Assembly (NCBI RefSeq): GCF_004348545.1
Contig: NZ_SMKL01000005.1
Coordinates: 62,001-126,000 of the forward strand
Direction of reading: 5' to 3'
Origin: Jiangella ureilytica
GTDB lineage: Bacteria; Actinomycetota; Actinomycetes; Jiangellales; Jiangellaceae
Length of the DNA stretch: 64,000 nucleotides
Made by a program: the position numbers and the translations under genes. Positions 1 to 64,000 of the stretch are shown piece by piece (positions within the stretch are counted from its first letter, which is position 1; every line of letters begins with the position of its first letter). The notes beneath the pieces are model-generated. The model had not been told where the DNA came from and ran no database searches. It saw nothing but the letters and a program-made list of their open reading frames with translations.

Positions 1-1
1 C

Positions 2-283
2 CGTGTCATGATCGCCGACGAGTGGCCCGCCGGCGGCGTGTACGCGCCGGACCCCGGCCGCACCGCGGTGTCGCTCGTCCTCACCGTCGACGACGTGGAC
101 GGCTTCTTCGAGCGGGCGGTCCGGGCCGGCGCCACCGTCGACCGGCCGGTCACCGACTCGCCGCACGGCCGCGGTGGCTGGCTCTACGACCCGTTCGGCC
201 ACCGCTGGCACATCACCTCGCCTGAGACGCTCACGAAGGACGAGCTGCGGCGCGCCGTCGGCGACGAGTACGTCATCGATTGA
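2..283 (+). CDS. VOC (glyoxalase/bleomycin resistance) family protein, 5' truncated
   Basis: The open frame enters from the left edge, so the true start lies outside the window. The visible 94 residues are the C-terminal half of a PhnB-like VOC protein. They contain the strand DDVDGFFERAVRAGATV, then the family ending YDPFGHRWHI, where a conserved position often supplies a metal ligand. VOC proteins bind small molecules or metals; the substrate cannot be read from sequence. The gene converges on the lipoprotein gene at 309-1091. Confidence 0.8.
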   Translation, partial: RVMIADEWPAGGVYAPDPGRTAVSLVLTVDDVDGFFERAVRAGATVDRPVTDSPHGRGGWLYDPFGHRWHITSPETLTKDELRRAVGDEYVID

Positions 284-308
284 CGGCGGCGTCGGCCTGC
301 GGTTCTCG

Positions 309-1091
309 TCAATACCCGGCCGCCAGCAGCGCCGCGTCGATGGCCCGCGCGGTGTCGAGCACGACCTCGCCGTCGCTGTCGAGGCTGGCCGCGACCGAGA
401 CGGAGATGTCGTCGCGGCGCCACGCGACCTGCACGTTCGACGGCGACCCCAGCGAGGCCCACGCCTCGGACCCGAGGTCGTCGATCGCGTGCGCGTCGCC
501 GCCGAGGAGGCTGTCGATGCCGACCCAGTCGTCGTAGCCGGAGACGCTGACGGCGATCTCGTGGCCGTTGGTGCCGGTCCAGGCGCAGGCCGGCCCGAAC
601 TCCGCCGGGTCGGACATGTCCTCGGGCGTCGGCCCGGCGCCGAGCACGGCGGTGATCGCCTCGACGCCGAGCGTGCAGGCGTCGATGGGCTGCGCGACGG
701 GATCGGCGGCCGGTGGGTCCTCGATGCCGCCGTCGCCGCCGGTTCCTCCGGTGCCGCCGTCGGTCCCGGCCGCCCCCGAGGCGTCACCGCCCTCGGCGGC
801 CGCTCCGGCCGCGTCACCACCGTCGGCGGCCGCTCCGGTCGCGTCGCCGCCCTCGGCGGGCTGGCCGGAATCGGCGGCGGGCGCCTCCTCGGGTGCCTCC
901 GCGGCGGCGGGGGTCTCGCCGGGCTCCGTGGGCGCGGCGCCGGGGTCGGCGGGCGTGGAGTCCCACGCGGGGGTCGCCGAGGAGTCGCCGGAGGCTTCGG
1001 CGGAGTCGTCGCCGCCGCATCCGGTCAGCGTGACGGCGGCCGCCACCATGAGGGCAGCCGCGACCGCGGACCGCTTGGACGAAGTGTTCAC
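309..1091 (-). CDS. Secreted lipoprotein with Gly/Ala/Asp repeat linker, DUF3558-like
   Basis: 260 residues, GTG start. A basic N-terminus and hydrophobic stretch end in the lipobox LTGC (Cys25), so the protein is predicted to be lipid-anchored outside the membrane. Residues about 30-130 are low complexity, with repeated GGDA(T/A/S)GAAA-type units. The folded part (about 135-260) has two cysteines in the contexts DACTLG and PACAWTG, a spacing resembling DUF3558 lipoproteins of actinomycetes. Function unknown. It is divergent from the VOC gene at 1214. Confidence 0.75.
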   Translation of the reverse strand: MNTSSKRSAVAAALMVAAAVTLTGCGGDDSAEASGDSSATPAWDSTPADPGAAPTEPGETPAAAEAPEEAPAADSGQPAEGGDATGAAADGGDAAGAAAEGGDASGAAGTDGGTGGTGGDGGIEDPPAADPVAQPIDACTLGVEAITAVLGAGPTPEDMSDPAEFGPACAWTGTNGHEIAVSVSGYDDWVGIDSLLGGDAHAIDDLGSEAWASLGSPSNVQVAWRRDDISVSVAASLDSDGEVVLDTARAIDAALLAAGY

Positions 1092-1213
1092 CTGCGGATA
1101 CCTCTCGTGAGCACGTCGAAGCAGGTCCTGACCCTAGCAACTGGCATGGCCGGATATCGATGGCGGATCGGGTAACGGTCCAGGAACAACGCCGTCGTCG
1201 AAAGGGCCGTGCG

Positions 1214-1591
1214 ATGTCCGATTCGCCCAGCTTCAGTCTGTCCGGGTTCGTCATCGGCGCTCCGGATCCCCGGGAACTGGCCGACTTCTACCGGCGTCTG
1301 CTCGGCTGGCAGGTCCGCGACGACGCACCGGAGTGGGTGGTGCTGCGCAGCCCGGCGGTCGGCCCGACCCTCGCCTTCCAGCGGGAGAAGCGATTCCGGC
1401 CCCCGGTCTGGCCGGCCGACGGCGACCATCAGCAGATGCTCATGCACCTCGACATCGAGGTCGACGACCTCGAGGCGGCCGTGAACCACGCCGTCGACTG
1501 CGGCGCCCGGGTGGCGGGCTTCCAGCCCCAGGCCCACGTCCGCGTCTGTCTCGACCCCGTCGGCCACCCGTTCTGCCTCTACGTCGGCTGA
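1214..1591 (+). CDS. VOC family protein
   Basis: 125 residues. The ATG at 1214 is chosen because AAAGGG (1201-1206) sits 7 nt upstream; an in-frame upstream start at 1160 would add an arginine-rich stretch with no family likeness. A single VOC domain fills the protein: APDPRELADFYRRLLGW, a middle MHLDIEVDDLEAAV strand and a terminal PVGHPFCLY. This resembles the glyoxalase-like domain of many actinobacterial paralogues with unassigned substrates. A strong hairpin follows at 1613. Confidence 0.82.
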   Translation: MSDSPSFSLSGFVIGAPDPRELADFYRRLLGWQVRDDAPEWVVLRSPAVGPTLAFQREKRFRPPVWPADGDHQQMLMHLDIEVDDLEAAVNHAVDCGARVAGFQPQAHVRVCLDPVGHPFCLYVG

Positions 1592-1612
1592 CACGCGGCC
1601 CGGGGACGACTC

Positions 1613-1640
1613 AGGGCCGGTCCTGGTCAGGACCGGCCCT
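1613..1640. terminator. Bidirectional terminator-like hairpin
   Basis: A perfect 12-bp stem (AGGGCCGGTCCT pairing with AGGACCGGCCCT) closes a 4-nt loop, between the end of the VOC gene and the 3' end of the convergent tRNA-Ser. There is no clear U-tract on either strand, as is common for actinomycete terminators. Confidence 0.7.
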
Positions 1641-1660
1641 CAGTGTTCGTGCTGGCGGTG

Positions 1661-1751
1661 CGGAGGCGGCGGGATTTGAACCCGCGAGAGGGTGTGAGCC
1701 CTCAACCCGCTTAGCAGGCGGGCGCCATAAACCGGGCTAGGCGACGCCTCC
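1661..1751 (-). tRNA. tRNA-Ser (anticodon GCT)
   Basis: On the minus strand the acceptor GGAGGCG (5' end at 1751) pairs with CGCCTCC (1662-1668), followed by discriminator G. The anticodon stem CCCGC/GCGGG closes loop CTGCTAA, giving anticodon GCT, which reads AGC/AGU serine codons. A long variable arm (GAGGG...CCCTC) and T-arm GGTTCAAATCC are present, as expected for a class II tRNA of about 91 nt. CCA is not encoded. Confidence 0.95.
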
Positions 1752-1821
1752 TTCGCCCGGATGCAAGACCGGGCGACGCAAGGCTACCGTTCCAGCGCCG
1801 GAGACGGCAAAGTCAGGTGGT

Positions 1822-2475
1822 GTGAGACCTGGCGCACGACTCTGGCGCGACCGCCGCGACGCTGGCGAGCAGCTCGGCGCGGCGGTCCAGGAGCAGCTCG
1901 GCGACGTCGAGGACGTGCTGGTGCTGGGGCTGCCGCGCGGCGGCGTGGCCGTCGCGGCGGTGGTGGCCGGCGCCGTCGGCGGGGAGCTGGACGTGCTCGT
2001 GGTGCGGAAAGTGGGCGTGCCCTGGCAGCCGGAGCTCGCGTTCGGCGCCGTCACGGCGTCGGGGCACCGGGTCGTCAACGGCGAGGTCGCCCGCCGCATC
2101 CGTCTGGAGCCCGCCGAGGTCGAGGGCGCCTTCCGCCGCGCACAGGCCGCCGCCGAGGACCGGGAGCGGCTGCTGCGCGGCGACCGGCCGCCGCTGCGTC
2201 TCGCCGCCAGGACCGTCGTCCTGGTCGACGACGGCATTGCGACCGGCGCGACGATCCGGGCGGCGGCGGAGCTGCTGGCATCGGCCGTGCCCGGGCCGGG
2301 CCGGGTCGTCGTCGCCGTGCCGGTGGGACCGAGCGACACCGTCGAGGACCTGGCCGGCGTCGTCGACGCCGTCGTGGTGCTGCGGATCCCGCCGACGTTC
2401 AACGCGGTGGGCGAGTGGTACGAGGACTTCACCCAAGTCGACGACGCCGACGTCAGGGCACTCCTGAACCGGTGA
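1822..2475 (+). CDS. Phosphoribosyltransferase-domain protein
   Basis: 217 residues, GTG start. A type I phosphoribosyltransferase fold is indicated by the loop LGLPRGG (35-41), the VRKVGVPW strand (61-68) and the PRPP-binding motif VVLVDDGIATGAT (132-144). Homologues of this size are common in actinomycetes as stand-alone proteins outside purine and pyrimidine pathways, and their acceptor base is unknown. It stands alone between tRNA-Ser and the LCP gene. Confidence 0.8.
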   Translation: MRPGARLWRDRRDAGEQLGAAVQEQLGDVEDVLVLGLPRGGVAVAAVVAGAVGGELDVLVVRKVGVPWQPELAFGAVTASGHRVVNGEVARRIRLEPAEVEGAFRRAQAAAEDRERLLRGDRPPLRLAARTVVLVDDGIATGATIRAAAELLASAVPGPGRVVVAVPVGPSDTVEDLAGVVDAVVVLRIPPTFNAVGEWYEDFTQVDDADVRALLNR

Positions 2476-2644
2476 TCGTGGTCACGTCGGCAACTCATCG
2501 GTGGGTTCGAGCGTCTTGTTACAGAGACGGTGACACGGACGTCCGGGCCGGGCCACGGCTCGGTGTGACTATCCTGGCTTCGGCGAACAGAGCGGATCAT
2601 GAGTGCTGACGACCCGCGCGAGCGCAAGGAGGGGTGACCGGCAG

Positions 2645-4258
2645 GTGGCGCGTGCACGACGAGCTCAAGGTGCTCGACGCGCTCGATTGCAGTCGCGCCG
2701 GCAGCAGCGCAACCAGCGCTACGGCCGGTTCATCGGCCTCACCGCACTTGGCTCGCTGATCCCCGGTACCGGCCTCATCGCCGCCGGTAAGCGCCGTGCG
2801 GGCACGACGGTCCTCGTCGTCCTGGCCGCGCTCGCCATCGTCGGGCTGGCCGTGCTGGTGCTCGTCCCGACGTCCGAGCTGATGTCGTACGGCGGCGACC
2901 GGCAGATGATGCTGATCGTCGGCACGCTGCTCGCGGCCGGCGCGCTCGCCTGGCTGCTCATCGCGCTCGGGTCGCACCGGTCGCTCGAGCCGGACGGGCT
3001 GTCCACCGGCAAGCGGTTCGCCGGCGCCCTCGTCGTCATCCTCTGTGCGTCGGTCGTCGTCGCGCCCATGGCCCTGGGCTCGCGGTACGCCTTCACGCAG
3101 CGCGAGCTGGTGGGCAACCTCGCGTCGTCCGGCGGCAGCAACACGACGCCGCAGGTCGACGTGTCCGATCCGTGGGCCGACAAGCCGCGGCTGAACGTCC
3201 TGTTCCTGGGCGGCGACGCCGGCGAGGGCCGCACCGGGCTGCGTCCGGACACCCAGATCCTCGCCAGCATCGACACCGAGACCGGCGCGACGACGATGAT
3301 CTCGCTGCCACGCAACCTGTCGCAGATCCCGTTCCCCGAGGGCACCCCGCTGGCCGAGGCCTACCCCGACGGCTTCACCGGCGGCGGCGACCCGCTCGAG
3401 TGGATGCTCAACGCCGTCTACGCCAACGTCCCGCGCGACCACCCCGAGGTGTTCGAGGGGGTCGGCGACCCCGGCGCCGACGCCACCAAGTGGGCCGTCG
3501 AGGGCGCCCTCGGCGTCGAGGTCGACTACTTCATCATGGTCGACCTCAACGGGTTCGAGGCGGTCGTCGACGCGCTCGGCGGCATCACGGTCGATGTGCC
3601 GCGCGACATCCCGTGGGGCAACAAGAGCCTCCCCGACGGCAGCTGCACGCAGGCCAACGGCTACATCGAAGAGGGCGAGGACCAGCACCTCGACGGCTTC
3701 TACGCGCTCTGGTTCGCCCGCTCGCGCTGTGGCAGCGACGACTACGAGCGCATGGAGCGGCAGCGCTGCGTCATGAACGCCATCGTCGACAAGGTCGACC
3801 CCGCCACGCTGCTCGCGCAGTACCAGAGCCTCGCGACGGCGGCCGGCGACATCATCACCTCCGACGTGCCGGCGGAGCTGTTCCCTGAGCTGATCAAGCT
3901 CATGGTGAAGGTCCGCTCGCAGCCGCTCGAGAGTCTCACCCTCGACAACGACTTCTTCGGCAGCATGGGCACCACGTCCAGCGACCCCGACTACGACCAG
4001 CTGCACGCGCGCATCGCCGAGATCCTCTCCGACTCCGCCGAGACCCCGCCGGCTGACGCGACCACGCCGCCCGGCGACACCACCGAGGCGACCGGCCAGT
4101 CCGCCGACAACGCCGAGAGCGACCGAACCGCCTCGATCGAGCGGGCGTCCGGCAGCACCGAGGAGCCCGAGAACGACGGCGGCAGCGGCGAGCCCGAGGA
4201 CGGCGAGACCGACGAGCCCGCCGCCGACGAGCCGGTCGACGCCGGCGCCGTCTGCTGA
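2645..4258 (+). CDS. LytR-CpsA-Psr (LCP) family cell-wall ligase
   Basis: 537 residues from the GTG at 2645, which lies 12 nt after AAGGAGG (2626-2632); a further start at 2603 would add 14 residues. A basic cytoplasmic N-terminus is followed by about four hydrophobic segments, then the extracellular LCP domain: LNVLFLGGDAGEGRTGLRPD, the ISLPRN strand, DYFIMVDLNGFEAVVDALGG and a conserved FARSR segment. LCP proteins transfer lipid-linked teichoic acids, arabinogalactan or capsular glycans onto peptidoglycan. The C-terminal 80 residues are a disordered Glu/Asp/Pro/Thr tail. The multi-pass N-terminus is more elaborate than the single anchor of most LCP proteins. Confidence 0.85.
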   Translation: MARARRAQGARRARLQSRRQQRNQRYGRFIGLTALGSLIPGTGLIAAGKRRAGTTVLVVLAALAIVGLAVLVLVPTSELMSYGGDRQMMLIVGTLLAAGALAWLLIALGSHRSLEPDGLSTGKRFAGALVVILCASVVVAPMALGSRYAFTQRELVGNLASSGGSNTTPQVDVSDPWADKPRLNVLFLGGDAGEGRTGLRPDTQILASIDTETGATTMISLPRNLSQIPFPEGTPLAEAYPDGFTGGGDPLEWMLNAVYANVPRDHPEVFEGVGDPGADATKWAVEGALGVEVDYFIMVDLNGFEAVVDALGGITVDVPRDIPWGNKSLPDGSCTQANGYIEEGEDQHLDGFYALWFARSRCGSDDYERMERQRCVMNAIVDKVDPATLLAQYQSLATAAGDIITSDVPAELFPELIKLMVKVRSQPLESLTLDNDFFGSMGTTSSDPDYDQLHARIAEILSDSAETPPADATTPPGDTTEATGQSADNAESDRTASIERASGSTEEPENDGGSGEPEDGETDEPAADEPVDAGAVC

Positions 4259-4263
4259 CCGGC

Positions 4264-5256
4264 CTACTCGTACAGCACGTAGTCCGGCGTGGGCACCAGC
4301 GCCAGCACCTGGGCGGGCGTCATCAGCGGGCCCATCTCGGTGTCCTCGTCGAAGAACAGCTTGAAGCCGGGCGCGACGTGCGGCGGCTTCGTCGCCATGA
4401 GCGTGGTCCAGGTCTGCTCCTTGCTGCCCTGGTCGCCGATGCCGTCGACGCTCTTGATCGGCAGGACGCCCGGGTGCGGCAGCAGTGCGGCCTCGTTCTC
4501 GACCACTGACGCGTGCACCTGGTGGAACACCATGACCTTCTCGGGCAGGTCGTGCTCCTGCACCAGCGCCGACAGGTAGGCGGCGACGGAGTCCAGCTCC
4601 GCGCCGGTGGTGCTGCCGTAGACGTCGCCGGGCACCTCGCCCGGGCCTACGGCCCACTCCGGATCCAGCGCCAGCCCGACGTCGGGCTCGAGCAGCCAGC
4701 GCTCCAGCCGCGTGACCTCGGGGAGGAAGTCGGCGCGGCCGGGCTGGATGTTGAGCAGCAGCAGGGCGCCGTGGCGGCGGGCGGCCGCGAGGTATGCCGC
4801 GATGACGTCGTCGGGCTCGTGGGTGCGGTACAGCCCGTCGGCCGCCGGCGACCCGTGCGCCACGACGGTGATCAGCTCGAAGACGGGCAGCACGGTGCGG
4901 CCGTCGACGGCGTACTCGGCGGCCAGCGCGGCGATCTGCGCGGTCGCGGCGTCCAGCGCCTCCGGCTCGAGCCGCCCGAACGCCGGCGACCGCCCGCCCG
5001 CGAACCCGACCAGCCGGTGATCGGGCAGGATCGTCGTCCCGCCGCCAGGCAGGGTGGCCGACGGCGACGGCGACGGTGTCGGGCCGGGGGTGGGCGTCGG
5101 CGTGGGGCTCGGTGACGGCGTCGCCTCGGGTGATGCCGACGACGGGGCGGCGGACCACGGTGTGGGCGTGCGTGCGGAGTCCGGGACGCCGGCGCCCCCG
5201 GCACACCCGGCCGCCGTGAGGACGGCCGCCGTCAGCAGGACGAGAGATCTACGCAC
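4264..5256 (-). CDS. Lipoprotein with Pro/Ser/Thr linker and barrel-like C-terminal domain
   Basis: 330 residues. The signal peptide ends in the lipobox TAAGC (Cys18). Residues about 24-72 are a PSPTPTP-rich wall-spanning linker. The domain from about 75 to 330 alternates strands and helices (LLLLNIQPGRADF, VGLALDPEWAVG, KVMVFHQVH, GFKLFFDED) in a way that suggests a TIM barrel, with acidic residues near strand ends as in glycoside hydrolases, but I recognise no family. It converges tail to tail with the LCP gene (5 bp gap), so an envelope role is plausible but unproven. Confidence 0.7.
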   Translation of the reverse strand: MRRSLVLLTAAVLTAAGCAGGAGVPDSARTPTPWSAAPSSASPEATPSPSPTPTPTPGPTPSPSPSATLPGGGTTILPDHRLVGFAGGRSPAFGRLEPEALDAATAQIAALAAEYAVDGRTVLPVFELITVVAHGSPAADGLYRTHEPDDVIAAYLAAARRHGALLLLNIQPGRADFLPEVTRLERWLLEPDVGLALDPEWAVGPGEVPGDVYGSTTGAELDSVAAYLSALVQEHDLPEKVMVFHQVHASVVENEAALLPHPGVLPIKSVDGIGDQGSKEQTWTTLMATKPPHVAPGFKLFFDEDTEMGPLMTPAQVLALVPTPDYVLYE

Positions 5257-5296
5257 TCATGGCAGTGTGCCCGGTATGTCCGGGCGGCATGCGGCC

Positions 5297-5773
5297 TCAG
5301 CCCAGATCGTCGTGACCGGACAGCGGCCGGTAGCCGCGGTCGCGGTTGAGCCGCCCGCGCAGCTCGCGCGCCAGCGCCCGCGGCTCGACGTCGATCGACG
5401 CGGTGCGGATGAGGCTCTGCCGGCCGCCGGAGAGGTCGACCGAGACGATCGCGCCGTCGGTCTGCACCTTGCGGACGTCGCGCCAGGGCACCCGCCGGCC
5501 GACGCCGAACCCCGTCGCGTTCACGAAGCCGTCGTCGTCGAGCACCAGCCGGGTGCCGCGGCCGAACACCCGCAGCACGCCGACCACCAGGATGACCAGC
5601 GCCACCACGGCGGCCAGCCCGAGCAGGACGAGCAGCGTGCCGCGCAGCCAGCCCGCGAGGTCGACCGACAGCACCACCGTCAGCGCGACGACGACCAGCC
5701 CGAGACCGGCGGCGCCCACCCCGACGCCGCGGACCGCGAGCTGGGCCGGTGGACCGTAGACCGTGCGAGTCAC
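5297..5773 (-). CDS. Membrane protein with bacterial PH domain
   Basis: 158 residues, GTG start. Two transmembrane helices (about 20-40 and 44-65, rich in Val/Leu/Ala) are followed by a PH-like segment beginning TRLVLDDDGFVNATGFG and continuing VPWRDVRKVQTDGA. This layout matches the small PH-domain membrane proteins common in actinobacteria, whose role is not established. The C-terminus ends with an Arg-rich segment and an acidic tail. Confidence 0.72.
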   Translation of the reverse strand: MTRTVYGPPAQLAVRGVGVGAAGLGLVVVALTVVLSVDLAGWLRGTLLVLLGLAAVVALVILVVGVLRVFGRGTRLVLDDDGFVNATGFGVGRRVPWRDVRKVQTDGAIVSVDLSGGRQSLIRTASIDVEPRALARELRGRLNRDRGYRPLSGHDDLG

Positions 5774-5817
5774 GCCGACAGTGTGACACGCGAGTGCAGG
5801 TCAGCCCATGTGCGGGG

Positions 5818-5994
5818 TCAGGCCGTGGAGGCCAGCCGGGCCCGGTTCTCGGCGATGATCCGGCAGAGCGGGCACAGGTCGAGCCCGTGCCGGCGGGTCC
5901 AGCCGGAGAGGGTCGCGCGAGCGTGGTGCGGCGTCGAACCCACGGTACCCAAGTCGCCGCATTGGTCGCAGACGATGGCCACCTGTGCGCTCAT
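5818..5994 (-). CDS. Small protein with two CxxC motifs
   Basis: 58 residues. The ATG at 5994 is preceded by GAGGAG about 5 nt upstream. CDQC (residues 9-12) and CPLC (41-44) form a four-cysteine pair of the kind that binds zinc, with a His-His pair between them. No other domain is visible. It may be a small zinc-ribbon protein; function unknown. A larger reading in the same frame from 6597 is discarded because it runs through the tRNA-Ser gene. Confidence 0.6.
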   Translation of the reverse strand: MSAQVAIVCDQCGDLGTVGSTPHHARATLSGWTRRHGLDLCPLCRIIAENRARLASTA

Positions 5995-6246
5995 GGTGCT
6001 CCTCGCTGTCTGTTCGTGCGCCGCCCCCGCGGCGCGTTCCCACCCTGTGTCAAGGATGCCTGACCGATAGTGATGTGGCTTGCAAACTCGCCGGACATCG
6101 CGACCGAACGCATCCGTGACCTGCTGCCAGGCTAGCGAGAAGACCACCGCGAGGTGGTGGAAATCGATCAATCGGCCACGTTGACGGCATTGACGGCATC
6201 GACCAGTGCGCTGTGGTGTCCGGGCCGGCTGATCCAGTGCTGTTGG

Positions 6247-6339
6247 CGGAGGGCATGGGATTCGAACCCATGAGGACGGAGAGGGCCCCGCCCTAGAACT
6301 TTTCAAGAGTTCCCCGTTCGGCCACTCCGGCAGCCCTCC
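6247..6339 (-). tRNA. tRNA-Ser (anticodon TGA)
   Basis: On the minus strand the acceptor GGAGGGC (5' end 6339) pairs with GCCCTCC (6248-6254), discriminator G. CCA is encoded next (6244-6246). The anticodon stem GAACT/AGTTC closes CTTGAAA, giving anticodon TGA for UCN serine codons. The long variable arm and T-arm GGTTCGAATCC fit a class II tRNA. Confidence 0.95.
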
Positions 6340-6385
6340 AGGCAGTGCAAGTGTGCCATGCCCCGCCTGTGGCAGCATCGAGCCG

Positions 6386-7144
6386 GTGAGAGAGGGCGAG
6401 ACGCCGCTGCCGGGCGGCCGGGTCGGCGGCGCGGTCCGCGTCGGCGACACCGTGCGGCGCCCGGCGGGACCGTGGACGCCCGCGGTGCACGCCCTGCTCG
6501 GCCACCTGCGCTCGGCCGGCCTCGACGGCGTCCCCGAGCCCCTCGGCCTCGACGAGCAGGGCCGCGAGATCCTGACGCTCGTCCCCGGCCGCACCATCGC
6601 CCGCGACGAGGTCGTCTCCGATGCCCTGCTGGCCGACGGTGTCCGCTGGCTGCGCCGCTACCACGACGTCGTCGCCGGGTACCGGCCCGCCGGCGAGGTG
6701 CAGTGGCGGCACGGACGGCGCGCGCTCCGCCCCGGCGAGCTCGTCTGCCACAACGACCCCGCCGCCTACAACTGGATCGCCGGCGGCGACCGCGTGGTCG
6801 GCGTGGTCGACTGGGACATGGCAGGTCCCGGAGTCCCCCTCGATGACCTCGCCTTCGTCGCCTGGATGTCGCTCCCGCTGCGCGTCGCCGCTCCCAGCGC
6901 TGTGGTCGCCGCCCGGCTGCGGCTGATGGCGTCCGCATACGGCGACGTCGACCCGGTGCGGCTTCTCGATCACGTCCGTGCGCGGATGACGATGGCGGCT
7001 GACCGGATCGAGGCCGGCCAACGCCGTGGGGATCCCGGACTGCTGAACCTCGCCGCCGTCGGCGAGCCCGGGCGGACGCGCGCCGCCCTCGCTGCTCTCG
7101 AGGACCGCGTTCCCGCGATCAGGGACGAGTTGGGTCGCTGCTGA
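6386..7144 (+). CDS. Aminoglycoside phosphotransferase-fold kinase
   Basis: 252 residues from the GTG at 6386, preferred over an ATG at 6353 that would crowd the divergent tRNA promoter. The catalytic loop is VCHNDPAAYNW (HND about 122-124) and the metal-binding motif is VVDWDMAGPG (142-149), both typical of the APH/choline-kinase fold. Many such actinomycete proteins phosphorylate unknown small molecules, and resistance should not be assumed. It is monocistronic, converging on the rhodanese gene across a structured inverted repeat. Confidence 0.8.
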   Translation: MREGETPLPGGRVGGAVRVGDTVRRPAGPWTPAVHALLGHLRSAGLDGVPEPLGLDEQGREILTLVPGRTIARDEVVSDALLADGVRWLRRYHDVVAGYRPAGEVQWRHGRRALRPGELVCHNDPAAYNWIAGGDRVVGVVDWDMAGPGVPLDDLAFVAWMSLPLRVAAPSAVVAARLRLMASAYGDVDPVRLLDHVRARMTMAADRIEAGQRRGDPGLLNLAAVGEPGRTRAALAALEDRVPAIRDELGRC

Positions 7145-7151
7145 GGGTGGG

Positions 7152-7253
7152 GCGGGGACGCCGGCGGTTCGCTGCGCCGGCTCTGCGACCAACCAAGGTG
7201 TACAGCCGGCGCGGCCACTTTAGGCCGGCTCCGCGAACCGCCGGCGTCCCCGC
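7152..7253. repeat. 102-bp inverted repeat with nested hairpins
   Basis: Perfect 21-bp outer arms (7152-7172 and 7233-7253) enclose 60 nt. Inside, GCGCCGGCT (7174-7182) pairs with AGCCGGCGC (7204-7212), and CGGCC (7212-7216) can pair with GGCCG (7223-7227), so a branched structure is possible. It lies between convergent gene ends, where it could act as a terminator. The long perfect arms also resemble a REP- or MITE-like element. It is not repeated in this window. Confidence 0.75.
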
Positions 7254-7297
7254 GGTCTGGTTGCGTCGCGTTGTCGGCTTTCTGTGCGAGCTTGCCG

Positions 7298-8125
7298 TCA
7301 GCCGGTGGCGGCGGGGCGCGATTCGTCGGCGGACCATTGGGACCAGGAGCCGGGGTAGAGGGTCGCATCGATGCCGGCGACGGCGAGCGCGGCCAGTTCG
7401 TGGGCCGCCGTCACGCCGGAGCCGCAGTAGACGCCGACCGGGCGGGTGCCGTCGACGCCGAGGGCGGCGAAGCGGGCGCGGAGGTCGCCCGCCGGCAGGA
7501 AGCGGCCCGCCGGGTCGAGGTTGTCCGCCGTCGGGGCGCTGAGCGCGCCGGGGATGTGGCCCGCGCGCGGGTCGACCGGTTCCACCTCGCCGCGGAACCT
7601 CTCGGCCGCACGGGCGTCGAGGAGGACGCCGTCGGCCGGCAGCGCGGCGGCATCGTCGGCGGACAGTGTGGCCAGTGCGCCGGGGCGCAGCGTCACGTCG
7701 CCCGTCGGCGGCGTCACCGAGCCGGACTCCAGTGCGCCGCCCGCGGTCGTCCAAGCGCTCAGGCCGCCGTCGAGCAGCCGCACGTCGGAGAGGCCGGCCC
7801 AGCGCAGCAGCCACCAGGCGCGTGCCGCGGACATGCCGCCGAGGTCGTCGTACACGACGACGGTGTCGCCGTCGCGCACGCCCCACCGCCGGGCCGCTCT
7901 CTGCAGCACCGCGACGTCGGGCAGCGGGTGGCGTCCGTCGGCCGGTGACGGCGGCGCGGACAGCTCGGTCTCGAGGTCGGCGTAGACCGCGCCGGGCAGG
8001 TGGCCGGCCAGGTAATGGTCGTGGCCGTGCGGATCGCCGAGCTTCCAGCGGACGTCGAGCAGCACGGTGCGCTCCCCCGAGGCCATGCGCTCGCCGAGCT
8101 CCTCGGTGTCGATCAGCACGCTCAT
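7298..8125 (-). CDS. Two-domain rhodanese sulfurtransferase
   Basis: 275 residues from the ATG at 8125; the further upstream in-frame start overlaps the palindrome region and is rejected. Two tandem rhodanese domains are visible. The N-terminal inactive domain has LLDVRWKLGDPHG and HLPGAVYADLE. The C-terminal catalytic domain carries VYCGSGVTAAH with Cys234 as the persulfide-forming residue. The closing GSWSQW is typical of thiosulfate/3-mercaptopyruvate sulfurtransferases. Its promoter region is shared with the ArsR operon. Confidence 0.9.
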   Translation of the reverse strand: MSVLIDTEELGERMASGERTVLLDVRWKLGDPHGHDHYLAGHLPGAVYADLETELSAPPSPADGRHPLPDVAVLQRAARRWGVRDGDTVVVYDDLGGMSAARAWWLLRWAGLSDVRLLDGGLSAWTTAGGALESGSVTPPTGDVTLRPGALATLSADDAAALPADGVLLDARAAERFRGEVEPVDPRAGHIPGALSAPTADNLDPAGRFLPAGDLRARFAALGVDGTRPVGVYCGSGVTAAHELAALAVAGIDATLYPGSWSQWSADESRPAATG

Positions 8126-8152
8126 GCCGAGCACGCTAGTCCACACCCACCC

Positions 8153-8201
8153 GCAACCCGCGGGTTGCGCCAAGGATCGTCATGTGCAACCCTGGGGTTG
8201 C
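8153..8201. promoter_or_regulatory. Pair of operator palindromes between rhodanese and the SRPBCC-ArsR operon
   Basis: GCAACCC-CG-GGGTTGC... style sites occur twice with the same 7-bp arms: 8153-8168 (read as one continuous palindrome) and 8186-8201 (arms GCAACCC/GGGTTGC around TG). Their centres are 33 bp apart, close to three helical turns. The sites sit upstream of both divergent transcription units and are the natural target of the ArsR-family repressor encoded at 8666. Confidence 0.75.
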
Positions 8202-8225
8202 TCTAGTGAAGGGATCGAAGCCACC

Positions 8226-8669
8226 ATGACCAGCGACCGCATCGAACGCGACATCGTCATCGCCGCCACGCCGCGGCGGGTGTGGGACATCGTCACCCGG
8301 GCCGAGCACCTGGGCACCTGGTTCGCCGACTCCGCCGCCGAGATCGACCTTCGGCCCGGCGGCGCGCTCACGCTCACCTGGAAGGAGTACGGCGTCTCGC
8401 ACGGCGTCGTCGAGACCGTCGAGCCGCACACCACGTTCGCGTTCCGCTGGGCCGTCGACGACCGCCGGCCGGGCGACGGCAACTCGACCCGAGTCGTGTT
8501 CACCCTGACGCCCGACGGCGACGGCACCCGGTTGCGGGTGGTCGAGACCGGGTTCGCCGCGCTCGCCGGCGGCCCGGAGCGGCAGGCCACCCACCTGGAG
8601 CAGAACACCGAGGGCTGGCGGCTCGAGCTCGACGAGCTGCGCGCCTACGCGGAGTCCGTCGCGGCATGA
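8226..8669 (+). CDS. SRPBCC (AHSA1/START-like) family protein
   Basis: 147 residues from the ATG at 8226. The N-terminus IERDIVIAATPRRVWDIVT and the motif TWFADSAAEIDLRPGG, then ETGFAAL and a long C-terminal helix (EGWRLELDELRAYAESVAA), are typical of AHSA1-type hydrophobic-ligand-binding domains. The ligand is unknown. The stop overlaps the ArsR start by ATGA, so the two are translationally coupled; this SRPBCC-ArsR pairing is widespread in actinomycetes. Confidence 0.88.
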   Translation: MTSDRIERDIVIAATPRRVWDIVTRAEHLGTWFADSAAEIDLRPGGALTLTWKEYGVSHGVVETVEPHTTFAFRWAVDDRRPGDGNSTRVVFTLTPDGDGTRLRVVETGFAALAGGPERQATHLEQNTEGWRLELDELRAYAESVAA

Positions 8670-9010
8670 GCCGCCCCGCAGCGGCAGCGCTCGACTCCGT
8701 TCTGGTGGCGCTGGCCGAACCGACCCGCCGGCAGCTGCTCGACCTGCTCGCCGACCGCGGCGAGGCCAGCGCCAGCACGCTCGCCCAGGCGCTGCCGGTG
8801 ACCCGGCAGGCCGTCGTCAAACACCTCACCGTGCTCGACGGAGCCGGCCTGGTCACCGGGCGGCGGGCCGGCCGCGAGGTGCTCTACCGCGCGCGGCCCG
8901 AGCGGCTGACCGAGGCGGCCCGCGGTCTGGCCGACCTGGCGACGGCGTGGGAGTCGCGCCTGGCCGTCATCAAAGCACTGGCAGAAGCACCGGAAGGAGA
9001 CCCGTCGTGA
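8666..9010 (+). CDS. ArsR-family winged-helix repressor
   Basis: 114 residues. Winged helix: LAEPTRRQLLDLLADRG, recognition helix LPVTRQAVVKHLTVLDGAGLV and wing RRAGREVLYRARP. It has no CVC-type metal site, so it belongs with the non-metal ArsR regulators that accompany SRPBCC genes. It starts inside the stop of the SRPBCC gene and ends inside the start of the next VOC gene. It likely represses its own operon through the palindromes at 8153-8201. Confidence 0.9.
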   Translation: MSRPAAAALDSVLVALAEPTRRQLLDLLADRGEASASTLAQALPVTRQAVVKHLTVLDGAGLVTGRRAGREVLYRARPERLTEAARGLADLATAWESRLAVIKALAEAPEGDPS

Positions 9011-9390
9011 CGTTCCAGGGCAGCGTCAACATCGCCATGAAGATCCCCACGGCCCAGTTCGACCAGACCGTCGCGTTCTACCGCGACGTGCTGGGCCTCC
9101 CGGCCGAGGACGTCACCGGCACCGAGATCGCGGCCGGCGTGTCCCGCAGCGTCGGCGTCGAATTCGGCCCGAACCGGCTCTGGCTCGACGAGGTGCCGAA
9201 CTACAGCCGCTCCGACGTCTGGCTGGAGCTGTCGACCGACGACGTGCCGGCCGCGATGGAGCGCCTGGCGGCGGCCGGCATCACGCCGCGGGACGAGCTG
9301 GAGCCGTTGCCGGACACCATGCGGGCGCACTGGATCGCCAACCCCGCCGGCGTCGTGCACCTGGTCGCGCAGGCCCGCGACCCCGACTGA
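9007..9390 (+). CDS. VOC family protein, third gene of the ArsR operon
   Basis: 127 residues from the GTG at 9007, with AAGGAG (8993-8998) 8 nt upstream and a GTGA overlap with arsR. The VOC fold is seen in MKIPTAQFDQTVAFYRDVLGLP and DVWLELSTDDVPAAMERLAAAGI. The final NPAGVVHLVAQ replaces the usual metal-ligand ending. Its coupling to SRPBCC and ArsR suggests a shared, unidentified ligand or substrate. Confidence 0.85.
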   Translation: MTFQGSVNIAMKIPTAQFDQTVAFYRDVLGLPAEDVTGTEIAAGVSRSVGVEFGPNRLWLDEVPNYSRSDVWLELSTDDVPAAMERLAAAGITPRDELEPLPDTMRAHWIANPAGVVHLVAQARDPD

Positions 9391-9395
9391 GGACA

Positions 9396-9416
9396 TCCGG
9401 ACGTCTTCGGTCCGGA
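9396..9416 (+). terminator. Hairpin after the SRPBCC-ArsR-VOC operon
   Basis: TCCGGAC and GTCCGGA form a 7-bp stem around GTCTTCG, 6 nt after the VOC stop. No U-tract follows. It is probably the operon terminator. Confidence 0.5.
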
Positions 9417-9437
9417 ACCACGCCTAGAGTCGCGGCC

Positions 9438-9833
9438 ATGGCGATGCACTGGACCCTCGGCGGCGACGCCGCCGACCCGCACGCGCTCGCGGCGTTCTGG
9501 GCCTTCGCGCTGGGCTACGTGCCCGAGCCGGGCTACGAGGACCCCGACGGCGCCTCGATCGTCGATCCCGACGGCCACGGCCCGGCGATCGGGTTCCTGC
9601 GGGTGCCCGAGCCGAAGACGGCGAAGAACCGGTTGCACATCGACCTCCGGGTCGCCGGCGAGCCGCCCTGGGACCGGCTCGAGCGTGCGGACCTCATCCG
9701 GGCGAAGGTCGCCGCCCTCGCCGGCCGAGGCGCCACCGTCGTCCGCGAGGAGCAGTACACGGACGAGCGCGGTAGCGTTCTTGGCCACGTCGTCATGCTC
9801 GACCCCGAGGGCAACGAGTTCTGCGTCGCCTGA
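9438..9833 (+). CDS. VOC family protein
   Basis: 131 residues, ATG start. This is the glyoxalase-like subtype beginning WTLGGDAADPHALAAFWAFALGY, with a central RLHIDLRV strand and a terminal VVMLDPEGNEFCVA, in which the Glu before FC is the usual conserved acidic residue. It is probably transcribed on its own after the ArsR operon and converges on the 191-residue unknown gene. Substrate unknown. Confidence 0.82.
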   Translation: MAMHWTLGGDAADPHALAAFWAFALGYVPEPGYEDPDGASIVDPDGHGPAIGFLRVPEPKTAKNRLHIDLRVAGEPPWDRLERADLIRAKVAALAGRGATVVREEQYTDERGSVLGHVVMLDPEGNEFCVA

Positions 9834-9836
9834 TCG

Positions 9837-10412
9837 CTAGTGGGTGTCTGACGGCGCCGCGGGCCGCGACCACGTCTCGTGCATCGCGATGACCGCGCTC
9901 GAGTGGGCCCGGCCGTCGGACCCGCCGACCTCGGGCCGCCCGAGCACGCGGGCGCCGTCGACCTCGAGGGTGGCGTCGGTGCAGAAGGTCAGCAGGTTGG
10001 TCAGCGTCCAGGGCACGCCGCCGAGCCGCCAGGCCTCGGCCTGGCCGGGGCGCGTCTCGACCGGCCGGCTGATCGTCGTGACCACACGGGTGCCGTCGGC
10101 GCCGATGACCTTCGCCCGGGCGTGGTCGGGGCCGATGTGCCACTCGACGACGTCGCACTCGACCGGCTCGCCGATCTCGGGCAGCCCCTCGAGCTCGGGG
10201 AACCAGCGGCTGAACGTCTCGGCCAGCCAGGTGCCGAGGGTGAGATCGGGCGTGAGCAGCCGGACGACGTCGTCACCGTCGACCCAGACCAGGACCGCGA
10301 GACCGGAGCCATGGACGCTCCACTCCGCCTCCCACAGCGACACGAACCCGGCACGCGACTGCGCGCGCATGAGCGTGGCGCACGGGTTGGCCCCGATGAA
10401 CTCGACCGGCAT
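9837..10412 (-). CDS. Conserved hypothetical protein coupled to the acyl-CoA ligase gene
   Basis: 191 residues. I do not recognise the family. The sequence is soluble, rich in Trp ([32 protein letters not shown]) and strand-forming, with no signal peptide or membrane segment. It starts immediately after the stop of the acyl-CoA ligase gene with no spacer, so the two are almost certainly one transcript. Confidence 0.65.
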
Positions 10413-12047
<1,635 letters not shown>

Positions 12048-12136
12048 GAGACCTCCCCATCGAGGACCCGGCGACGCCGGCGTCTGTCGGTTCCACCCTG
12101 CCGCAGGATCGTCGCTGGTGGAAGTCATGATCCACG

Positions 12137-12205
12137 GTAACGGCCGCGTCACACGGCCGGAGTTCGCGACATCACCTTGTAACCGCCCGTGCCGTCCGGG
12201 GAAAC
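12137..12205 (+). promoter_or_regulatory. Possible GlnR half-sites upstream of the ammonium transporter
   Basis: GTAAC-n6-GTCAC at 12137-12152 fits the AC-n9-AC spacing described for actinomycete GlnR. A second set, GTAAC at 12179-12183 and GAAAC at 12201-12205, is separated by 22 bp, two helical turns. GlnR commonly activates amt genes, so the position 80-147 bp before the amt start is meaningful. No binding data. Confidence 0.45.
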
Positions 12206-12283
12206 GCCGGGGGACGACGCTGTCCGCGATCGGATGTCGCAATGTCGCGGCTCAGCAGACGGATGGGGAGGGGACGGCACTCC

Positions 12284-13639
12284 ATGGATACCGGAGACAC
12301 CGCCTGGATACTCGCGTCCACGGCACTCGTCATGCTGATGACTCCGGGCCTCGCGCTGTTCTACGGCGGCATGGTCCGCGCGAAGAGCGTCATCAACATG
12401 ATGATGATGAGCTTCGGCGCACTCGGCGTCATCAGTGTGCTGTGGATTCTCTACGGATACTCGATGGCCTTCGGCACCGACCTCGGCGGCGGTCTCCTCG
12501 GCGACCCCAGCGAGTTCTTCGGGCTCACGGGTCTGATGGACCCGGAGGCACTGTCCGGCACGATTCCGACGATGCTCTTCGTCGGTTTCCAGGGCATGTT
12601 CGCCGTCATCACGGTCGCGCTGGTGTCGGGCTCCATCGCCGACCGCGCGAAGTTCTGGACCTGGCTGCTGTTCGCGGCCGTGTGGGGCACGCTCGTGTAC
12701 TTCCCGGTCGCGCACTGGGTGTTCGCGTTCGCCGACGGTGACGGCGGCTGGATCGCCGACCGCCTGCTGGCGATCGACTTCGCCGGTGGCACCGCGGTCC
12801 ACATCAACGCCGGTGCGGCCGGCCTGGCGCTCGCGCTCGTCCTCGGGCGGCGCCGCGACTTCGCCAAGGGCTCGCACCGTCCGCACAACCTGCCGCTGGT
12901 GCTGCTCGGCGCCGGCCTGCTCTGGTTCGGCTGGTTCGGGTTCAACGCCGGCTCGGCCGTGGGCGCCAACGGGCTCGCCGCGGTCGCCCTGGTCAACACC
13001 GTGGCGGCCACGGGCGCGGCGATGCTCGCCTGGATCATCGTCGAGAAGGTCCGCGACGGGCACGCGACGTCGCTGGGCGCGGCGTCGGGCACGGTGACGG
13101 GCCTGGTCGCCATCACCCCGGCGTGTTCGGCGCTGAACCCGGTCGGCTCGCTGATCCTCGGTGTGGTCGCCGGTGCCATCTGCTCGCTGGTGGTCGACCT
13201 GAAGTTCCGGCTCCGCTACGACGACTCGCTCGACGTCGTCGCGGTGCACCTGGTCGGCGGCCTGGTGGGCACCATCGCCATCGGCTTCCTGGCGACGGCG
13301 GACGCTCCGGCCGGCGTCGACGGCCTGTTCTTCGGTGGTGGAGTGGACCAGCTGTGGCGGCAGGTCGTGGGCGCCGGCGCGGTGCTCGCGTACTCGTTCG
13401 TCGTCACGTACCTCATCGGCCTGGTGCTGCAGAAGACCATCGGCTTCCGGGTCGACGACGACCACGAGGTGGTCGGGGTCGACCGCGTGCACCACGGCGA
13501 GTCCGGCTACGAGATCGGCGCCGAGGAGTCCGAGGACGTCGTCATGGCCCGCGCGGCCGAGCCCGCGGCGGCGGCCGCACCGGCGGCTCCGGCCCCGGGT
13601 CGCGTCCTCCCCGCCGGAGGTGACGTCGCGACGGCGTGA
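12284..13639 (+). CDS. amt: Ammonium transporter, Amt family
   Basis: 451 residues from the ATG at 12284, with GGGGAGGGG about 10 nt upstream. Eleven hydrophobic segments fit the Amt/Mep/Rh fold. Signature features include ALVMLMTPGLALFYGGMVR near the N-terminus, the pore segment FAGGTAVHINAGAAGLA with the first pore histidine, WFGWFGFNAGSA, and HLVGGLVGTI with the second pore histidine. The protein passes ammonium across the membrane. The C-terminal 45 residues are an Ala/Pro/acidic tail longer than usual. No glnK/glnB gene follows; a strong terminator does. Confidence 0.93.
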   Translation: MDTGDTAWILASTALVMLMTPGLALFYGGMVRAKSVINMMMMSFGALGVISVLWILYGYSMAFGTDLGGGLLGDPSEFFGLTGLMDPEALSGTIPTMLFVGFQGMFAVITVALVSGSIADRAKFWTWLLFAAVWGTLVYFPVAHWVFAFADGDGGWIADRLLAIDFAGGTAVHINAGAAGLALALVLGRRRDFAKGSHRPHNLPLVLLGAGLLWFGWFGFNAGSAVGANGLAAVALVNTVAATGAAMLAWIIVEKVRDGHATSLGAASGTVTGLVAITPACSALNPVGSLILGVVAGAICSLVVDLKFRLRYDDSLDVVAVHLVGGLVGTIAIGFLATADAPAGVDGLFFGGGVDQLWRQVVGAGAVLAYSFVVTYLIGLVLQKTIGFRVDDDHEVVGVDRVHHGESGYEIGAEESEDVVMARAAEPAAAAAPAAPAPGRVLPAGGDVATA

Positions 13640-13657
13640 TCGGTCCGGTTCGACCCG

Positions 13658-13696
13658 CCGCGGCCCGGGGTGTCTCGCCCCGGGCCGCGGCATTTT
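13658..13696 (+). terminator. Intrinsic terminator after amt
   Basis: A perfect 13-bp GC-rich stem (13658-13670 with 13678-13690) closes loop TGTCTCG and is followed by TTTT at 13693-13696, 19 bp after the amt stop. It is the most canonical intrinsic terminator in the window. Confidence 0.85.
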
Positions 13697-13836
13697 CGCT
13701 TCCCCCAGGAGGGCCGGGCACAACCGGCGGCGAGAGGAGCCGGAGGCCTCCTCGACGGCGTCGGTGCGAGATACAGGACCGCGCGGCTGTCCATGGGCTT
13801 GCTCGGCCCGACGACTCCCTGTGGTTGGGTGGGGCG

Positions 13837-15120
13837 ATGGAGCCCGACCCCGTGAGCGAGCTCGGCACCCGTGGCACGGCGTGGTCGCCCGAGACCCGGC
13901 TCTACTCCGACGGCGTCGTCATCGGCGCGGACGGCGGCCCGGTGGTCGTGCCGGCCCGCAGCGGGCTGCGCCGGCTGCCCGGCACCGGCTACCTCGACCC
14001 GGAGTCCGGCAGCCTGCCCGGCGCGGCCCTCGCCGCCGCCGACGAGGTGGCCATGGCCCGCGAGATCCTGGCCGGCACCGACCTCCCGGGCCGCGGCACG
14101 CCGTACGAGGCGATGGCCGAGGAGGCGCTGCTCGACATCGGCGTGCTGACCTACCCCAACGGTGCCGCGGTGGCGGCAGGCAGCCCGTACTGGCGCTACG
14201 TGTGGCCGCGCGACGCCGGGTACATGGCCGCCGCGCTGACGGTGGCCGGCCGGCCGGAGCTGGCGTACGCGCAGCTCGCGTACGTGGCGGCCATGCAGGA
14301 GGACGACGGCACCTGGCAGGCCCGCTACCTGCCCGACGGGTCGCGCGGCGTGCCGGACGACCGGGGGCTGCAGCTCGACGGCATCGGCTGGACGCTGTGG
14401 GCCGCGTGGGTCTTCGCGGGGGCGACGGCGAGCGACCCGACCCCGCTGGCGGCGCTGATCCGGCGCGCCGCCGGCGCCGCGCTGGCCGCGCTGGATCCCG
14501 CTACCGGCCTGCCGCGGGCGTCGCAGGACTTCTGGGAGATGGACCTCGACGAGGCGACGCTCGGCTCGGCCGCGCCCCTGCTGCTCGGCCTGCGCACCGG
14601 CCGCGACCTGCTCGCCCTGGTGGGCGACCACGAGCTCGCCGCCCGGGCCGCCGACGGTGCCGACCGGCTGGCCACCGCCGTCACCGACGGGTTCGGTGCG
14701 CACGGCTACGCCCGGCGGATCAGCGGCACCGGCGGCCGCGACGCGTCGGTCGCGTTCCTGCTGCCGCCGTTCGCCCGGCCGTCCCGCGGCGTCGACGCGG
14801 CCTGGCGCGCGGCCGTCGACGCCACCACCGTCGGCAACGGCGGCGTCCGCCCGGGCGAGGAGTGGACCGACCGCGACACCGCCTGGACGCCGCAGGTCTC
14901 CCTGCACGCCCTGGCCGCGGCGTCGCTCGGCGACTCCGCTCTGGCGCACCGGCTGCTCAGCTGGCTCGACCTGCGCCGGACGGTCCTCGGCGCGCTGCCG
15001 GAGAAGGTCACCGCCGACGGCCGGCCGGCCGCCGTCGCGCCGCTGGGACTGACCGGCGCGACCGTCCTGCTGGCGCTCGCCGCGCTCGACGGCCGCCCGC
15101 TCCCGGTGCCGGCGAGCTGA
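13837..15120 (+). CDS. Glycoside hydrolase family 15-like (glucoamylase-type) protein
   Basis: 427 residues; the ATG at 13837 is preceded by a G-rich site. The (alpha/alpha)6-barrel enzymes of GH15 are recognised by the segment SPYWRYVWPRDAGYMAAAL (Trp-Arg-Asp substrate-binding motif), the QLDGIGWTLWA helix and DFWEMDLDEATLG. No signal peptide is seen, so it is probably cytoplasmic. Actinomycete cytoplasmic GH15 enzymes act on trehalose or alpha-glucans, and I cannot say which. The catalytic acids are not assigned with certainty. Confidence 0.78.
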   Translation: MEPDPVSELGTRGTAWSPETRLYSDGVVIGADGGPVVVPARSGLRRLPGTGYLDPESGSLPGAALAAADEVAMAREILAGTDLPGRGTPYEAMAEEALLDIGVLTYPNGAAVAAGSPYWRYVWPRDAGYMAAALTVAGRPELAYAQLAYVAAMQEDDGTWQARYLPDGSRGVPDDRGLQLDGIGWTLWAAWVFAGATASDPTPLAALIRRAAGAALAALDPATGLPRASQDFWEMDLDEATLGSAAPLLLGLRTGRDLLALVGDHELAARAADGADRLATAVTDGFGAHGYARRISGTGGRDASVAFLLPPFARPSRGVDAAWRAAVDATTVGNGGVRPGEEWTDRDTAWTPQVSLHALAAASLGDSALAHRLLSWLDLRRTVLGALPEKVTADGRPAAVAPLGLTGATVLLALAALDGRPLPVPAS

Positions 15121-15147
15121 CGCCGTCGCGCGGGGAGATAATGCGTC

Positions 15148-16035
15148 ATGCGCCGGTTGCGGTTCGTGCTCGTCCTCGTGGTGACGGTGCTGGTGGCCGG
15201 CATCGCCGCGATTCTCGTCGCGCTGACCACCGGCGACAACGGCGACGAGGTGGCGGCGGGTGATGCCGCCGGCGCCGCGGAGCCGACGCCCGACCTCACC
15301 GCCACCGCGGAGATCCGCCGCTCCTTCAACCGCTCCGGGCTGGTCGTCATCGCCGTCACCAACCACGGCGGCGAGCCGGTGCACGTCACGTCGGCCGAAC
15401 TGCTCAGCGACTCGTTCGAGGAGACCGGGCCGCAGCCGCTGGACTCCACCATCCCGCCCGGCGACATCCCGCGCGACCTGCAGGTCGAGTACGGTCTCGC
15501 GCGCTGCCCCGACGGCGTCGACTCCACGACCGCCCAGGCGCGGGTCGCGCTCACCGCTCAGGCCGAGGGCGGCGACGAGCACGCGCTCGTCCTCGACCTC
15601 CCTCACCCCAACGGCACCCTCGACCGGCTGCTGCGGACCGACTGCGCCGCACAGGTGCTGAGGGAGTCCGTGTCGCTGACCATGAGCCCGCTGGTGCCGG
15701 CCGCCGACGGCACGCTCACCGGCCTTCTCACCGTCACGCCGGTCGACCCCGGTGTCACGCCGAGCATCACCGACACCCGCGGCAGCGTGTTGTTCGAGGT
15801 GACCCCGCAGCCCGACCCCGCGCTGCCGCCGGGACAGCTGCGCATCCACTCCGACGTGCTGCGCTGCGGCGGGCACGCCATCGGCGACGCCAAGAGGCCG
15901 TACGGCTTCACCGCGTGGGTCGACCTCGGCGCGGGCGAGCCGATCCCCACCGCCATCCCGGTCGACGACGCTCAGCGCGCCGCCCTCGATGCGATGCAGG
16001 CGCTACGGTGCGCCGGCCGCAACGACGAGAGTTGA
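15148..16035 (+). CDS. Membrane-anchored extracytoplasmic protein of unknown function
   Basis: 295 residues. ATG at 15148, 11 nt after GGGGAG. An N-terminal anchor (LVLVVTVLVAGIAAILVAL) is followed by a largely beta extracellular part with cysteines in LARCPDG, RTDCAAQ, VLRCGGH and ALRCAGR, which could form two disulfides. Sequence spacing suggests two related beta-sandwich halves. No family recognised. The gene lies 27 bp downstream of the GH15 gene and may share its transcript. Confidence 0.65.
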   Translation: MRRLRFVLVLVVTVLVAGIAAILVALTTGDNGDEVAAGDAAGAAEPTPDLTATAEIRRSFNRSGLVVIAVTNHGGEPVHVTSAELLSDSFEETGPQPLDSTIPPGDIPRDLQVEYGLARCPDGVDSTTAQARVALTAQAEGGDEHALVLDLPHPNGTLDRLLRTDCAAQVLRESVSLTMSPLVPAADGTLTGLLTVTPVDPGVTPSITDTRGSVLFEVTPQPDPALPPGQLRIHSDVLRCGGHAIGDAKRPYGFTAWVDLGAGEPIPTAIPVDDAQRAALDAMQALRCAGRNDES

Positions 16036-16047
16036 CGCCGCGCGGGT

Positions 16048-16073
16048 CGTCGAGAACGGCGCCGTGGCTCCGA
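16048..16073 (+). promoter_or_regulatory. Candidate ECF42-type autoregulated promoter
   Basis: CGTCGA (16048-16053), 17 nt, then CGA (16071-16073). This is close to the TGTCGA / CGA pattern I recall for ECF42-group targets, and the YCII-ECF42 operon follows. The first base differs from that pattern. A 7-bp hairpin (GAGCACC/GGTGCTC, 16085-16105) lies between this site and the YCII start. Confidence 0.35.
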
Positions 16074-16126
16074 CCCACTGCTGAGAGCACCCCACGGCGG
16101 TGCTCCTGACGACGGGGAGCGACCCG

Positions 16127-16486
16127 ATGAAGTACATGCTCATGATGTTCGGGGACACCGGCACCATGATGGCCACGCACACCAAGGAGCAGATCGAGGA
16201 GATGATCGGCTTCATGATCCAGCTCGACAAAGACCTCGAGGCGTCCGGCGAGCTGGTGTTCCAGCAGGGTCTCGCCGATCCGAGCACCGCGAAGACGGTG
16301 GTGCTGCAGGACGCTCTCCCGGTCGTGACCGACGGGCCGTTCGCCGAGGCCAAAGAGTCGCTCATCGGCTTCTGGGTGGTCGACGTCGAGAGCGAGGAGC
16401 GCGTCATCGAGCTGGCCGGGCAGATCGTGAGGTACTCCGGCCGGCTCGAGATCCGCGTGGCGATGGACGCACCAGAGGATCTGTGA
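16127..16486 (+). CDS. YCII/DGPF-domain protein, partner of ECF42 sigma factor
   Basis: 119 residues from the ATG at 16127, with GGGGAG upstream. The name-giving motif DGPFAEAKESLIGFWVVDV is intact. DGPF proteins are the hallmark neighbours of ECF42 sigma factors and are usually their regulatory targets; biochemical function unknown. Its stop overlaps the sigma-factor GTG start (GTGA). Confidence 0.92.
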   Translation: MKYMLMMFGDTGTMMATHTKEQIEEMIGFMIQLDKDLEASGELVFQQGLADPSTAKTVVLQDALPVVTDGPFAEAKESLIGFWVVDVESEERVIELAGQIVRYSGRLEIRVAMDAPEDL

Positions 16487-17700
16487 GCCTCGAACCGGCG
16501 ATCGAGGACCTGCTGCGCACCGCCGCGCCGCAGGCCCTCGGCGTGCTCGTGCGCAAGTACGGGCGGTTCGACGCGTGCGAGGACGCCGTCCAGGAGGCGT
16601 TGCTGGCCGCGGCGCAGCAGTGGCCGGTCGACGGTGTTCCGGACAGCCCGCGGTCCTGGCTGGTCACGGTCGCGTCGCGCCGGTTCGTCGACGAGGTGCG
16701 CGGCGCCGAGGCCCGGCGCCGCCGCGAGGAGACCGTCGCCACGCTCGACCTCGTCGAGCAGGGCGAGGTCGAGCAGTCCGACGACACCCTGATCCTGCTG
16801 TTCCTGTGCTGCCATCCGGAGCTGCCGCTGCCCGCGCAGCTGGCGCTCACGCTGCGAGCGGTCGGCGGCCTGACGACGGCGGAGATCGCGGCCGCCTTCC
16901 TGGTCCCCGAGGCGACCATGGCGCAGCGGATCAGCCGCGCGAAGCAGAAGCTCAAAGCCGGTGGCGCCCGGTTCGACCCGCCCCCGCCGGCCGAGCGGAC
17001 CGAGCGGCTGCGCGCCGTGCTGCACGTGCTGTACCTGATCTTCAACGAGGGGTACACCGCCAGCTCCGGCACCCGGACGCTGCGGGCCGACCTCACCGCC
17101 GAGGCGATCCGGCTGACCCGGCTGCTGCACCGGCTGGCGCCCGGCGACGCCGAGGTGGCCGGCCTGCTGGCACTCATGCTGCTCACTGACGCGCGCCGCT
17201 CTGCCCGCACCACGGCCGACGGGGTCCCGGTGCCGCTGGCCGAGCAGGACCGGTCGCGCTGGGACGCCGGCCAGATCGCCGAGGGCGTCGCGCTGCTGAC
17301 CGGTGTGCTCGGCGGCGGCGCGGTCGGCCCGTACCAGCTCCAGGCCGCCATCGCCGCGGTGCACGACGAGGCGGCGACGGCCGACGCCACCGACTGGCCG
17401 CAGATCCTCGCTCTCTACGAGGTGCTCGAGAAGGTGGCGCCCGGCCCCGTCGTCACACTCAACCGCGCCGTCGCCGTCGCCAATGTGCACGGGCCGCGGG
17501 CCGGGCTGGCGCTGCTCGGCACCCTGGGGGCTGACGACCGGATGACGCAGACGCACCGGCTGGACGCCGTCCGGGGCCACCTGCTCGAGCTGGCCGGCGA
17601 CCCCGACGGCGCCCGCGCGGCGTATCTGCGGGCGGCGCGGCGGACGGCGAGCGTGCCGGAGCAGCGCTACCTCGCGCTGCGCGCCGCCGGTCTCACCTGA
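16483..17700 (+). CDS. ECF42-group RNA polymerase sigma factor with C-terminal extension
   Basis: 405 residues, GTG start coupled to the DGPF gene. Sigma region 2 is in LVRKYGRFDACEDAVQEALLA and SWLVTVASRRFVDEVRG. Region 4 is in LRAVGGLTTAEIAAAFLVP and TMAQRISRAKQKL. The C-terminal 230 residues (with the conserved YLIFNEGY segment and helical TPR-like repeats) replace the anti-sigma partner in this group and are required for activity in studied members. No anti-sigma gene is adjacent. The 3' end overlaps the convergent reductase gene by 8 bp. Confidence 0.92.
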   Translation: MSLEPAIEDLLRTAAPQALGVLVRKYGRFDACEDAVQEALLAAAQQWPVDGVPDSPRSWLVTVASRRFVDEVRGAEARRRREETVATLDLVEQGEVEQSDDTLILLFLCCHPELPLPAQLALTLRAVGGLTTAEIAAAFLVPEATMAQRISRAKQKLKAGGARFDPPPPAERTERLRAVLHVLYLIFNEGYTASSGTRTLRADLTAEAIRLTRLLHRLAPGDAEVAGLLALMLLTDARRSARTTADGVPVPLAEQDRSRWDAGQIAEGVALLTGVLGGGAVGPYQLQAAIAAVHDEAATADATDWPQILALYEVLEKVAPGPVVTLNRAVAVANVHGPRAGLALLGTLGADDRMTQTHRLDAVRGHLLELAGDPDGARAAYLRAARRTASVPEQRYLALRAAGLT

Positions 17701-18274
17701 CCACGCGGTAGCGGACGTGCGTGGCGACGTCGGTCGGGACGGTGTGGACATGCTCCAGCCGGACATGCTCGGCGCCGGTGCGGTCGAACAGCCGGATCCC
17801 GTCACCGAACAGCACCGGCACGATGTGCAGCGAGATCTCGTCGAGCAGGCCGGCGGCGAGGTACTGCTGGGCGACGTTCGCCCCGCCCATGACGGCCACC
17901 GCGCCGTCGCCGGCCACCGCGCGGGCCTGCGCGAGCGCGTCCTCGATGCCGGTGGTGACGAACGTGTAGACGCCGTTCTCGGGCGACTCCGCCGGCGCCT
18001 CGTGGGTCAGCACGATCAGCGGCCGCCGGGCCGGGCCGGTCGGGCCGTCGGCGCCCCACCACCGGAGCGAGTCGTCGTAGTTCTTCCGGCCGGTGATCAG
18101 TGCGCCGAGCCCGCCGACCGAATCTGCGGTGAACTCGCGGTTGACGTCGTCGGCACCGAAGGCCCAGTCGTGCAGGCGCTCGCCACCCTTGCCGAGGGGC
18201 TCGTCGGGGGTCTGGCCGCCCGCCGTGATGAAGCCGTCGAGGGAGATGCTGATGTCGAGTACGAGTGTGTTCAT
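17693..18274 (-). CDS. Dihydrofolate reductase-family (RibD C-terminal domain) protein
   Basis: 193 residues. N-terminal LVLDISISLDGFITAG, ALITGRKNYDDSLRWWG, the NADPH-loop VAVMGGANVAQQYLAAGLLDEISLHIVPVLFGDG and the terminal beta hairpin are diagnostic of stand-alone RibD-C/YwjB-like reductases. Substrate unknown. It is divergent from the SnoaL-tailed sigma gene, with only 66 bp between starts, so it may be part of that regulon. It overlaps the ECF42 gene end by 8 bp. Confidence 0.88.
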   Translation of the reverse strand: MNTLVLDISISLDGFITAGGQTPDEPLGKGGERLHDWAFGADDVNREFTADSVGGLGALITGRKNYDDSLRWWGADGPTGPARRPLIVLTHEAPAESPENGVYTFVTTGIEDALAQARAVAGDGAVAVMGGANVAQQYLAAGLLDEISLHIVPVLFGDGIRLFDRTGAEHVRLEHVHTVPTDVATHVRYRVVR

Positions 18275-18340
18275 GCCCCGTGTAACGACGCCGCGCGCGT
18301 CGACTCATCGGTCGAGCACGCGACTTTGCAGAATGTCCCG

Positions 18341-19276
18341 ATGGACGACTTCTCGACGGCGATCAACCAGCACCGGCGCGAGTTGCACGTGCACTGCTAC
18401 CGGATGCTCGGCTCGTTCGACGACGCCGAGGAGGTCGTCCAGGACGTCCTGCTGCGGGCGTGGACGCACCGCGACTCCTACGAGCACGGCACCAACCTGC
18501 GCGCGTGGCTCTACCGCATCGCCACCAACGCCTGCCTCGACCAGCTGCGGCAGCGGTCCCGGCGCCTGGAGCAGGTGCGCTCGTTCGCCGAGGTGCCGTG
18601 GCTGCAGCCGTACCCGGACCGGTTGCTCGACCAGGTCGCGCCCAGCGCCGACGAGCCCGAGGCCGTCGTCGTCGGGCGCGAGACCATCGAGCTGGCGTTC
18701 ATCGCCGCCATGCAGCTGCTTCCCGCCCAGCAGCGGGCGGTGCTGGTGATGCGCGAGGCCATCGGCTGGTCGGCGGCCGAGACCGCGGCGATCCTCGAGA
18801 CGACGGTGCCGGCGGTGAACAGCGCGCTGCAGCGGGCCCGGGCGACACTGCAGCGCGAGCGGCCGACGCCGGAGTCGGGCGCGCCGCGCACCGCGCTCAC
18901 CGCCGACGAGCGCGACCTGCTGCACCGCTACATCGCCCTCAGCGAGCGGCCCGACACCGACCGCATGGCGGCCCTGGTCCGCGACGACATCCGGGTCACC
19001 ATGCCGCCGCAGCCGGTCTGCTACGACGGCTGGGCCGCGCTGGCCCCGCTGCACGTGGCCGCCGCCCGGCACGGCGACTGGCGGCTGCTGCCGACGACGG
19101 CGAACCGGATGCCGGCCGCCGCCTGCTACCTGCGCCCACCCGGCGAGACCACGTTCGCCGCGTTCAAGCTCGACGTGCTGCGCATCGAGGGCGGGCTGAT
19201 CGCCGAGGTCACCACGTTCGGCCCGGAGCTGTTCCCGGCCTTCGACCTCCCCGCCGCTCTACCAGGAGCACCCTGA
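18341..19276 (+). CDS. ECF sigma factor with SnoaL-like C-terminal domain (SigG/SigX5-type)
   Basis: 311 residues from the ATG at 18341. Region 2: ELHVHCYRMLGSFDDAEEVV and LRAWLYRIATNACLDQLRQR. Region 4: LPAQQRAVLVMREAIGWSAAE and TVPAVNSALQRARATLQRE. Residues about 195-311 form a SnoaL/NTF2-like domain (RYIALSERPDTDRMAALVRDD, later TTFAAFKLDVLRIEGGLIAEV), which in this type substitutes for an anti-sigma factor as a sensory and regulatory domain. No anti-sigma gene is adjacent. Confidence 0.9.
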   Translation: MDDFSTAINQHRRELHVHCYRMLGSFDDAEEVVQDVLLRAWTHRDSYEHGTNLRAWLYRIATNACLDQLRQRSRRLEQVRSFAEVPWLQPYPDRLLDQVAPSADEPEAVVVGRETIELAFIAAMQLLPAQQRAVLVMREAIGWSAAETAAILETTVPAVNSALQRARATLQRERPTPESGAPRTALTADERDLLHRYIALSERPDTDRMAALVRDDIRVTMPPQPVCYDGWAALAPLHVAAARHGDWRLLPTTANRMPAAACYLRPPGETTFAAFKLDVLRIEGGLIAEVTTFGPELFPAFDLPAALPGAP

Positions 19277-19309
19277 GGCACCACCCGCGCCTGGTGCGTG
19301 GAGGTGCTC
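19266..19309. terminator. Nested hairpin between convergent sigma and sulfatase genes
   Basis: Outer arms GAGCACC (19266-19272) and GGTGCTC (19303-19309) enclose an inner stem GCACCA/TGGTGC (19278-19283, 19292-19297). It starts within the sigma-factor stop region and stands just before the sulfatase stop, so it probably terminates both. No U-tract. Confidence 0.5.
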
Positions 19310-19319
19310 ATCGCGGTGG

Positions 19320-20795
19320 TCAGTGGCGGACGTCGAGGTGGAAGGCGTCGGTGTGGTAGCCCGGCCAGGCGGTGGCGCGCTGTTCGGCGACGGTGTCGGC
19401 GTGCGGCTCGGCGGCGGGCAGCTCAGAGTCGTCGAGGAGACGCTCGCCGCCGCCGTCGCGGACCGCAGCGACGAGGCGATCCCGCCATCCCTGGAGCTGA
19501 TCCTCGGCGCCGCTCGCCAGGTCGTGCAGTTCCTGCGGGTCCGTGCCCAGGTCGAAGAGCTGCTCGGCCGGTCCCTCGGGGTACCAGACGTACTTGTGCC
19601 GCCCGTCGGTGATCGCCAGGTAGTACGGCAGGCCGGGCGGGCCGGCGTCGCCGCTCGCGAGGCCGACCACGATGCGCGGCCGGTCGCCGCCGTCTTGCCC
19701 GGCCAGCGCGACGAGGTCGGTCCCGTCGACGCCGTCCGGAACAGGTCTGCCCGCCGCCGCGACCAAGGTCGGCAGCACGTCGGCCAGCGTCACCGGCGTC
19801 CGGACCGCCGTGCCGGGCGCGACCGTCGACCGGCCCGCCGCCGGACGGACGATCATCGGCACACCGGCCGCCGCCTCGTGGAAGAACACCTTGTTCCCGG
19901 TGCCGTGGTCGCCGAGGTACTCGCCGTGGTCGGACGTGAACACGACGGTGGTGCGGGCCAGCTCGCCGACGTCCTGCAGGGCCGCCAGCACGCGGCCGAG
20001 GTTGTAGTCGATCTGCGTCACCAGGCCGTAGTAGGCCGCTCGGGCGGCCCGGATCGTCGCGGGGTCGAGCAGGTCGAAGGAGCCGCGGTGCCGCTGCCGC
20101 AGGAACGCGGCCGGGGCGTCGTCACCGGCCCAGTCGCCCGCGATCGGCGCCGGGATCGGCGCGTCGCGGTACATCGAGTAGTACGGCTCGGGCGGGTCCA
20201 GCGGCGGATGCGGCTTGCTGTAGGAGAGCCAGAGGAACAGCGGCCGGGTCGGGTCGCGGCGGTGCCGGATGTGCTCGACGGCCTGCTCGGACAGCCAGGA
20301 CGTCAGCGTCTGCGACTCCGGGACGGTCGCCATGCCGGGGTACAGCTCGTTCTGCCCCAGGCCGTGCCGCATGGCGGCGACCCCGCTCCGGCTGCCGTGC
20401 CGGTAGTAGTCGTCGGGCAGGATCAGCTCCTCGAACCCGTGGTGCGCCCGCGGCGGCGTGAAGTGCATCTTCCCGATGCCGACGGTGGCGTAGCCCAGCG
20501 CGCCGAGCCGGGCCGGCAGCGTCGGCGCCCCCGGCGCCAGGACGTCGCAGGTGCGGCCGTTGTGCGTCATGCCGTGGCGCAGCGCCGACTGCCCGGTCAG
20601 CAGCGTGACCCGCGACGGCACGCAGACCGGTGTCGAGGCGTAGGCGGCGTCGAACCGGATGCCCTCGTGCGCCAGCTGGTCCAGGTGCGGCGTGCGCAGG
20701 AACGGCGGCGCGCCCGGGCCCAGCGTGTCGCGGCGCTGCTGGTCGGTGGTGATGAGCAGCAGGTTCGGCCGGTCGTCGCCCGCACTGGGACTCAC
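19320..20795 (-). CDS. Type I sulfatase (formylglycine-dependent), probably cytoplasmic
   Basis: 491 residues from the GTG at 20795, overlapping the dehydrogenase stop (GTGA). The N-terminal metal site LLLITTDQQRRDTLG, the maturation signature CVPSRVTLLTG with Cys58 as the formylglycine precursor, KMHFTPP and the second metal motif TSDHGEYLGDHG are all present. There is no signal peptide, so hydrolysis of the sulfate ester is expected inside the cell, after uptake by the co-transcribed ABC importer. Activity needs a formylglycine-generating enzyme encoded elsewhere. Confidence 0.92.
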   Translation of the reverse strand: MSPSAGDDRPNLLLITTDQQRRDTLGPGAPPFLRTPHLDQLAHEGIRFDAAYASTPVCVPSRVTLLTGQSALRHGMTHNGRTCDVLAPGAPTLPARLGALGYATVGIGKMHFTPPRAHHGFEELILPDDYYRHGSRSGVAAMRHGLGQNELYPGMATVPESQTLTSWLSEQAVEHIRHRRDPTRPLFLWLSYSKPHPPLDPPEPYYSMYRDAPIPAPIAGDWAGDDAPAAFLRQRHRGSFDLLDPATIRAARAAYYGLVTQIDYNLGRVLAALQDVGELARTTVVFTSDHGEYLGDHGTGNKVFFHEAAAGVPMIVRPAAGRSTVAPGTAVRTPVTLADVLPTLVAAAGRPVPDGVDGTDLVALAGQDGGDRPRIVVGLASGDAGPPGLPYYLAITDGRHKYVWYPEGPAEQLFDLGTDPQELHDLASGAEDQLQGWRDRLVAAVRDGGGERLLDDSELPAAEPHADTVAEQRATAWPGYHTDAFHLDVRH

Positions 20796-22087
20796 AGGTA
20801 CTCGACCGTCCCGTTCTGCCGCGACCGCTCGGCGGCGAACGCGACCCAGTGGCTCTCGAGGCTCTCCTCGAACGCGCTGGGAGCGGCCGGCACCGGCAGC
20901 CCGGCCCGGCGCCGCCGGGTGCGCTCGGTGAACTCCGTCATCAGGCCCGCGTCGCCGCCGGCGTGCCCGCCGAGGTCCTCGGCGACCTGCTCCACGTGCC
21001 GGCCGGTGGGCTGCCGGCCGGCGATGTCCGGCACCGCGTCGAGGAAGCGGACGACCTCGATGCGCCCGCTCTCCATGTCGCCGGTGATCTCGCCGTGGCT
21101 GCCCATGAGCGTGACCTTGCGGGTGTTCTGCTGCGTGAACGCCGAGACGACCAGCGACGCCGTCACGCCGTTGGCGAACCGCAGCGACGTCGTCTGGTGG
21201 TCGGCGACGTCGTTGTCCATGCGGTAGACACAGCGTCCGTAGTCGGTCTCGCGCAGCGCCCGCAGCCGGCCCTCGGGCGACGGGTCCTTGGTGATGACGG
21301 AGACCGGCCAGCCGTCGACGCCGGCCAGGTGCTCCACGTAGAACCGTTCGGCGTTGTACGGGCAGCTCGCCGCGACGGCGCATCCGTCGATGCAGCGGTC
21401 GGTCGAGCCGGGCGGCGCGTTCTCGATGCGGAAGTGCCGCCGGTCGCCGAACGACGACACCGCGACGCACGGTGAGTCGACCAGCCAGCGCAGCATGTCG
21501 AGGTCGTGGCAGGCCTTGGCCAGCAGCATCGGGCTGGAGTCGGCGGCGCGGTGCCAGTTGCCGCGGACGTAGCTGTGCGCGAAGTGCCAGTAGCCGATGT
21601 TCTCGGAGTGCTGGATGCCCTGCAGGTCGCCGATGCGGCCCTCGCGCAGCAGCCGCCGCAGCGCGTTGAAGAACGGCGTGTACCGCATGACGTGCGAGAC
21701 GGTGATCGCGCCGGGCCGGTCCTTGGCGGCGGCGACCAGCCGGTCCAGCTCGCTGGGGGTCGGCGCCATCGGCTTCTCCAGCAGGACGTCGTAGCCCAGC
21801 TCGAGCGCCCGCAGGGTGGGGTCGACGTGCATCCGGTCCGGTGTGGCGACGACGACGGCGTCCCAGGGGCCCGGGCGGTCCAGCGCCGGGCGCCAGTCGG
21901 CGTACCGGTGCTCCGGCGCCACGCCGTGGGCGTCGCCGACCTCGGCCAGCCGCGCGCCGTCGCTGTCGGCGATCCCCGTCACCACGGCCGCGTCGGGATG
22001 CTGCAGGCACCAGCCGGCGTAGGCGGTGCCGCCGCGGCTCCCGGCGCCGAGCACCAGCAGCCGCACCGGCGCGTTCAGGTCCGTCAT
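20792..22087 (-). CDS. Gfo/Idh/MocA-family sugar dehydrogenase with an extra cysteine cluster
   Basis: 431 residues from the ATG at 22087 (AAAGGG 7 nt upstream); a GTG at 22093 overlapping the permease stop is also possible. The Rossmann glycine motif VLGAGSRGG opens the protein, LLEKPMAP carries the catalytic-lysine EKP, and KACHDLDML the active-site histidine. Unusually for the family, Cys232, Cys236 and Cys242 form C-x3-C-x5-C (RCIDGCAVAASCPY), with a fourth cysteine at 286. It probably oxidises a sugar, perhaps a sulfated one. Confidence 0.88.
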   Translation of the reverse strand: MTDLNAPVRLLVLGAGSRGGTAYAGWCLQHPDAAVVTGIADSDGARLAEVGDAHGVAPEHRYADWRPALDRPGPWDAVVVATPDRMHVDPTLRALELGYDVLLEKPMAPTPSELDRLVAAAKDRPGAITVSHVMRYTPFFNALRRLLREGRIGDLQGIQHSENIGYWHFAHSYVRGNWHRAADSSPMLLAKACHDLDMLRWLVDSPCVAVSSFGDRRHFRIENAPPGSTDRCIDGCAVAASCPYNAERFYVEHLAGVDGWPVSVITKDPSPEGRLRALRETDYGRCVYRMDNDVADHQTTSLRFANGVTASLVVSAFTQQNTRKVTLMGSHGEITGDMESGRIEVVRFLDAVPDIAGRQPTGRHVEQVAEDLGGHAGGDAGLMTEFTERTRRRRAGLPVPAAPSAFEESLESHWVAFAAERSRQNGTVEYL

Positions 22088-22089
22088 GC

Positions 22090-22953
22090 TCACCCTTTCT
22101 CGGCCCCCGCGGTGAGGCCCTCGACCAGCAGTCGTTCGGCGGCGAAGAACAGCGCGATGACCGGCAGCGTCAGCAGCACGGACCCGGCCATGAGGACGGT
22201 CGCCGACACGCTGATGTCGTCCAGCTGTGCCAGGCCGAGCGAGACCGTCCAGTTGTCACGGCTCTCCAGCAGGAAGAGCAGCGCGAACAGGTACTCGTTC
22301 CAGGCGATCATGAAGACGTAGAGCGAGGTCGCTGCGATCGACGGCATCGCCAGCGGCAGCACGATCCGGATGATCACCTGGCCGCGGTTGCAGCCGTCGA
22401 CCATGGCGGCGTCCTCCAGGCCCTTCGGGATGGACCGGAAGTAGTTGCGCAGCATGTAGACCGACACCGGCACCGTCGACGCCAGGTAGATGATGATCAG
22501 CGCCGGCAGCTCGCCGCGCAGCCCGAGCCGCGAGAACAGCACGAACAGCGGGATCGCCATGACGATGCCGGGGAACATGTAGACGGCGAAGAACGAGATG
22601 TTGACGACGTTCTTGCCGGGGAAGCGCAGGCGGGTCGCGGCGTATGCCCCGAGCACCGACAGCAGCACCGTCAGCACCACGGAGCCCAGCGCGACGATCA
22701 GCGAGTTGCCGAAGAACGACAGCAGGCCGTACCCGCCGTCCTCGGGCGAGGCGACCACCCGACGGTACGCCTCGAGGTTCAGCTCGCCGAACGACGGCAC
22801 GCCGAGCGGGTCCGAGAGCACGGCCTGCAGCGGCCGGACCGACAGCAGCAGCATGTAGAACAGCGGCAGCACGCAGGCGACCAGGATGAACGCCAGCCAC
22901 ACCACACGCGCCACGCCCAGGACGCGGGTCTCGACCACCTCGCGCGACGCCAT
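22090..22953 (-). CDS. Carbohydrate ABC transporter permease, MalG-type
   Basis: 287 residues; ATG at 22953 overlaps the stop of the upstream permease (ATGA). Six membrane segments are visible. The cytoplasmic EAA loop reads GLEDAAMVDGCNRGQVIIRI, the ATPase docking site. The ending (LLVEGLTAGAEKG) is typical of the CUT1 family. No ATPase is encoded in the operon, so a shared MsiK-like ATPase is expected. Confidence 0.93.
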   Translation of the reverse strand: MASREVVETRVLGVARVVWLAFILVACVLPLFYMLLLSVRPLQAVLSDPLGVPSFGELNLEAYRRVVASPEDGGYGLLSFFGNSLIVALGSVVLTVLLSVLGAYAATRLRFPGKNVVNISFFAVYMFPGIVMAIPLFVLFSRLGLRGELPALIIIYLASTVPVSVYMLRNYFRSIPKGLEDAAMVDGCNRGQVIIRIVLPLAMPSIAATSLYVFMIAWNEYLFALLFLLESRDNWTVSLGLAQLDDISVSATVLMAGSVLLTLPVIALFFAAERLLVEGLTAGAEKG

Positions 22954-23990
22954 CAGACCTCCGCCTCCTGCTTCACGACGCCGTACCGGTAGTAGACGGC
23001 GAAGGCGATGATCAGCACGACGGACATCAGCAGGCCGAGCGCCGCCGCCCCGCCGACGTCGTTGCGGGAGACCAGGTACGTGTAGACCTGCACCGCCACC
23101 ACCTCGGTGCCCGCGGCGCCGCGGGTCAGCAGGTACACGTCGTTGAAGTTCTGGAACGTCCAGATGAAGCGCAGCAGCACCAGCAGCGCGATGACTCCGG
23201 ACAGCTGCGGCAGGACGATGTGGCGGAACCGCTGGAGGGGCGTGGCGCCGTCGACCCGCGCGGCCTCCTCCAGATCGCGGGGCAGGCCCTGCAGCCGGGC
23301 CAGGATGAACAGGAACGCCAGCGGGAACGTCTTCCAGGCCTCGAACACGATGACGGTCAGCAGGGCGATCGGCGCGTCGAACCCGACGCCGAACAGCTCC
23401 AGCCGGTGGAACCGCTCGCTGAGGAAGCCGATGGGCTGGTCCCAGCCGAGCACCTCGACGCCGAACACGTTGACCGGGCCGAACTGCGGGTTGAGCAGCG
23501 TCCGCCAGACCAGCGCCGCCGACACCACCGGGATGACGTACGGCACCAGCACGAACGCCCGGATGAGGAAGCGGCCGGGGAACCGGTGCCGCAGCGCCAG
23601 CGCCGTCGCCAGCCCGGCGCCGACCGACAGCACCGTGCCGCCGATGCTGTAGATCAGCGTCGTGCGGACCATCTCCCACAGGTCCGCGCTGCCCAGGACG
23701 GTCTCGAAGTTCCGCAGCGTCAGCGTGATGTCGAAGACGTTCTGCAGGTCGATCAGCCGCAGCCGCTGGAACGACATGACGATCGTCCACAGGAACGGCA
23801 GCACGACCACCAGCAGGACGATCAGCACCGTCGGGCTGACCAGGACCAGCCCGGCCCGCGACTCGCGCGCCCGCAGCGAGAGTCCTCGACGCCCGCGCCC
23901 GCGCACGCGTCCGGCGCCCGGGCCGCCGCCCGAGCCGGTGCCGGCCGGCTCGGTGTCGGCGGCGGACGTGGCGAGAGGTCCGGAAGCCAT
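22953..23990 (-). CDS. Carbohydrate ABC transporter permease, MalF-type
   Basis: 345 residues. ATG at 23990, 5 bp after the binding-protein stop. A 45-residue Gly/Arg-rich cytoplasmic N-terminus precedes six membrane segments. The EAA loop reads LEEAARVDGATPLQRFRHI. It forms the heterodimeric channel with the MalG-type partner, with which its stop overlaps. Confidence 0.92.
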   Translation of the reverse strand: MASGPLATSAADTEPAGTGSGGGPGAGRVRGRGRRGLSLRARESRAGLVLVSPTVLIVLLVVVLPFLWTIVMSFQRLRLIDLQNVFDITLTLRNFETVLGSADLWEMVRTTLIYSIGGTVLSVGAGLATALALRHRFPGRFLIRAFVLVPYVIPVVSAALVWRTLLNPQFGPVNVFGVEVLGWDQPIGFLSERFHRLELFGVGFDAPIALLTVIVFEAWKTFPLAFLFILARLQGLPRDLEEAARVDGATPLQRFRHIVLPQLSGVIALLVLLRFIWTFQNFNDVYLLTRGAAGTEVVAVQVYTYLVSRNDVGGAAALGLLMSVVLIIAFAVYYRYGVVKQEAEV

Positions 23991-23995
23991 GGGCC

Positions 23996-25399
23996 TCAGC
24001 CCAGTTCGGCCTGGAGCTGGGTGGCGCTCTCGTCCATCTGCGCGGCCGCCTCGGCGGGCGTGAGGGTGCCGTCCAGCGCGTCGCGCAGGATGTTGGTCAG
24101 CTCGAGGTCGCCGTACATCGCGGTGACCAGCGCGCCCTGTCCCTGCGGGAAGCCCCAGCGCTCGAACCCGGTGGCGCCCTCGGTGATGGTCTGTACCGCC
24201 TCGTCGCCGTACAGCTCGCCGACGGAGAGCTGCTGCGACCCGGTACCGACGGCGAGGTCGGTCCAGCCGTCGACGTAGGTGGTGTCGTCGGCGGAGTTGC
24301 CGTTGCGCATCGGGAAGCGGCCCTCGGGCGAGATGGAGAGGAAGCCCATGTAGCCGTCGCCGAGCAGGTAGCGCACGAGCTCCTTCGACGGCTCCAGGTC
24401 GGCCGACGCGGTGATGCCCAGGTTGATCGTCAGGCCGAACTGCGTGGGCTCGTCGCCCGACGGACCCTGGAACAGCGGCAGGATCCTGGTGCGGTCGACC
24501 AGCCACTGCTGGTCGTTGGCGCACTCGGCGCAGGTCAGCGGGGTGTCCGCGAACAGCCCGGCCAGCTCGTCGAGCAGGTGCGGCGACCACGACGTCATCG
24601 CCGTCTGCCCGGCCAGATAGTTGGCGCGGGTGGTGTCGACGTCGCCGGCGCCGGCGGGCGCGTACTGCGCGAGGTCGACGTAGAACTGGATCGCCTCCTC
24701 GCACTCGGGGCTGTCCAGCGTCACCTCGCCCTCGTCGTCGACCAGCTGGCAGTCGTTGGCGAGCGCGACGTGCTCGAAGACCTGCATGGTGAAGCCGTCG
24801 CCGCCGGTGCTGCCGAGCGCGAAGCCGGAGACGCCGTTCTGGCCGTTGAGCCGCTCGGCGGCGGTCAGTGCCGCCTCGTAGGTGGACGGCTCCTCCAGCC
24901 CGGCCGCCTCGAACAGGTCGGTGCGGTAGAAGATCATCTGGCCCCAGCCGTCGGACGGGACGGTGGCGTACTCGCCCTCGGCGTCCTCGACCCGGATGAG
25001 GTCCAGCGCGCTCTCGTTGAACGTGTCCGAGCCCAGCTCGTCCACCATCTCGCTGGCGGCGGCGGAGTCGAGGATGCCCTCGGCGACCCAGCCGGCGGCC
25101 AGCTCGACGCCGTGCACCACGACGTCGGGAAGATCACCGGCCGCGGCGGCCGAGACCATCGCCTGTGACAGATCCGGCGCGCTGACGCCGACCAGCTCGA
25201 CGTCGATGCCGGACTGCTCCGTGAAGTCGGCGAGCACCTGCTCCATGATGGCGATCCGGTCGGCGGTGTCGTAGACGGTCCAGAACGTGATGCTGCCGCC
25301 GCCCCCCTCGGAGTCGGCGCTGTCGCCGTCGTCGCCGGAACATCCCGCAGCGACCAGACCGATCACCGCGAGTGTGCCCAGAGGTCGTCGCCACATCAT
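23996..25399 (-). CDS. Extracellular sugar-binding lipoprotein (CUT1 ABC importer)
   Basis: 467 residues; AGGAGG lies 5-8 nt before the tandem ATG ATG (25399/25396). The lipobox AAGC gives Cys20 as the lipid anchor. The mature protein begins SITFWTVYDTADRIAIMEQV, the usual fold of family 1 solute-binding proteins, with DLPDVVVHGVELA and a WGFPQGQGALV segment near the ligand cleft. CAECANDQQW suggests a surface disulfide. It is the first gene of the five-gene sulfatase operon. Ligand not identifiable by eye. Confidence 0.92.
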   Translation of the reverse strand: MMWRRPLGTLAVIGLVAAGCSGDDGDSADSEGGGGSITFWTVYDTADRIAIMEQVLADFTEQSGIDVELVGVSAPDLSQAMVSAAAAGDLPDVVVHGVELAAGWVAEGILDSAAASEMVDELGSDTFNESALDLIRVEDAEGEYATVPSDGWGQMIFYRTDLFEAAGLEEPSTYEAALTAAERLNGQNGVSGFALGSTGGDGFTMQVFEHVALANDCQLVDDEGEVTLDSPECEEAIQFYVDLAQYAPAGAGDVDTTRANYLAGQTAMTSWSPHLLDELAGLFADTPLTCAECANDQQWLVDRTRILPLFQGPSGDEPTQFGLTINLGITASADLEPSKELVRYLLGDGYMGFLSISPEGRFPMRNGNSADDTTYVDGWTDLAVGTGSQQLSVGELYGDEAVQTITEGATGFERWGFPQGQGALVTAMYGDLELTNILRDALDGTLTPAEAAAQMDESATQLQAELG

Positions 25400-25471
25400 G
25401 CCGTCCTCCTCGGTGGGAGTTCTCGCCTGCAATGTGGGGCACCATGCTTGGGAAATGTGATTCAACGTGTC

Positions 25472-25511
25472 AACGAATGGGAACGAAATGCAAGGAATCG
25501 CAACCCATAGG
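25472..25511. promoter_or_regulatory. Four phased 10-bp AA-starting repeats in the lrp/ABC divergent promoter
   Basis: Four consecutive decamers, AACGAATGGG, AACGAAATGC, AAGGAATCGC and AACCCATAGG, run from 25472 to 25511, immediately before the regulator start and upstream of the ABC operon. The interval is markedly richer in A/T than its surroundings. Helically phased AA steps bend DNA and suit cooperative Lrp-type binding. Confidence 0.45.
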
Positions 25512-25522
25512 CGGTGATCTGA

Positions 25523-26533
25523 GTGAACTCGGTGAAGATCGACGAACTCGACCGGCTCGTGGTCGCGGCGCTGCTCGCGCACCCGCGGGCGACCCACGCA
25601 ACCATCGGCCAGGCGGTCCGCAGCTCCGAGGCGACGGTCTCGCGGCGGCTCATGCGGCTGCGGCGGGCCGGTGCCGTCCGCGTCGTCGGCGCGCTGGACT
25701 CGCAGATCAGCCACCGGGCGCGGTCGGTGTTCGTCCGGCTGCGGTGCGCGCCGGGGGCCGCCGACGATCTGGCCCTGCCGTTGGCGCAGTGGGGCGAGAC
25801 CGGGTCGGTCAAGGTGCTGACCGGCAGCGTCGACTGCGTCGCGGAGATCGCCTACACCTCCAACGAGCACCTCTACGCGCTGATGATGCACCGGCTGCCG
25901 CAGTTCGACGGCGTCATGGCGACGTTCAGCAACCAGGTGATCCGCCGGTTCTCCACGCCGCACGGCTGGAACCCCGGCCTGCTGCCCGACGACGCCGTCG
26001 CCGTCCTGCGCTCCGAGCGCCGCGACCGGTGGAGCGAGCGCCCCGAGCCCGCCGAGGCCGCCCCCATGACCGAGCTGGACGAGCAGATCGTCGGCGAGCT
26101 CATCGGCGACGGCCGCATGAGCTGGCAGGAGCTCGCCGTCCGGTGCGGCGTCACCCCCAGCACCGCGCGCCGGCGCACCGAGGCGCTGATGTCGAGCGGC
26201 GTGCTGCGCATGCGCACCGTCGTCGAGCCGGAGGTGCTGGGCCTGACGGTGAACGCCTTCGTCTGGCTCACGATCAACCCGACGAAGATCGGCCTCGCCG
26301 GCGAGATCCTGGCGCGGCACCGCAACGTCGTGATGATCGCGGCCACGACCGGCGACCGGAACCTGTGCGGCGAGATCGCCGTCGCCAGCGACAGCGCGCT
26401 CTACGAGTTCCTCTCCGAGACCATCGGCCACCTGCCCGGACTCATCCACGCAGACGTCGCCGTGGCACTGCGCACGGTCAAGCGGGCCGGCATGATCGCG
26501 CCCGAGCTGCGGACGGCCGTCGCGTCACCGTAG
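25523..26533 (+). CDS. Tandem Lrp/AsnC-family regulator
   Basis: 336 residues, GTG start. Two complete HTH units are present: IDELDRLVVAALLAHPRATHA at the N-terminus with SSEATVSRRLMRLRRAG, and LDEQIVGELIGDGRMSW near residue 180 with VTPSTARRRTEALMSSGVL. Each is followed by a RAM/effector-like segment. A fused pair mimics the usual dimer and permits two different half-site specificities. Divergent from the sugar ABC-sulfatase operon, it is the likely local regulator, which is unusual because Lrp proteins mostly sense amino acids. Confidence 0.88.
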   Translation: MNSVKIDELDRLVVAALLAHPRATHATIGQAVRSSEATVSRRLMRLRRAGAVRVVGALDSQISHRARSVFVRLRCAPGAADDLALPLAQWGETGSVKVLTGSVDCVAEIAYTSNEHLYALMMHRLPQFDGVMATFSNQVIRRFSTPHGWNPGLLPDDAVAVLRSERRDRWSERPEPAEAAPMTELDEQIVGELIGDGRMSWQELAVRCGVTPSTARRRTEALMSSGVLRMRTVVEPEVLGLTVNAFVWLTINPTKIGLAGEILARHRNVVMIAATTGDRNLCGEIAVASDSALYEFLSETIGHLPGLIHADVAVALRTVKRAGMIAPELRTAVASP

Positions 26534-26642
26534 TGTCGATCAGGCCAGCGGTCACCATCCGTGCCGTGAACAGGCCCGGAACTCCACGCGATCATGCGAA
26601 TCTCGCGCGCCCGAACGCGGCTCGGAGGGCTATGGTCGAACC

Positions 26643-27197
26643 ATGCATGAGAGTGATGCAGCGCACGATGCTGTGCGCCGCGACCCTATAGAGATCGTTT
26701 CTTACGACAAGGATTGGCCCGCGTCCTTCGAGCAGGAGCGCCGGCGCGTCGAGCCGGCTCTTCGCCCGTGGCTCATCGGCTCCGTCGAGCATGTCGGCAG
26801 CACCGCCGTGCCCGGTCTTTCCGCCAAGCCCATCATCGACATGTTGGCCATGGTCGCGTCCTACGAGGACGCTCGCGGCGCCATCGCCGCCATGGAGGCG
26901 GCCGGCTGGACGCACGTGTGGGAAGCCGGCGACGAAGAGCTGCGGCGCTGGTCGTTCTGCTACCCCGACCCCGCCTGGCGCACCCACCACCTGCACGTCG
27001 TCGAGTACGTGTCGCAGCTCGGCCGCGACTGCCTCGCCTTCCGCGACCACCTCCGGCACCACCCCGAGGACGCGCAGAGCTACGCCGGCATCAAGCAGAG
27101 TCTGGCGGCGTTGCACCACGACGACCGGCCGGCCTACCGGGCCGGCAAGGCACCGTTCATCGAGGACATCATGCGACGGGCGTCCGTCGAGCACTGA
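26643..27197 (+). CDS. GrpB (UPF0157) family protein
   Basis: 184 residues, ATG start. The family signature is clear: IEIVSYDKDWPASFEQERRR, then VEHVGSTAVPGLSAKPIIDM with the nucleotidyltransferase-like GSTAVPGL loop, and THHLHVVEY. GrpB-domain proteins have a nucleotidyltransferase fold; some are fused to CoaE kinases, but their reaction is not established. The last 29 bp overlap the 3' end of the convergent DUF389 gene. Confidence 0.93.
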   Translation: MHESDAAHDAVRRDPIEIVSYDKDWPASFEQERRRVEPALRPWLIGSVEHVGSTAVPGLSAKPIIDMLAMVASYEDARGAIAAMEAAGWTHVWEAGDEELRRWSFCYPDPAWRTHHLHVVEYVSQLGRDCLAFRDHLRHHPEDAQSYAGIKQSLAALHHDDRPAYRAGKAPFIEDIMRRASVEH

Positions 27198-28119
27198 GCC
27201 GCGCCAGCCGGCCGTTCGCGCCCTTGAGCACCAGCAGGGTTAGGACGCCGGCCAGCACGATCGCGGCCATGTTGATGCCGAGCTGAGCGGCCGCGCCGCC
27301 CATCTCGGCGGCGTCGCCGAGGGCCAGGGCCAGTCCCAGGTTCCCGGCGGCGGGCACCGTCGTCACCGAGATGAACACGCCCACCAAAGCACCCGACTTC
27401 GCGGACGTGAGCGACAGGATGCCGGCGATCCCGGCGATGAACGCCACGACGAACGACCACCGGTCCGGCCGCCAGATGAACCCCGTGAGCGGCCGTTCCG
27501 CCGTCAGCACCGACGGGTCGATCCACCCTGCCCACGACGCGATCAGTCCCAGCACCGTCGTGACGGCGATGGCGACGGCGAAGCCGACCACCAGGGTGAC
27601 CAGCGCCTGGCGCACGACGCTCCTCCGCCGGTGCACCAGGCCGACGGCGATGCCGGCGAGCGGCCCGAACTCCGGGCCGACGACCATGGCGCCGACCACG
27701 AGGATCGCGGAGTCGAGCACGATGGCGATGGCGGCCAGCACGGCGGCCAGGCTCAGGAACCAGACGAACGTGTTCGAGAGGACGGAGTCCTCGTCGGCGC
27801 GGCGCACGACCTGTTCCCAGATGACGGCGTCGGCGCCTTCGCCGGGGGCGTCGTCCTCGGCCTTCTCGGCGGCCTGCGAGATGGAGGTCTCGACCGACTC
27901 GAGCGCGATGGTGCCGGAGCGGTCGATGCCCAACTCTCGCAGCGAGCTCAGCATGTCCTCGGCGGACTCGCGGGCCAGCTCGGCCAGCACCATGTCGCCC
28001 GGCGGCTTCACCGAGGCCCCGCGCAGGACGGCGATGCTGGCCACGCCCGGGCACCCGGAGAGCAGCTCGACGATGCGCTCGGTCGTGTCCGCCGGCGTCG
28101 TCACGCGCAGGTGCAGCAC
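27169..28119 (-). CDS. DUF389 multi-pass membrane protein
   Basis: 316 residues, GTG start. The soluble N-terminal ferredoxin-like part (MLHLRVTTPADTTERIVELL) is followed by an acidic linker and five to six membrane segments. These contain the DUF389 hallmarks SAILVVGAMVVGPEFGPLAG and FISVTTVPAAGNLGLALALG. Transport is suspected for the family but unproven. The start lies opposite a small CxxC protein gene on the same strand. Confidence 0.9.
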   Translation of the reverse strand: MLHLRVTTPADTTERIVELLSGCPGVASIAVLRGASVKPPGDMVLAELARESAEDMLSSLRELGIDRSGTIALESVETSISQAAEKAEDDAPGEGADAVIWEQVVRRADEDSVLSNTFVWFLSLAAVLAAIAIVLDSAILVVGAMVVGPEFGPLAGIAVGLVHRRRSVVRQALVTLVVGFAVAIAVTTVLGLIASWAGWIDPSVLTAERPLTGFIWRPDRWSFVVAFIAGIAGILSLTSAKSGALVGVFISVTTVPAAGNLGLALALGDAAEMGGAAAQLGINMAAIVLAGVLTLLVLKGANGRLARLSARRTPVA

Positions 28120-28161
28120 GGCGCCATGGTAGAGGCGCCGGATGAGCGACGGCGGCAGCCG

Positions 28162-28317
28162 TCAGCGAAACGCGCCCGCCAGCCGGGTGGCGTCGCAGGG
28201 CCAGGCCGAGCCGCAGACGGCGCACAGCCCGGCGTCGTCGGCGTGGTCGTTGAGTACGGCGTTGCCATCGGTGAGCACGCTCAGCAGGGCCGCGGGCTCC
28301 CGTTCCATGACGTCCAT
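28162..28317 (-). CDS. Small protein with CxxC motif
   Basis: 51 residues from the ATG at 28317; an ATG at 28308 is equally possible, since GAGG sits between 2 and 11 nt before them. The C-terminal half contains GLCAVCGSAWPCD, a C-x2-C-x5-C arrangement likely to bind zinc or iron, after an acidic DHADDAG stretch. Similar short proteins occur in other actinomycetes, without known function. It precedes the DUF389 gene by 42 bp on the same strand. Confidence 0.5.
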   Translation of the reverse strand: MDVMEREPAALLSVLTDGNAVLNDHADDAGLCAVCGSAWPCDATRLAGAFR

Positions 28318-28446
28318 GACCTCTATGAAAGATGGATCATGTTGAGTCCGCGGTTCGGGCACGTGACGCCGGCGTGAACAGTGCGTTCGCGGGACCGGCC
28401 GCGCGACGGCGCGTGGTCGCGCGGCGTAGGGCGCACCCCGGTCGAT

Positions 28447-28477
28447 GCGGCGAGGGACCTTCGGCCTCCCTCGCCGC
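28447..28477 (+). promoter_or_regulatory. Strong hairpin upstream of the hydroxyacid dehydrogenase gene
   Basis: GCGGCGAGGGA (28447-28457) pairs perfectly with TCCCTCGCCGC (28467-28477) around a 9-nt loop. It sits 41 bp before the GTG start, in a divergent region where neither flanking gene needs a terminator. It could be an attenuator in a leader or a protein-binding palindrome. Confidence 0.45.
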
Positions 28478-28518
28478 CTCGGCGTCTCGCCCGCGTCGGG
28501 CCTTGTACGCTGGCGGCC

Positions 28519-29466
28519 GTGACTGACGGCGTGATTCTGCAGGTGGGCAGGCTCCATCCCACGGCCGAGCGCGAGCTGACGGCGACGTACGACGCGCTCC
28601 GGCTGCCGGCGCCCGGCGACGAGCGCGAGCGGTTCCTGGCCGAGCACGGCCCGCACGTGAGCGTCGCGGTCACCGGCCCCGGTATGGACGCCGAGCTGAT
28701 CGGCGCGCTGCCGAAGCTGGCCGCCGTCATCAACCTCGGCGTGGGCTACGACGCCGTCGACGTCGACGCGCTGCGCTCGCGCGGCATCGTGCTCAGCAAC
28801 ACCCCCGACGTGCTGACCGACTGCGTGGCCGACCTCGCCGTCGGCGGACTCATCGACGTCATGCGCGGGCTGTCGGCCGGCGACCGATTCGTCCGCCGCG
28901 GCTCCTGGGCCGACGGGGCGCGATTCCCGCTGCAGCGCCGGGTCAGCGGCACCCGGGTCGGCATCCTCGGGCTGGGCCGCATCGGCCGGGCCGTCGCGCA
29001 CCGGCTCGAGGCGTTCGGCTGCACCGTCAGCTACCACAACCGCCGCCGCGTTGACGACGTCGCATACGCCTACGCGGCCTCGCCGGTCGAGCTGGCCGGC
29101 TCGGTCGACGCGCTGATCGTCGTCACGCCGGGTGGCGCCGGCACCCGCGCGCTGGTCTCCGCCGGCGTACTGGCCGCGCTGGGGCCCGACGGCTACCTCG
29201 TCAACGTCGCCCGCGGCAGCGTGGTCGACCAGGACGCGCTGGTGACGGCGCTGGCGTCCGGTGCGCTGGGCGGCGCGGCACTCGACGTCTTCGCCGCCGA
29301 GCCGCAGGTGCCCGACGAGCTGTTCGCGCTGGACAACGTCGTGCTGCTGCCGCACATCGGCAGCGCCACCGTCGAGACGCGCGAGGCCATGGCGCAGCTG
29401 GTGCTGCGCAACCTCGAACGCTTCCTGGCCGACGGGACGCTGGTCACCCCGGTCGCGCTTCAATAG
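28519..29466 (+). CDS. D-isomer-specific 2-hydroxyacid dehydrogenase
   Basis: 315 residues from the GTG at 28519. The NAD(P)-binding motif GILGLGRIGRAVAHRLEAFG is intact, with HNRRR after it suggesting NADPH preference (Arg residues in place of the NAD-selecting acid). Catalytic residues lie in NVARGSVVD (Arg), DVFAAEPQVP (Glu) and LLPHIGSAT (His). The enzyme is of the glyoxylate/hydroxypyruvate reductase type and reduces a 2-keto acid. The nitrilase-family gene follows after 4 bp. Confidence 0.9.
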   Translation: MTDGVILQVGRLHPTAERELTATYDALRLPAPGDERERFLAEHGPHVSVAVTGPGMDAELIGALPKLAAVINLGVGYDAVDVDALRSRGIVLSNTPDVLTDCVADLAVGGLIDVMRGLSAGDRFVRRGSWADGARFPLQRRVSGTRVGILGLGRIGRAVAHRLEAFGCTVSYHNRRRVDDVAYAYAASPVELAGSVDALIVVTPGGAGTRALVSAGVLAALGPDGYLVNVARGSVVDQDALVTALASGALGGAALDVFAAEPQVPDELFALDNVVLLPHIGSATVETREAMAQLVLRNLERFLADGTLVTPVALQ

Positions 29467-29470
29467 CGTC

Positions 29471-30253
29471 ATGAGGACGGTTCTGGTCCAGCTGGCGGCG
29501 GGCACCGATCCCGCCGAGAACGCCGCGGCCGTTCGGCGGCTCACCACGGGCGTCGAGGCCGATCTCGTGGTGCTGCCCGAGGCGGTCATGCACGACTTCG
29601 GCGACCCCGCCCTGCCGCTCGGCCCGGTCGCTCAAACTCTGGACGGCCCGTTCGTGGCGACGCTGGCGTCGGTGGCGCGCGAGGCCGGCGCCGTCGTCGT
29701 CGGCGGCATGTTCGAGCGCTCCGACGACCCCGACCGGCCGTACAACACGCTGGTCGCGGTCGGGCCCGACGGCGCCGTGCGGGCGATGTACCGCAAGGCC
29801 CACCTGTACGACTCCTTCGGCTACCGGGAGTCCGACCGACTTCGCGCGGGCTCGGCTGTGCCCGCGGTCTTCGAGGTCGACGGCGTCCGGCTCGGCCTGC
29901 TCACCTGCTACGACCTGCGCTTCCCCGAACAGGGCCGGGCACTGGTCGACGCCGGCGCCGACGCGTTCGTCATCCCGGCGGCCTGGGTCCGAGGGCCGCT
30001 CAAAGAGGACCACTGGCAGACGCTGCTGCGGGCGCGGGCCATCGAGAACACCGTCTACGTCGCCGCCGCGGCGCAGACCGGGCGGGCCTACTGCGGGCTC
30101 AGCCAGCTGGTCGACCCACTCGGCGTCGTGGTCGCCGCCCTGGGCGACGACGAGGGTCTCCTGGCCGCCGAACTCTCCCTCGAGCGCGTCACCGCCGCCC
30201 GGACCCGCAACCCGGCGCTGCAGCACCGCCGGACCTGGCCACCGCGGCCGTGA
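29471..30253 (+). CDS. Carbon-nitrogen hydrolase (nitrilase superfamily amidase)
   Basis: 260 residues, ATG start. The catalytic triad is visible: Glu37 in VVLPEAVM, Lys109 in MYRKAHLYDSFG and Cys146 in LTCYDLRFPE, the last matching the Nit/omega-amidase branch. The combination with an adjacent 2-hydroxyacid dehydrogenase hints at clearing deaminated or damaged 2-keto acid metabolites, such as the omega-amidase reaction. That assignment is inference. Confidence 0.9.
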   Translation: MRTVLVQLAAGTDPAENAAAVRRLTTGVEADLVVLPEAVMHDFGDPALPLGPVAQTLDGPFVATLASVAREAGAVVVGGMFERSDDPDRPYNTLVAVGPDGAVRAMYRKAHLYDSFGYRESDRLRAGSAVPAVFEVDGVRLGLLTCYDLRFPEQGRALVDAGADAFVIPAAWVRGPLKEDHWQTLLRARAIENTVYVAAAAQTGRAYCGLSQLVDPLGVVVAALGDDEGLLAAELSLERVTAARTRNPALQHRRTWPPRP

Positions 30254-30263
30254 CGGTGCCATC

Positions 30264-31394
30264 GTGACGGTTCCGGCCGACGACCCGGGTATGCCCCGCC
30301 CCGTTCGGGTGGGACCCACTCTAGGGGCGGGCACCGACGGGCCGGCGGATGACGAGAGTCGGGCGGGCTCGGGCAGACCGGCGGGTGACGGCAGCCGGGT
30401 GAGCGCCGACAGACCGGTGGGTTCGGGCAGCGGTGGCGGTGTCGACGGCGGGGACGTAGCCCGCCCTGACCGGGTGGGACCCAGCCCAGGACCGGGCACC
30501 GACACGTGGGCGGCGGTCGTGCTGGCCGGCGGAGCCGGGCAGCGGCTGGGCGGCGTCGACAAGCCGGGACTGGTCGTCGGCGGGCGCACGCTGCTGGACC
30601 GGTCGGTCGCCGCCGCGGCCGAGGCGGGCGCCGCGCGGATCGTCGTCGTCGGGCGGCGGCGCGACACCGGGCTGCCCATCAGCTGGACCCGCGAGGACCC
30701 GCCCGGAAGCGGGCCGCTGGCCGCGCTGGCCGCCGGTCTCGCCGCACTGGCGGCCGAGCCGGACGCCGGGCCGGACGCCGGGCCGGACGTCGTCGTCGTC
30801 CTCGCAGCGGACCTGCCGCGGGTGTCGTCGACGCTGGTCGGGCGGCTGCTGGCCGGACTCGGCGACGAAACCGACGCCGTCGCCGTCGTCGATCCGCAGG
30901 GGTGGGTACAACCGCTGGTGGCGGCCTACCGGACGGAGCCGCTGCGGGCCGCGCTCGAGGCCGTCGGCGACCCTCGCGACCGGCCGGTCCGGAGCCTGCT
31001 GGCGCGTCTGCGGGTGGCCACGATCGCCGACGCCGACGGCGCCGCGGACATCGACACGCCGGACGACCTGGCCCGATGGCAGGCTCGGCCAGGGGAGGAT
31101 GTGCCGGGTGCCAGGAGGAGGGGACGTGACATGGACAGCTGGGTGACCGCGTTGTGCGAACGGCTGGGGGTGCCGGTCGACGACGTCGATGTCGGCGCGA
31201 TCCTCGAGGTCGCTCGCGACGCCGCGCACGGCGTGGAGCGGCCGGCCGCGCCGGTGACGGCGTTCGTCGCGGGCTACGCCGCCGCCACCAAGGGCGGCGG
31301 AGCGGCCGCCGTCGCCGCGGCGCTCGACGCCGCGGGTGAGCTGGCGCGCGACTGGACCGACGGCCCCGACGCCGCCACACCGACGCTGCAGTAG
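30264..31394 (+). CDS. mobA: MobA-like molybdenum cofactor guanylyltransferase fused to DUF6457
   Basis: 376 residues, GTG start, no clear Shine-Dalgarno. Residues 1-80 are low-complexity Gly/Asp/Pro sequence made partly by duplication. The nucleotidyltransferase domain starts at WAAVVLAGGAGQRLGGVDKP (82-101) and includes ADLPRV and an ADIDTPDDLARW ending, as in MobA, which attaches GMP to molybdopterin. Residues 290-376 form a DUF6457 domain (MDSWVTALCERLGV). An AGGAGGAGGGG site precedes the ATG at 31131, exactly at the domain boundary, so the C-terminal domain may also be made alone. Confidence 0.85.
   Translation: MTVPADDPGMPRPVRVGPTLGAGTDGPADDESRAGSGRPAGDGSRVSADRPVGSGSGGGVDGGDVARPDRVGPSPGPGTDTWAAVVLAGGAGQRLGGVDKPGLVVGGRTLLDRSVAAAAEAGAARIVVVGRRRDTGLPISWTREDPPGSGPLAALAAGLAALAAEPDAGPDAGPDVVVVLAADLPRVSSTLVGRLLAGLGDETDAVAVVDPQGWVQPLVAAYRTEPLRAALEAVGDPRDRPVRSLLARLRVATIADADGAADIDTPDDLARWQARPGEDVPGARRRGRDMDSWVTALCERLGVPVDDVDVGAILEVARDAAHGVERPAAPVTAFVAGYAAATKGGGAAAVAAALDAAGELARDWTDGPDAATPTLQ
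30307..30503 (+). repeat. In-frame direct repeat in the 5' part of the mobA fusion
   Basis: Two 32-bp copies (30307-30338 and 30472-30503) share GGGTGGGACCCA and GGGCACCGAC at the same spacing, offset by 165 bp, i.e. 55 codons. They encode RVGPTLGAGTD and RVGPSPGPGTD. The second copy leads straight into the catalytic domain. Confidence 0.75.
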
Positions 31395-31403
31395 CGTCAC
31401 GCT

Positions 31404-32513
31404 GTGCAGACCAAGAGCTCCGTCCACCTGCCGGCCCCGGCAGACGTGGTCGACCCGCTGCGCCTCCTGACGCAGCGGGTCATCATCGCGGTGTCGGTGC
31501 TGGTGCTGACGGCGCTGCTGGTCTACCTCGATCGCGACGGCTACACCGACAACTCCGACGGCTCGGTCGACCTGCTCGACGCGTTCTACTACACGACGGT
31601 CTCGCTCTCGACCACGGGCTACGGTGACATCACGCCGACGTCGGACACCGCGCGGCTGGTCAACATCATCCTCATCACTCCGCTGCGGGTGCTGTTCCTG
31701 ATCGTCCTCATCGGCACGACACTGGAGACCCTGACCACCCGGAGCCGCGAGCAGGTGCGGCTCAACCGCTGGAGGAAGAAGTTGCGCGACCACACCGTCG
31801 TCATCGGCTACGGCGTCAAGGGGCGCAGCGCGGTGGCCACGATGCTCGCGAACGAGATGGCGCAGGAGGCCCTCGTCGTCGTCGATCCCGACCCGTCCGC
31901 CATCGCCGAGGCGAACGAGCAGGGCCTGGTCGCCGTCATGGGCGACGCCACCCGCACCGAGGTGCTGCGCCGCGCCGGCGTCCCGGCCGCCAGCCGCATC
32001 GTCATCACCACGGCCCGCGACGACGCCAGCGTGCTGGCGACCCTGACCTGCCGGCAGCTCAACCAGAACGCGAACATCGTCGTCGCGGTCCGCGAGGCCG
32101 ACAACGTCGCGCTGGTCCGGCAGGGCGGCGCCGACGAGGTCGTCACGTCGTCCGACGCCGTCGGCCGCATCCTTGGCCTCGCCACGGTCAGCCCCGCGCT
32201 GGGGCACGTGCTCGAGGACCTCACCACGTCCGGCACCGGCCTCGAGGTGGCCGAGCGGCTGGTCATGCCGCGCGAAGAGGGCAAGCAGCCGCGGCAGCTG
32301 ACCGACCTCGTGGTGGCGGTGGTGCGCGACGGCGCCGAGCTGCCGTTCCACTCGCCGGCCATCGGGCACCTCGTCCGCGGCGACCGCCTCGTCGTCATCC
32401 GGCCGTCCGAGGAGTATCCGTGGGCCCGGCGCGAGGACGCCCACGACACGACTCTGGCCGACGATCCGGAGGAGCCCGAGGACCCGGCGGACCGGCCGCC
32501 GGGCGGCGTCTGA
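31404..32513 (+). CDS. Two-helix potassium channel with RCK/TrkA domains
   Basis: 369 residues, GTG start. Two membrane helices flank a pore with selectivity filter TTGYGD (70-75). The RCK/TrkA-N Rossmann domain begins VVIGYGVKGRS (132-142) and includes VVDPDPSAIAEA and MGDATRTEVLRRAG. A TrkA-C-like segment follows (LPFHSPAIGHLVRGDRLVVI), then a disordered acidic C-terminus. This is an MthK-like ligand-gated K+ channel. It starts 9 bp after the mobA fusion. Confidence 0.93.
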   Translation: MQTKSSVHLPAPADVVDPLRLLTQRVIIAVSVLVLTALLVYLDRDGYTDNSDGSVDLLDAFYYTTVSLSTTGYGDITPTSDTARLVNIILITPLRVLFLIVLIGTTLETLTTRSREQVRLNRWRKKLRDHTVVIGYGVKGRSAVATMLANEMAQEALVVVDPDPSAIAEANEQGLVAVMGDATRTEVLRRAGVPAASRIVITTARDDASVLATLTCRQLNQNANIVVAVREADNVALVRQGGADEVVTSSDAVGRILGLATVSPALGHVLEDLTTSGTGLEVAERLVMPREEGKQPRQLTDLVVAVVRDGAELPFHSPAIGHLVRGDRLVVIRPSEEYPWARREDAHDTTLADDPEEPEDPADRPPGGV

Positions 32514-32525
32514 GCGGAGGGGCAC

Positions 32526-33503
32526 GTGCACGCGGTCGTCATCACCGAGCCCGGCGGGCCCGAGGTGCTGGTGTGGAGCGAGGTCCCCGACCCGGTCTGC
32601 GGCCGGGGCGAGGTGGTCGTCGACGTCGTCGCGTCCGCCGTCAACCGTGCCGACGTCCTGCAGCGGCGCGGTAAGTACGACGTCCCGGACGGGTCGCCCG
32701 CCTGGCCCGGCCTCGAGTGCAGCGGCACCATCAGCGAGGTCGGCGACGGCGTCACCGGCTGGAAGGTCGGCGACCAGGTGTGCGCGCTGCTGTCCGGCGG
32801 CGGCTACGCCGAGCGGGTCGCCGTACCGGCGGGCCAGCTGCTGCAGGCGCCGGCCGGCGTCGATCTCGTCACGGCGGCCGCCCTGCCCGAGGTCTTCTGC
32901 ACGGTCTGGTCCAACCTGGTCATGACCGCGAGCCTGGGCAAGGGCGACGTGCTGCTGGTCCACGGCGGCGCCAGCGGCATCGGGACGGCCGCCATCCAGA
33001 TCGGGCGCGCGCTGGGCGCCCGGGTCGCTGTGACGGCGGGGTCGGCGGCCAAGCTCGAACGGTGCGCGGAGCTGGGCGCCGACATCCTGGTGAACTACCG
33101 CGACGACGACTTCGTCGAGGTCGTGCGCGAGGCGACGGGCGGGCACGGCGCCGACGTCGTGCTCGACATCATGGGCGGCCCCTACCTGGCCCGGAACCTC
33201 GACGTGCTGGCCATGGACGGCCGCATCACGATCATCGGCACGCTGGGCGGCCGCGACGCCCAGGTGAACCTCGGCTCCGTCATGCGCAAGCGGGCCCGCA
33301 TCACCGGCTCGCTGCTGCGCCGGCGCACGCCCGCCGGCAAGGCCGCCGTGGTCGCGGAGGTGTGCGAGCACGTGTGGCCGCTCATCGAGTCCGGTGCGGT
33401 GAGGCCCGTGGTCGACCGCGTCCTGCCGATGTCCCAGGCGGCCGAGGCGCACCGCGTCCTCGAGGCCGGCGAACACGTGGGCAAGGTGCTGCTCACCAGC
33501 TGA
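32526..33503 (+). CDS. NAD(P)H quinone oxidoreductase (PIG3-type zinc-independent MDR)
   Basis: 325 residues, GTG start with GGAGG upstream. Medium-chain dehydrogenase fold: MHAVVITEPGGPEVLVW, the segment NRADVLQRRGKYDVPDG characteristic of the TP53I3/PIG3 branch, the nucleotide motif LLVHGGASGIGTAAIQIGRA and NLGSVMRKRARITGSLLRRR near the C-terminus. No structural or catalytic zinc cysteines. It reduces quinones or activated alkenes with NADPH. It is the last gene of the channel operon. Confidence 0.92.
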   Translation: MHAVVITEPGGPEVLVWSEVPDPVCGRGEVVVDVVASAVNRADVLQRRGKYDVPDGSPAWPGLECSGTISEVGDGVTGWKVGDQVCALLSGGGYAERVAVPAGQLLQAPAGVDLVTAAALPEVFCTVWSNLVMTASLGKGDVLLVHGGASGIGTAAIQIGRALGARVAVTAGSAAKLERCAELGADILVNYRDDDFVEVVREATGGHGADVVLDIMGGPYLARNLDVLAMDGRITIIGTLGGRDAQVNLGSVMRKRARITGSLLRRRTPAGKAAVVAEVCEHVWPLIESGAVRPVVDRVLPMSQAAEAHRVLEAGEHVGKVLLTS

Positions 33504-33595
33504 GATCGCCGCGACCAGCGCCGATGACGCGGAAGTGATGACTCGATGCGACATGGACGGTCACGACCTGCCGATGGGGGCGTACCCTGGCAAAT

Positions 33596-34147
33596 GTGGT
33601 GATGTCGCTGGAGTCCGACCTCGACCGGCCGGTCACACACCGCCGGACCGCCCGGGTGCTGCTCGTCGAACCCGGCGGCCGGCTGCTGCTGTTCGAGGAC
33701 AGCGACCCGTCCGCGCCCGGCGCGCCCACGTTCTGGATCACGCCCGGCGGCGGCGTCGACCCCGGCGAGACGCTGATCGACGCAGCCGTCCGCGAGGTCG
33801 AGGAGGAGACCGGCCTGCGGCTGCGCCCGTCGTCGGTGCGCGGCCCCATGGCCGAGCGCACCGTCGTCCACGCCTACTCCGACAAGATCGCGGTCCAGTC
33901 CGAGACGTTCTTCGTCGCCGACGCCCCGAGCCAGGAGATCGTGCCGGCCGGGCTCACCGAGGACGAGCAGCTCACCGTCATCGGGCACCGCTGGTGGAGC
34001 CTCGACGAGTTGCGCAGCACCGAGCGGCCGATCTGGCCGGTCGGGCTGGCCGACCTGTTCGCGGCCAGCCACGACCCCTCGCTCTGGCCGGTCGTCCTCA
34101 GCGCGGCCGAGGAGTCGACGGTCCCGACGAATCACTTCGCCCGCTGA
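33596..34147 (+). CDS. NUDIX hydrolase
   Basis: 183 residues from the GTG at 33596 (ATG at 33602 is an alternative). The Nudix box GX5EX7REUXEEXGU is complete at residues 51-74 (GGGVDPGET ... REVEEETGL). It hydrolyses a nucleoside diphosphate linked to another group; the substrate is not predictable. The C-terminal half contains HRWWSLDELR, common in NUDT-like proteins of this type. It is monocistronic. Confidence 0.9.
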   Translation: MVMSLESDLDRPVTHRRTARVLLVEPGGRLLLFEDSDPSAPGAPTFWITPGGGVDPGETLIDAAVREVEEETGLRLRPSSVRGPMAERTVVHAYSDKIAVQSETFFVADAPSQEIVPAGLTEDEQLTVIGHRWWSLDELRSTERPIWPVGLADLFAASHDPSLWPVVLSAAEESTVPTNHFAR

Positions 34148-34189
34148 CTCCCCGACTCACTCCATGAGCAAGGCCGGCGAGCCCAGCGC

Positions 34190-34222
34190 TTGACGGGCTA
34201 TACCGAGTATGCATACTTGGTA
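34190..34222 (+). promoter_or_regulatory. padR promoter with an operator palindrome over the -10 region
   Basis: TTGACG (34190-34195) is a good -35 hexamer, and CATACT (34212-34217) lies 16 bp downstream as a likely -10. A 22-bp near-perfect palindrome (34201-34222), centred on TATGCATA with arms TACC and GGTA, has a single mismatched pair. ATGC-centred dyads are typical PadR operators, and the site ends 4 bp before the padR ATG. Confidence 0.75.
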
Positions 34223-34225
34223 GCC

Positions 34226-34819
34226 ATGTCCATTCGTCACGGTCTGCTGGCCCTGCTCGAACGCTCCCCGATGTACGGCTACCAGCTGCGGCACGAGTTC
34301 GAGCGGTCCACCGGGGCGACCTGGCCGCTCAACGTCGGCCAGGTCTACACGACACTGGCCCGGCTCGAGCGCGATGGCCTGGTCGAGCAGACCGGTGAGT
34401 CCGACGAGGACGGCAAGGTCGTCTACCGCCTCACCGACGCCGGGCACGCGGAGCTGACCGGCTGGTTCGCCACCCCGCTGGGCGCCACCGACCGCCCGCG
34501 CGACGAGCTTGCCATCAAGGTGGCGCTGGCGCTGACCACACCGGGCGTCGACGTCCGCGCGGTGCTGCAGACCCAGCGCACCGCCACCCTGCGGCACCTG
34601 CAGGAGCTGACCCGGCTCAAGGCCGTGGCCGACGGCTCAGAGGACACCGCCTGGCTACTCGTGCTCGACTCCATGATCTTCCGGGCCGAGGCCGAGGTGC
34701 GGTGGCTCGACCACTCCGAGACCCGGCTGGCGCGGCGCGGCTTCACCACGCGCCCGCCCGCTCCGGCCGCCGCCGTCGCGCCCGACCCGGCCGGCACCGA
34801 TCAGGCCGCACGGCGATGA
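34226..34819 (+). CDS. PadR-family transcriptional repressor
   Basis: 197 residues from the ATG at 34226. The winged helix starts MSIRHGLLALLERSPMYGYQ, with LNVGQVYTTLARLERDGLV as recognition helix and VVYRLTDAGHAEL as wing. The Vir-like C-terminal domain (HLQELTRLK, EAEVRWLDHSE) makes the dimer. It is coupled (ATGA) to the ABC ATPase-FtsX genes, a common PadR-controlled arrangement in actinomycetes, and likely autoregulates through the palindrome at 34201. Confidence 0.93.
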   Translation: MSIRHGLLALLERSPMYGYQLRHEFERSTGATWPLNVGQVYTTLARLERDGLVEQTGESDEDGKVVYRLTDAGHAELTGWFATPLGATDRPRDELAIKVALALTTPGVDVRAVLQTQRTATLRHLQELTRLKAVADGSEDTAWLLVLDSMIFRAEAEVRWLDHSETRLARRGFTTRPPAPAAAVAPDPAGTDQAARR

Positions 34820-35547
34820 GCGCCGGCGCCGTCCTCGAGCTGCGTTCGGTCAGCCGCGTCCACGGCGACGGCCCCACGGCGGTGCACGCCCTGCACGCCG
34901 TCAGCCTCACCCTGCGCCCGCGCGAGCTGGTCGCCGTCATGGGCCCCTCCGGGTCCGGCAAGAGCACGCTGCTGCACCTGGCCGGCGGGCTCGACGAGCC
35001 CAGCGACGGCACCGTCCTGGTCGAGGGGACCGACCTCGCCACGTTGAGCAGGGGCGAGCTCGCCGCCGTGCGCCGGCGCAGCCTCGGCTACGTCTTCCAG
35101 GATCTCAACCTCATCCCCGCGCTCACCGCGGCCGAGAACGTGGCGCTGCCGCGCGAGCTCGACGGCGTCCGCGCCAAGGCCGCACGGCGCGAGGCGCTCG
35201 ACGCGCTCACCGAGGTCGGCGTCGGCGAGCTGGCCGGCCGGTTCCCCGACGAGATGTCCGGCGGGCAGCAGCAGCGGGTCGCCATCGCGCGGGCGCTGGT
35301 CGGGCCGCGCCGGCTGGTGCTGGCCGACGAGCCGACGGGTGCGCTGGACTCGCAGACCGGCGAGGACGTGCTGCGGGTGCTGCGGGCGCGCTGCGACGCC
35401 GGCGCCTCCGGGCTGCTGGTCACCCACGAGGCCCGGCACGCGGCCTGGGCCGACCGCGTGGTGTTCCTGCGCGACGGCGCACTGATCGACGACACCGGCA
35501 TCGCGCCGCCGCCCGAGGTGCTGCTCGCCGCGGACGGTCTCGGATGA
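34816..35547 (+). CDS. ABC transporter ATPase, MacB/LolD type
   Basis: 243 residues. Walker A GPSGSGKS (43-50), Q-loop in YVFQDLNLIPALTAAENVALP, signature MSGGQQQR and Walker B RLVLADEPTGALDS. The VFQDLNL and TGALDS forms mark the MacB/FtsE/LolD class that works with FtsX-fold permeases. Coupled by ATGA to padR and to the permease. Such systems extrude toxic peptides or drugs, or drive envelope mechanotransmission, rather than importing substrates. Confidence 0.95.
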   Translation: MSAGAVLELRSVSRVHGDGPTAVHALHAVSLTLRPRELVAVMGPSGSGKSTLLHLAGGLDEPSDGTVLVEGTDLATLSRGELAAVRRRSLGYVFQDLNLIPALTAAENVALPRELDGVRAKAARREALDALTEVGVGELAGRFPDEMSGGQQQRVAIARALVGPRRLVLADEPTGALDSQTGEDVLRVLRARCDAGASGLLVTHEARHAAWADRVVFLRDGALIDDTGIAPPPEVLLAADGLG

Positions 35548-38297
35548 GGCTGCGGGGGCGCGGGTGGGTGCCCGCGCTGCGGATCGCCCGGCGCCAGGTG
35601 CGCCGCAACCTCCGCCGGTCGGCGCTCATCGCCGTGCTCGTGGGGCTGCCGGTCGCCGGCGCCACCATCGCCGACGTCCTGTACCGCAGTGTCGAGTCGC
35701 CCGAGCGCGACGCCTACTCGCGCATGGGCGACGCCGACGCCATCGTCGAGGTGGTGCCGTACCGCGAGCTGCCGGTACCGGACGACGGCCGGTTGCCGAT
35801 GGTCGAGCTCACCTTCACCGGCGATGTGCCCTCCGAGCCGGAGCGCGACCCTGCCTCGGTCGACGTCGCCGCCCTGCTGCCGGCCGGAACCGTCCTGGTC
35901 CCCGACCGGGTCAACCACAGCCTCCGGCTCGACGACGGCGACTCCGTGGTGCGCTCCGCACTGCTCGAGGTGATCCCGTTCGACGGCCCGCTGACCGATC
36001 ACGCCGTCCGGCTCGAGGCCGGGCGGTGGCCCGAGGCGCGCGACGAGGCCGCGATCACGCGCCGGCTCGCCGAGCGGCTCGACCTGCTCGACGACGACGG
36101 CGAGCTGCGGACCGGCGCGACGGCCACGGTCCACGACGGGCCCACCGTCAGTGTGACTGCGCTGGTGGTCGATCCGTTCTTTCTGCGGGCCGAGCGGATG
36201 ACCGTCGCGCCGGGCTCCATCGTCGCCGAGCATGCGGCGGCCTCCGGCTCGGACTCGTGGGGAGCGGCCGGGATGTTCGGCGGCATGGCCTACCTGGCCG
36301 ACCTCCCCGACGGCGCCGACCTCGGCGAGCTCGCCGGCGCGCTGGCCGCCGAGGGCGTCGGTCTGCTGCCGCGCGACGTCATCGCGCACCCGGAGCGGTA
36401 CTACCCCGACGCCGGCTCCGGCGGCGCGCCCAGCGTCGAGCAGGTGCAGCAGGCGGCGCTCGTGGTCCTGGTGGTCGGGCTCGGCCTGCTCGAGGTGGTG
36501 CTGCTGGCCGGCGCCGCGTTCGCCGTCGGCGCCCGGCGGCAGGTGCGCGAGCTCGGCCTCATGATGGCCTCCGGGGCCAGTGCGGCGCAGGTCCGCCGGA
36601 CCGTCCTGGCCCAGGGGCTGGTGCTGGGCGTGCTCGGCGCCGCCGCGGGGCTGGCCGTGGGGGCGACACTGGTGCCCGTCGCGGGGCCCATCTGGGAGCG
36701 CTACCTCGGCCAGCTGGTCGACCACTGGACGTTCGGCTGGGCCGAGCTCGCTGCCGCCGCGGGTGTCGGAGTGCTCGCGGGCCTGGCCGCCGCCGTCGTC
36801 CCGGCCGTGGGAGCGGCCCGGATGACGCCGGTCGACGCGCTGGCGGAGCGGTTCCGGACCACCCGGCTGGCGGCCCGGCTGCCGGTCGTCGGCGTCGCGC
36901 TGTTCGTCGTGGGGGCGGCCGGCGCGCTGATCGCGAGCCGGGCCCTCGCCGGCGACCTCGAGGACTACGCCGACGAGCTGGCCCGGCTGGCCGGCACCGG
37001 CATGTTCGTCGCCGGGCCCACCACCACGCCGTACATCGCCGTGCAGCTCGGCGGGGCGCTCATCGCCACGGCCGGCATCGTGGTCCTGCTGCCCGGCCTG
37101 ATCTCGGTCCTTGCCCGCGCCGCGCACCGGCTCGGGCTCTCGGCCCGGCTGGCGCTGCGCGACGCCGCCCGGCACCGGCACCGGACCGCGCCGACAGTGG
37201 CGGCCATCGCGATCGTCGTGGCGGGGTCGACGGCGGTGGCCTTCGGCGCCGGCGGCGCCGCCCGCGCCGACGAGCTGAGATACATGCCGTCGCTGCCGGA
37301 CGACGTCCTGCGCATCGACGTCGAGCGGCAGGGTCAGACCGCCGCACAGATCGACGAGCTCCTCGGCGCGGCCGAACGCGCCGTGGCCGGCGCCCTGCCC
37401 GACGCACGGGTGATCCGGGCCGCCGAGGCCGCCGCGGAGTACACCTACGACGACGTCACGACCTTCGACACCGTCTGGATGGCCGCCGGGTCGGACTGCC
37501 TCGACTGCGCCTACGCGGGCTCGGTGTCCATGGCCGTCGCCGATCCCGCGCTCATGGAGCTCGTCGCCGGCAGCGCGCCCGACCAGGCCACCCTCGACGC
37601 CCTGGCCGCCGGCCGGGTGGTCGTCTTCGAGCAGCCGTTCGTCCGCGCCGGCGGAGAGGTGGTCATCGACATCTATCCGATGGACGGGGAGCCACAGCAG
37701 ACCCGGATCCCGGCCCACCTCGCCGAACGGCCCACCGCGTACTCGATGCTGCCGGGGGCGTTCGCGTCCGCGGAGACCCTGACCGCACACGGGTTCACCC
37801 CCATGGACACCACGAGCTTCATCCGGTTCGGCGACGCGACGCCGGAGCAGATCGACGCCGCCCTCCAGGCGGCCGAGACGGCGGGCGCCTGGCCGGCCAT
37901 CGAGGTGCCCCCCGACGACGGCACCGACCCGGCCGTGCTGGCCCTCACCGCGGGCGCGGCGTTCGTGACGCTGGTCGGAGTGGCCATCGCCGTCTCGCTG
38001 GCGGCCGCCGAGGGCCGCGCCGACCTCGCCACCCTGGCCGCCGTCGGGGCCCCGCCGCGGCGCCGGCGCGGCCTGGCCGGTGCGCAGGCCCTGGTGGTGG
38101 GCGGTCTGGGCGTGCTGATCGGGTCGGTGCTGGGCGTGTACTTCGCCTATCTGGTCTGGCCGGCGCTCGGCGCACCGGAGTTCATCTGGGCCTGGGACAC
38201 CCTCGTGCTCACCGGTGTCGCCGTCCCCGTACTGGCCGTCCTCGTGGCGGTGGTCTTCACACCGAGCCGGTTGCCGATGATCAGGAGGGTGGAGTGA
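35544..38297 (+). CDS. FtsX-like ABC permease
   Basis: 917 residues, starting in the ATGA overlap with the ATPase. After a first membrane helix (RSALIAVLVGLPVAGATIADVL) comes a large extracytoplasmic domain, then three helices around residues 300-430 (VVLVVGLGLLEVVLLAGAAF, LGVLGAAAGLAVGATLV), a central pair, a second extracellular domain with ACDCLDCAY-like cysteines (GSDCLDCAYAG) and a final three-helix set. This duplicated FtsX layout is typical of large actinomycete permeases. Confidence 0.9.
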   Translation: MRLRGRGWVPALRIARRQVRRNLRRSALIAVLVGLPVAGATIADVLYRSVESPERDAYSRMGDADAIVEVVPYRELPVPDDGRLPMVELTFTGDVPSEPERDPASVDVAALLPAGTVLVPDRVNHSLRLDDGDSVVRSALLEVIPFDGPLTDHAVRLEAGRWPEARDEAAITRRLAERLDLLDDDGELRTGATATVHDGPTVSVTALVVDPFFLRAERMTVAPGSIVAEHAAASGSDSWGAAGMFGGMAYLADLPDGADLGELAGALAAEGVGLLPRDVIAHPERYYPDAGSGGAPSVEQVQQAALVVLVVGLGLLEVVLLAGAAFAVGARRQVRELGLMMASGASAAQVRRTVLAQGLVLGVLGAAAGLAVGATLVPVAGPIWERYLGQLVDHWTFGWAELAAAAGVGVLAGLAAAVVPAVGAARMTPVDALAERFRTTRLAARLPVVGVALFVVGAAGALIASRALAGDLEDYADELARLAGTGMFVAGPTTTPYIAVQLGGALIATAGIVVLLPGLISVLARAAHRLGLSARLALRDAARHRHRTAPTVAAIAIVVAGSTAVAFGAGGAARADELRYMPSLPDDVLRIDVERQGQTAAQIDELLGAAERAVAGALPDARVIRAAEAAAEYTYDDVTTFDTVWMAAGSDCLDCAYAGSVSMAVADPALMELVAGSAPDQATLDALAAGRVVVFEQPFVRAGGEVVIDIYPMDGEPQQTRIPAHLAERPTAYSMLPGAFASAETLTAHGFTPMDTTSFIRFGDATPEQIDAALQAAETAGAWPAIEVPPDDGTDPAVLALTAGAAFVTLVGVAIAVSLAAAEGRADLATLAAVGAPPRRRRGLAGAQALVVGGLGVLIGSVLGVYFAYLVWPALGAPEFIWAWDTLVLTGVAVPVLAVLVAVVFTPSRLPMIRRVE

Positions 38298-38467
38298 ACA
38301 GCATCGCGGTGCGTCGTGCCCGGCAGGCCGCTCGCCGCCGTACGCTGCAGCTTCTCGCCCTGCGCAGGGCCGAGGCGGCGGTCCGGCGGCAGGCACCGCG
38401 ACCCGCGACCGCGCTGACCGGGGGCCAAGTTCGACCCGGCCGTCCCGAAGCGGGCGGCGAGGGGTGA
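38294..38467 (+). CDS. Small basic protein coupled to the FtsX permease gene
   Basis: 57 residues starting at a GTG that overlaps the permease stop (GTGA), with AGGAGGG (38283-38289) 4-5 nt upstream. The sequence is rich in arginine and alanine (RRARQAARRRTLQLLALRRAEAAVRR) and probably forms an amphipathic basic helix. I recognise no family. The strong ribosome-binding site and exact overlap favour translation, but the high Arg content is also what GC-rich noise looks like. Confidence 0.45.
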   Translation: MNSIAVRRARQAARRRTLQLLALRRAEAAVRRQAPRPATALTGGQVRPGRPEAGGEG

Positions 38468-38477
38468 AGATGGTCCC

Positions 38478-39059
38478 ATGACGGAGCCGAACGAGAACGC
38501 CGAATCCCACGACACCTCTGCCGACGACGAGCAGCGCGTGGTCGTCGTCGGCCCCGGCGGCATGGCCATCGAGTCCGCGCCCGGCAGCCACGAGGAGCAG
38601 CGCTCGCTCACCGACCTCGTCGAGCAGCCGGCCAAGGTCATGCGTATCGGCAGCATGATCAAGCAACTGCTCGACGAGGTGAAGGCCGCGCCGCTCGACG
38701 AGGCCAGCCGGCGCCGCCTGGGTGAGATCCACCGCGCGTCCCTCGACGAGCTCGAGGACGGCCTGGCGCCCGAGCTGGTCGACGAGCTCGAGCGGCTGGC
38801 GCTGCCGTTCGGCGACGACACCGTGCCCACCGATGCCGAGCTGCGGGTGGCGCAGGCCCAGCTGGTCGGCTGGCTCGAGGGCCTGTTCCACGGCATCCAG
38901 ACCACGCTGTTCGCGCAGCAGATGGCCGCGCGGGCGCAGCTGGAGCAGATGCGCCGGGCGTTGCCGCCGGGCGTGCAGCTCGCGCCCGGCCAGGCGATGC
39001 CGGGCGGCCAGCCTCAGGGCGACGAGGGCGACCAGCGCGGCAGCGGGATGTACCTCTGA
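38478..39059 (+). CDS. bpa: Bacterial proteasome activator Bpa (DUF2587)
   Basis: 193 residues, ATG start. The core VEQPAKVMRIGSMIKQLLDE, helix-rich middle and QTTLFAQQMAARAQLEQMRR match Bpa/PafE, which forms a ring and opens the 20S proteasome gate without ATP. The activating C-terminus, usually GQYL in family members, reads GMYL here, keeping the Tyr-Leu pair. Disordered acidic N-terminus as usual. Its presence implies a proteasome elsewhere in the genome. The next gene starts in its stop region. Confidence 0.92.
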   Translation: MTEPNENAESHDTSADDEQRVVVVGPGGMAIESAPGSHEEQRSLTDLVEQPAKVMRIGSMIKQLLDEVKAAPLDEASRRRLGEIHRASLDELEDGLAPELVDELERLALPFGDDTVPTDAELRVAQAQLVGWLEGLFHGIQTTLFAQQMAARAQLEQMRRALPPGVQLAPGQAMPGGQPQGDEGDQRGSGMYL

Positions 39060-39097
39060 CGATCCCCGCCGGCGATCCGCTGCTCGAGCGGATCGCC

Positions 39098-39526
39098 GTG
39101 GCGGTCGCCGTCGGCCACACCGAGTCGCGGCCGGCTGCGCGGTCGCAGCTGACCGTGCTGTGGGAGTCGCTCGACGAGCTGGGCGGCGGCCGGCTGCACC
39201 GCTGCGTCCTGGCGCACCACCTGGCCGATCTGCAGGACGACGCCGCCGACGAGCTCGCGTGGGACCTGCGCGCGCTGGCGGCCGCCTCCGACGGGTTCGG
39301 GGACGCGGGGTTCGACGTCCGCGAATTCGCGGCGTCGCTGCAGCTGAACGTGGCCGACGCGTACCGGCGGCTGGGCGACGTCGCGTCGGCGCGGACGCAC
39401 GCGGCGCTGGCCCTGGCGGCTTGCGACGACCTCGACGACGACGGCTACGGCCGGATGATCAGGGCCGGGGTGGCCCGCCTGGCCGAGCGGATCGACGCGG
39501 TCGACCCGGCCCGGCCACGCGGGTGA
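39098..39526 (+). CDS. TPR-like hypothetical protein next to bpa
   Basis: 142 residues from the GTG at 39098. The frame is open back to the bpa stop and reads TIPAGDPLLERIAVA before this GTG, which resembles the N-terminus I recall for homologues. A CTG at 39056 overlapping the bpa stop (CTGA) may be the true start, giving 156 residues. The body is helical (HRCVLAHHLADLQDDAADEL, VADAYRRLGDVASARTHAAL) with a TPR-like repeat. Conserved downstream of bpa in actinomycetes from memory; role unknown. Confidence 0.7.
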   Translation: MAVAVGHTESRPAARSQLTVLWESLDELGGGRLHRCVLAHHLADLQDDAADELAWDLRALAAASDGFGDAGFDVREFAASLQLNVADAYRRLGDVASARTHAALALAACDDLDDDGYGRMIRAGVARLAERIDAVDPARPRG

Positions 39527-39539
39527 TGGTGCGAGCCCG

Positions 39540-39995
39540 TCAGGCGGCGGTGCGGGCGTGGCTCTCGATGACGCCGGCCAGGCGCGGCAGCGCCTCTTCG
39601 ACGTGCTTCTGCGCCTGCGGGCGCAGCTTGGCGTAGACCTTCTTGACGCTGTCGCGCTGCGACGCCGCGGCCCGGGCGTCGGAGACTCCGAGGAGCGCGT
39701 CGGAGATCTCGCTGCGACGGCTCTCGAAGTAGTCGGCGAGCGAGCCACCGCCGGTGGCCTGGAAGTCGGCGTAGAACGGCTCGGCCCGCTCGACGAAGGA
39801 GTCGAGCATGTTGTCGATGGTCTCCGGGACGAACCCGGCGTTGATCTTCTTCAGGACCGCGTAGCCGCCCTTGACGGCCATCCCCGAAACGCCGCCCTTG
39901 TCGGAGACCTCGGCGTCGACGAGCTGGTGGAGGTCCTTGACGACGGCGGGCCGGCGGCTCGGGTCGAGAAGGATCTCGCGGAGTGTGTCAGCCAT
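39540..39995 (-). CDS. Conserved helical protein of unknown function
   Basis: 151 residues, ATG start, no membrane segment. Mostly alpha-helical, with KDLHQLVDAEVSDKGGVSG, GGYAVLKKINAGFVPETI and a final HVEEALPRLAGVIESHARTAA. It belongs to a family of about 150-residue actinobacterial proteins (DUF6918-like by memory) with no known role. An ATCGATATCGAT palindrome lies 20 bp upstream of the start. Confidence 0.75.
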   Translation of the reverse strand: MADTLREILLDPSRRPAVVKDLHQLVDAEVSDKGGVSGMAVKGGYAVLKKINAGFVPETIDNMLDSFVERAEPFYADFQATGGGSLADYFESRRSEISDALLGVSDARAAASQRDSVKKVYAKLRPQAQKHVEEALPRLAGVIESHARTAA

Positions 39996-40014
39996 GTGGG
40001 AAGTGCCCCTCAGT

Positions 40015-40026
40015 ATCGATATCGAT
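40015..40026. promoter_or_regulatory. Perfect 12-bp palindrome in the promoter/leader of the 39540-39995 gene
   Basis: ATCGATATCGAT is self-complementary and made of two ATCGAT units, in a locally A/T-rich stretch 20 bp before the ATG at 39995. It may be an operator. The same window holds no second copy that I noticed. Confidence 0.3.
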
Positions 40027-40167
40027 CATGTGTGTCAGACGTGCCACGCCACTGTAGAACACGGAGATCAGTGCGGCGAAGAGTGCCTTTTGTCCAATTC
40101 GGTACGCCAGGAACTGGTGGGATTCCTGTGACCGGAGTGGCACCGAGGCCGAGCCGTCCACGGCTCG

Positions 40168-40986
40168 TCAGCCGGGGCCGGCGGCGAAGTAGTCGTCGAG
40201 GAGGACGGCCAGGCCGTCGGACTCGACGTCGCCGCAGACGAAGTCGGCGATGGCCTTGACGTCGTCGGGAGCCTGGCCCATGGCCACGCCCACGGCGGCC
40301 CAGCGCAGCATCTCGATGTCGTTGTGGCCGTCGCCGACCGCCAGTGCGGCCGACGCCGTCAGGCCGAGCCGGCGTGCCACCTTCGCCAGCCCGGACGCCT
40401 TCGAGACGCCTACCGGCATGATGTCGAGCCACGCCGTGTAGCCGATGGCGTAGTCGACGCTGGGCAGGCCGGAGTCGCGGGCGATCTCGCGCAGCCGCTC
40501 GCGGTCGCCGTCGGGCCAGCGGACCACCAGTCGCGTGACCGGGTTGGCGACCAGCTCGTCGTGCGGCACCACGGTGACGCGGCCGTCGAGGTCGCCGGTG
40601 GGGAACTCGCCGGTCACGCGGTAGCCGCGGCCCAGCTCCTCGACCGCCAGCACCGCGTCGGGGATCTGCTCGGTGAAGTAGCGCACGGTGTCGGTGATGT
40701 CGAACGTCTCGATGTCGACCGGTGCCCGCTCGGACACGTCGACCACGACCGCGCCGTTCGAGCAGACCGCGAAGCCGTCCTTCAGCCCCAGCTGGTCGAA
40801 GAGCGGCAGCGTCGAGTGCATGGACCGGCCGGTGGCCACGACCACCTGTGCGCCGGAGTCGTGCGCCCGGCGCACGGCCTCGACCACGGGCGGGCGTGGC
40901 GGCCGGTGGAACTCGGCGTACGTGACCAGGGTGCCGTCGACGTCGAGCGCGACCAGTGCCGGGCGCCACCCGTTGGTCAGGGTCAC
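40168..40986 (-). CDS. HAD-superfamily hydrolase, Cof type
   Basis: 272 residues, GTG start overlapping the serS stop (GTGA). HAD motif [12 protein letters not shown], motif [12 protein letters not shown], a lysine in [12 protein letters not shown] (motif III) and motif [19 protein letters not shown], with a C2-type cap between II and III. Cof-type members dephosphorylate sugar phosphates, flavin intermediates and similar metabolites. Conserved immediately downstream of serS in actinomycetes. Confidence 0.92.
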
Positions 40987-42248
40987 GTCGCGACCGGTTC
41001 CAGCAGCTCGCGCCCGCCGAGGAACGGCTGCAGCGCCTTCGGCACGTACACCGAGCCGTCGGGCTGCTGGTGGTTCTCGAGCAGCGCCACGAGCCACCGG
41101 GTGGTGGCCAGCGTGCCGTTGAGGGTCGCGACCGGGCGGGTACCGGTCTGCGTGCGCTCGCGGACGCCCAGCCTGCGCGCCTGGAACGTGGTGCAGTTCG
41201 ACGTGGAGGTCAGCTCGAGCCAGCGCTGCTGCGACGGCAGCCAGGCCTCGCAGTCGAACTTGCGCGCCGCGCTGGACCCGAGGTCGCCCGCGGCGACGTC
41301 GATGACGCGGTACGGCAGCTCCATGTCGGCCAGCATCTGCTCCTCCCACCCGAGCAGGCGCGCGTGCTCGTCGGCAGCGTCCTCCTCGCGGCAGTAGGAG
41401 AACATCTCCACCTTGTGGAACTGGTGAACGCGGATGATCCCGCGGGTGTCCTTTCCGTAAGAACCTGCCTCGCGGCGGTAGCAGGCCGACCAGCCGGCGT
41501 AGCGCAGCGGGCCGTCCGAGAGGTCGAGGATCTCGTCGGCGTGGTAGCCGGCCAGCGCGACCTCGCTGGTGCCGACGAGGTAGAGGTCGTCGGCGTCGAC
41601 GCGGTAGATCTCCTCGGCGTGGGCGCCGAGGAAGCCGGTGCCCTGCATGATCTCGGGGCGCACCAGGGTCGGCGTGATGACCGGCGTGAACCCGGCCGCG
41701 GCCGCTGTGGCCATGCCGTGGTTGAGCACGGCCAGCTCGAGCTGGGCGCCGACGCCGGTGAGGAAGTAGAAGCGCGAGCCCGACACCTTCGCGCCGCGCT
41801 CGGTGTCGATGGCGCGCAGGCCCTCGCCCAGCTCGAGGTGGTCGCGGACCTTCTCGAGCGCCGGCTTCTCGCCCACCTCGCGGATCACGACGTAGTCGGC
41901 CTCGCCGCCGGCCGGGACGCCGTCGAGCACGATGTTCGACGGCACCCGTGCCAGCTCGTCGAGCCGGGCCTGCGCCTCGGCGGCGGCGGCCTCGGCGGTC
42001 TTCACCGCGGCGGCGAGATCGCGGGTGCGGGCCAGCAGCTCCTGCTTCTCCTCGGGCGCGGCCTTCGGGATCAGCTTGCCGAGGCTCTTCTGCTCCGCGC
42101 GCAGCCGCTCGAACTCCGCCAGGGACGACCGGCGCGACTCGTCGGCCGAGACGATGTCGTCGACGACGGCTTCGCTCTCGCCACGCGCTCGCTGCGAGGC
42201 GCGGACACGGTCGGGGTCTTCGCGGATCAGGCGCACATCTAGCACCAC
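40983..42248 (-). CDS. serS: Seryl-tRNA synthetase
   Basis: 421 residues; GTG GTG tandem start (42248/42245). The N-terminal coiled-coil arm (residues about 25-105, [20 protein letters not shown]) grips the long variable arm of tRNA-Ser, and the class II core has motif 2 [22 protein letters not shown] and motif 3 region [16 protein letters not shown]. It charges the tRNA-Ser species found at 1661 and 6247. Full length. Confidence 0.97.
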
Positions 42249-42357
42249 CCGAGGGTATCGGGCGGGACGGACGCAGCGCGCGCGGGTTTCGTGCTCGGTC
42301 AGCCGGTGACGAGCCGGCGGACGAGGGTGTCGTCGTCCGGTACGTTCTGCTGCGCCG

Positions 42358-43293
42358 TCAGCCGCGCAGCTGATCCAGCCAGGCCGCGGCGTCGGCGAAG
42401 TCGCTGTTGGACGTGCCCGGCAGGACCGGCGGGCGGACGCCGTCGGCGCGTGGATAGGAGCCGAGGAACCGGACGGTCGCGCACACCCGGCGCAGGCCCA
42501 TCATCGCCTCGCCGACCCGGGCGTCGGCGACGTGGCCCTCGACGTCGATGGCGAAGCAGTAGCGGCCCATGCCGTTGCCGGTCGGGCGCGACTCGATGCG
42601 GGTGAGGTTGACGCCGCGGGTGGCGAACTGCTCGAGGATCTCGAGCAGCGCGCCGGGGTGGTCGTCGCGGATGAAGGCGACCAGCGTGGTCTTGTCCGAC
42701 CCCGTGGGCCGGCCCGGCTTCCCCGGCAGCGTCACGAGCACGAACCGGGTCACCGCGTCGGAGTCCTCGCCGATGTCGACGGCGAGGGCGGCGAGCCCGT
42801 ACCGCTCGCCGGCCAGCGGGGCGGAGATGGCCGCGTCGTACACCGTGCCATCGGGGCCCGGCGTGCCGTTCGCCACGGAGGCCGCGGCTGCCGCCGTCGA
42901 CGGCCCGAGCGCGATGGTGGCGTGCGGAAGTTTCGCGGAGACCCAGGCCCGGCACTGCGCCTCGGCCACCGGGTGCGTGACGATGCGCCGCACGTCGGCG
43001 AGGTCCGTGCCGGGGCGGGCGAGCAGCGTGAACGTGACCGGCAGCAGCACCTCGGCGGTGATGGCGAGCGGCTCGCCGCGGATCAGCTCGTCGAGAGTGG
43101 CGTTGACCGACCCTTCGACGGAGTTCTCGACCGGGACGACGGCACCGGTCACCTCGCCCGTACGCACGGCGTTGATGGCGGCGTGCACCGTCGGCGACGG
43201 CTCCAGCGTCGCGCCGGCCAGGGCGGGGAAGCGCAGGGCGGCCGCCTCGGTGAAGGTGGCCTCCGGACCCAGGTAGGCGTAACGCTCGGTCAT
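42358..43293 (-). CDS. pheA: Prephenate dehydratase
   Basis: 311 residues from the ATG at 43293 (an upstream TTG at 43302 is less likely). The catalytic PDT domain contains [31 protein letters not shown] and DAVTRFVLV (the Thr-Arg-Phe catalytic motif). A C-terminal ACT domain ([38 protein letters not shown]) carries the phenylalanine-binding ESRP. It converts prephenate to phenylpyruvate and is feedback-inhibited by Phe. Confidence 0.96.
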
Positions 43294-43376
43294 GTCAGGC
43301 AAGACTAGTGTGTCGGCCTGGCCACAATTAGCGTTGTCGTTGCCTTCTGAACGAGCAGGTACGGATACGGTCGACC

Positions 43377-45692
43377 ATGATGGACGTGGAGCGCGCAGGC
43401 AGGACCGGCACGCATCCCGGGCCCGTGCGGCGCCGGATGCGGGCGGGCCGGATCCGCATCGCCGGGCTCCTGGCGGCCGTCCTCGCGATTCTGGTGCCGG
43501 TGCTGACGGCGTCGCCCGCGGCCGCCGACCCGCCCGCGCCCACCACCGGCTCGGACCCGCAGTTCCGTGTCGTCCTGCTCGGCGTCGCGGGGCTCTCCTG
43601 GCCCGACATCACGCCCGAGGGGATGCCGCACCTCTACGAGATGGCCGGCTCCGAGGCGGCGGGCTCGCTGACCGTGCGCACGGTCAGCGCCCGCACCTGC
43701 GTGGTCGACGGCTGGCTGACCGTGAGCTCCGGCCGGCGTTCCACGGACCTCATGGACACCGACGGCGACGGCGAGAACGACCGGTTCTGCCGGCAGGCGC
43801 CGGAGCCGGCGGCCGCACAGGACGGCCCGGGTGCCGTCGTTCCCGGCTGGGAGCTGCTGCAGCAGCAACAGGAGGACAACTCCTACAACGCCGAGATCGG
43901 CCTGCTCGGCGACCGGCTCGCCGAGGCCGGCGTGTGTGCGACGGCGGTCGGCCCCGGCGCGGCGCTGGCGCTGGCCGACTCCACGGGCAGGGTCCCGGCC
44001 TACCATCCGTACTCCGGCGAGCTCGGCTCCGGGCTGCTGAGCGAGTGCCCGGTCACCGTCGTCGACCTCGGCGGCCTCCCCAACCCGGCACCGCGCGGCA
44101 GCGACGAGGCCGCCGTCCAAGCCGCCCTCGACTCGCGACGGCAGGCCGCGGCCGGCATCGACATGCTCATCGGGCGGGTCACCGAGCAGCTGCCGCCCGA
44201 CACCGCGCTGATGATCGCCGGGCTGGCCGACAGCATCGCCACTCCGATCCCGCTGCCCGACGAGCCCACGCCCGTCCCGCCGGCCGGGCTGCGGGCGGCG
44301 CTGGCCTCGGGTCCGGTCGCCGACGGCGGCACCTTCGGCCCGAACTGGCTGACGTCGTCGTCGACGCTGTGGCCGGGGCTGGTGCAGCTGACCGACGTCG
44401 CGCCGACGCTGCTCGCCTACGCCGGCGTCGAGAACCCCTCGCAGGACGTGGTCGGACGGCCGTGGCGTCAGGCCGACGCCCACCCGGGCACCTCTGCCGG
44501 CACGGTGGCGGAGCTGATCGGCGTCGATCGTGCGGCGGACATCTACCGCGACCAGTCCGGGCCGTTCTTCCAGATCCTCGGCGGGCTGCTGCTGGCCGTG
44601 TTCGCGGCGGCGGTGCTGGCGCTGCGGCGCGGCGTGTCGTTCCGTCCGGCCGTCCTGCGAACCGTGCAGGTGGTGGCCGTGCTGGCGGCCGCCGCGCCGG
44701 TCGCGTCGTACCTGGCGAACATCAGCCGCTGGTGGCGCTACGACGAGCCGAACACCGTCCTGTGGACCTCGATCGTGCTCATCTCCATCGCCCTGGCGGT
44801 GATGGCGCTGGCCGGCCCGTGGCGGCGCCGGGTCTACGGCCCGCCCGGTGTGGTGGCCGGCGTGACGGCCACGGTGCTGGCGGTCGACGTCGCCAGCGGG
44901 TCCAGCCTGCAGCAGTCCAGCCTGCTCGGACTGTCGCCGCTGGTGGCCGGGCGGTTCTACGGCTTCGGCAACATCCCGTTCGCCATCTTCGTGGTCGCCG
45001 GCCTGGTGGCCGCGGCGGCGCTGGGCCAGTGGCTGCTCGACACCGGCCGGTCCCGCCGGTTCGCCGCGGGCGCTGTCACCGTCGTCGGCATGATCGCGGT
45101 CGTCATCGACGGCGCCCCGCAGGCCGGCGCCGACGTCGGCGGCATCCTGGCCGCCATCCCCGGCTTCGCGGTGCTGGTGATCGGCGCGTACGGCGCCCGG
45201 GTGACGGTGTCGAAGCTGCTGCTGGCCGGCCTCGGCGCGACGGCGCTGTTCGGGCTGTTCGCGTTCCTCGACTGGCTGCGGCCGGCCGGCTCGCGAACCC
45301 ACTTCGGCAGCTTCTTCGCCGATCTGCTCTCCGGCGACGCGCTGACGGTGATCATCCGGAAGGCCGAGGCGTCGCTCGGCACGCTGGAGCGCTGGCCCAT
45401 CTACGGCTGGCTGGTGCCGCTGGCGTTCCTGGTCATCCTGTGGCTGGTGCGGCCCGACGGCGAGAACGCGGTGAGCCGCACGGTGCAGTACTGGTCGTTG
45501 TTCCGCTACCTCGTGTGGGCGGCGCTGCTGACCGGCGCGGCCGGGTTCGCCGCCAACGACTCCGGCATCATCGTGCCGGCGCTGCTGCTCACTGTCGGCG
45601 TGCCGCTGGGCGTGGCCGCGGTGGCCGCCGCCCAGCGGCTGTCGCCCGTACCGGCCCGCGACCCGAGCGAACTGCTGACGCCGTCGTCGTAG
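43377..45692 (+). CDS. Large membrane protein with extracellular alkaline-phosphatase-like domain
   Basis: 771 residues, ATG start. Signal sequence (LLAAVLAILVPVLTASPAAA) is followed by an extracellular domain of about 350 residues with an alkaline-phosphatase-like pattern: RVVLLGVAGLSWPDIT, MPHLYEMAG, CVVDGWLTVSSG where a Thr/Ser nucleophile could sit, and LTDVAPTLLAYAGV near its end. About ten membrane helices follow from residue 400. Conserved next to pheA/serS in actinomycetes; the substrate is unknown. Confidence 0.75.
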   Translation: MMDVERAGRTGTHPGPVRRRMRAGRIRIAGLLAAVLAILVPVLTASPAAADPPAPTTGSDPQFRVVLLGVAGLSWPDITPEGMPHLYEMAGSEAAGSLTVRTVSARTCVVDGWLTVSSGRRSTDLMDTDGDGENDRFCRQAPEPAAAQDGPGAVVPGWELLQQQQEDNSYNAEIGLLGDRLAEAGVCATAVGPGAALALADSTGRVPAYHPYSGELGSGLLSECPVTVVDLGGLPNPAPRGSDEAAVQAALDSRRQAAAGIDMLIGRVTEQLPPDTALMIAGLADSIATPIPLPDEPTPVPPAGLRAALASGPVADGGTFGPNWLTSSSTLWPGLVQLTDVAPTLLAYAGVENPSQDVVGRPWRQADAHPGTSAGTVAELIGVDRAADIYRDQSGPFFQILGGLLLAVFAAAVLALRRGVSFRPAVLRTVQVVAVLAAAAPVASYLANISRWWRYDEPNTVLWTSIVLISIALAVMALAGPWRRRVYGPPGVVAGVTATVLAVDVASGSSLQQSSLLGLSPLVAGRFYGFGNIPFAIFVVAGLVAAAALGQWLLDTGRSRRFAAGAVTVVGMIAVVIDGAPQAGADVGGILAAIPGFAVLVIGAYGARVTVSKLLLAGLGATALFGLFAFLDWLRPAGSRTHFGSFFADLLSGDALTVIIRKAEASLGTLERWPIYGWLVPLAFLVILWLVRPDGENAVSRTVQYWSLFRYLVWAALLTGAAGFAANDSGIIVPALLLTVGVPLGVAAVAAAQRLSPVPARDPSELLTPSS

Positions 45693-45702
45693 GCCGGCTC
45701 TT

Positions 45703-46521
45703 CTAGAGGGCGGCGACTCGGGCCAGCAGGCGCGACTCCTCGTCCGTCGTGAGGGGCACCTCGAGCACCCGCAGCCACTCGGCCAGCTCGCCGTCGCGCA
45801 GCGGCCGGTGCTCGGTGGCCTCGCCGGGGCGGCGGACGGTCACCGTCCGGTGCGTGACCATGACGTGCCGGCCCGGCAGGTGCTTGCCGACCATGAGGCC
45901 GGTCAGGAAGTGGATGCCGGGGAACGTGCTCGTGTAGTGGTGCGCCATCACGACGTCGATGGGCTTGACCTCGTACTCGTCGGTCGTGTGGGCGAGCTCC
46001 CAGCCGGCCTCGCGGAAGCGCTGCAGGCCCCAGAGGCCGTCGCCGGTGCTGACGACGCGGTAGGGCCAGCCGTCCTGGTCGGACTCCGCGCCGTCGGTCA
46101 TCGGGATCGGCCGCAGCAGGCTCATGCCGAACCCGGGGTCGCACAGCAGCCGCTCGCCGTCGAGCACCACCTCGACGACCATGTGGCTGCGGCCCTGCTG
46201 GGTGCCGGCGGCGGGGTCGCCCACACGGCCGAGGTGCCGGCGGACGTCGTAGCCCAGCCGCTCCAGCGCGGCGGCGACGACGGTGGCGTGCTCGAAGCAG
46301 TAGCCGCCCCGGCCGAGCCCGGCGAACTTCCCCTGCACGGCCTCGATGCCCACGCCCGGATGCTGCTCGAGCAGCACATCGACGTTGTCGAAGGTGAAGG
46401 CGCGCACATGTGCCTCGTGCAGCTCGTCGAGCGCCTCGCGGCTCGGCTCCCGCTCGGGGACCCCGAGCCGTTTCAGATAGCCGGCCAGGTCGAGCCGGTC
46501 GATCTCCCACGGATCAGCCAT
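45703..46521 (-). CDS. nat: Arylamine N-acetyltransferase
   Basis: 272 residues. The catalytic triad is intact: Cys75 in RGGYCFEH, His113 in RSHMVVEV and Asp128 in CDPGFG. FTFDNVDVLL near the N-terminus is also typical. NAT transfers acetyl (or acyl) from CoA to arylamines and hydrazines. The ending ARVAAL is close to other actinomycete NATs. It converges on the membrane-protein gene with a gap of 10 bp. Confidence 0.95.
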   Translation of the reverse strand: MADPWEIDRLDLAGYLKRLGVPEREPSREALDELHEAHVRAFTFDNVDVLLEQHPGVGIEAVQGKFAGLGRGGYCFEHATVVAAALERLGYDVRRHLGRVGDPAAGTQQGRSHMVVEVVLDGERLLCDPGFGMSLLRPIPMTDGAESDQDGWPYRVVSTGDGLWGLQRFREAGWELAHTTDEYEVKPIDVVMAHHYTSTFPGIHFLTGLMVGKHLPGRHVMVTHRTVTVRRPGEATEHRPLRDGELAEWLRVLEVPLTTDEESRLLARVAAL

Positions 46522-46604
46522 GCGCCTACCGTAGGGCAGTCAGGCTCCCGGCTCGGGGTGAGCAGGTACGGAACCGGCGGCGACATGCTGATGCTGTGGT
46601 GAGT

Positions 46605-46833
46605 GCCCGGTCTCGCCTCTTGGACCTCGCTCTCGAGGACCTCGTCGACGAACGGCGAGCTCACCCGCAGCGTCCAGTCCGACGCCGCCCCGAAGCTCGC
46701 CGCGAGCGTTCCGTCGCTCTCGGTGCCGCCGGATCACAGCGTCGCGCCGCCGGCGCCGGCGATCACGACCTCGGCATCGGGCACGGGGGCGTTCGTGCAG
46801 GGGCCGGCGACCAGCCGAGCCGCACGCCGCCAT
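46605..46833 (-). pseudogene. Degraded lipoprotein-gene remnant
   Basis: This interval between NAT and the glycosyltransferase lacks an intact gene. On the minus strand one frame reads MAACGSAG (lipobox-like), another continues PCTNAPVPDAEVVIAGAGGA TL, meets a TGA, and then resumes in the same frame with SGGTESDGTLAASFG and DWTLRVSSPFVDEVLESEV. The composition of the second and third pieces looks like protein, not noise. A lipoprotein gene broken by at least one frameshift and one stop is the simplest reading. Confidence 0.35.
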
Positions 46834-46840
46834 GCGGCGC

Positions 46841-47596
46841 TCAGACCCGGCGGAACCGGGCCGGGGCGGACGGGCGGATGCCGCGCGTCACCAGAGCGCG
46901 CATGACGTGCGCGTACTGCTTGCCGCGGTGCATCTGGGCCTTGAGGTCGGTGCCGGTGACCCGGTGGTGGAAGTCGACGTCGATCTCGACCACGCGGAAT
47001 CCCGCCCGCAGCAGGTCGATCGTCAGGCCGGTCTCGACGCCGAAGCCCTGGGCGAGGGGCAGGGCGGCCTCGAACGCGGCACGGGTGAGGCAGCGCTGGC
47101 CCGACAGCGGCTGCCGCGGCGTCCAGCCGGTGGCCCGCTCGATGCCGGTGCGGGCGAGATCGACCACGAGACCGCGTCCGCCGCCCTCGGTCTTCTGCGC
47201 CGGCAGGACGCCGATGGTCATGTCCGCCTCGCCGTTCAGCACCGGCGTCACCAGCGGGGCGGCGTTGCCCGCCGTCGACTCGAGGTCGCCGTCGAGGAAG
47301 AGCAGCGCCCGGGGCGCGGCGCGGCCGGCCTCGCGCGCCTCGATGGCCGCCAGCGCGGTCGCTCCGGTCTCCATGGCGGCGGCCTTGCCCTGGTTGCGGG
47401 CGTGCCCGACGACGACGGCGCCGGCGTCCGTGGCCGTCGCTGCGGTGCGGTCGGTGGAGCCGTCGTCGACCACGATGACGAGATCGACCCCTGGGATCGC
47501 GATGGTCGCCGCGACGGTGGCGGCGATGCGGTCCTGCTCGTCCTTGGCGGGGATGATCGCGGCCACGCCGTCCGCGCGGCGGTCGTCGGTGGTCAT
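46841..47596 (-). CDS. Family 2-type glycosyltransferase
   Basis: 251 residues, ATG start. GT-A fold: AAIIPAKDEQDRIAATVAAT, the nucleotide-sugar motif VIVVDDGSTDRTA, the metal DXD-like segment LLFLDGDLEST and SGQRCLTRAAFEAALPLAQG with the acceptor-side basic cluster. No membrane helices. It resembles glucosyl-3-phosphoglycerate synthase-like enzymes, but the donor and acceptor are not certain. Divergent from arcA. Confidence 0.85.
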   Translation of the reverse strand: MTTDDRRADGVAAIIPAKDEQDRIAATVAATIAIPGVDLVIVVDDGSTDRTAATATDAGAVVVGHARNQGKAAAMETGATALAAIEAREAGRAAPRALLFLDGDLESTAGNAAPLVTPVLNGEADMTIGVLPAQKTEGGGRGLVVDLARTGIERATGWTPRQPLSGQRCLTRAAFEAALPLAQGFGVETGLTIDLLRAGFRVVEIDVDFHHRVTGTDLKAQMHRGKQYAHVMRALVTRGIRPSAPARFRRV

Positions 47597-47716
47597 GGGT
47601 GCCAAGCCTAGAGGCTGCCAGCCGACCGCAGGGTCCGACGCCGGTCTTCGACGAAACAGGGTCGCCGTCGTGCCGAGGGGGCAACCGCCGGGCCGCTCGC
47701 GTAGCCTCGGCTCACC

Positions 47717-48943
47717 ATGACAACCGTGTCCACCGTCGACGCCGCCGACTCGGAGGTCGGGCGGCTGCGCACCGTCATGCTCCACCGCCCGGGGCCGGAG
47801 CTGAAGCGGCTCACGCCGCGCAACAACGACAAGCTGCTCTTCGACGGCATCCCGTGGGTGGGCCGCGCGCAGGACGAGCACGACGCCTTCGCCGACACGC
47901 TGCGCGGCCACGGTGTCGAGGTCCTGTACCTCGCCGAGCTGTTGGCGCAGACGCTGGCCGACGAGGCCGCCCGGTACGAGTGCATCGAGGCGGCGCTGGC
48001 CGACCCGCGCCACGGCGACACCCTGCGCGGCGTGCTGCGCTCGCACCTGGGCGGGCTGCAGCCCGACGACCTCGCGCAGGTGCTCATGGCCGGCCTGGCA
48101 CACGACGAGCTGCGCACCGGCCGCGGGCTGGCGTTCGAGCTGATGGACCGGCACGACTTCGTCATCGACCCGCTGCCCAATCTGCTGTTCACCCGCGACT
48201 CCAGCGTGCGCATCGGCGACCACGTGGCCGTCACCAGCCTGGCCATGGCGGCGCGGCGGCGCGAGACCAGCCTGACGTCGGCCATCTACCGGCACCACCC
48301 GCGCTTCGCCGGCGGCAAGACGGTCTACGGGCCGGAGCTCGAGAACCTCGAGGGCGGCGACGTGCTGCTGCTGGCGCCCGGCGTCGTGGCGGTGGGCACC
48401 GGCGAGCGGACCACCCCGGCCGGGGTCGAGCGGCTGGCCCGCAACGTGCTGGGCGCCGGCCTCGCGCACACCGTGCTGGCCGTCCCGATCGCGCAGGACC
48501 GCGCCACGATGCACCTCGACACCGTCCTCACCATGGTCGACGAGGACGCGATCGTCATGTACCCGAACGTCGCCGACGAGCTGACGGCGGTCGGGCTGCG
48601 GTGGTCCGGCGACGACCTCGTCATCGACGGCGAGCCGGCGCCGTTCGTCGAGGTGGCCGCCGCAGCCATGGGCATCGACGCGCTGCGCATCGTCGAGACC
48701 GGCCTCGACCCCGTCACCGCCGAGCGCGAGCAGTGGGACGACGGCAACAACACCCTCGCCATCGGGCCGCGGCTGGCCGTCGCCTACGAGCGCAACACCG
48801 AGACCAACGCCCGGCTCGAGGACGCCGGCATCGAGGTGCTGCGCATCCCGGGCAGCGAGCTGGGATCAGGCCGCGGCGGCCCGCGCTGCATGTCCTGCCC
48901 GATCCGCCGCGACTCCCTGGCGGCGCTGCCCGGCGCACGCTGA
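47717..48943 (+). CDS. arcA: Arginine deiminase
   Basis: 408 residues, ATG start. Guanidino-modifying enzyme fold: [37 protein letters not shown], the catalytic [14 protein letters not shown] (His) and the nucleophile Cys391 in [13 protein letters not shown]. It hydrolyses arginine to citrulline and ammonia. No carbamoyltransferase, carbamate kinase or antiporter gene is nearby, so it is not a full ADI pathway here. It is followed by a terminator hairpin. Confidence 0.95.
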
Positions 48944-49056
48944 CGCCGTCGCTACCTCGTGCCACGGCACCCCTTCACAAGGTGCGAACCGGACCAATCG
49001 CGAGAAGTCGTCATTGGGTGGACCTTCTCCCGCCGGATGACGGTAAACTCCGAAGT

Positions 49057-49099
49057 GACCCCGGTCGCTCGTGTTCCCCCGTCGTGAGCGGTCGGGGTC
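49057..49099. terminator. Terminator hairpin between arcA and the SEC-C gene
   Basis: GACCCCGGTCGCTC (49057-49070) pairs with GAGCGGTCGGGGTC (49086-49099), 12 Watson-Crick and 2 G-U pairs, around a 15-nt loop. TTCTCT follows on the plus strand. It serves the two convergent transcripts. Confidence 0.65.
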
Positions 49100-49123
49100 T
49101 TCTCTGCCCGGATGTCCCCGGCG

Positions 49124-50041
49124 TCAGCGGATGGTGACCTGCCGGTTGGCCAGGCCCGACCGCGCGCGGCGCTGCTCGCCGGTCAGCGGGGTCCGGTCGG
49201 CCACGGCCGCGGCGAGGCGTTCACCCAGCGCGGCGGCGGGTTCCTCGACGGCGTCGGCGGTGGTGCCGTCGACCAGATCCCACACGGGGACGAGGAGGCC
49301 GGACGCCCGGAACGTGCCCAGCAGCCGGGTGCCCTCGCCGAGGGTGTCGTCGCCGGCGGCGTGCAGCCGGGCCAGCCCGTCGAGGAGGGGCTCCTCGTCG
49401 TACGGCAGCACCCAGCGCACCTGGTCGCGGTCGCCGAGGCTGCACCAGTAGGCGGCCTCGACGGAGCTCAGCCGCGCGGCCGGCACGATGGCCGAGTTCG
49501 CCTCCTCGAGCGCCGACTTCGCGTCGGAGCCGGTGTCCGACTCGGGATCCAACCAGTAGTCGAATCCGTCGTGAACCGTGACCTGGAATTCCGCGTCGAC
49601 GTCGATGACGTCGTGCAGCCGCGGCGCGTCGGGCGTGCGCGGGCCGGGGCTGACGGTGCTGCCCGGCTCGGCCTGCAGCGCCGTCGTCAGCGTGTGGCCG
49701 AGGTCGGCCGCGGGGTCGCCGGTGGAGGTCATCGTCTGCAGCGCCAGCAGGATCTCGCCGTTGTCGCGCACCAGGGCGGGGAAGGCGCCCGGGAGCAGCG
49801 TGCACAGCAGGACGGAGCGGTCGTCGCCGGACGCGAGCCGCAGTGGCGCCGTCGCGGCGGAGACGATCTCGCGCATGGCGACCCAGTCGCACTCGCCCGG
49901 CAGGCCGGCGAACGGGCGGACGACGTACTGCCGCTCGGCCTCGCGGGCCTTCTTGCCGTGGCAGACCTTGTAGCGCTTGCCCGAGCCGCACGGGCACGGC
50001 TGGCGGGGGCCGACGACGGGAACCTCGGTAGTGGCACTCAC
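49124..50041 (-). CDS. SEC-C zinc-binding protein, DUF5926 type
   Basis: 305 residues, ATG start. The N-terminal SEC-C motif is QPCPCGSGKRYKVCHGK with zinc ligands Cys16, Cys18, Cys27 and His28. The remaining 270 residues are the DUF5926-like body conserved in actinomycetes, with no assigned function. SEC-C motifs mediate ribosome or SecB-type contacts in other proteins. Confidence 0.88.
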   Translation of the reverse strand: MSATTEVPVVGPRQPCPCGSGKRYKVCHGKKAREAERQYVVRPFAGLPGECDWVAMREIVSAATAPLRLASGDDRSVLLCTLLPGAFPALVRDNGEILLALQTMTSTGDPAADLGHTLTTALQAEPGSTVSPGPRTPDAPRLHDVIDVDAEFQVTVHDGFDYWLDPESDTGSDAKSALEEANSAIVPAARLSSVEAAYWCSLGDRDQVRWVLPYDEEPLLDGLARLHAAGDDTLGEGTRLLGTFRASGLLVPVWDLVDGTTADAVEEPAAALGERLAAAVADRTPLTGEQRRARSGLANRQVTIR

Positions 50042-50153
50042 GGAAGGCGAGCGTACATCGTCGCCGGCCGCGAGGTCCGACGCCGGTCCAGGACGAACAG
50101 CCGGTCGCGATGAGAAGGTGTGAGCGGGACGCCGCGACGGCGCCGGCCGGGGC

Positions 50154-50606
50154 TCAGGCGGCCGGGTTCCAGGGGCCGACGACGGCGTGCACCGTCACCC
50201 GGCCGGGCTCGGACCGGACCCGCCACTCGCGGGCGATGGCGTCGACGATGGACAGGCCGCGGCCCTGGTCCTCGGTGGACGTGGGCTGGCGCACCTGTGG
50301 GCGCTCGGAGCCGCCGCCGTCGCTGACCTCGATGAGGACGTCGTCGCCCAGGACCGCCCACTGCAGCACGACCCCCGTGCGGGTGCTGCTCAGCGGCAGC
50401 GGCTGAGCATGCAGGATGGCGTTGGTGACGAGCTCGGTGACGACGATCAGAGCGTTCTCGATGACCGTCGGCGAGATGTTGGTGTTGCGCAGATCCTCGG
50501 CCACCAGATGACGGGCGTGAGGGACGTTGCTGACCTCGCCGGTCAGCTCGACCGAGCGTGCACTGTTGGATCGGGCCTCACGCCTCGTGGCCACGACTCG
50601 ACCCAC
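50154..50606 (-). CDS. ATP-binding anti-sigma-factor-type regulatory kinase (HATPase)
   Basis: 150 residues from the GTG at 50606, with GGGAG about 9 nt upstream; longer starts reach 50663. The GHKL fold shows the N box VIENALIVVTELVTNAILHA, G1 box VLIEVSDGGGSERP and G2 box GRGLSIVDAIA. This is the RsbW/SpoIIAB-like class common in actinomycetes, which bind anti-sigma-factor antagonists. No partner gene lies adjacent. Confidence 0.88.
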   Translation of the reverse strand: MGRVVATRREARSNSARSVELTGEVSNVPHARHLVAEDLRNTNISPTVIENALIVVTELVTNAILHAQPLPLSSTRTGVVLQWAVLGDDVLIEVSDGGGSERPQVRQPTSTEDQGRGLSIVDAIAREWRVRSEPGRVTVHAVVGPWNPAA

Positions 50607-50945
50607 AGCCAGATCTCCCTTCACCGGACCCACGCCACCCGCATCCAGTGGTGCCCACTGCACGACTCTGCCAAACCTCCCGACAGTGAACCATTCGCCA
50701 CACGCTCCCGTCCATATGTTGAGATGAGAGTTTGCCGATTCTCCGTCGCCGCAGGCGAGCGCCTTGGTAGCCGTGCATCTGCATGTGCACCATAGATCAC
50801 CAGCGCGTTTGTCTGATCTTGGGTCACCGCCGTCGCGGTTGCGTGGCGATCAGGATGCCCCCATCGCACAGATATGTCCGACCGTGACATTTCCTTCCGT
50901 GCCGAAGTGGCGGATCGACCGCTAGGTTAGAGCGGGGCGGAGAGG
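50607..50945. other. 339-bp divergent intergenic region without a gene
   Basis: No convincing ORF on either strand. The part from 50690 to 50900 is richer in A/T than the neighbours and must hold both promoters. TAGGTT (50923-50928), about 20 bp before the flavohemoglobin start, is a possible -10. A short dyad GTGCA/TGCAC (50773-50777 and 50786-50790) lies centrally. I see no recognisable NsrR-type site. Confidence 0.6.
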
Positions 50946-52409
50946 ATGACGATGTGGACTCACTCCCGGTCTTCGGGACAACGTGGAGCGGAAGGTGATC
51001 GGACCGGGGGCGCGTCGGGCGACGCCATGACCGACGCTACCGGGACCGATGCGCACGTCCAGGCTGACACGCGCGACCCGGTGTCGTGGTTCGAGCCCGG
51101 CGTGGCCGTGCCGCCCATCCCGCTGCGCCGCAACGGCGTGGCCGCGGTTGCGAGCGCCGACGATGCGGGTGAGACTCAGTCGCGACCGGGCGAGGAGGAC
51201 GCGCCGTCGCCCGACGGCGAGTCAGGGGCACATGCGGTAGCAGGAACCGAGGCGGAGCCGGAGCGAACACTGGACGTTCAGCCGCCCAACACCACCGGGC
51301 TCGACGGTGAGGCGCTGCGCGAGAGCCTGGCACTGGTCGAGGACCACCTCGACGCCGTCGGTGTCGACTTCTACGCGCAGCTGTTCACCATCGCCCCCGA
51401 GTCGCGCGAGCTGTTCGGCGCCGGCATGGCGGTGCAGCGCTCGCGTCTGGTCGGCGCGCTCGTGAGCATCGTCGGCAGCGCCGACGACCGCGACACCCTC
51501 GTCCCGTACCTCGAGGGCCTGGGCCGCGACCATCGCAAGTTCGGCGTCATCGACCAGCACTACGCCCCGGTCGGCACGGCGCTCGTCCTGGCCATCCGGC
51601 GGGCGCTGGGCGACCAGTGGACCCCGCGGTTCGAGTCGGCCTGGATCGAGGCCTATGACCGCATCGCGGCCATCATGGTCGGCGCCGCCCGCCGCGACGC
51701 CGTCATCTCGCCGCCCTGGTGGGACGCCGAGGTGGTCTACCACCGGCGCATCCTCGACGACCTCGCGATCATGCAGGTGCGCCCGCACACCGACTACCCG
51801 TACCGGCCCGGCCAGTACACGTACCTCACGACGCCGCGGCGGCCGAAGATCTGGCGGGCCTACTCCATGGCCTCCGCTCCCCGCGACGACGGCCTGCTCG
51901 AGTTCCACGTGCGCACCGTCGGGGCGGGCTGGGTCAGCAGCGCGCTGGTCTGGCGCACCGAGCCCGGCGACATCCTGCACCTGGGCGCCCCCCAGGGGCA
52001 CGACGTCGCCACGCCGCGGTCGGAGCACGACCTGCTGTGCATCACGGGAGGCACCGGCATCGCGCCCGTGCTGGCCACGCTGCAAGAGCTCGAGCAGCGC
52101 CAGGACGGACGGCGGGTGCACGTCTTCTACGCCGGGCGCGACCGCGACCACCTGTACGCGCTGCCGCACCTCGAGTCCATCGGGGTGCGCTACCGGCGGC
52201 TGACGGTGGTCCCCGTGGTGTCGCCCGACGGCCCCACCGACCGCAGTCCCGACCTCATGGGCAACATCGTCTCGGCCTACGGCGACTGGCGCAAGCACCG
52301 CGTCTACGTCGCCGGCCCGACGACCATGGTGGCCACGAGTCTCGAGCGGCTGCGCGAGCAGGGCGTCCCCGACGAGCAGATCGTCGTCGACGACTACGGT
52401 CTCTGGTGA
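50946..52409 (+). CDS. Flavohemoglobin-like nitric oxide dioxygenase with disordered N-terminal extension
   Basis: 487 residues, ATG start behind GGAGAGG. Residues 1-115 are disordered and acidic (an ATG at 51027 would remove 27). The globin domain (about 118-250) keeps the flavohemoglobin residues: Tyr143 (B10), Phe157 (CD1), Gln164 (E7) and proximal His196 in GLGRDHRKFG. The FNR-type domain has RPGQYTYL and RAYSMAS (FAD) and ITGGTGIAPVLATL (NADPH). The product probably oxidises NO to nitrate. The usual C-terminal FGP is replaced by YGLW. Confidence 0.9.
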   Translation: MTMWTHSRSSGQRGAEGDRTGGASGDAMTDATGTDAHVQADTRDPVSWFEPGVAVPPIPLRRNGVAAVASADDAGETQSRPGEEDAPSPDGESGAHAVAGTEAEPERTLDVQPPNTTGLDGEALRESLALVEDHLDAVGVDFYAQLFTIAPESRELFGAGMAVQRSRLVGALVSIVGSADDRDTLVPYLEGLGRDHRKFGVIDQHYAPVGTALVLAIRRALGDQWTPRFESAWIEAYDRIAAIMVGAARRDAVISPPWWDAEVVYHRRILDDLAIMQVRPHTDYPYRPGQYTYLTTPRRPKIWRAYSMASAPRDDGLLEFHVRTVGAGWVSSALVWRTEPGDILHLGAPQGHDVATPRSEHDLLCITGGTGIAPVLATLQELEQRQDGRRVHVFYAGRDRDHLYALPHLESIGVRYRRLTVVPVVSPDGPTDRSPDLMGNIVSAYGDWRKHRVYVAGPTTMVATSLERLREQGVPDEQIVVDDYGLW

Positions 52410-52476
52410 GGCTGGTCTCCTTTCCCGTGCGGGCCTCGCCGCTGCCCGGGACCTCGCGGTCTGCGTCGCTCTAGCC

Positions 52477-52500
52477 CTCTCTAGCTGTCGCGCTAGAGAG
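52477..52500. terminator. Palindrome downstream of the AAA ATPase and flavohemoglobin genes
   Basis: CTCTCTAGC (52477-52485) and GCTAGAGAG (52492-52500) form a 9-bp stem around TGTCGC, between convergent gene ends. It could terminate both. It is followed by TCGTAGACGACCC, resembling CTAGACGACCCC in the repeat upstream of the ATPase gene. Confidence 0.55.
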
Positions 52501-52522
52501 TCGTAGACGACCCGATGCACCG

Positions 52523-53719
52523 TCAGACGGTGGCGTGCTTGCGCAGGTAGATGCCGAAGTGCGGGACGGTGAAGGCGATGGTGCCGCGCTCGGCGGAGTA
52601 GACCAGCCCCTTCTTGATCAGCGAGTCGCGGGCCGGCGACAACGACGACGGCTTGCGGCCGAGGTAGGTGGCGACGTCCGAGGTGGGGACGACGCCGTGG
52701 GTGTCGTCGGACAGCGCGGCCATGGCCCGCAGGTACTCGCGCTCCGCCGGGGTGGCGCGCTCGTATCGCGACCCGAAGAACCCGACCGCCAGCTCGGCCT
52801 GGGCCTCCGGCGCGGCCATGCGGACGTCGTCGGCGCCGATGGGGTCGGTGGGGGCGTTGTCCCAGGTGACCTTGCCGTAGGCCTGCACGAAGTACGGGTA
52901 GCCCTCGGTCGCCTCGTAGAGCGCGTCCAGGGCGGCCGGCTCGTAGGTCACGCCCTCGTCCGACGCGGGTGCGACGAGCGCGCGGTCGGCGGCCTCGCGG
53001 TCGAGGCGGTCGATGCGCACGTACCGGAACAGCCGCTCGGAGTACGACTTCGACGCCGACAGGACGGCGGGCAGGTGCGGCAGCCCGGCGCCGACGACCA
53101 CCAGCGGCAGGCCCTGCTGCGAGAGCTCGTGGCAGGCGGCGCAGAGAGCGGACACGTCGGGTGCGGGGATGTCCTGCATCTCGTCGACGAACAGCGCGAT
53201 GCCGACCCCGACGTCGCGGGCCACGCCGGCGGCGTCGACCAGCAGCTCGACGAGGTCGACCTCGATGTCTCCGGTGTCGGCCCGCCCCGTGGCGGCGGGG
53301 ACGTCGATGCCCGGCTGCCAGCGGTCGCGCAGCTTGGCGTCGTCGCCGGCCGAGCGCAGCGCGAACGCCTTGAGCACCCCGAGGAAGCCGTCGACGCGGT
53401 CCGGGTCGCGGTGGCGCGGGGTCAGCTCGCGCACCGCCATGTGCAGGGCGCTCGCCAGGGGCCGGCGCAGCGACTGGTCCGGCCGGGCCTCGATCTTCCC
53501 GGTCCCCCACATGCGGCCGATGGCCTGCGACCGCAGCGCGTTCAGCAGGACGGTCTTGCCGACGCCGCGCAGACCGGTGAGCACGAGCGAGCGCTCGGGT
53601 CGCCCGCGCGCGATCCGCTCGAGCACGACGTCGAACTGTTGCAGCTCGCGGTCGCGGCCGGCCAGCTCGGGCGGGCGCTGACCGGCGCCGGGGGCGTAGG
53701 GATTGCGCACCGGGTCCAT
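52523..53719 (-). CDS. AAA ATPase with winged-helix C-terminus (Orc1/Cdc6-like)
   Basis: 398 residues, ATG start. Walker A GLRGVGKT (49-56), an insert with EVDLVELLVDAAGVARDVGV, Walker B ALFVDEMQDIP, sensor-1 LVVVGAGLPHLP and a C-terminal winged-helix segment (ATPAEREYLRAMAALSD, VATYLGRKPSSLSPARDSLIKKGLVY). The architecture resembles Orc1/Cdc6 and STAND-type ATPases. Widespread in actinomycetes without a defined role. Its 5' region carries a 50-bp palindrome and its 3' end a related one. Confidence 0.85.
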   Translation of the reverse strand: MDPVRNPYAPGAGQRPPELAGRDRELQQFDVVLERIARGRPERSLVLTGLRGVGKTVLLNALRSQAIGRMWGTGKIEARPDQSLRRPLASALHMAVRELTPRHRDPDRVDGFLGVLKAFALRSAGDDAKLRDRWQPGIDVPAATGRADTGDIEVDLVELLVDAAGVARDVGVGIALFVDEMQDIPAPDVSALCAACHELSQQGLPLVVVGAGLPHLPAVLSASKSYSERLFRYVRIDRLDREAADRALVAPASDEGVTYEPAALDALYEATEGYPYFVQAYGKVTWDNAPTDPIGADDVRMAAPEAQAELAVGFFGSRYERATPAEREYLRAMAALSDDTHGVVPTSDVATYLGRKPSSLSPARDSLIKKGLVYSAERGTIAFTVPHFGIYLRKHATV

Positions 53720-53728
53720 GATCGGACT

Positions 53729-53778
53729 CTATGGTGTCGTCTAGCGGGAACCGTAGATTTCGCTAGACGACCCCATAG
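53729..53778. repeat. Long inverted repeat upstream of the AAA ATPase gene
   Basis: 18-bp arms (53729-53746 and 53761-53778) match with one mismatch around a 14-nt spacer. The core is TCGTCTAGCG / CGCTAGACGA. It lies 10 bp before the ATG of the ATPase gene, so it overlaps the promoter or 5' leader. The shared CTAG-containing motif with 52477-52513 suggests one protein binds both ends. Confidence 0.75.
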
Positions 53779-53807
53779 GCGTGTCGTGATTCCCCGTCCG
53801 CCACGAT

Positions 53808-54382
53808 TCAGACGGGTTCGCGGAACGGGTCGTGCTCGGCGATCAGCTTGTCCACGCGGGCCTGGTCCAGCCGCTTCGTCAGCGCGGCGTCCTCCTGCTG
53901 GTCGCCGTCGCGCCGGCGATCAGCACCAGCGCGGTGTTGTGCAGCAGCGGCGGCGTGACGGCGCCCCGCTCGGCCACGTTGGCCAGCCCGATGACCGCCG
54001 ACGAGGGCAGCGCGGCCACCCAGCCGTACACCAGCGCCCAGCCGATGACCGGCGCGACCACCCAGAAGACGGGCAGCGTCTGGGCGCCCCGCTCGACGGC
54101 GGCCTCCAGCTGCAGCGGACGGGTGGCGACGATGGCGGCGGCCGCGACCAGCAGGTCGACGGTGAGCAGCGGCCAGCGCCGGGCTCCCGGCCGGCGGTAC
54201 CAGGCGAACGTCAGCGCCGTCCAGAGCCCGAGCCCGGCCAGCACCAGCCAGGCGGCCGTCACGTGCCGGTAGTCGTCGAGAGCGAAGGCGTAGAGGGCGG
54301 CCGCATAGAGCACCGAGAACGTGCGGAACACCGCGAGCGCGCGCCACCACTGCTCCTCGTACCCCGGCAGCGCGGCGCCCAC
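53808..54382 (-). pseudogene. Truncated MacS-type sensor histidine kinase
   Basis: The N-terminal 160 residues from a GTG at 54382 are the membrane-sensor domain of a MacS/DUF5931-type kinase: GAALPGYEEQWWRALAVFR, then five hydrophobic segments ending TALVLIAGATA. No phosphoacceptor or ATPase domain follows; the frame stops at 53879. A second frame takes over and reads DAALTKRLDQARVDKLIAE to a stop at 53808, resembling the tail of another protein. A deletion that removed the kinase body and fused unrelated ends explains this. Confidence 0.65.
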
Positions 54383-54450
54383 GGCGTCATCGTCGTGAGC
54401 GGTCCGGACGTTTCGCCCGGTCTGTCGGTGCCGCCGCCTAGGCTCGTCCC

Positions 54451-55263
54451 ATGTCCTGGTACCGGCCCGTGGCGGTCGCGCCCGAGCTGCGCGACGCGCT
54501 GGTCTGCGGCTGGACGGCGCAGGTCGACGGCGTCGAGGTGCTGGTGCCCGACGGCTGCATCGACGTCATGTGGCTGGCCGACGGCCGGGTCGTCGTGTGT
54601 GGCCCCGAGACCGCGGCCTGGCCGGTCACCACGCCGCCGGGCACCGAGGCCGTCGGGGTCCGGTTCCGGCCCGGCGTCGCGCCCGGCGTGCTGAACACCC
54701 CGGCGCATGTGCTGCTCGACACCCGGGTCGGGCTCGACGACGTCCTCGGCCCCGGCGCGCGGGCCCTGGCGCGCGAGGTCACCGACGCCGGCACCGCCGA
54801 CGCGCGGCTGGCGCTCCTGACGGCGGCCGCCCGGCACTGGCTGGGCGACGCCGGCGGCCCCGACCCGCTGGCGTCCTGGACAGTGCGGGTGCTCAGCCGG
54901 CGCAACAGCAGCATCGCCGAGCTCGCCGACGCCGCCGGGCTCACCGACCGGCACCTGCAGCGGCGCAGCCGGGCCGCGTTCGGCTATCCGCCCTCCATGC
55001 TGAGGGTCATCCTGCGGCTGCAGCGGTTCATGGCGCTGGCCCGCGCCCCGGGCAACGCCGCGCTCGGGCTGGCCGAGCTCGCGCATCTGGCCGGCTACAG
55101 CGACCAGGCGCACCTCTCCCACGACTGCCGCCGCATCGCCTCCCGCACGCCCAGCGAACTGCTGGCCGGCCAGGCGCCCGACTGGCACGGCCCCGGCTCG
55201 GTGGTCGACCCCGCGGGCGGCGCGTCAGCCGCGCCGCGGTCCACGACACCGGCTGCGGCGTGA
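54451..55263 (+). CDS. AraC-family regulator
   Basis: 270 residues, ATG start. The N-terminal DUF6597-like domain (LVCGWTAQVDGVEVLVPDGCIDVMW) is followed by the double HTH: NSSIAELADAAGLTDRHLQRR and AALGLAELAHLAGYSDQAHL with the terminal SRTPSELLA. This class usually controls adjacent SRPBCC, VOC or DinB-type genes; here the DinB-like gene follows at 55385. Confidence 0.88.
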   Translation: MSWYRPVAVAPELRDALVCGWTAQVDGVEVLVPDGCIDVMWLADGRVVVCGPETAAWPVTTPPGTEAVGVRFRPGVAPGVLNTPAHVLLDTRVGLDDVLGPGARALAREVTDAGTADARLALLTAAARHWLGDAGGPDPLASWTVRVLSRRNSSIAELADAAGLTDRHLQRRSRAAFGYPPSMLRVILRLQRFMALARAPGNAALGLAELAHLAGYSDQAHLSHDCRRIASRTPSELLAGQAPDWHGPGSVVDPAGGASAAPRSTTPAAA

Positions 55264-55384
55264 GCCGCACGCTGCCGCCGTCCGCCCGCACCTCCACGTC
55301 GGGCGGCACCACGCGGTCCGGGCTGACGGCTCGATGTCCGATCGGTACAAGCGCCGCCGCCCGCGGCCGCGTCAGGGTGGAGGC

Positions 55385-55933
55385 ATGACCGACATCGCTG
55401 ACCGCTACCGGCGGCTGGCCGCCACGCTGACCCGCCGCATCGAGTCCGTCCCGGACGACCGCTGGGAGTCGCCGTCGCCATGCGAGGGCTGGACCACGCG
55501 CGACGTCGTCGCGCACCTGGTCGACTGGCACCACGGCGTCGCGAAGCTCGGCGAGCTGACACTGCCCCAGGGGCCCTCGGCCGCCGACGACCCCGTCGCG
55601 GCCTGGCGGCACACCCGCGACGCCATGCAGGAGCTGCTCGACGACCCCGAGCGTGCGAACACCCCGTACGAGGGCATGTTCGGCCCGACGACGGTGGCCG
55701 CGACGGCCGACCAGTTCCTCGGCTTCGACCTCGTGGTGCACGGCTGGGACATCGCCCGCGGCGCCGGCCTCGACGACACCATCCCGGCCGAGGACGTCGA
55801 GGAGCTGCTGCCCATGGTCCGCGCCCTCGGCGACAACCTGCGCCGGCCCGGTGTCTGCGGCCCCGAGGTCCCGGTGCCCGACGACGCCGACGACCAGACC
55901 AAGCTCCTGGGGCTGCTCGGCCGCCGTCGCTGA
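55385..55933 (+). CDS. TIGR03086-type DinB-like metal-binding protein
   Basis: 182 residues, ATG start. Four-helix bundle features of the mycothiol-dependent maleylpyruvate isomerase/DinB superfamily: SPCEGWTTRDVVAHLVDWHHG with the first metal-binding histidines, and DLVVHGWDIARG with the second. Such proteins in actinomycetes are thought to be mycothiol or bacillithiol transferases; the substrate is unknown. Likely co-regulated with the AraC gene just upstream. Confidence 0.88.
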   Translation: MTDIADRYRRLAATLTRRIESVPDDRWESPSPCEGWTTRDVVAHLVDWHHGVAKLGELTLPQGPSAADDPVAAWRHTRDAMQELLDDPERANTPYEGMFGPTTVAATADQFLGFDLVVHGWDIARGAGLDDTIPAEDVEELLPMVRALGDNLRRPGVCGPEVPVPDDADDQTKLLGLLGRRR

Positions 55934-55950
55934 AGGCGGACAATGGAGGC

Positions 55951-56355
55951 ATGATCTCCCTCGAGCTGGCCCGCAAGCTGCGCGAGGCGGGCCTGCGCTG
56001 GGAGCCCCAGCCAGGCGACCGCTTCGTCATCGCCGACCGCGGCATGGACGACGAGGTCTTCGTGGTCAGCCACATGGTCGTCGACGTGCACGAGTTCCCG
56101 TCCGGTGGCCGGGTGCTCGGCTTCAACGGCACCGTCGAGTGGGCGCTGGACAGCGTCGAGCAGGACGCCGCGCTCTGGCTGCCCGGCGAGTCCCGGCTGC
56201 GCGAGCTGCTCGGCGGCGCGTTCGTCCGCCTCGACCGCTCCGGCGACGGGTTCCGGGTCACCCTCGACGTGGCCGGGCGCCGGGTCGAGCTCGACGACGA
56301 GCAGGCCGAAGAGGCCTACGGCAAGGCGCTGCTGCATCTCGCGACCGGCGCCTGA
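55951..56355 (+). CDS. Conserved hypothetical protein, CpaE-annotated type
   Basis: 134 residues, ATG start with GGAGG immediately upstream. The short soluble protein begins ISLELARKLREAGLRWEPQPGDRF and has EVFVVSHMVVDVHEF and ALDSVEQDAALWLPGE. Homologues are often labelled pilus assembly protein CpaE, but no CpaE ATPase motifs are present, so that label is not supported. It starts 17 bp after the DinB-like gene. Confidence 0.75.
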   Translation: MISLELARKLREAGLRWEPQPGDRFVIADRGMDDEVFVVSHMVVDVHEFPSGGRVLGFNGTVEWALDSVEQDAALWLPGESRLRELLGGAFVRLDRSGDGFRVTLDVAGRRVELDDEQAEEAYGKALLHLATGA

Positions 56356-56428
56356 GGCTCCGCTGACGTAGAGTCTCACCCAACCAAACGGGGGGTGTCG
56401 AAACGCCGATTTCGGGGAGACACGAGTC

Positions 56429-57883
56429 GTGGACGTTCTCGAGTTCATCGCCATCAACCTCTTCAACGAGGTCTCGATCCTCATCGGCGCCATCACGGCC
56501 ATCGGCCTGCTGCTGCAGCGCAAGCCGGTCGAGGACGTCGTGGGCGGCGCCATCAGGGCCACCATCGGCATCATCATCCTGTTCATCGGCGTCGACGTGT
56601 TCGTCGCCGGGCTGGCGTCGTTCCAGGCGATCGTCGCCAGCGCCGTCGGCCTCGACCCGCCGTCGTCGAACAACACGCTCGACGAGTTCCTCGGCACGCA
56701 CGGCAGCGACGTGGCGCTGGTCATCACGCTGGGCTTCGTGGTGCATCTGGTGCTGGTCCGGGTGCTCAAGACCCGTTACGTCTACCTGACCGGGCATCTG
56801 CTGTTCTGGATGGCGGTCGTCATCACGGCGTCGCTGGTGCAGGTCTTCGGCGAGCTCGACCGGTGGCAGCTCGTGCTGGTCGGCTCGGCCGTGGCCGGCT
56901 GCTACTGGACGGTGCAGCCGCTGTTCATCGCGCCGATGATGCGCCGGGTCATCTCCTCCGACGACTGGGGCTACGGGCACACGAGCTCGTCCGTCGCGTG
57001 GCTGAGCGGGCGGCTCGCGCCCCTGGTGGGCGACCCGCAGAAGCACGACGTCGAGCAGGTGCGGCTGCCGAAGCGGCTGTCGTTCTTCAAGGACGTCACG
57101 GTGTCGACGGCGGTCGTCATCGGCCTGATCATGCTGGTCGGGCTGGCCTTCGCCGACGGCGGCGTGGTCGACGAGCAGGCCGCCGCGTACGACCCGGAGA
57201 TCAACCCGTGGGTGTGGGGCGTCGTCGCCGCGCTGCGGTTCGCCGCCGGCATCGCGATCCTGCTCTACGGCGTGCGGATGTTTCTGGCCGAGATCGTGCC
57301 GGCGTTCACCGGCATCAGCGAGAAGGCCATTCCGGGCTCGCGGCCGGCCCTCGACGCCCCCACGATCTTCCCGGTCGCGCCGAGCGCCGTCATGCTCGGG
57401 TTCGTCTCGACGACGGCGACGTTCCTCGTGCTCATGGGCGTGTTCGCGGCGGCCGGCTGGTTCGTCCTGGTGCCCCCGATGATCATGTTGTTCTTCGTGG
57501 GCGCCGGCGCGGCGGTGTTCGGCAACGCGTTCGGCGGCTGGCGCGGCGCCACGCTGGCCGGGGTCGTCACCGGCATCTCGCTGGCCTTCGGCCAGTGGCT
57601 CGGCTGGAGCCTGCTGTCCGACACCGCGCCCGAGCTGGCCACGCTGGCCGACCCCGACTGGTACCTGGTCATCCTGCTGCTGCTCGGCCTCGGCGAGCTG
57701 TTCTCCGGGTTCGGCGACAACGCCGTGCTGCTGGTCGGCCTCGTCGTCGTGGTGATCTTCGGTGTCTGGACGTGGCTTCTCAAGCGTCTGCAGCGCCGCG
57801 ACGACGAGACCCTGGCAGAGTCGGAGGCGGAGCCCGAGCCGGAGCCCGAGCCGTCCGACGAAGAAGCCTCGAGAGAGCGGTGA
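56429..57883 (+). CDS. PTS ascorbate-family transporter subunit IIC
   Basis: 484 residues, GTG start with GGGGAGA upstream. About eleven membrane segments; the UlaA/SgaT-type pattern begins FIAINLFNEVSILIGAITAIGL, with VEDVVGGAIRATIGIIIL and NAFGGWRGATLAGVVTGISLAFGQ later. It forms the sugar channel. The C-terminal 35 residues are acidic repeats (EPEPEPEPSDEE). Stop overlaps the IIB start. No ascorbate catabolic genes are adjacent, so the sugar could be another acid sugar. Confidence 0.88.
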   Translation: MDVLEFIAINLFNEVSILIGAITAIGLLLQRKPVEDVVGGAIRATIGIIILFIGVDVFVAGLASFQAIVASAVGLDPPSSNNTLDEFLGTHGSDVALVITLGFVVHLVLVRVLKTRYVYLTGHLLFWMAVVITASLVQVFGELDRWQLVLVGSAVAGCYWTVQPLFIAPMMRRVISSDDWGYGHTSSSVAWLSGRLAPLVGDPQKHDVEQVRLPKRLSFFKDVTVSTAVVIGLIMLVGLAFADGGVVDEQAAAYDPEINPWVWGVVAALRFAAGIAILLYGVRMFLAEIVPAFTGISEKAIPGSRPALDAPTIFPVAPSAVMLGFVSTTATFLVLMGVFAAAGWFVLVPPMIMLFFVGAGAAVFGNAFGGWRGATLAGVVTGISLAFGQWLGWSLLSDTAPELATLADPDWYLVILLLLGLGELFSGFGDNAVLLVGLVVVVIFGVWTWLLKRLQRRDDETLAESEAEPEPEPEPSDEEASRER

Positions 57884-58200
57884 GTCCCCCGATGTCGCCA
57901 GCACCGAACCGCCCGCTGACAGTCCTGACCGTCTGCGGCGTCGGCATGGGCAGCAGCCTGATCCTGAAAATGAACGCCGAGAAGGCCCTCAAGTCGCTCG
58001 GCGTCGAGGCGAAGGTCGAGCACACCGACGTGTCGTCGGCGCGCGGCATGAAGGCCGACGTCGCCATCGCCCAGGGCCTGCACGCCGACGACCTCGGCTC
58101 GGTGGCGCCGGTGGTGCTCGCCATCAGCAACTTCATGGACGTCGACGGGCTGCGCCGCCAGCTCGACGAGGCGCTGCGGGCGCAGGGCTGGCTGTCGTGA
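57880..58200 (+). CDS. PTS ascorbate-family subunit IIB
   Basis: 106 residues from the GTG at 57880 (GTGA overlap); an ATG at 57892 is an alternative. The phosphorylated cysteine lies in LTVCGVGMGSSLILKMNAE, the SgaB-type P-loop. IIB passes the phosphate from IIA to the incoming sugar on IIC. Family length and order (IIC-IIB-IIA) are as expected. Confidence 0.9.
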   Translation: MSPPMSPAPNRPLTVLTVCGVGMGSSLILKMNAEKALKSLGVEAKVEHTDVSSARGMKADVAIAQGLHADDLGSVAPVVLAISNFMDVDGLRRQLDEALRAQGWLS

Positions 58201-58643
58201 CCCACGCCGGCGCCGATCCGGTCGTCGACGCCGTGGTCGACGTCCGGGCGGCCGACTGGCGCGGCGCGGTGCACGCCGCCTGTGCCCCGTTGGTCAGCTC
58301 CGGCGCACTGGAGCCGCGGTACCCGGAGCGCTGCATCGCGATCGCCGAGGAGCACGGGCCGTACATGGTGCTGGCGCCCGGCATCGCGCTGGCGCACGCC
58401 CGGCCCGAGGACGGCGTGCTGCGGCTCTGCCTGTCGGCGGCCGTGCTGTCGGCGCCGGTCGAGTTCGGCCACGACCAGAACGACCCGGTCGACGTCGTGC
58501 TGGCGTTCGGCTCACCCGACGACGCCGCCCACCTGGCGCTCCTGCAGAACCTGGCCGAGCATCTGCTGGCAGGACTGGCCGACCAGCTCCGCTTGGCGCC
58601 GGACCAGGCCACCGCGGTGCGGGCGCTGAGCGCCGTCCGCTGA
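58197..58643 (+). CDS. PTS ascorbate-family subunit IIA
   Basis: 148 residues, GTG start overlapping the IIB stop (GTGA). The mannitol/fructose-type IIA fold carries the phospho-histidine in APGIALAHARPEDGV, preceded by EPRYPERCIAIAEEHGPYMV. It accepts phosphate from HPr, which, with enzyme I, must be encoded elsewhere. A hairpin terminator follows. Confidence 0.92.
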   Translation: MTHAGADPVVDAVVDVRAADWRGAVHAACAPLVSSGALEPRYPERCIAIAEEHGPYMVLAPGIALAHARPEDGVLRLCLSAAVLSAPVEFGHDQNDPVDVVLAFGSPDDAAHLALLQNLAEHLLAGLADQLRLAPDQATAVRALSAVR

Positions 58644-58648
58644 CGCGC

Positions 58649-58675
58649 CACCCCGGCGAAGCGCCGTCGGGGGTG
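58649..58675. terminator. Hairpin after the PTS operon
   Basis: CACCCCGGCG (58649-58658) pairs with the complement in 58665-58675 with one bulge, ten pairs including a wobble, around a 6-nt loop. It lies between the PTS stop and the convergent RraA-like gene. No U-tract. Confidence 0.5.
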
Positions 58676-58688
58676 AGGTGAGCGGGCG

Positions 58689-59369
58689 CTACTCCTCGAT
58701 GGCGCCGCCGATGGCACGCAGGTGGTCGCGGAAGGTGTGGTCGGGCTCGGCGCGGCGCCGGTCGAGGTAGTCGCCGAAGCGCAGCTGGTCGCGCAGCGTC
58801 GTGCCGGACCGGACGAGGTCGGCCTGCCTGCGCTCGGTGTCGCGGATCGCCGCGGCCAGCTCGGTGAGCTCCTCGGCCCGGTCCCACGGCACCGCGACCA
58901 CCCCGTCGTCGTCGGCCAGGACGGCGTCGGAGCGGGTGACCTCGAACCCGGCCACCGCGGCCCGCACCAGTCCGCCGTCGGCCGGCCGCGGGTCGAGCCG
59001 CTGCGGGCCGGTGGGCAGCGCGCCGAGGCTGAACACCGGCAGCCCGATGGCCAGGATGTCGGCGGTGTCGCGGTGCAGGCCCCAGATGACGACGCCGGAC
59101 AGCCCGGCCGCGCGCGCCTCGAGCACCGCGAGGTCGCCGACGCACGCCTCGTCGCGCCGGCCGCCGTTGTCGACCACCAGCACGTCACCGGGGCCGGCCG
59201 ACTCGTACGCCTCGAGGAACACGTCGACGCTGCCGACGTGCACGCAGGGCAGCGCCCGCCCAGCCGCCCGCAGACCGGGGCTCACCGGAGGCAGCGGCGC
59301 GCACCGCACCGGCACCCCCGCCCGCAGGCACGCGTCGGCCAGGTGGGCGGTCGTCAGATTCTCGAACAT
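58689..59369 (-). CDS. RraA/HMG-aldolase-like protein
   Basis: 226 residues, ATG start. RraA fold: LTTAHLADACLRAGVPV, PGDVLVVDNGGRRDEACVGD, the glycine-rich GLSGVVIWGLHRDTADIL with the conserved Arg-Asp dyad and LPVFSLG. Members are RNase E inhibitors or metal-dependent 4-hydroxy-4-methyl-2-oxoglutarate aldolases. In a carbohydrate operon an aldolase or dehydratase-type role is more likely, perhaps acting on a keto-deoxy-sugar acid. Last gene of the arabinoside operon. Confidence 0.82.
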   Translation of the reverse strand: MFENLTTAHLADACLRAGVPVRCAPLPPVSPGLRAAGRALPCVHVGSVDVFLEAYESAGPGDVLVVDNGGRRDEACVGDLAVLEARAAGLSGVVIWGLHRDTADILAIGLPVFSLGALPTGPQRLDPRPADGGLVRAAVAGFEVTRSDAVLADDDGVVAVPWDRAEELTELAAAIRDTERRQADLVRSGTTLRDQLRFGDYLDRRRAEPDHTFRDHLRAIGGAIEE

Positions 59370-59378
59370 CCTCCGACT

Positions 59379-61334
59379 CTAGAGGTCCCGGCCGGACTCC
59401 ACGGCCGGCAGCCAGACCCGCATCGTCGAGGGGCCGCGGGAGGCCCAGGAGTGGTACGGGACCAGCCGGATCGGCGCCGGCGTGGTGCCGCCGCCCGCGC
59501 CGGAGTCCGGCGCGTACGGCCAGGTGCCGTCACCGTCGTCGGCCAGCGCCCCGACGGCGAGGACCGAGCCGTCGCCGTCGGGGGCGAGTGGGGCCGCCGG
59601 GTCGACCCGGACCGCGGCGACGTCGCGGCCGGCCGGCAGGTCGGTGGACTCCGCGCACAGCACCAGCGGGCCGCGCTCGGCGGCGACGGTGCCGCGGAGC
59701 GCGTCGATGCGGGGGTCGGCGCGGACCCAGCGCGGTTCCAGGGGCAGCTCGAGCCGGAGCTCGTCGCCGACGGCGAACGCGGCGGTCACCGTCGCGACGC
59801 CGGGGCCGACGCGACGGCGGGTGCCGTCCGGCTCGACGAGGACGGCGCCGTCGCCGGCCCATGCGGGAACCCGCACGGACAGGGTCCACGGGACCTCGGA
59901 CGTCTCCGTGACACGCAGGACGACGGCGCCGTCGGCCGGGTAGCCGGTGCGCATGGCGACGCCGGCGGGCCGGCCGTCGCCGAGGCGCGTCGACACGTCG
60001 GCGTCGGCGTACTGGTGCACCTGCAGGCCGTCGTCGTCGGCGGTGACGAGGTAGGCGGCCAGGCTGGCGAACGTGCGGGCCAGGTTGTTGGGGCAGCACG
60101 ACACGTCGAACCAGGGCGCCCGGACGGCCGACTCCGCCCGCGGGTGGTGCCGGTCGGTCGCCGGCAGCGGGCCGACCTGGCGGCGGTGCAGCGTGTTGAC
60201 GTAGAAGAAGGACCGGCCGTCGTCGGCGGGCGAGGTCGCGATGACGTTGAAGAGCGTGCGCTCGGCGAGGTCGGCGTAGCGCGGGTCGCCGGTGGCGAGC
60301 AGCAGCCGCCACGCCAGCATCACCGACGCCACCGCGGCGCAGGTCTCGGAGTAGGCGCGGTCCGGCGGCAGGAAGAAGTCCTCGCCGAACGCCTCGTCCA
60401 TGTGCCGCGAGCCCATGCCGCCGGTGATGTAGGTGCGCCTCGCGACCGTTGCCTCCCACTGCCGCACGACGGCGGCCAGCAGCTCGTCGTCGCCGGTCTC
60501 GACGGCCACGTCGACGGCGCCCGCGGCGAGATAGAGGGCGCGGACGGCATGCCCGTGGAACGCGTCGGCCTCGCGGATCGGCACGTCGTCCTGGAAGTAG
60601 GCGCGGCCGAACTCGATGTCGGCCAGCGTGCCATGGCCGCGGCGGTCGACGAACAGCCTCGCCTGGTCGAGGTAGCGCCGCTCGCCCGTGACCCGGTACA
60701 GCTCGACCAGCGCCATCTCGATGACGGGGTGACCGCAGAAGCCCTGGTTGCCGTCGGGCCCGAAGGTGGCGCAGACGTGGTCGGCGGCCCGCAGCGCGAC
60801 GTCGGTGAGCGGGCTGTCGATGCCCGTGCGCAGCAGCGCGACGCCGGCCTGGATGAGGTGGCCGTAGCAGTAGAGCTCGTGCCCCCACTCGAGGTCGGAG
60901 TAGCGTGCGCCCTGTCCGGGATGGCCGAAGGCCGTGCTGAGGTAGCCGTCGGACTCCTGTGCTCGCTCGATGACCTTCGACAGCTCGGCGATCGACTCCG
61001 CGGCGAACGTGTCGCCGGTGCGGGCGACCTCCCAGGCCATGCCCTCGATCAGCTTGTAGACGTCGGAGTCGGAGAACTCGCGGCCGCGGCGGTCGCTGCC
61101 GACCCGGCCCTCGACGGTGGCGGCGAAGTTGTCGATCCAGCCGACCCGGCGCTCCCAGCCGAGGTTGTGCTCCAGCGTGGCCGAGGCATTGACGGTCTGG
61201 CGGCGGCCCCAGAAGCCTCCGGTGATGCGCACCTCGCGCAGTCCGAGCGGGCGCAGCCGGCCGGTGCTCGGCACCACGGGCCGGCCGCCGGAGTCGTCGC
61301 GGGTTCCGGCATCGGCGGTCAGGTCGGCGGGCAC
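59379..61334 (-). CDS. GH127 beta-L-arabinofuranosidase
   Basis: 651 residues from the GTG at 61334, with GGAGG 10 nt upstream. (alpha/alpha)6-barrel with LGLREVRITGGFWGRRQ at the start and ITGGMGSRHMDEAFGEDFFLP, both characteristic. The catalytic zinc-thiolate centre shows as WFDVSCCPNNLAR with adjacent cysteines matching the HypBA1 pair. The C-terminus has two beta-sandwich parts. No signal peptide, so short arabinosides are probably hydrolysed inside, after ABC uptake. Confidence 0.93.
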   Translation of the reverse strand: MPADLTADAGTRDDSGGRPVVPSTGRLRPLGLREVRITGGFWGRRQTVNASATLEHNLGWERRVGWIDNFAATVEGRVGSDRRGREFSDSDVYKLIEGMAWEVARTGDTFAAESIAELSKVIERAQESDGYLSTAFGHPGQGARYSDLEWGHELYCYGHLIQAGVALLRTGIDSPLTDVALRAADHVCATFGPDGNQGFCGHPVIEMALVELYRVTGERRYLDQARLFVDRRGHGTLADIEFGRAYFQDDVPIREADAFHGHAVRALYLAAGAVDVAVETGDDELLAAVVRQWEATVARRTYITGGMGSRHMDEAFGEDFFLPPDRAYSETCAAVASVMLAWRLLLATGDPRYADLAERTLFNVIATSPADDGRSFFYVNTLHRRQVGPLPATDRHHPRAESAVRAPWFDVSCCPNNLARTFASLAAYLVTADDDGLQVHQYADADVSTRLGDGRPAGVAMRTGYPADGAVVLRVTETSEVPWTLSVRVPAWAGDGAVLVEPDGTRRRVGPGVATVTAAFAVGDELRLELPLEPRWVRADPRIDALRGTVAAERGPLVLCAESTDLPAGRDVAAVRVDPAAPLAPDGDGSVLAVGALADDGDGTWPYAPDSGAGGGTTPAPIRLVPYHSWASRGPSTMRVWLPAVESGRDL

Positions 61335-61399
61335 GATGCATTCACCTCCAGGAGGGGTCGGTGGGACGGCGGGACGGGAGAGAGGCGGGGTCGCGTCTC

Positions 61400-62224
61400 T
61401 CATCCCTTCAGTGCTCCGGACATGAAGCCGCGCACGTAGTGCCGTTGCAGGAGGACGAACAGGATCAGGCAGGGCAGCGCCATGATCACGACGCCGGCCT
61501 GGGTGGCGCCGAAGTCGACGGCGCCCATGGTCTGCTGCCGCAGCGTCGCGATGGCCAGCGACAGCGGGTAGCGCGAGCTGTCGTTGATCATGAACAGTGG
61601 CGCGATGAAGTCGTTCCAGGCGTGCAGGAACGCGAACAGCCCGACGGTGATCATGCCCGGCCAGACGGCGAACACCAGCACCCGGCGCAGCACGCCGAAC
61701 GTGCCGCAGCCATCGACCAGCGCGGACTCCTCGATCTCGCGCGGCACCGCCTCGAAGGAGATGCGCATCATGAACATCGAGAACGGCAGCTGGTACAGCG
61801 TCAGCACGAGCGCCAGGCCGAACAGCGAGTTCCGCAGCCCGATCTCGCCCATCAGCACCCACAGCGGCACCAGCAGCGTCGCGTACGGGACCATGAGGAT
61901 CGCGATGATCAGCAGGAACAGCAGGTCGCGACCGGGGAAGCGGAACCGGGCGAACGCGTAGCCGCCCAGCAGCGACAGCCCCAGCGTGAAGATCACCGTG
62001 AGGATCGAGACGTACGCGCTGTTCCACAGGTAGGTGGGCAGGCCGGCGTCGTACTCGGTCAGCGTGCGGTAGTTGGCGAAGCCGTAGCCCTCTTGCTGCG
62101 CCGTGGCGCCGTGCGGCGACACCGACGCGACGGCGGTCCAGATCAGCGGGATCAGGAACATGATCGCCAGCCCGCCGCCGAACACCCAGAACGACGTGCG
62201 GCCGATGGCCTGTTGCAGTCTCAT
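61400..62224 (-). CDS. Carbohydrate ABC transporter permease, MalG-type
   Basis: 274 residues, ATG start. Six membrane segments with EAA loop EIEESALVDGCGTFGVLRRV. The C-terminus RHYVRGFMSGALKG is standard for CUT1. It follows the other permease by 10 bp and leads into the GH127 gene across a 65-bp spacer. Confidence 0.93.
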   Translation of the reverse strand: MRLQQAIGRTSFWVFGGGLAIMFLIPLIWTAVASVSPHGATAQQEGYGFANYRTLTEYDAGLPTYLWNSAYVSILTVIFTLGLSLLGGYAFARFRFPGRDLLFLLIIAILMVPYATLLVPLWVLMGEIGLRNSLFGLALVLTLYQLPFSMFMMRISFEAVPREIEESALVDGCGTFGVLRRVLVFAVWPGMITVGLFAFLHAWNDFIAPLFMINDSSRYPLSLAIATLRQQTMGAVDFGATQAGVVIMALPCLILFVLLQRHYVRGFMSGALKG

Positions 62225-62234
62225 CGGTCGCCCC

Positions 62235-63176
62235 TCAGTCGTCCGCGCCGCGGCGCAGGTAGCGGAACTGGGCGATGTTGATCAGGAGGAGCACCAGCAG
62301 CACGACCACGGACAGCGCTGCGGCCGAGCCGAGGTCGAACCGGCGGAACGCCTCGCGGTAGATCATCATCACCACGGTGGTGGTCGAGTTGTCCGGACCG
62401 CCGTTGGTCAGGATGAAGAACTGGTCGAACGCCAGCAGCGAGCCGGTGACGGAGATGATCAGGCAGAGCGCGATCGACGGGCGCAGCAGGGGCAGCGTGA
62501 TGCGGAAGAAGGACTGCACCTTGCTGGCGCCGTCGACCTTCGCGGCCTCGTACACCTCGTTCGGGATCGACTGCAGCCCGACCATGAGGATGAGCATGAA
62601 GAATCCGGCGAACTTCCAGACCACCAGGACGATCGACGAGAACAGCGCCATGTTCGGCGTCCCGATCCAGCGGATCGGCTCGTCGGTGAGGCCCAGCCAC
62701 TGCAGCACCGGGTCGATGGGGCCGATCTGCGGGCTGTAGAACCCCCAGAACAGCAGCGACGCCGACGCCAGGCCGAGCGACACCGGCAGGAAGTACGCCG
62801 TGCGCAGCAGCCCGATGCCGCGGCGGCGGCCCTGCACCAGCAGCGCCATCGCCATCGACAGCACGAGCAGGACCACCACGACGATGACGGTGTACTTCAG
62901 CGTGAACCCGACCGCCGGCCAGAACAGCCGGTCGTCGGCGATGCCGGCGTAGTTGTCGGGGAGGTTGATGCCCTGGCCGCCCTGGAGCAGCGGCCACTCG
63001 CTGGCCGACATCTGCCCCACCAGCAGCAGCGGCAGGACGAAGAACAGCAGGACGAAGAGGGCGGCCGGCGCCGCGTACATCGCTCCCTGGAACGTCCGTG
63101 TGCGCCACCACACCCGGGAGCTCGTGGTCTGGTGCGCCGGCAGGGCGTCGTGCTCCTGCAGGACGGGGCTGGCCAA
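62235..63176 (-). CDS. Carbohydrate ABC transporter permease, MalF-type
   Basis: 313 residues. TTG start at 63176 is supported by AAGGA 7 nt upstream. Six membrane segments; the EAA loop reads VYEAAKVDGASKVQSFFRIT. It pairs with the MalG-type permease. No ATPase gene is visible; a shared one is expected. Confidence 0.92.
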   Translation of the reverse strand: MASPVLQEHDALPAHQTTSSRVWWRTRTFQGAMYAAPAALFVLLFFVLPLLLVGQMSASEWPLLQGGQGINLPDNYAGIADDRLFWPAVGFTLKYTVIVVVVLLVLSMAMALLVQGRRRGIGLLRTAYFLPVSLGLASASLLFWGFYSPQIGPIDPVLQWLGLTDEPIRWIGTPNMALFSSIVLVVWKFAGFFMLILMVGLQSIPNEVYEAAKVDGASKVQSFFRITLPLLRPSIALCLIISVTGSLLAFDQFFILTNGGPDNSTTTVVMMIYREAFRRFDLGSAAALSVVVLLVLLLINIAQFRYLRRGADD

Positions 63177-63278
63177 GCGACGGTCCTTCCTCTTCGGTCG
63201 ACGGCGTCGGGCTGCGGTCGGGCGGGACGGAGTGGCGGGGCCGGCTGCGGACGGTGCTGCGCGGCCCCGCCACCGCGC

Positions 63279-64000
63279 CTAGCTCTGCAGTGACGCGTCG
63301 ACCGCCTCGTTGTCCTGGTCCAGCGTCGTGCCGTCACCGAACACGTAGTTGCGGACCAGCGGCAGCCACGGCCCCTGCGGGTCGTTGAACGTCTCGCCGA
63401 AGCGCATCGAGTACGGCGTGCGGCCGACACCGGCGACCTCGTTGATGGTCACCAGGCGCGGGTCCTGATCGGAGTACTGGTTCGACGCGAGGTCGGTGCG
63501 GGCCACGACGTCGCGGTTCTGCGCCAGCACCTCGACCTGGGCCTCGTCGCCCAGCGTCCAGGCGATGAAGTTCCAGGCCGCGTCGGGGATCTCGCTGTTG
63601 CTGGAGATGCCGACGGCGTCACCGCCGACGAACGTGGACTCGCCGCCGCCGACGCCCGGGATCGGCGCGACGCCGGTCTCGAAGGTGTCGGGCATGAGGC
63701 CGAGCGTGGTGGACGGCATCGGCATGACGCCGATGTTGCCCTCGGGGAAGACGCCGGTCCACGTCGGGCCGGCCTCGTCCTGCGTGCCCGCCGCGACGAT
63801 GTCGTCGTCGACCAGGCCCTTCCAGATGTCGTAGACGGCCTGCGCCTCGGGCTCGGCCAGGAACGACTCGGTGCCGTCCTCGTTCATGACCTCGGCGCCG
63901 CTGGCCCAGATGCTCGGCCACCAGGTGAACACGTAGCAGCCGCCGCAGTTGCCGCCGAAGAACGTGCCGCTGACGTCGCCGCCCAGCGCGTCGATGGCGC
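63279..64000 (-). CDS. Extracellular sugar-binding protein of the arabinoside ABC importer, 5' end outside window
   Basis: The frame is open to the right edge, so the signal peptide and start are missing. The visible 240 residues are the C-terminal half of a family 1 solute-binding protein: GGCYVFTWWPSIWASGAEV, KGLVDDDIVAAGTQDEAGP, VGISSNSEIPDAAWNFIAW and GPWLPLVRNYVFGDG. TWWPSIWASGAEV is typical of the CUT1 ligand region. First gene of the GH127 operon, 103 bp before the first permease. Confidence 0.92.
   Translation of the reverse strand, partial: AIDALGGDVSGTFFGGNCGGCYVFTWWPSIWASGAEVMNEDGTESFLAEPEAQAVYDIWKGLVDDDIVAAGTQDEAGPTWTGVFPEGNIGVMPMPSTTLGLMPDTFETGVAPIPGVGGGESTFVGGDAVGISSNSEIPDAAWNFIAWTLGDEAQVEVLAQNRDVVARTDLASNQYSDQDPRLVTINEVAGVGRTPYSMRFGETFNDPQGPWLPLVRNYVFGDGTTLDQDNEAVDASLQS

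Follow-up and report, generated by a model that had tools for sequence, protein, structure and literature searches.

In this study, we observed that the two palindromes bracketing an AAA+ ATPase gene of Jiangella ureilytica are the centres of phased four-half-site arrays, a feature overlooked in the initial annotation of the same DNA. The arrays, their spacing, their conservation, their overlap with a candidate promoter and their confinement to the locus are all directly observed, and it can be suggested that the ATPase forms an assembly on the DNA that surrounds its gene, probably for self-control and perhaps also to organise that stretch of the chromosome. Our data provide a DNA code for a widespread AAA+ family without a described function that we could find, together with a spacing rule that can be tested and a location that is almost unique in the genome; no account of the gene or of its arrays was found in the open-access literature, as judged by titles and the beginnings of abstracts. 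If the ATPase binds as predicted, it would be a bacterial initiator-type AAA+ protein working on phased arrays round its own gene, and should the array cluster be what the system exists for, actinobacteria would have a novel type of chromosomal cis-element near oriC.

Phased arrays on both sides of the ATPase gene

The window, by which we mean the whole stretch of 64,000 nucleotides that was analysed (G000:C124:62001-126000), carries the ATPase gene on the minus strand at 52523-53719, with one array on each side. The flanks of homologues were aligned, and the array consensus obtained is TCTA-N6-TCTA-N10-TAGA-N6-TAGA, in which the TA steps lie 10, 12 and 10 bp apart. The 3' array (52470-52507), detected by pattern scans, displays all 16 consensus bases in its four half-sites and includes the 24-bp palindrome CTCTCTAGC-N6-GCTAGAGAG at 52477-52500, followed by TCGTAGACGACCC, exactly as annotated before. 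The promoter array (53730-53767, minus strand; G000:C124:115730-115767), detected by the same scans, likewise has four half-sites and displays 14 of the 16 consensus bases, with two mismatches; together with a fifth, outer TA step it is held by a 50-bp inverted repeat at 53729-53778, recovered in a repeat search (I10). The arms of this repeat (53729-53746 and 53761-53778) are 18 nt each and 94% (17/18) complementary, which agrees with the 18-bp arms and single mismatch first described, but the repeat does not overlap the gene as had been stated, for it ends 9 bp before the start codon, outside the open reading frame. Both elements share the 13-mer TAGACGACCC[G/C]AT (repeat D16). Throughout the window, only 52470 (no mismatch) and 53730 (two) show fewer than five mismatches to the consensus, and the two places with five are shifted registers of the same arrays. 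CTAG is strongly avoided in the window (22 observed, 155 expected from base composition), and 5 of these 22 fall within the two palindromic elements, indicating that the palindromes are not due to chance.

The promoter region was compared in 95 loci, comprising the window and 94 others, with L036-L040 left out as duplicates and L172 dropped because its start did not fit. Every one of them has a TAnnnT box where the array ends, 6-8 bp ahead of the start codon, and in the window this is the candidate -10 box TAGAGT (53726-53731, minus strand), 6 bp before the start codon. A Shine-Dalgarno-like word precedes the ATPase start in one locus out of 95, and the mRNA may be leaderless, with the array placed over the -10 box and the region upstream of it. 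A simple scan for a sigma-70 consensus promoter at the locus returned none. A further conserved word, GACAC (53781-53785, minus strand), lies at -68 to -50 in 89 of the 95 loci. GACAC is the WhiA motif of Streptomyces venezuelae (PMC3781837), and the match at the ATPase promoter is taken as a possible lead only.

Gaps of 10 and 12 bp predominate in the 94 loci in which TA-TA gaps were counted: upstream of the gene, 188 gaps of 10 bp and 197 of 12 bp were recorded and none of 11 bp; downstream, the corresponding numbers were 242, 192 and 2. With up to three mismatches allowed, 14 of 95 loci were without a promoter array and 9 without a second array (L157, L163, L165, L166 and L170 being left out of this count as duplicates of L036-L040). 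Ten of those 14 loci belong to Nonomuraea, in which the promoter arrays look degenerate by eye.

The ATPase, its fold and its distant relatives

The protein comprises 398 aa, with an AAA+ domain and a C-terminal winged helix. Pfam AAA_16 (PF13191) matched residues 18-209 at E 2e-20, with 74.4 bits against a gathering cut-off of 32.6, while ATPase_2 (17.2 bits, cut-off 33.2), the NCBIfam Orc1/Cdc6 model TIGR02928 (19.5 bits, cut-off 181.3) and, with their Pfam cut-offs, nSTAND6 and nSTAND1 all scored below. The Walker A (GLRGVGKT) and Walker B (FVDE) motifs, assigned by eye, are intact, and the Walker G, K, T, D and E residues are invariant in 27 aligned homologues. An AlphaFold2 model (mean pLDDT 73.5) gave SSO1545 as the top VIA alignment (Z 16.1, rmsd 5.8, 306 residues), followed by PABY2304 (Z 15.9, rmsd 6.1, 306 residues), the NLR protein NRC4 (Z 15.2, rmsd 5.8, 308 residues) and ORC2 of A. 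pernix (Z 15.1, rmsd 7.6, 307 residues); the Orc structures 2v1u, 2qby and 1w5t reached Z 13.1-15.1 over about 300 residues, and NLR chains aligned over the common core only. Foldseek ranked RuvB first, with low TM-scores. An AAA+ domain followed by a winged helix, the order of Orc1/Cdc6, is thus seen in the AAA_16 domain and the fold match, and the modelled fold is of the Orc/Cdc6-STAND type; as SSO1545, PABY2304, the NLR and ORC2 lie within about one Z unit, the fold does not pick the Orc or the STAND branch. The winged helix is the last part of the 398 aa, with no C-terminal sensor or repeat domain of the kind that marks STAND effectors, and a Pfam search with E up to 1 returned no Rep domain and no ParB family, so that the protein is not of the ParB type. 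Searches of PDB sequences and of IMG/VR yielded no relative, and the only match to the anti-phage defence models of PADLOC was to mads_8 (16.3 bits, E 0.0013), with no single stretch passing alone.

Relative to the window gene, the ATPase genes of 11 Jiangella genomes differ at 20-41% of fourfold-degenerate sites and at 0.8-2.5% of codon positions 1 and 2, indicating strong selection on the protein. Matches were present in 57 of the 99 genomes searched, our own genome counted and five of them only at E 1e-5 to 1e-3; the other 42 relatives, some with incomplete genomes, had no match at E 0.001, and the closest named relatives with the gene are Jiangella.

Distant homologues are found in 118 plasmid records, of which two or more have the size of a chromosome. 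In relatives on plasmids (43-46% identical) and in other genomes (32-50%), repeats of other words were noticed by eye directly before the start codon. For 18 homologues that are 32-50% identical, repeated 4-mers were counted over the 75 bp ahead of the gene, and the peak fell at lag 10 with a count of 52, compared with a mean of 4.9 and a maximum of 19 in 200 dinucleotide shuffles, and with 10 in a control stretch further upstream of the same genes, where the highest count was 17, at lag 12. One plasmid homologue, a Clavibacter gene, contributed 13 of the 52 matches, and three of the 18 homologues had none. The repeat words differ between homologues and the 10-bp spacing is kept, which is our chief reason for regarding the ATPase itself as the probable binder. 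A correspondence between recognition-helix residues and half-site words among the distant homologues was also sought and given up, as no clear rule emerged. Two of the records are worth mentioning on their own: in L178 (Rhodococcus opacus pROB01), a 43% homologue lies 251 bp from the TnsA-like gene of a TnsA/transposase/TniB/TniQ set, and L179 (MT837995.1), labelled Bacteriophage sp. and possibly mislabelled bacterial DNA, harbors a 72% homologue with a similar promoter layout.

Among known systems, ParB-parS and the iteron initiators of plasmids also have strong sites clustered in cis near the gene, the iterons with a weaker operator at the gene's own promoter and parS with a place near oriC. 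The clustering in cis is alike at the ATPase locus, but the architecture of the sites is unrelated. Orc1/Cdc6 initiators and Orc1-2 share with the ATPase the AAA+ plus winged-helix fold and recognise sequence-specific sites, as the ATPase is predicted to do at its arrays; in contrast to them the ATPase is bacterial, the sites are TCTA half-sites phased at 10/12/10 bp, and no regulon was found. The archaeal ATPases SSO1545 and PABY2304 are the best structural matches of the model, although the ATPase stays below the cut-off of ATPase_2, a Pfam family 'predominantly from Archaea'. To our knowledge, no operator arrays are known for either of the two. Archaeal Orc1-2 is described as a non-initiator that regulates expression and is switched by ATP binding and hydrolysis (PMC9738581). 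IniR of mycobacteria is described as a protein of 818 aa in which a predicted SSO1545-like AAA+ domain is joined to an SdiA-like DNA-binding domain, with a MalT-like domain, and which induces a promoter and has target genes (PMC5760070). Both IniR and the ATPase thus combine an SSO1545-like AAA+ domain with a DNA-binding domain, but the ATPase, with 398 aa, has no sensor domain.

Conservation, confinement and inheritance of the arrays

The initial annotation had proposed to ask whether both palindromes travel with the gene in relatives, and both sites were indeed present at the gene in all 12 Jiangella genomes. Each of them has a perfect 16/16 array 3' of the gene (two such arrays in G002), and a promoter array with 13-14 of the 16 bases (2-3 mismatches) was equally found in 12/12. 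A search for further copies, proposed at the same time, revealed no four-half-site array with 0-2 mismatches away from the locus in these 12 genomes. With three mismatches, one off-locus match was recorded in each of six genomes, one word being common to three of them, and as the reversed control gave 0-4 matches per genome, they are not above chance. When three half-sites were required and no more than one mismatch was tolerated, the 38 matches listed from the 12 genomes all lay at the ATPase locus, with 0-8 control matches per strand and genome. No regulon for the ATPase was therefore recognized, as the Jiangella genomes scanned hold no array members elsewhere. Strict CTAG triples at C96:51814 and C101:39424 of G000 were rejected as members, being short and failing the four-half-site pattern at up to three mismatches. 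The weaker core TCTAS-N8-STAGA occurs at 0-3 extra places per Jiangella genome beyond the locus arrays, and these extras were rejected as a regulon too: although six of the 12 genomes share the word TCTACCATCCTTCGTAGA, none of the extras reaches the three-half-site pattern. At about 1500-1530 of L032 (G000:C101), three CTAG repeats overlap the beginning of a small gene, which by eye is antitoxin-like and has a neighbour resembling PIN; the letters of these repeats resemble the arrays and their architecture differs.

Beyond Jiangella, 148 genomes of the class were scanned with at most one mismatch, and 17 arrays were detected in 16 genomes, with no control match. Sixteen of the 17 adjoin an ATPase homologue, in one case a homologue of 52% identity; G005 and G009 are included in this tally, as is G016, whose array contig ends within the last 13 ATPase residues, and the remaining array, in G096, lies on a different contig from that of the ATPase gene. 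In 38 further genomes with the gene (L055 and L105 left out), 100 arrays with up to two mismatches were detected, 99 of them on the same contig as an ATPase copy and no more than 20.6 kb from it; the exception is G171:C247, and the control gave 4 matches in total. Taking the 50 genomes with the gene together, 123 of 124 arrays with up to two mismatches are on the ATPase-bearing contig, at most 20.6 kb away, the total comprising 24 from Jiangella and 33 plus 67 from the further genomes, with the same three arrays listed on two contigs of G177 counted as six. The distances were recomputed for 94 of the 100 non-Jiangella arrays, the other six being those of G104 and G153 (which adjoin the gene), three of G177:C2 and that of G171:C247. 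These duplicated arrays of G177 (C2, L278; C3, L279) accompany an ATPase copy on C2 that is split into pieces 70-77% identical and apparently broken, and a whole copy on C3, suggesting a duplicated or misassembled region.

Fifteen of the 124 arrays lie 5.5-20.6 kb from the gene. Of 13 Geodermatophilaceae genomes scanned, ten (G172-G179, G181, G182) hold one or two arrays 5.5-15.3 kb from the gene, and G171, G180 and G183 have no array at that distance. The neighbours of the distal arrays include an amidase, a glucose-6-phosphate dehydrogenase and a DEAD-box helicase, and some of these arrays, e.g. that at the helicase gene, are directly upstream of a gene. Further arrays are located 3' of the gene in Jiangellaceae and Streptosporangiales, and mainly upstream in Geodermatophilaceae. 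The idea that distal arrays always sit between convergent genes was dropped, since 14 distal or outer arrays (L260-L272 and L274, one per locus, with L273 left out; gene strands from ORF calls, some checked by homology) comprised 7 convergent, 5 tandem and 2 divergent cases.

The locus is vertically inherited and not mobile. All 12 Jiangella genomes harbor one full-length copy of the gene, G000 with a second, partial and weak match (E 5e-4), and the same flavohemoprotein-like convergent neighbour (50946-52409, plus strand; Pfam Globin, FAD_binding_6 and NAD_binding_1), which is context outside the unit, lies beside the 3' array in 12/12; from the array to its stop codon the distance is 2 bp in 11 genomes and 60 bp in the window genome. 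Neither several copies nor a changed place, the marks of a mobile element, was seen among these close relatives. Other DNA lies between the ATPase gene and the 3' array in 5 of the 12 genomes (0.47-2.96 kb); in gene orientation and by eye, it holds an AbiE-like toxin-antitoxin pair in G005 (L157, 8590-10317), and oxidoreductase and TetR-like genes in G009 (L159, 7510-10460). On the other side, what remains of a DUF5931 protein (a probable sensor kinase) was noticed at 53808-54382 (minus strand) as 167-180 aa in two overlapping frames; its counterpart ORF in Jiangella G001 is about 1.7 kb long, and the window version looks decayed or frameshifted. Over about 40 kb, 10 other genomes were compared with the window: serS or pheA is common to 6 of them, at least one of serS, pheA and the DUF5926 gene to 7, and none of the three to G160, G165 and G166.

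With dnaA as the sole origin marker, 21 genomes were scanned, and the ATPase gene was found 82-195 kb from dnaA, always on its downstream side, in all 15 genomes in which the common contig was verified or carried the same handle (G159 being off by 100 bases, and the distance in G050 being counted across the end of a single contig taken as circular). In four more genomes the two contigs agree by number only, at about 170-272 kb, and in two dnaA is on another contig. Conserved gene order alone may explain this proximity.

Proposed mechanism and competing explanations

We consider it rather probable that the ATPase binds the arrays along one face of the DNA and represses its own promoter, with stronger distal arrays nucleating or looping the complex. 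The winged helix would most likely read the TCTA half-sites, and several protomers would sit side by side on one helix face, neighbours 10 bp apart having the same orientation and those on either side of the 12-bp centre facing each other. Since the promoter array covers the -10 box and the region upstream, binding would shut off the putative leaderless transcript, while the further arrays in cis, usually stronger and 15 bp to about 20 kb away, could nucleate the assembly or hold a loop, and ATP would set the oligomeric state of the complex. The most economical account would be a self-limiting nucleoprotein switch, with the promoter array as operator and the stronger cis arrays as nucleating or tethering sites. 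That an Orc/Cdc6-like AAA+ protein with a winged helix might bind both sites and regulate itself had been anticipated in the initial annotation, and the proposal gains indirect support from sites that travel with the gene in 12/12 Jiangella and from a 5' array that covers the promoter. Autoregulation as the whole role is hard to reconcile with the 15 of 124 arrays lying 5.5-20.6 kb away. As there are no arrays elsewhere, no regulon explains the strict keeping of the ATPase, and the clustered distal arrays would allow the cluster as such to have a role in the chromosome.

Such a role is the substance of an alternative which we hold to be unlikely, namely that the clustered arrays form a cis-acting chromosomal site (centromere-, origin- or domain-anchor-like), with the ATPase as cognate loader and autoregulation as secondary; iteron initiators and archaeal Orc1 beside its origin boxes are models for it, and an origin-like element had been among the suggestions of the initial annotation. 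It is consistent with the near-complete clustering of the arrays within 20.6 kb of the gene, distal ones included, with the greater strength of the off-promoter arrays in Jiangella, with the lack of arrays elsewhere to make up a regulon, with the location 82-195 kb from dnaA, on one and the same side, in the 15 verified genomes and with the Orc-like fold. However, the position can follow from serS/pheA synteny, some distal arrays are just upstream of genes, and the 42 of 99 relatives without a match, with 5 more weak, argue against a universal chromosome function, some of these genomes being incomplete. Equally doubtful is the bolder form of a self-contained nucleoprotein system, in which the ATPase would polymerise sequence-specifically on helically phased arrays over 1-20 kb round its oriC-proximal gene, making it a bacterial locus for centromere function, origin control or domain organisation that is separate from ParABS and DnaA; as part of this form, the operator code would be 10 bp in the same orientation and 12 bp facing, its 10-bp part common to a wide family with the words swapped. 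It is less probable still that some other conserved DNA-binding protein binds the arrays and regulates the ATPase gene. Conservation of GACAC beside the promoter array implies that other regulators may act there, but a general regulator should have more genomic sites, none of which were found for the array, and the change of words at constant spacing among distant homologues again favours the ATPase.

Self-repression by the ATPase is also preferred to two explanations that we judge very improbable. The more remote one, which the initial annotation had suggested, takes the gene and its two palindromes as a small mobile unit delimited by the arrays. The differing DNA between gene and 3' array in 5/12 Jiangella, the plasmid-borne homologues and the second, apparently broken copy of G177 with its own arrays would fit it, but a full-length second copy exists in none of the 12 Jiangella genomes, purifying selection on the gene is strong, the flavohemoprotein neighbour is constant, core neighbours such as serS and pheA are partly common across orders, the arrays vary in number, side and distance, unlike element ends, and in the Jiangella loci, whose neighbours were annotated in part, we noticed neither a transposase nor an integrase next to the gene. 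Scarcely more probable is that the 3' array, lying between convergent genes, acts as an RNA element or terminates transcription. Taken as a single RNA sequence, the window 3' array gives a good fold (-18.4 kcal/mol, z -3.2), and sliding the partners lowers the paired cells in the Jiangella 3' arrays from 73.3% to 22.6-46.2%, though this loss arises because the invariant TCTA/TAGA bases are themselves complementary. In 13 Jiangella 3' arrays all 16 of these bases are invariant and the spacers vary, most of the six spacer pairs are broken, none shows changes in both partners, and pairing equal to or better than that of the spacers was reached by 494 of 500 shuffles, which argues for a protein site and not for an RNA hairpin. 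An ordinary terminator at the 3' end, named beforehand as an observation that would speak against the first interpretation, was sought; neither a T tract nor a terminator-like site occurs at 52470-52507, the only terminator-like site in 52300-53900 being at 52397-52414, off the array, and Rfam at gathering thresholds returned nothing at the locus. Moreover, arrays at the promoter, and those located upstream in Geodermatophilaceae, do not lie downstream of the gene. An RNA hairpin or terminator in Jiangella was rejected on account of the unpaired spacers and the lack of a terminator-like site, despite the good single-sequence fold. Several Streptosporangiales 3' arrays are near-perfect palindromes, with 5-6 of the six spacer pairs, and a hairpin could form at these. 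Some Actinomadura 3' arrays (G188:C5:123386, G189:C17:169745, G190:C2:299503 and G191:C222:102041) enclose a TTGGAC-N2-GTCCAA palindrome, possibly the site of a second protein.
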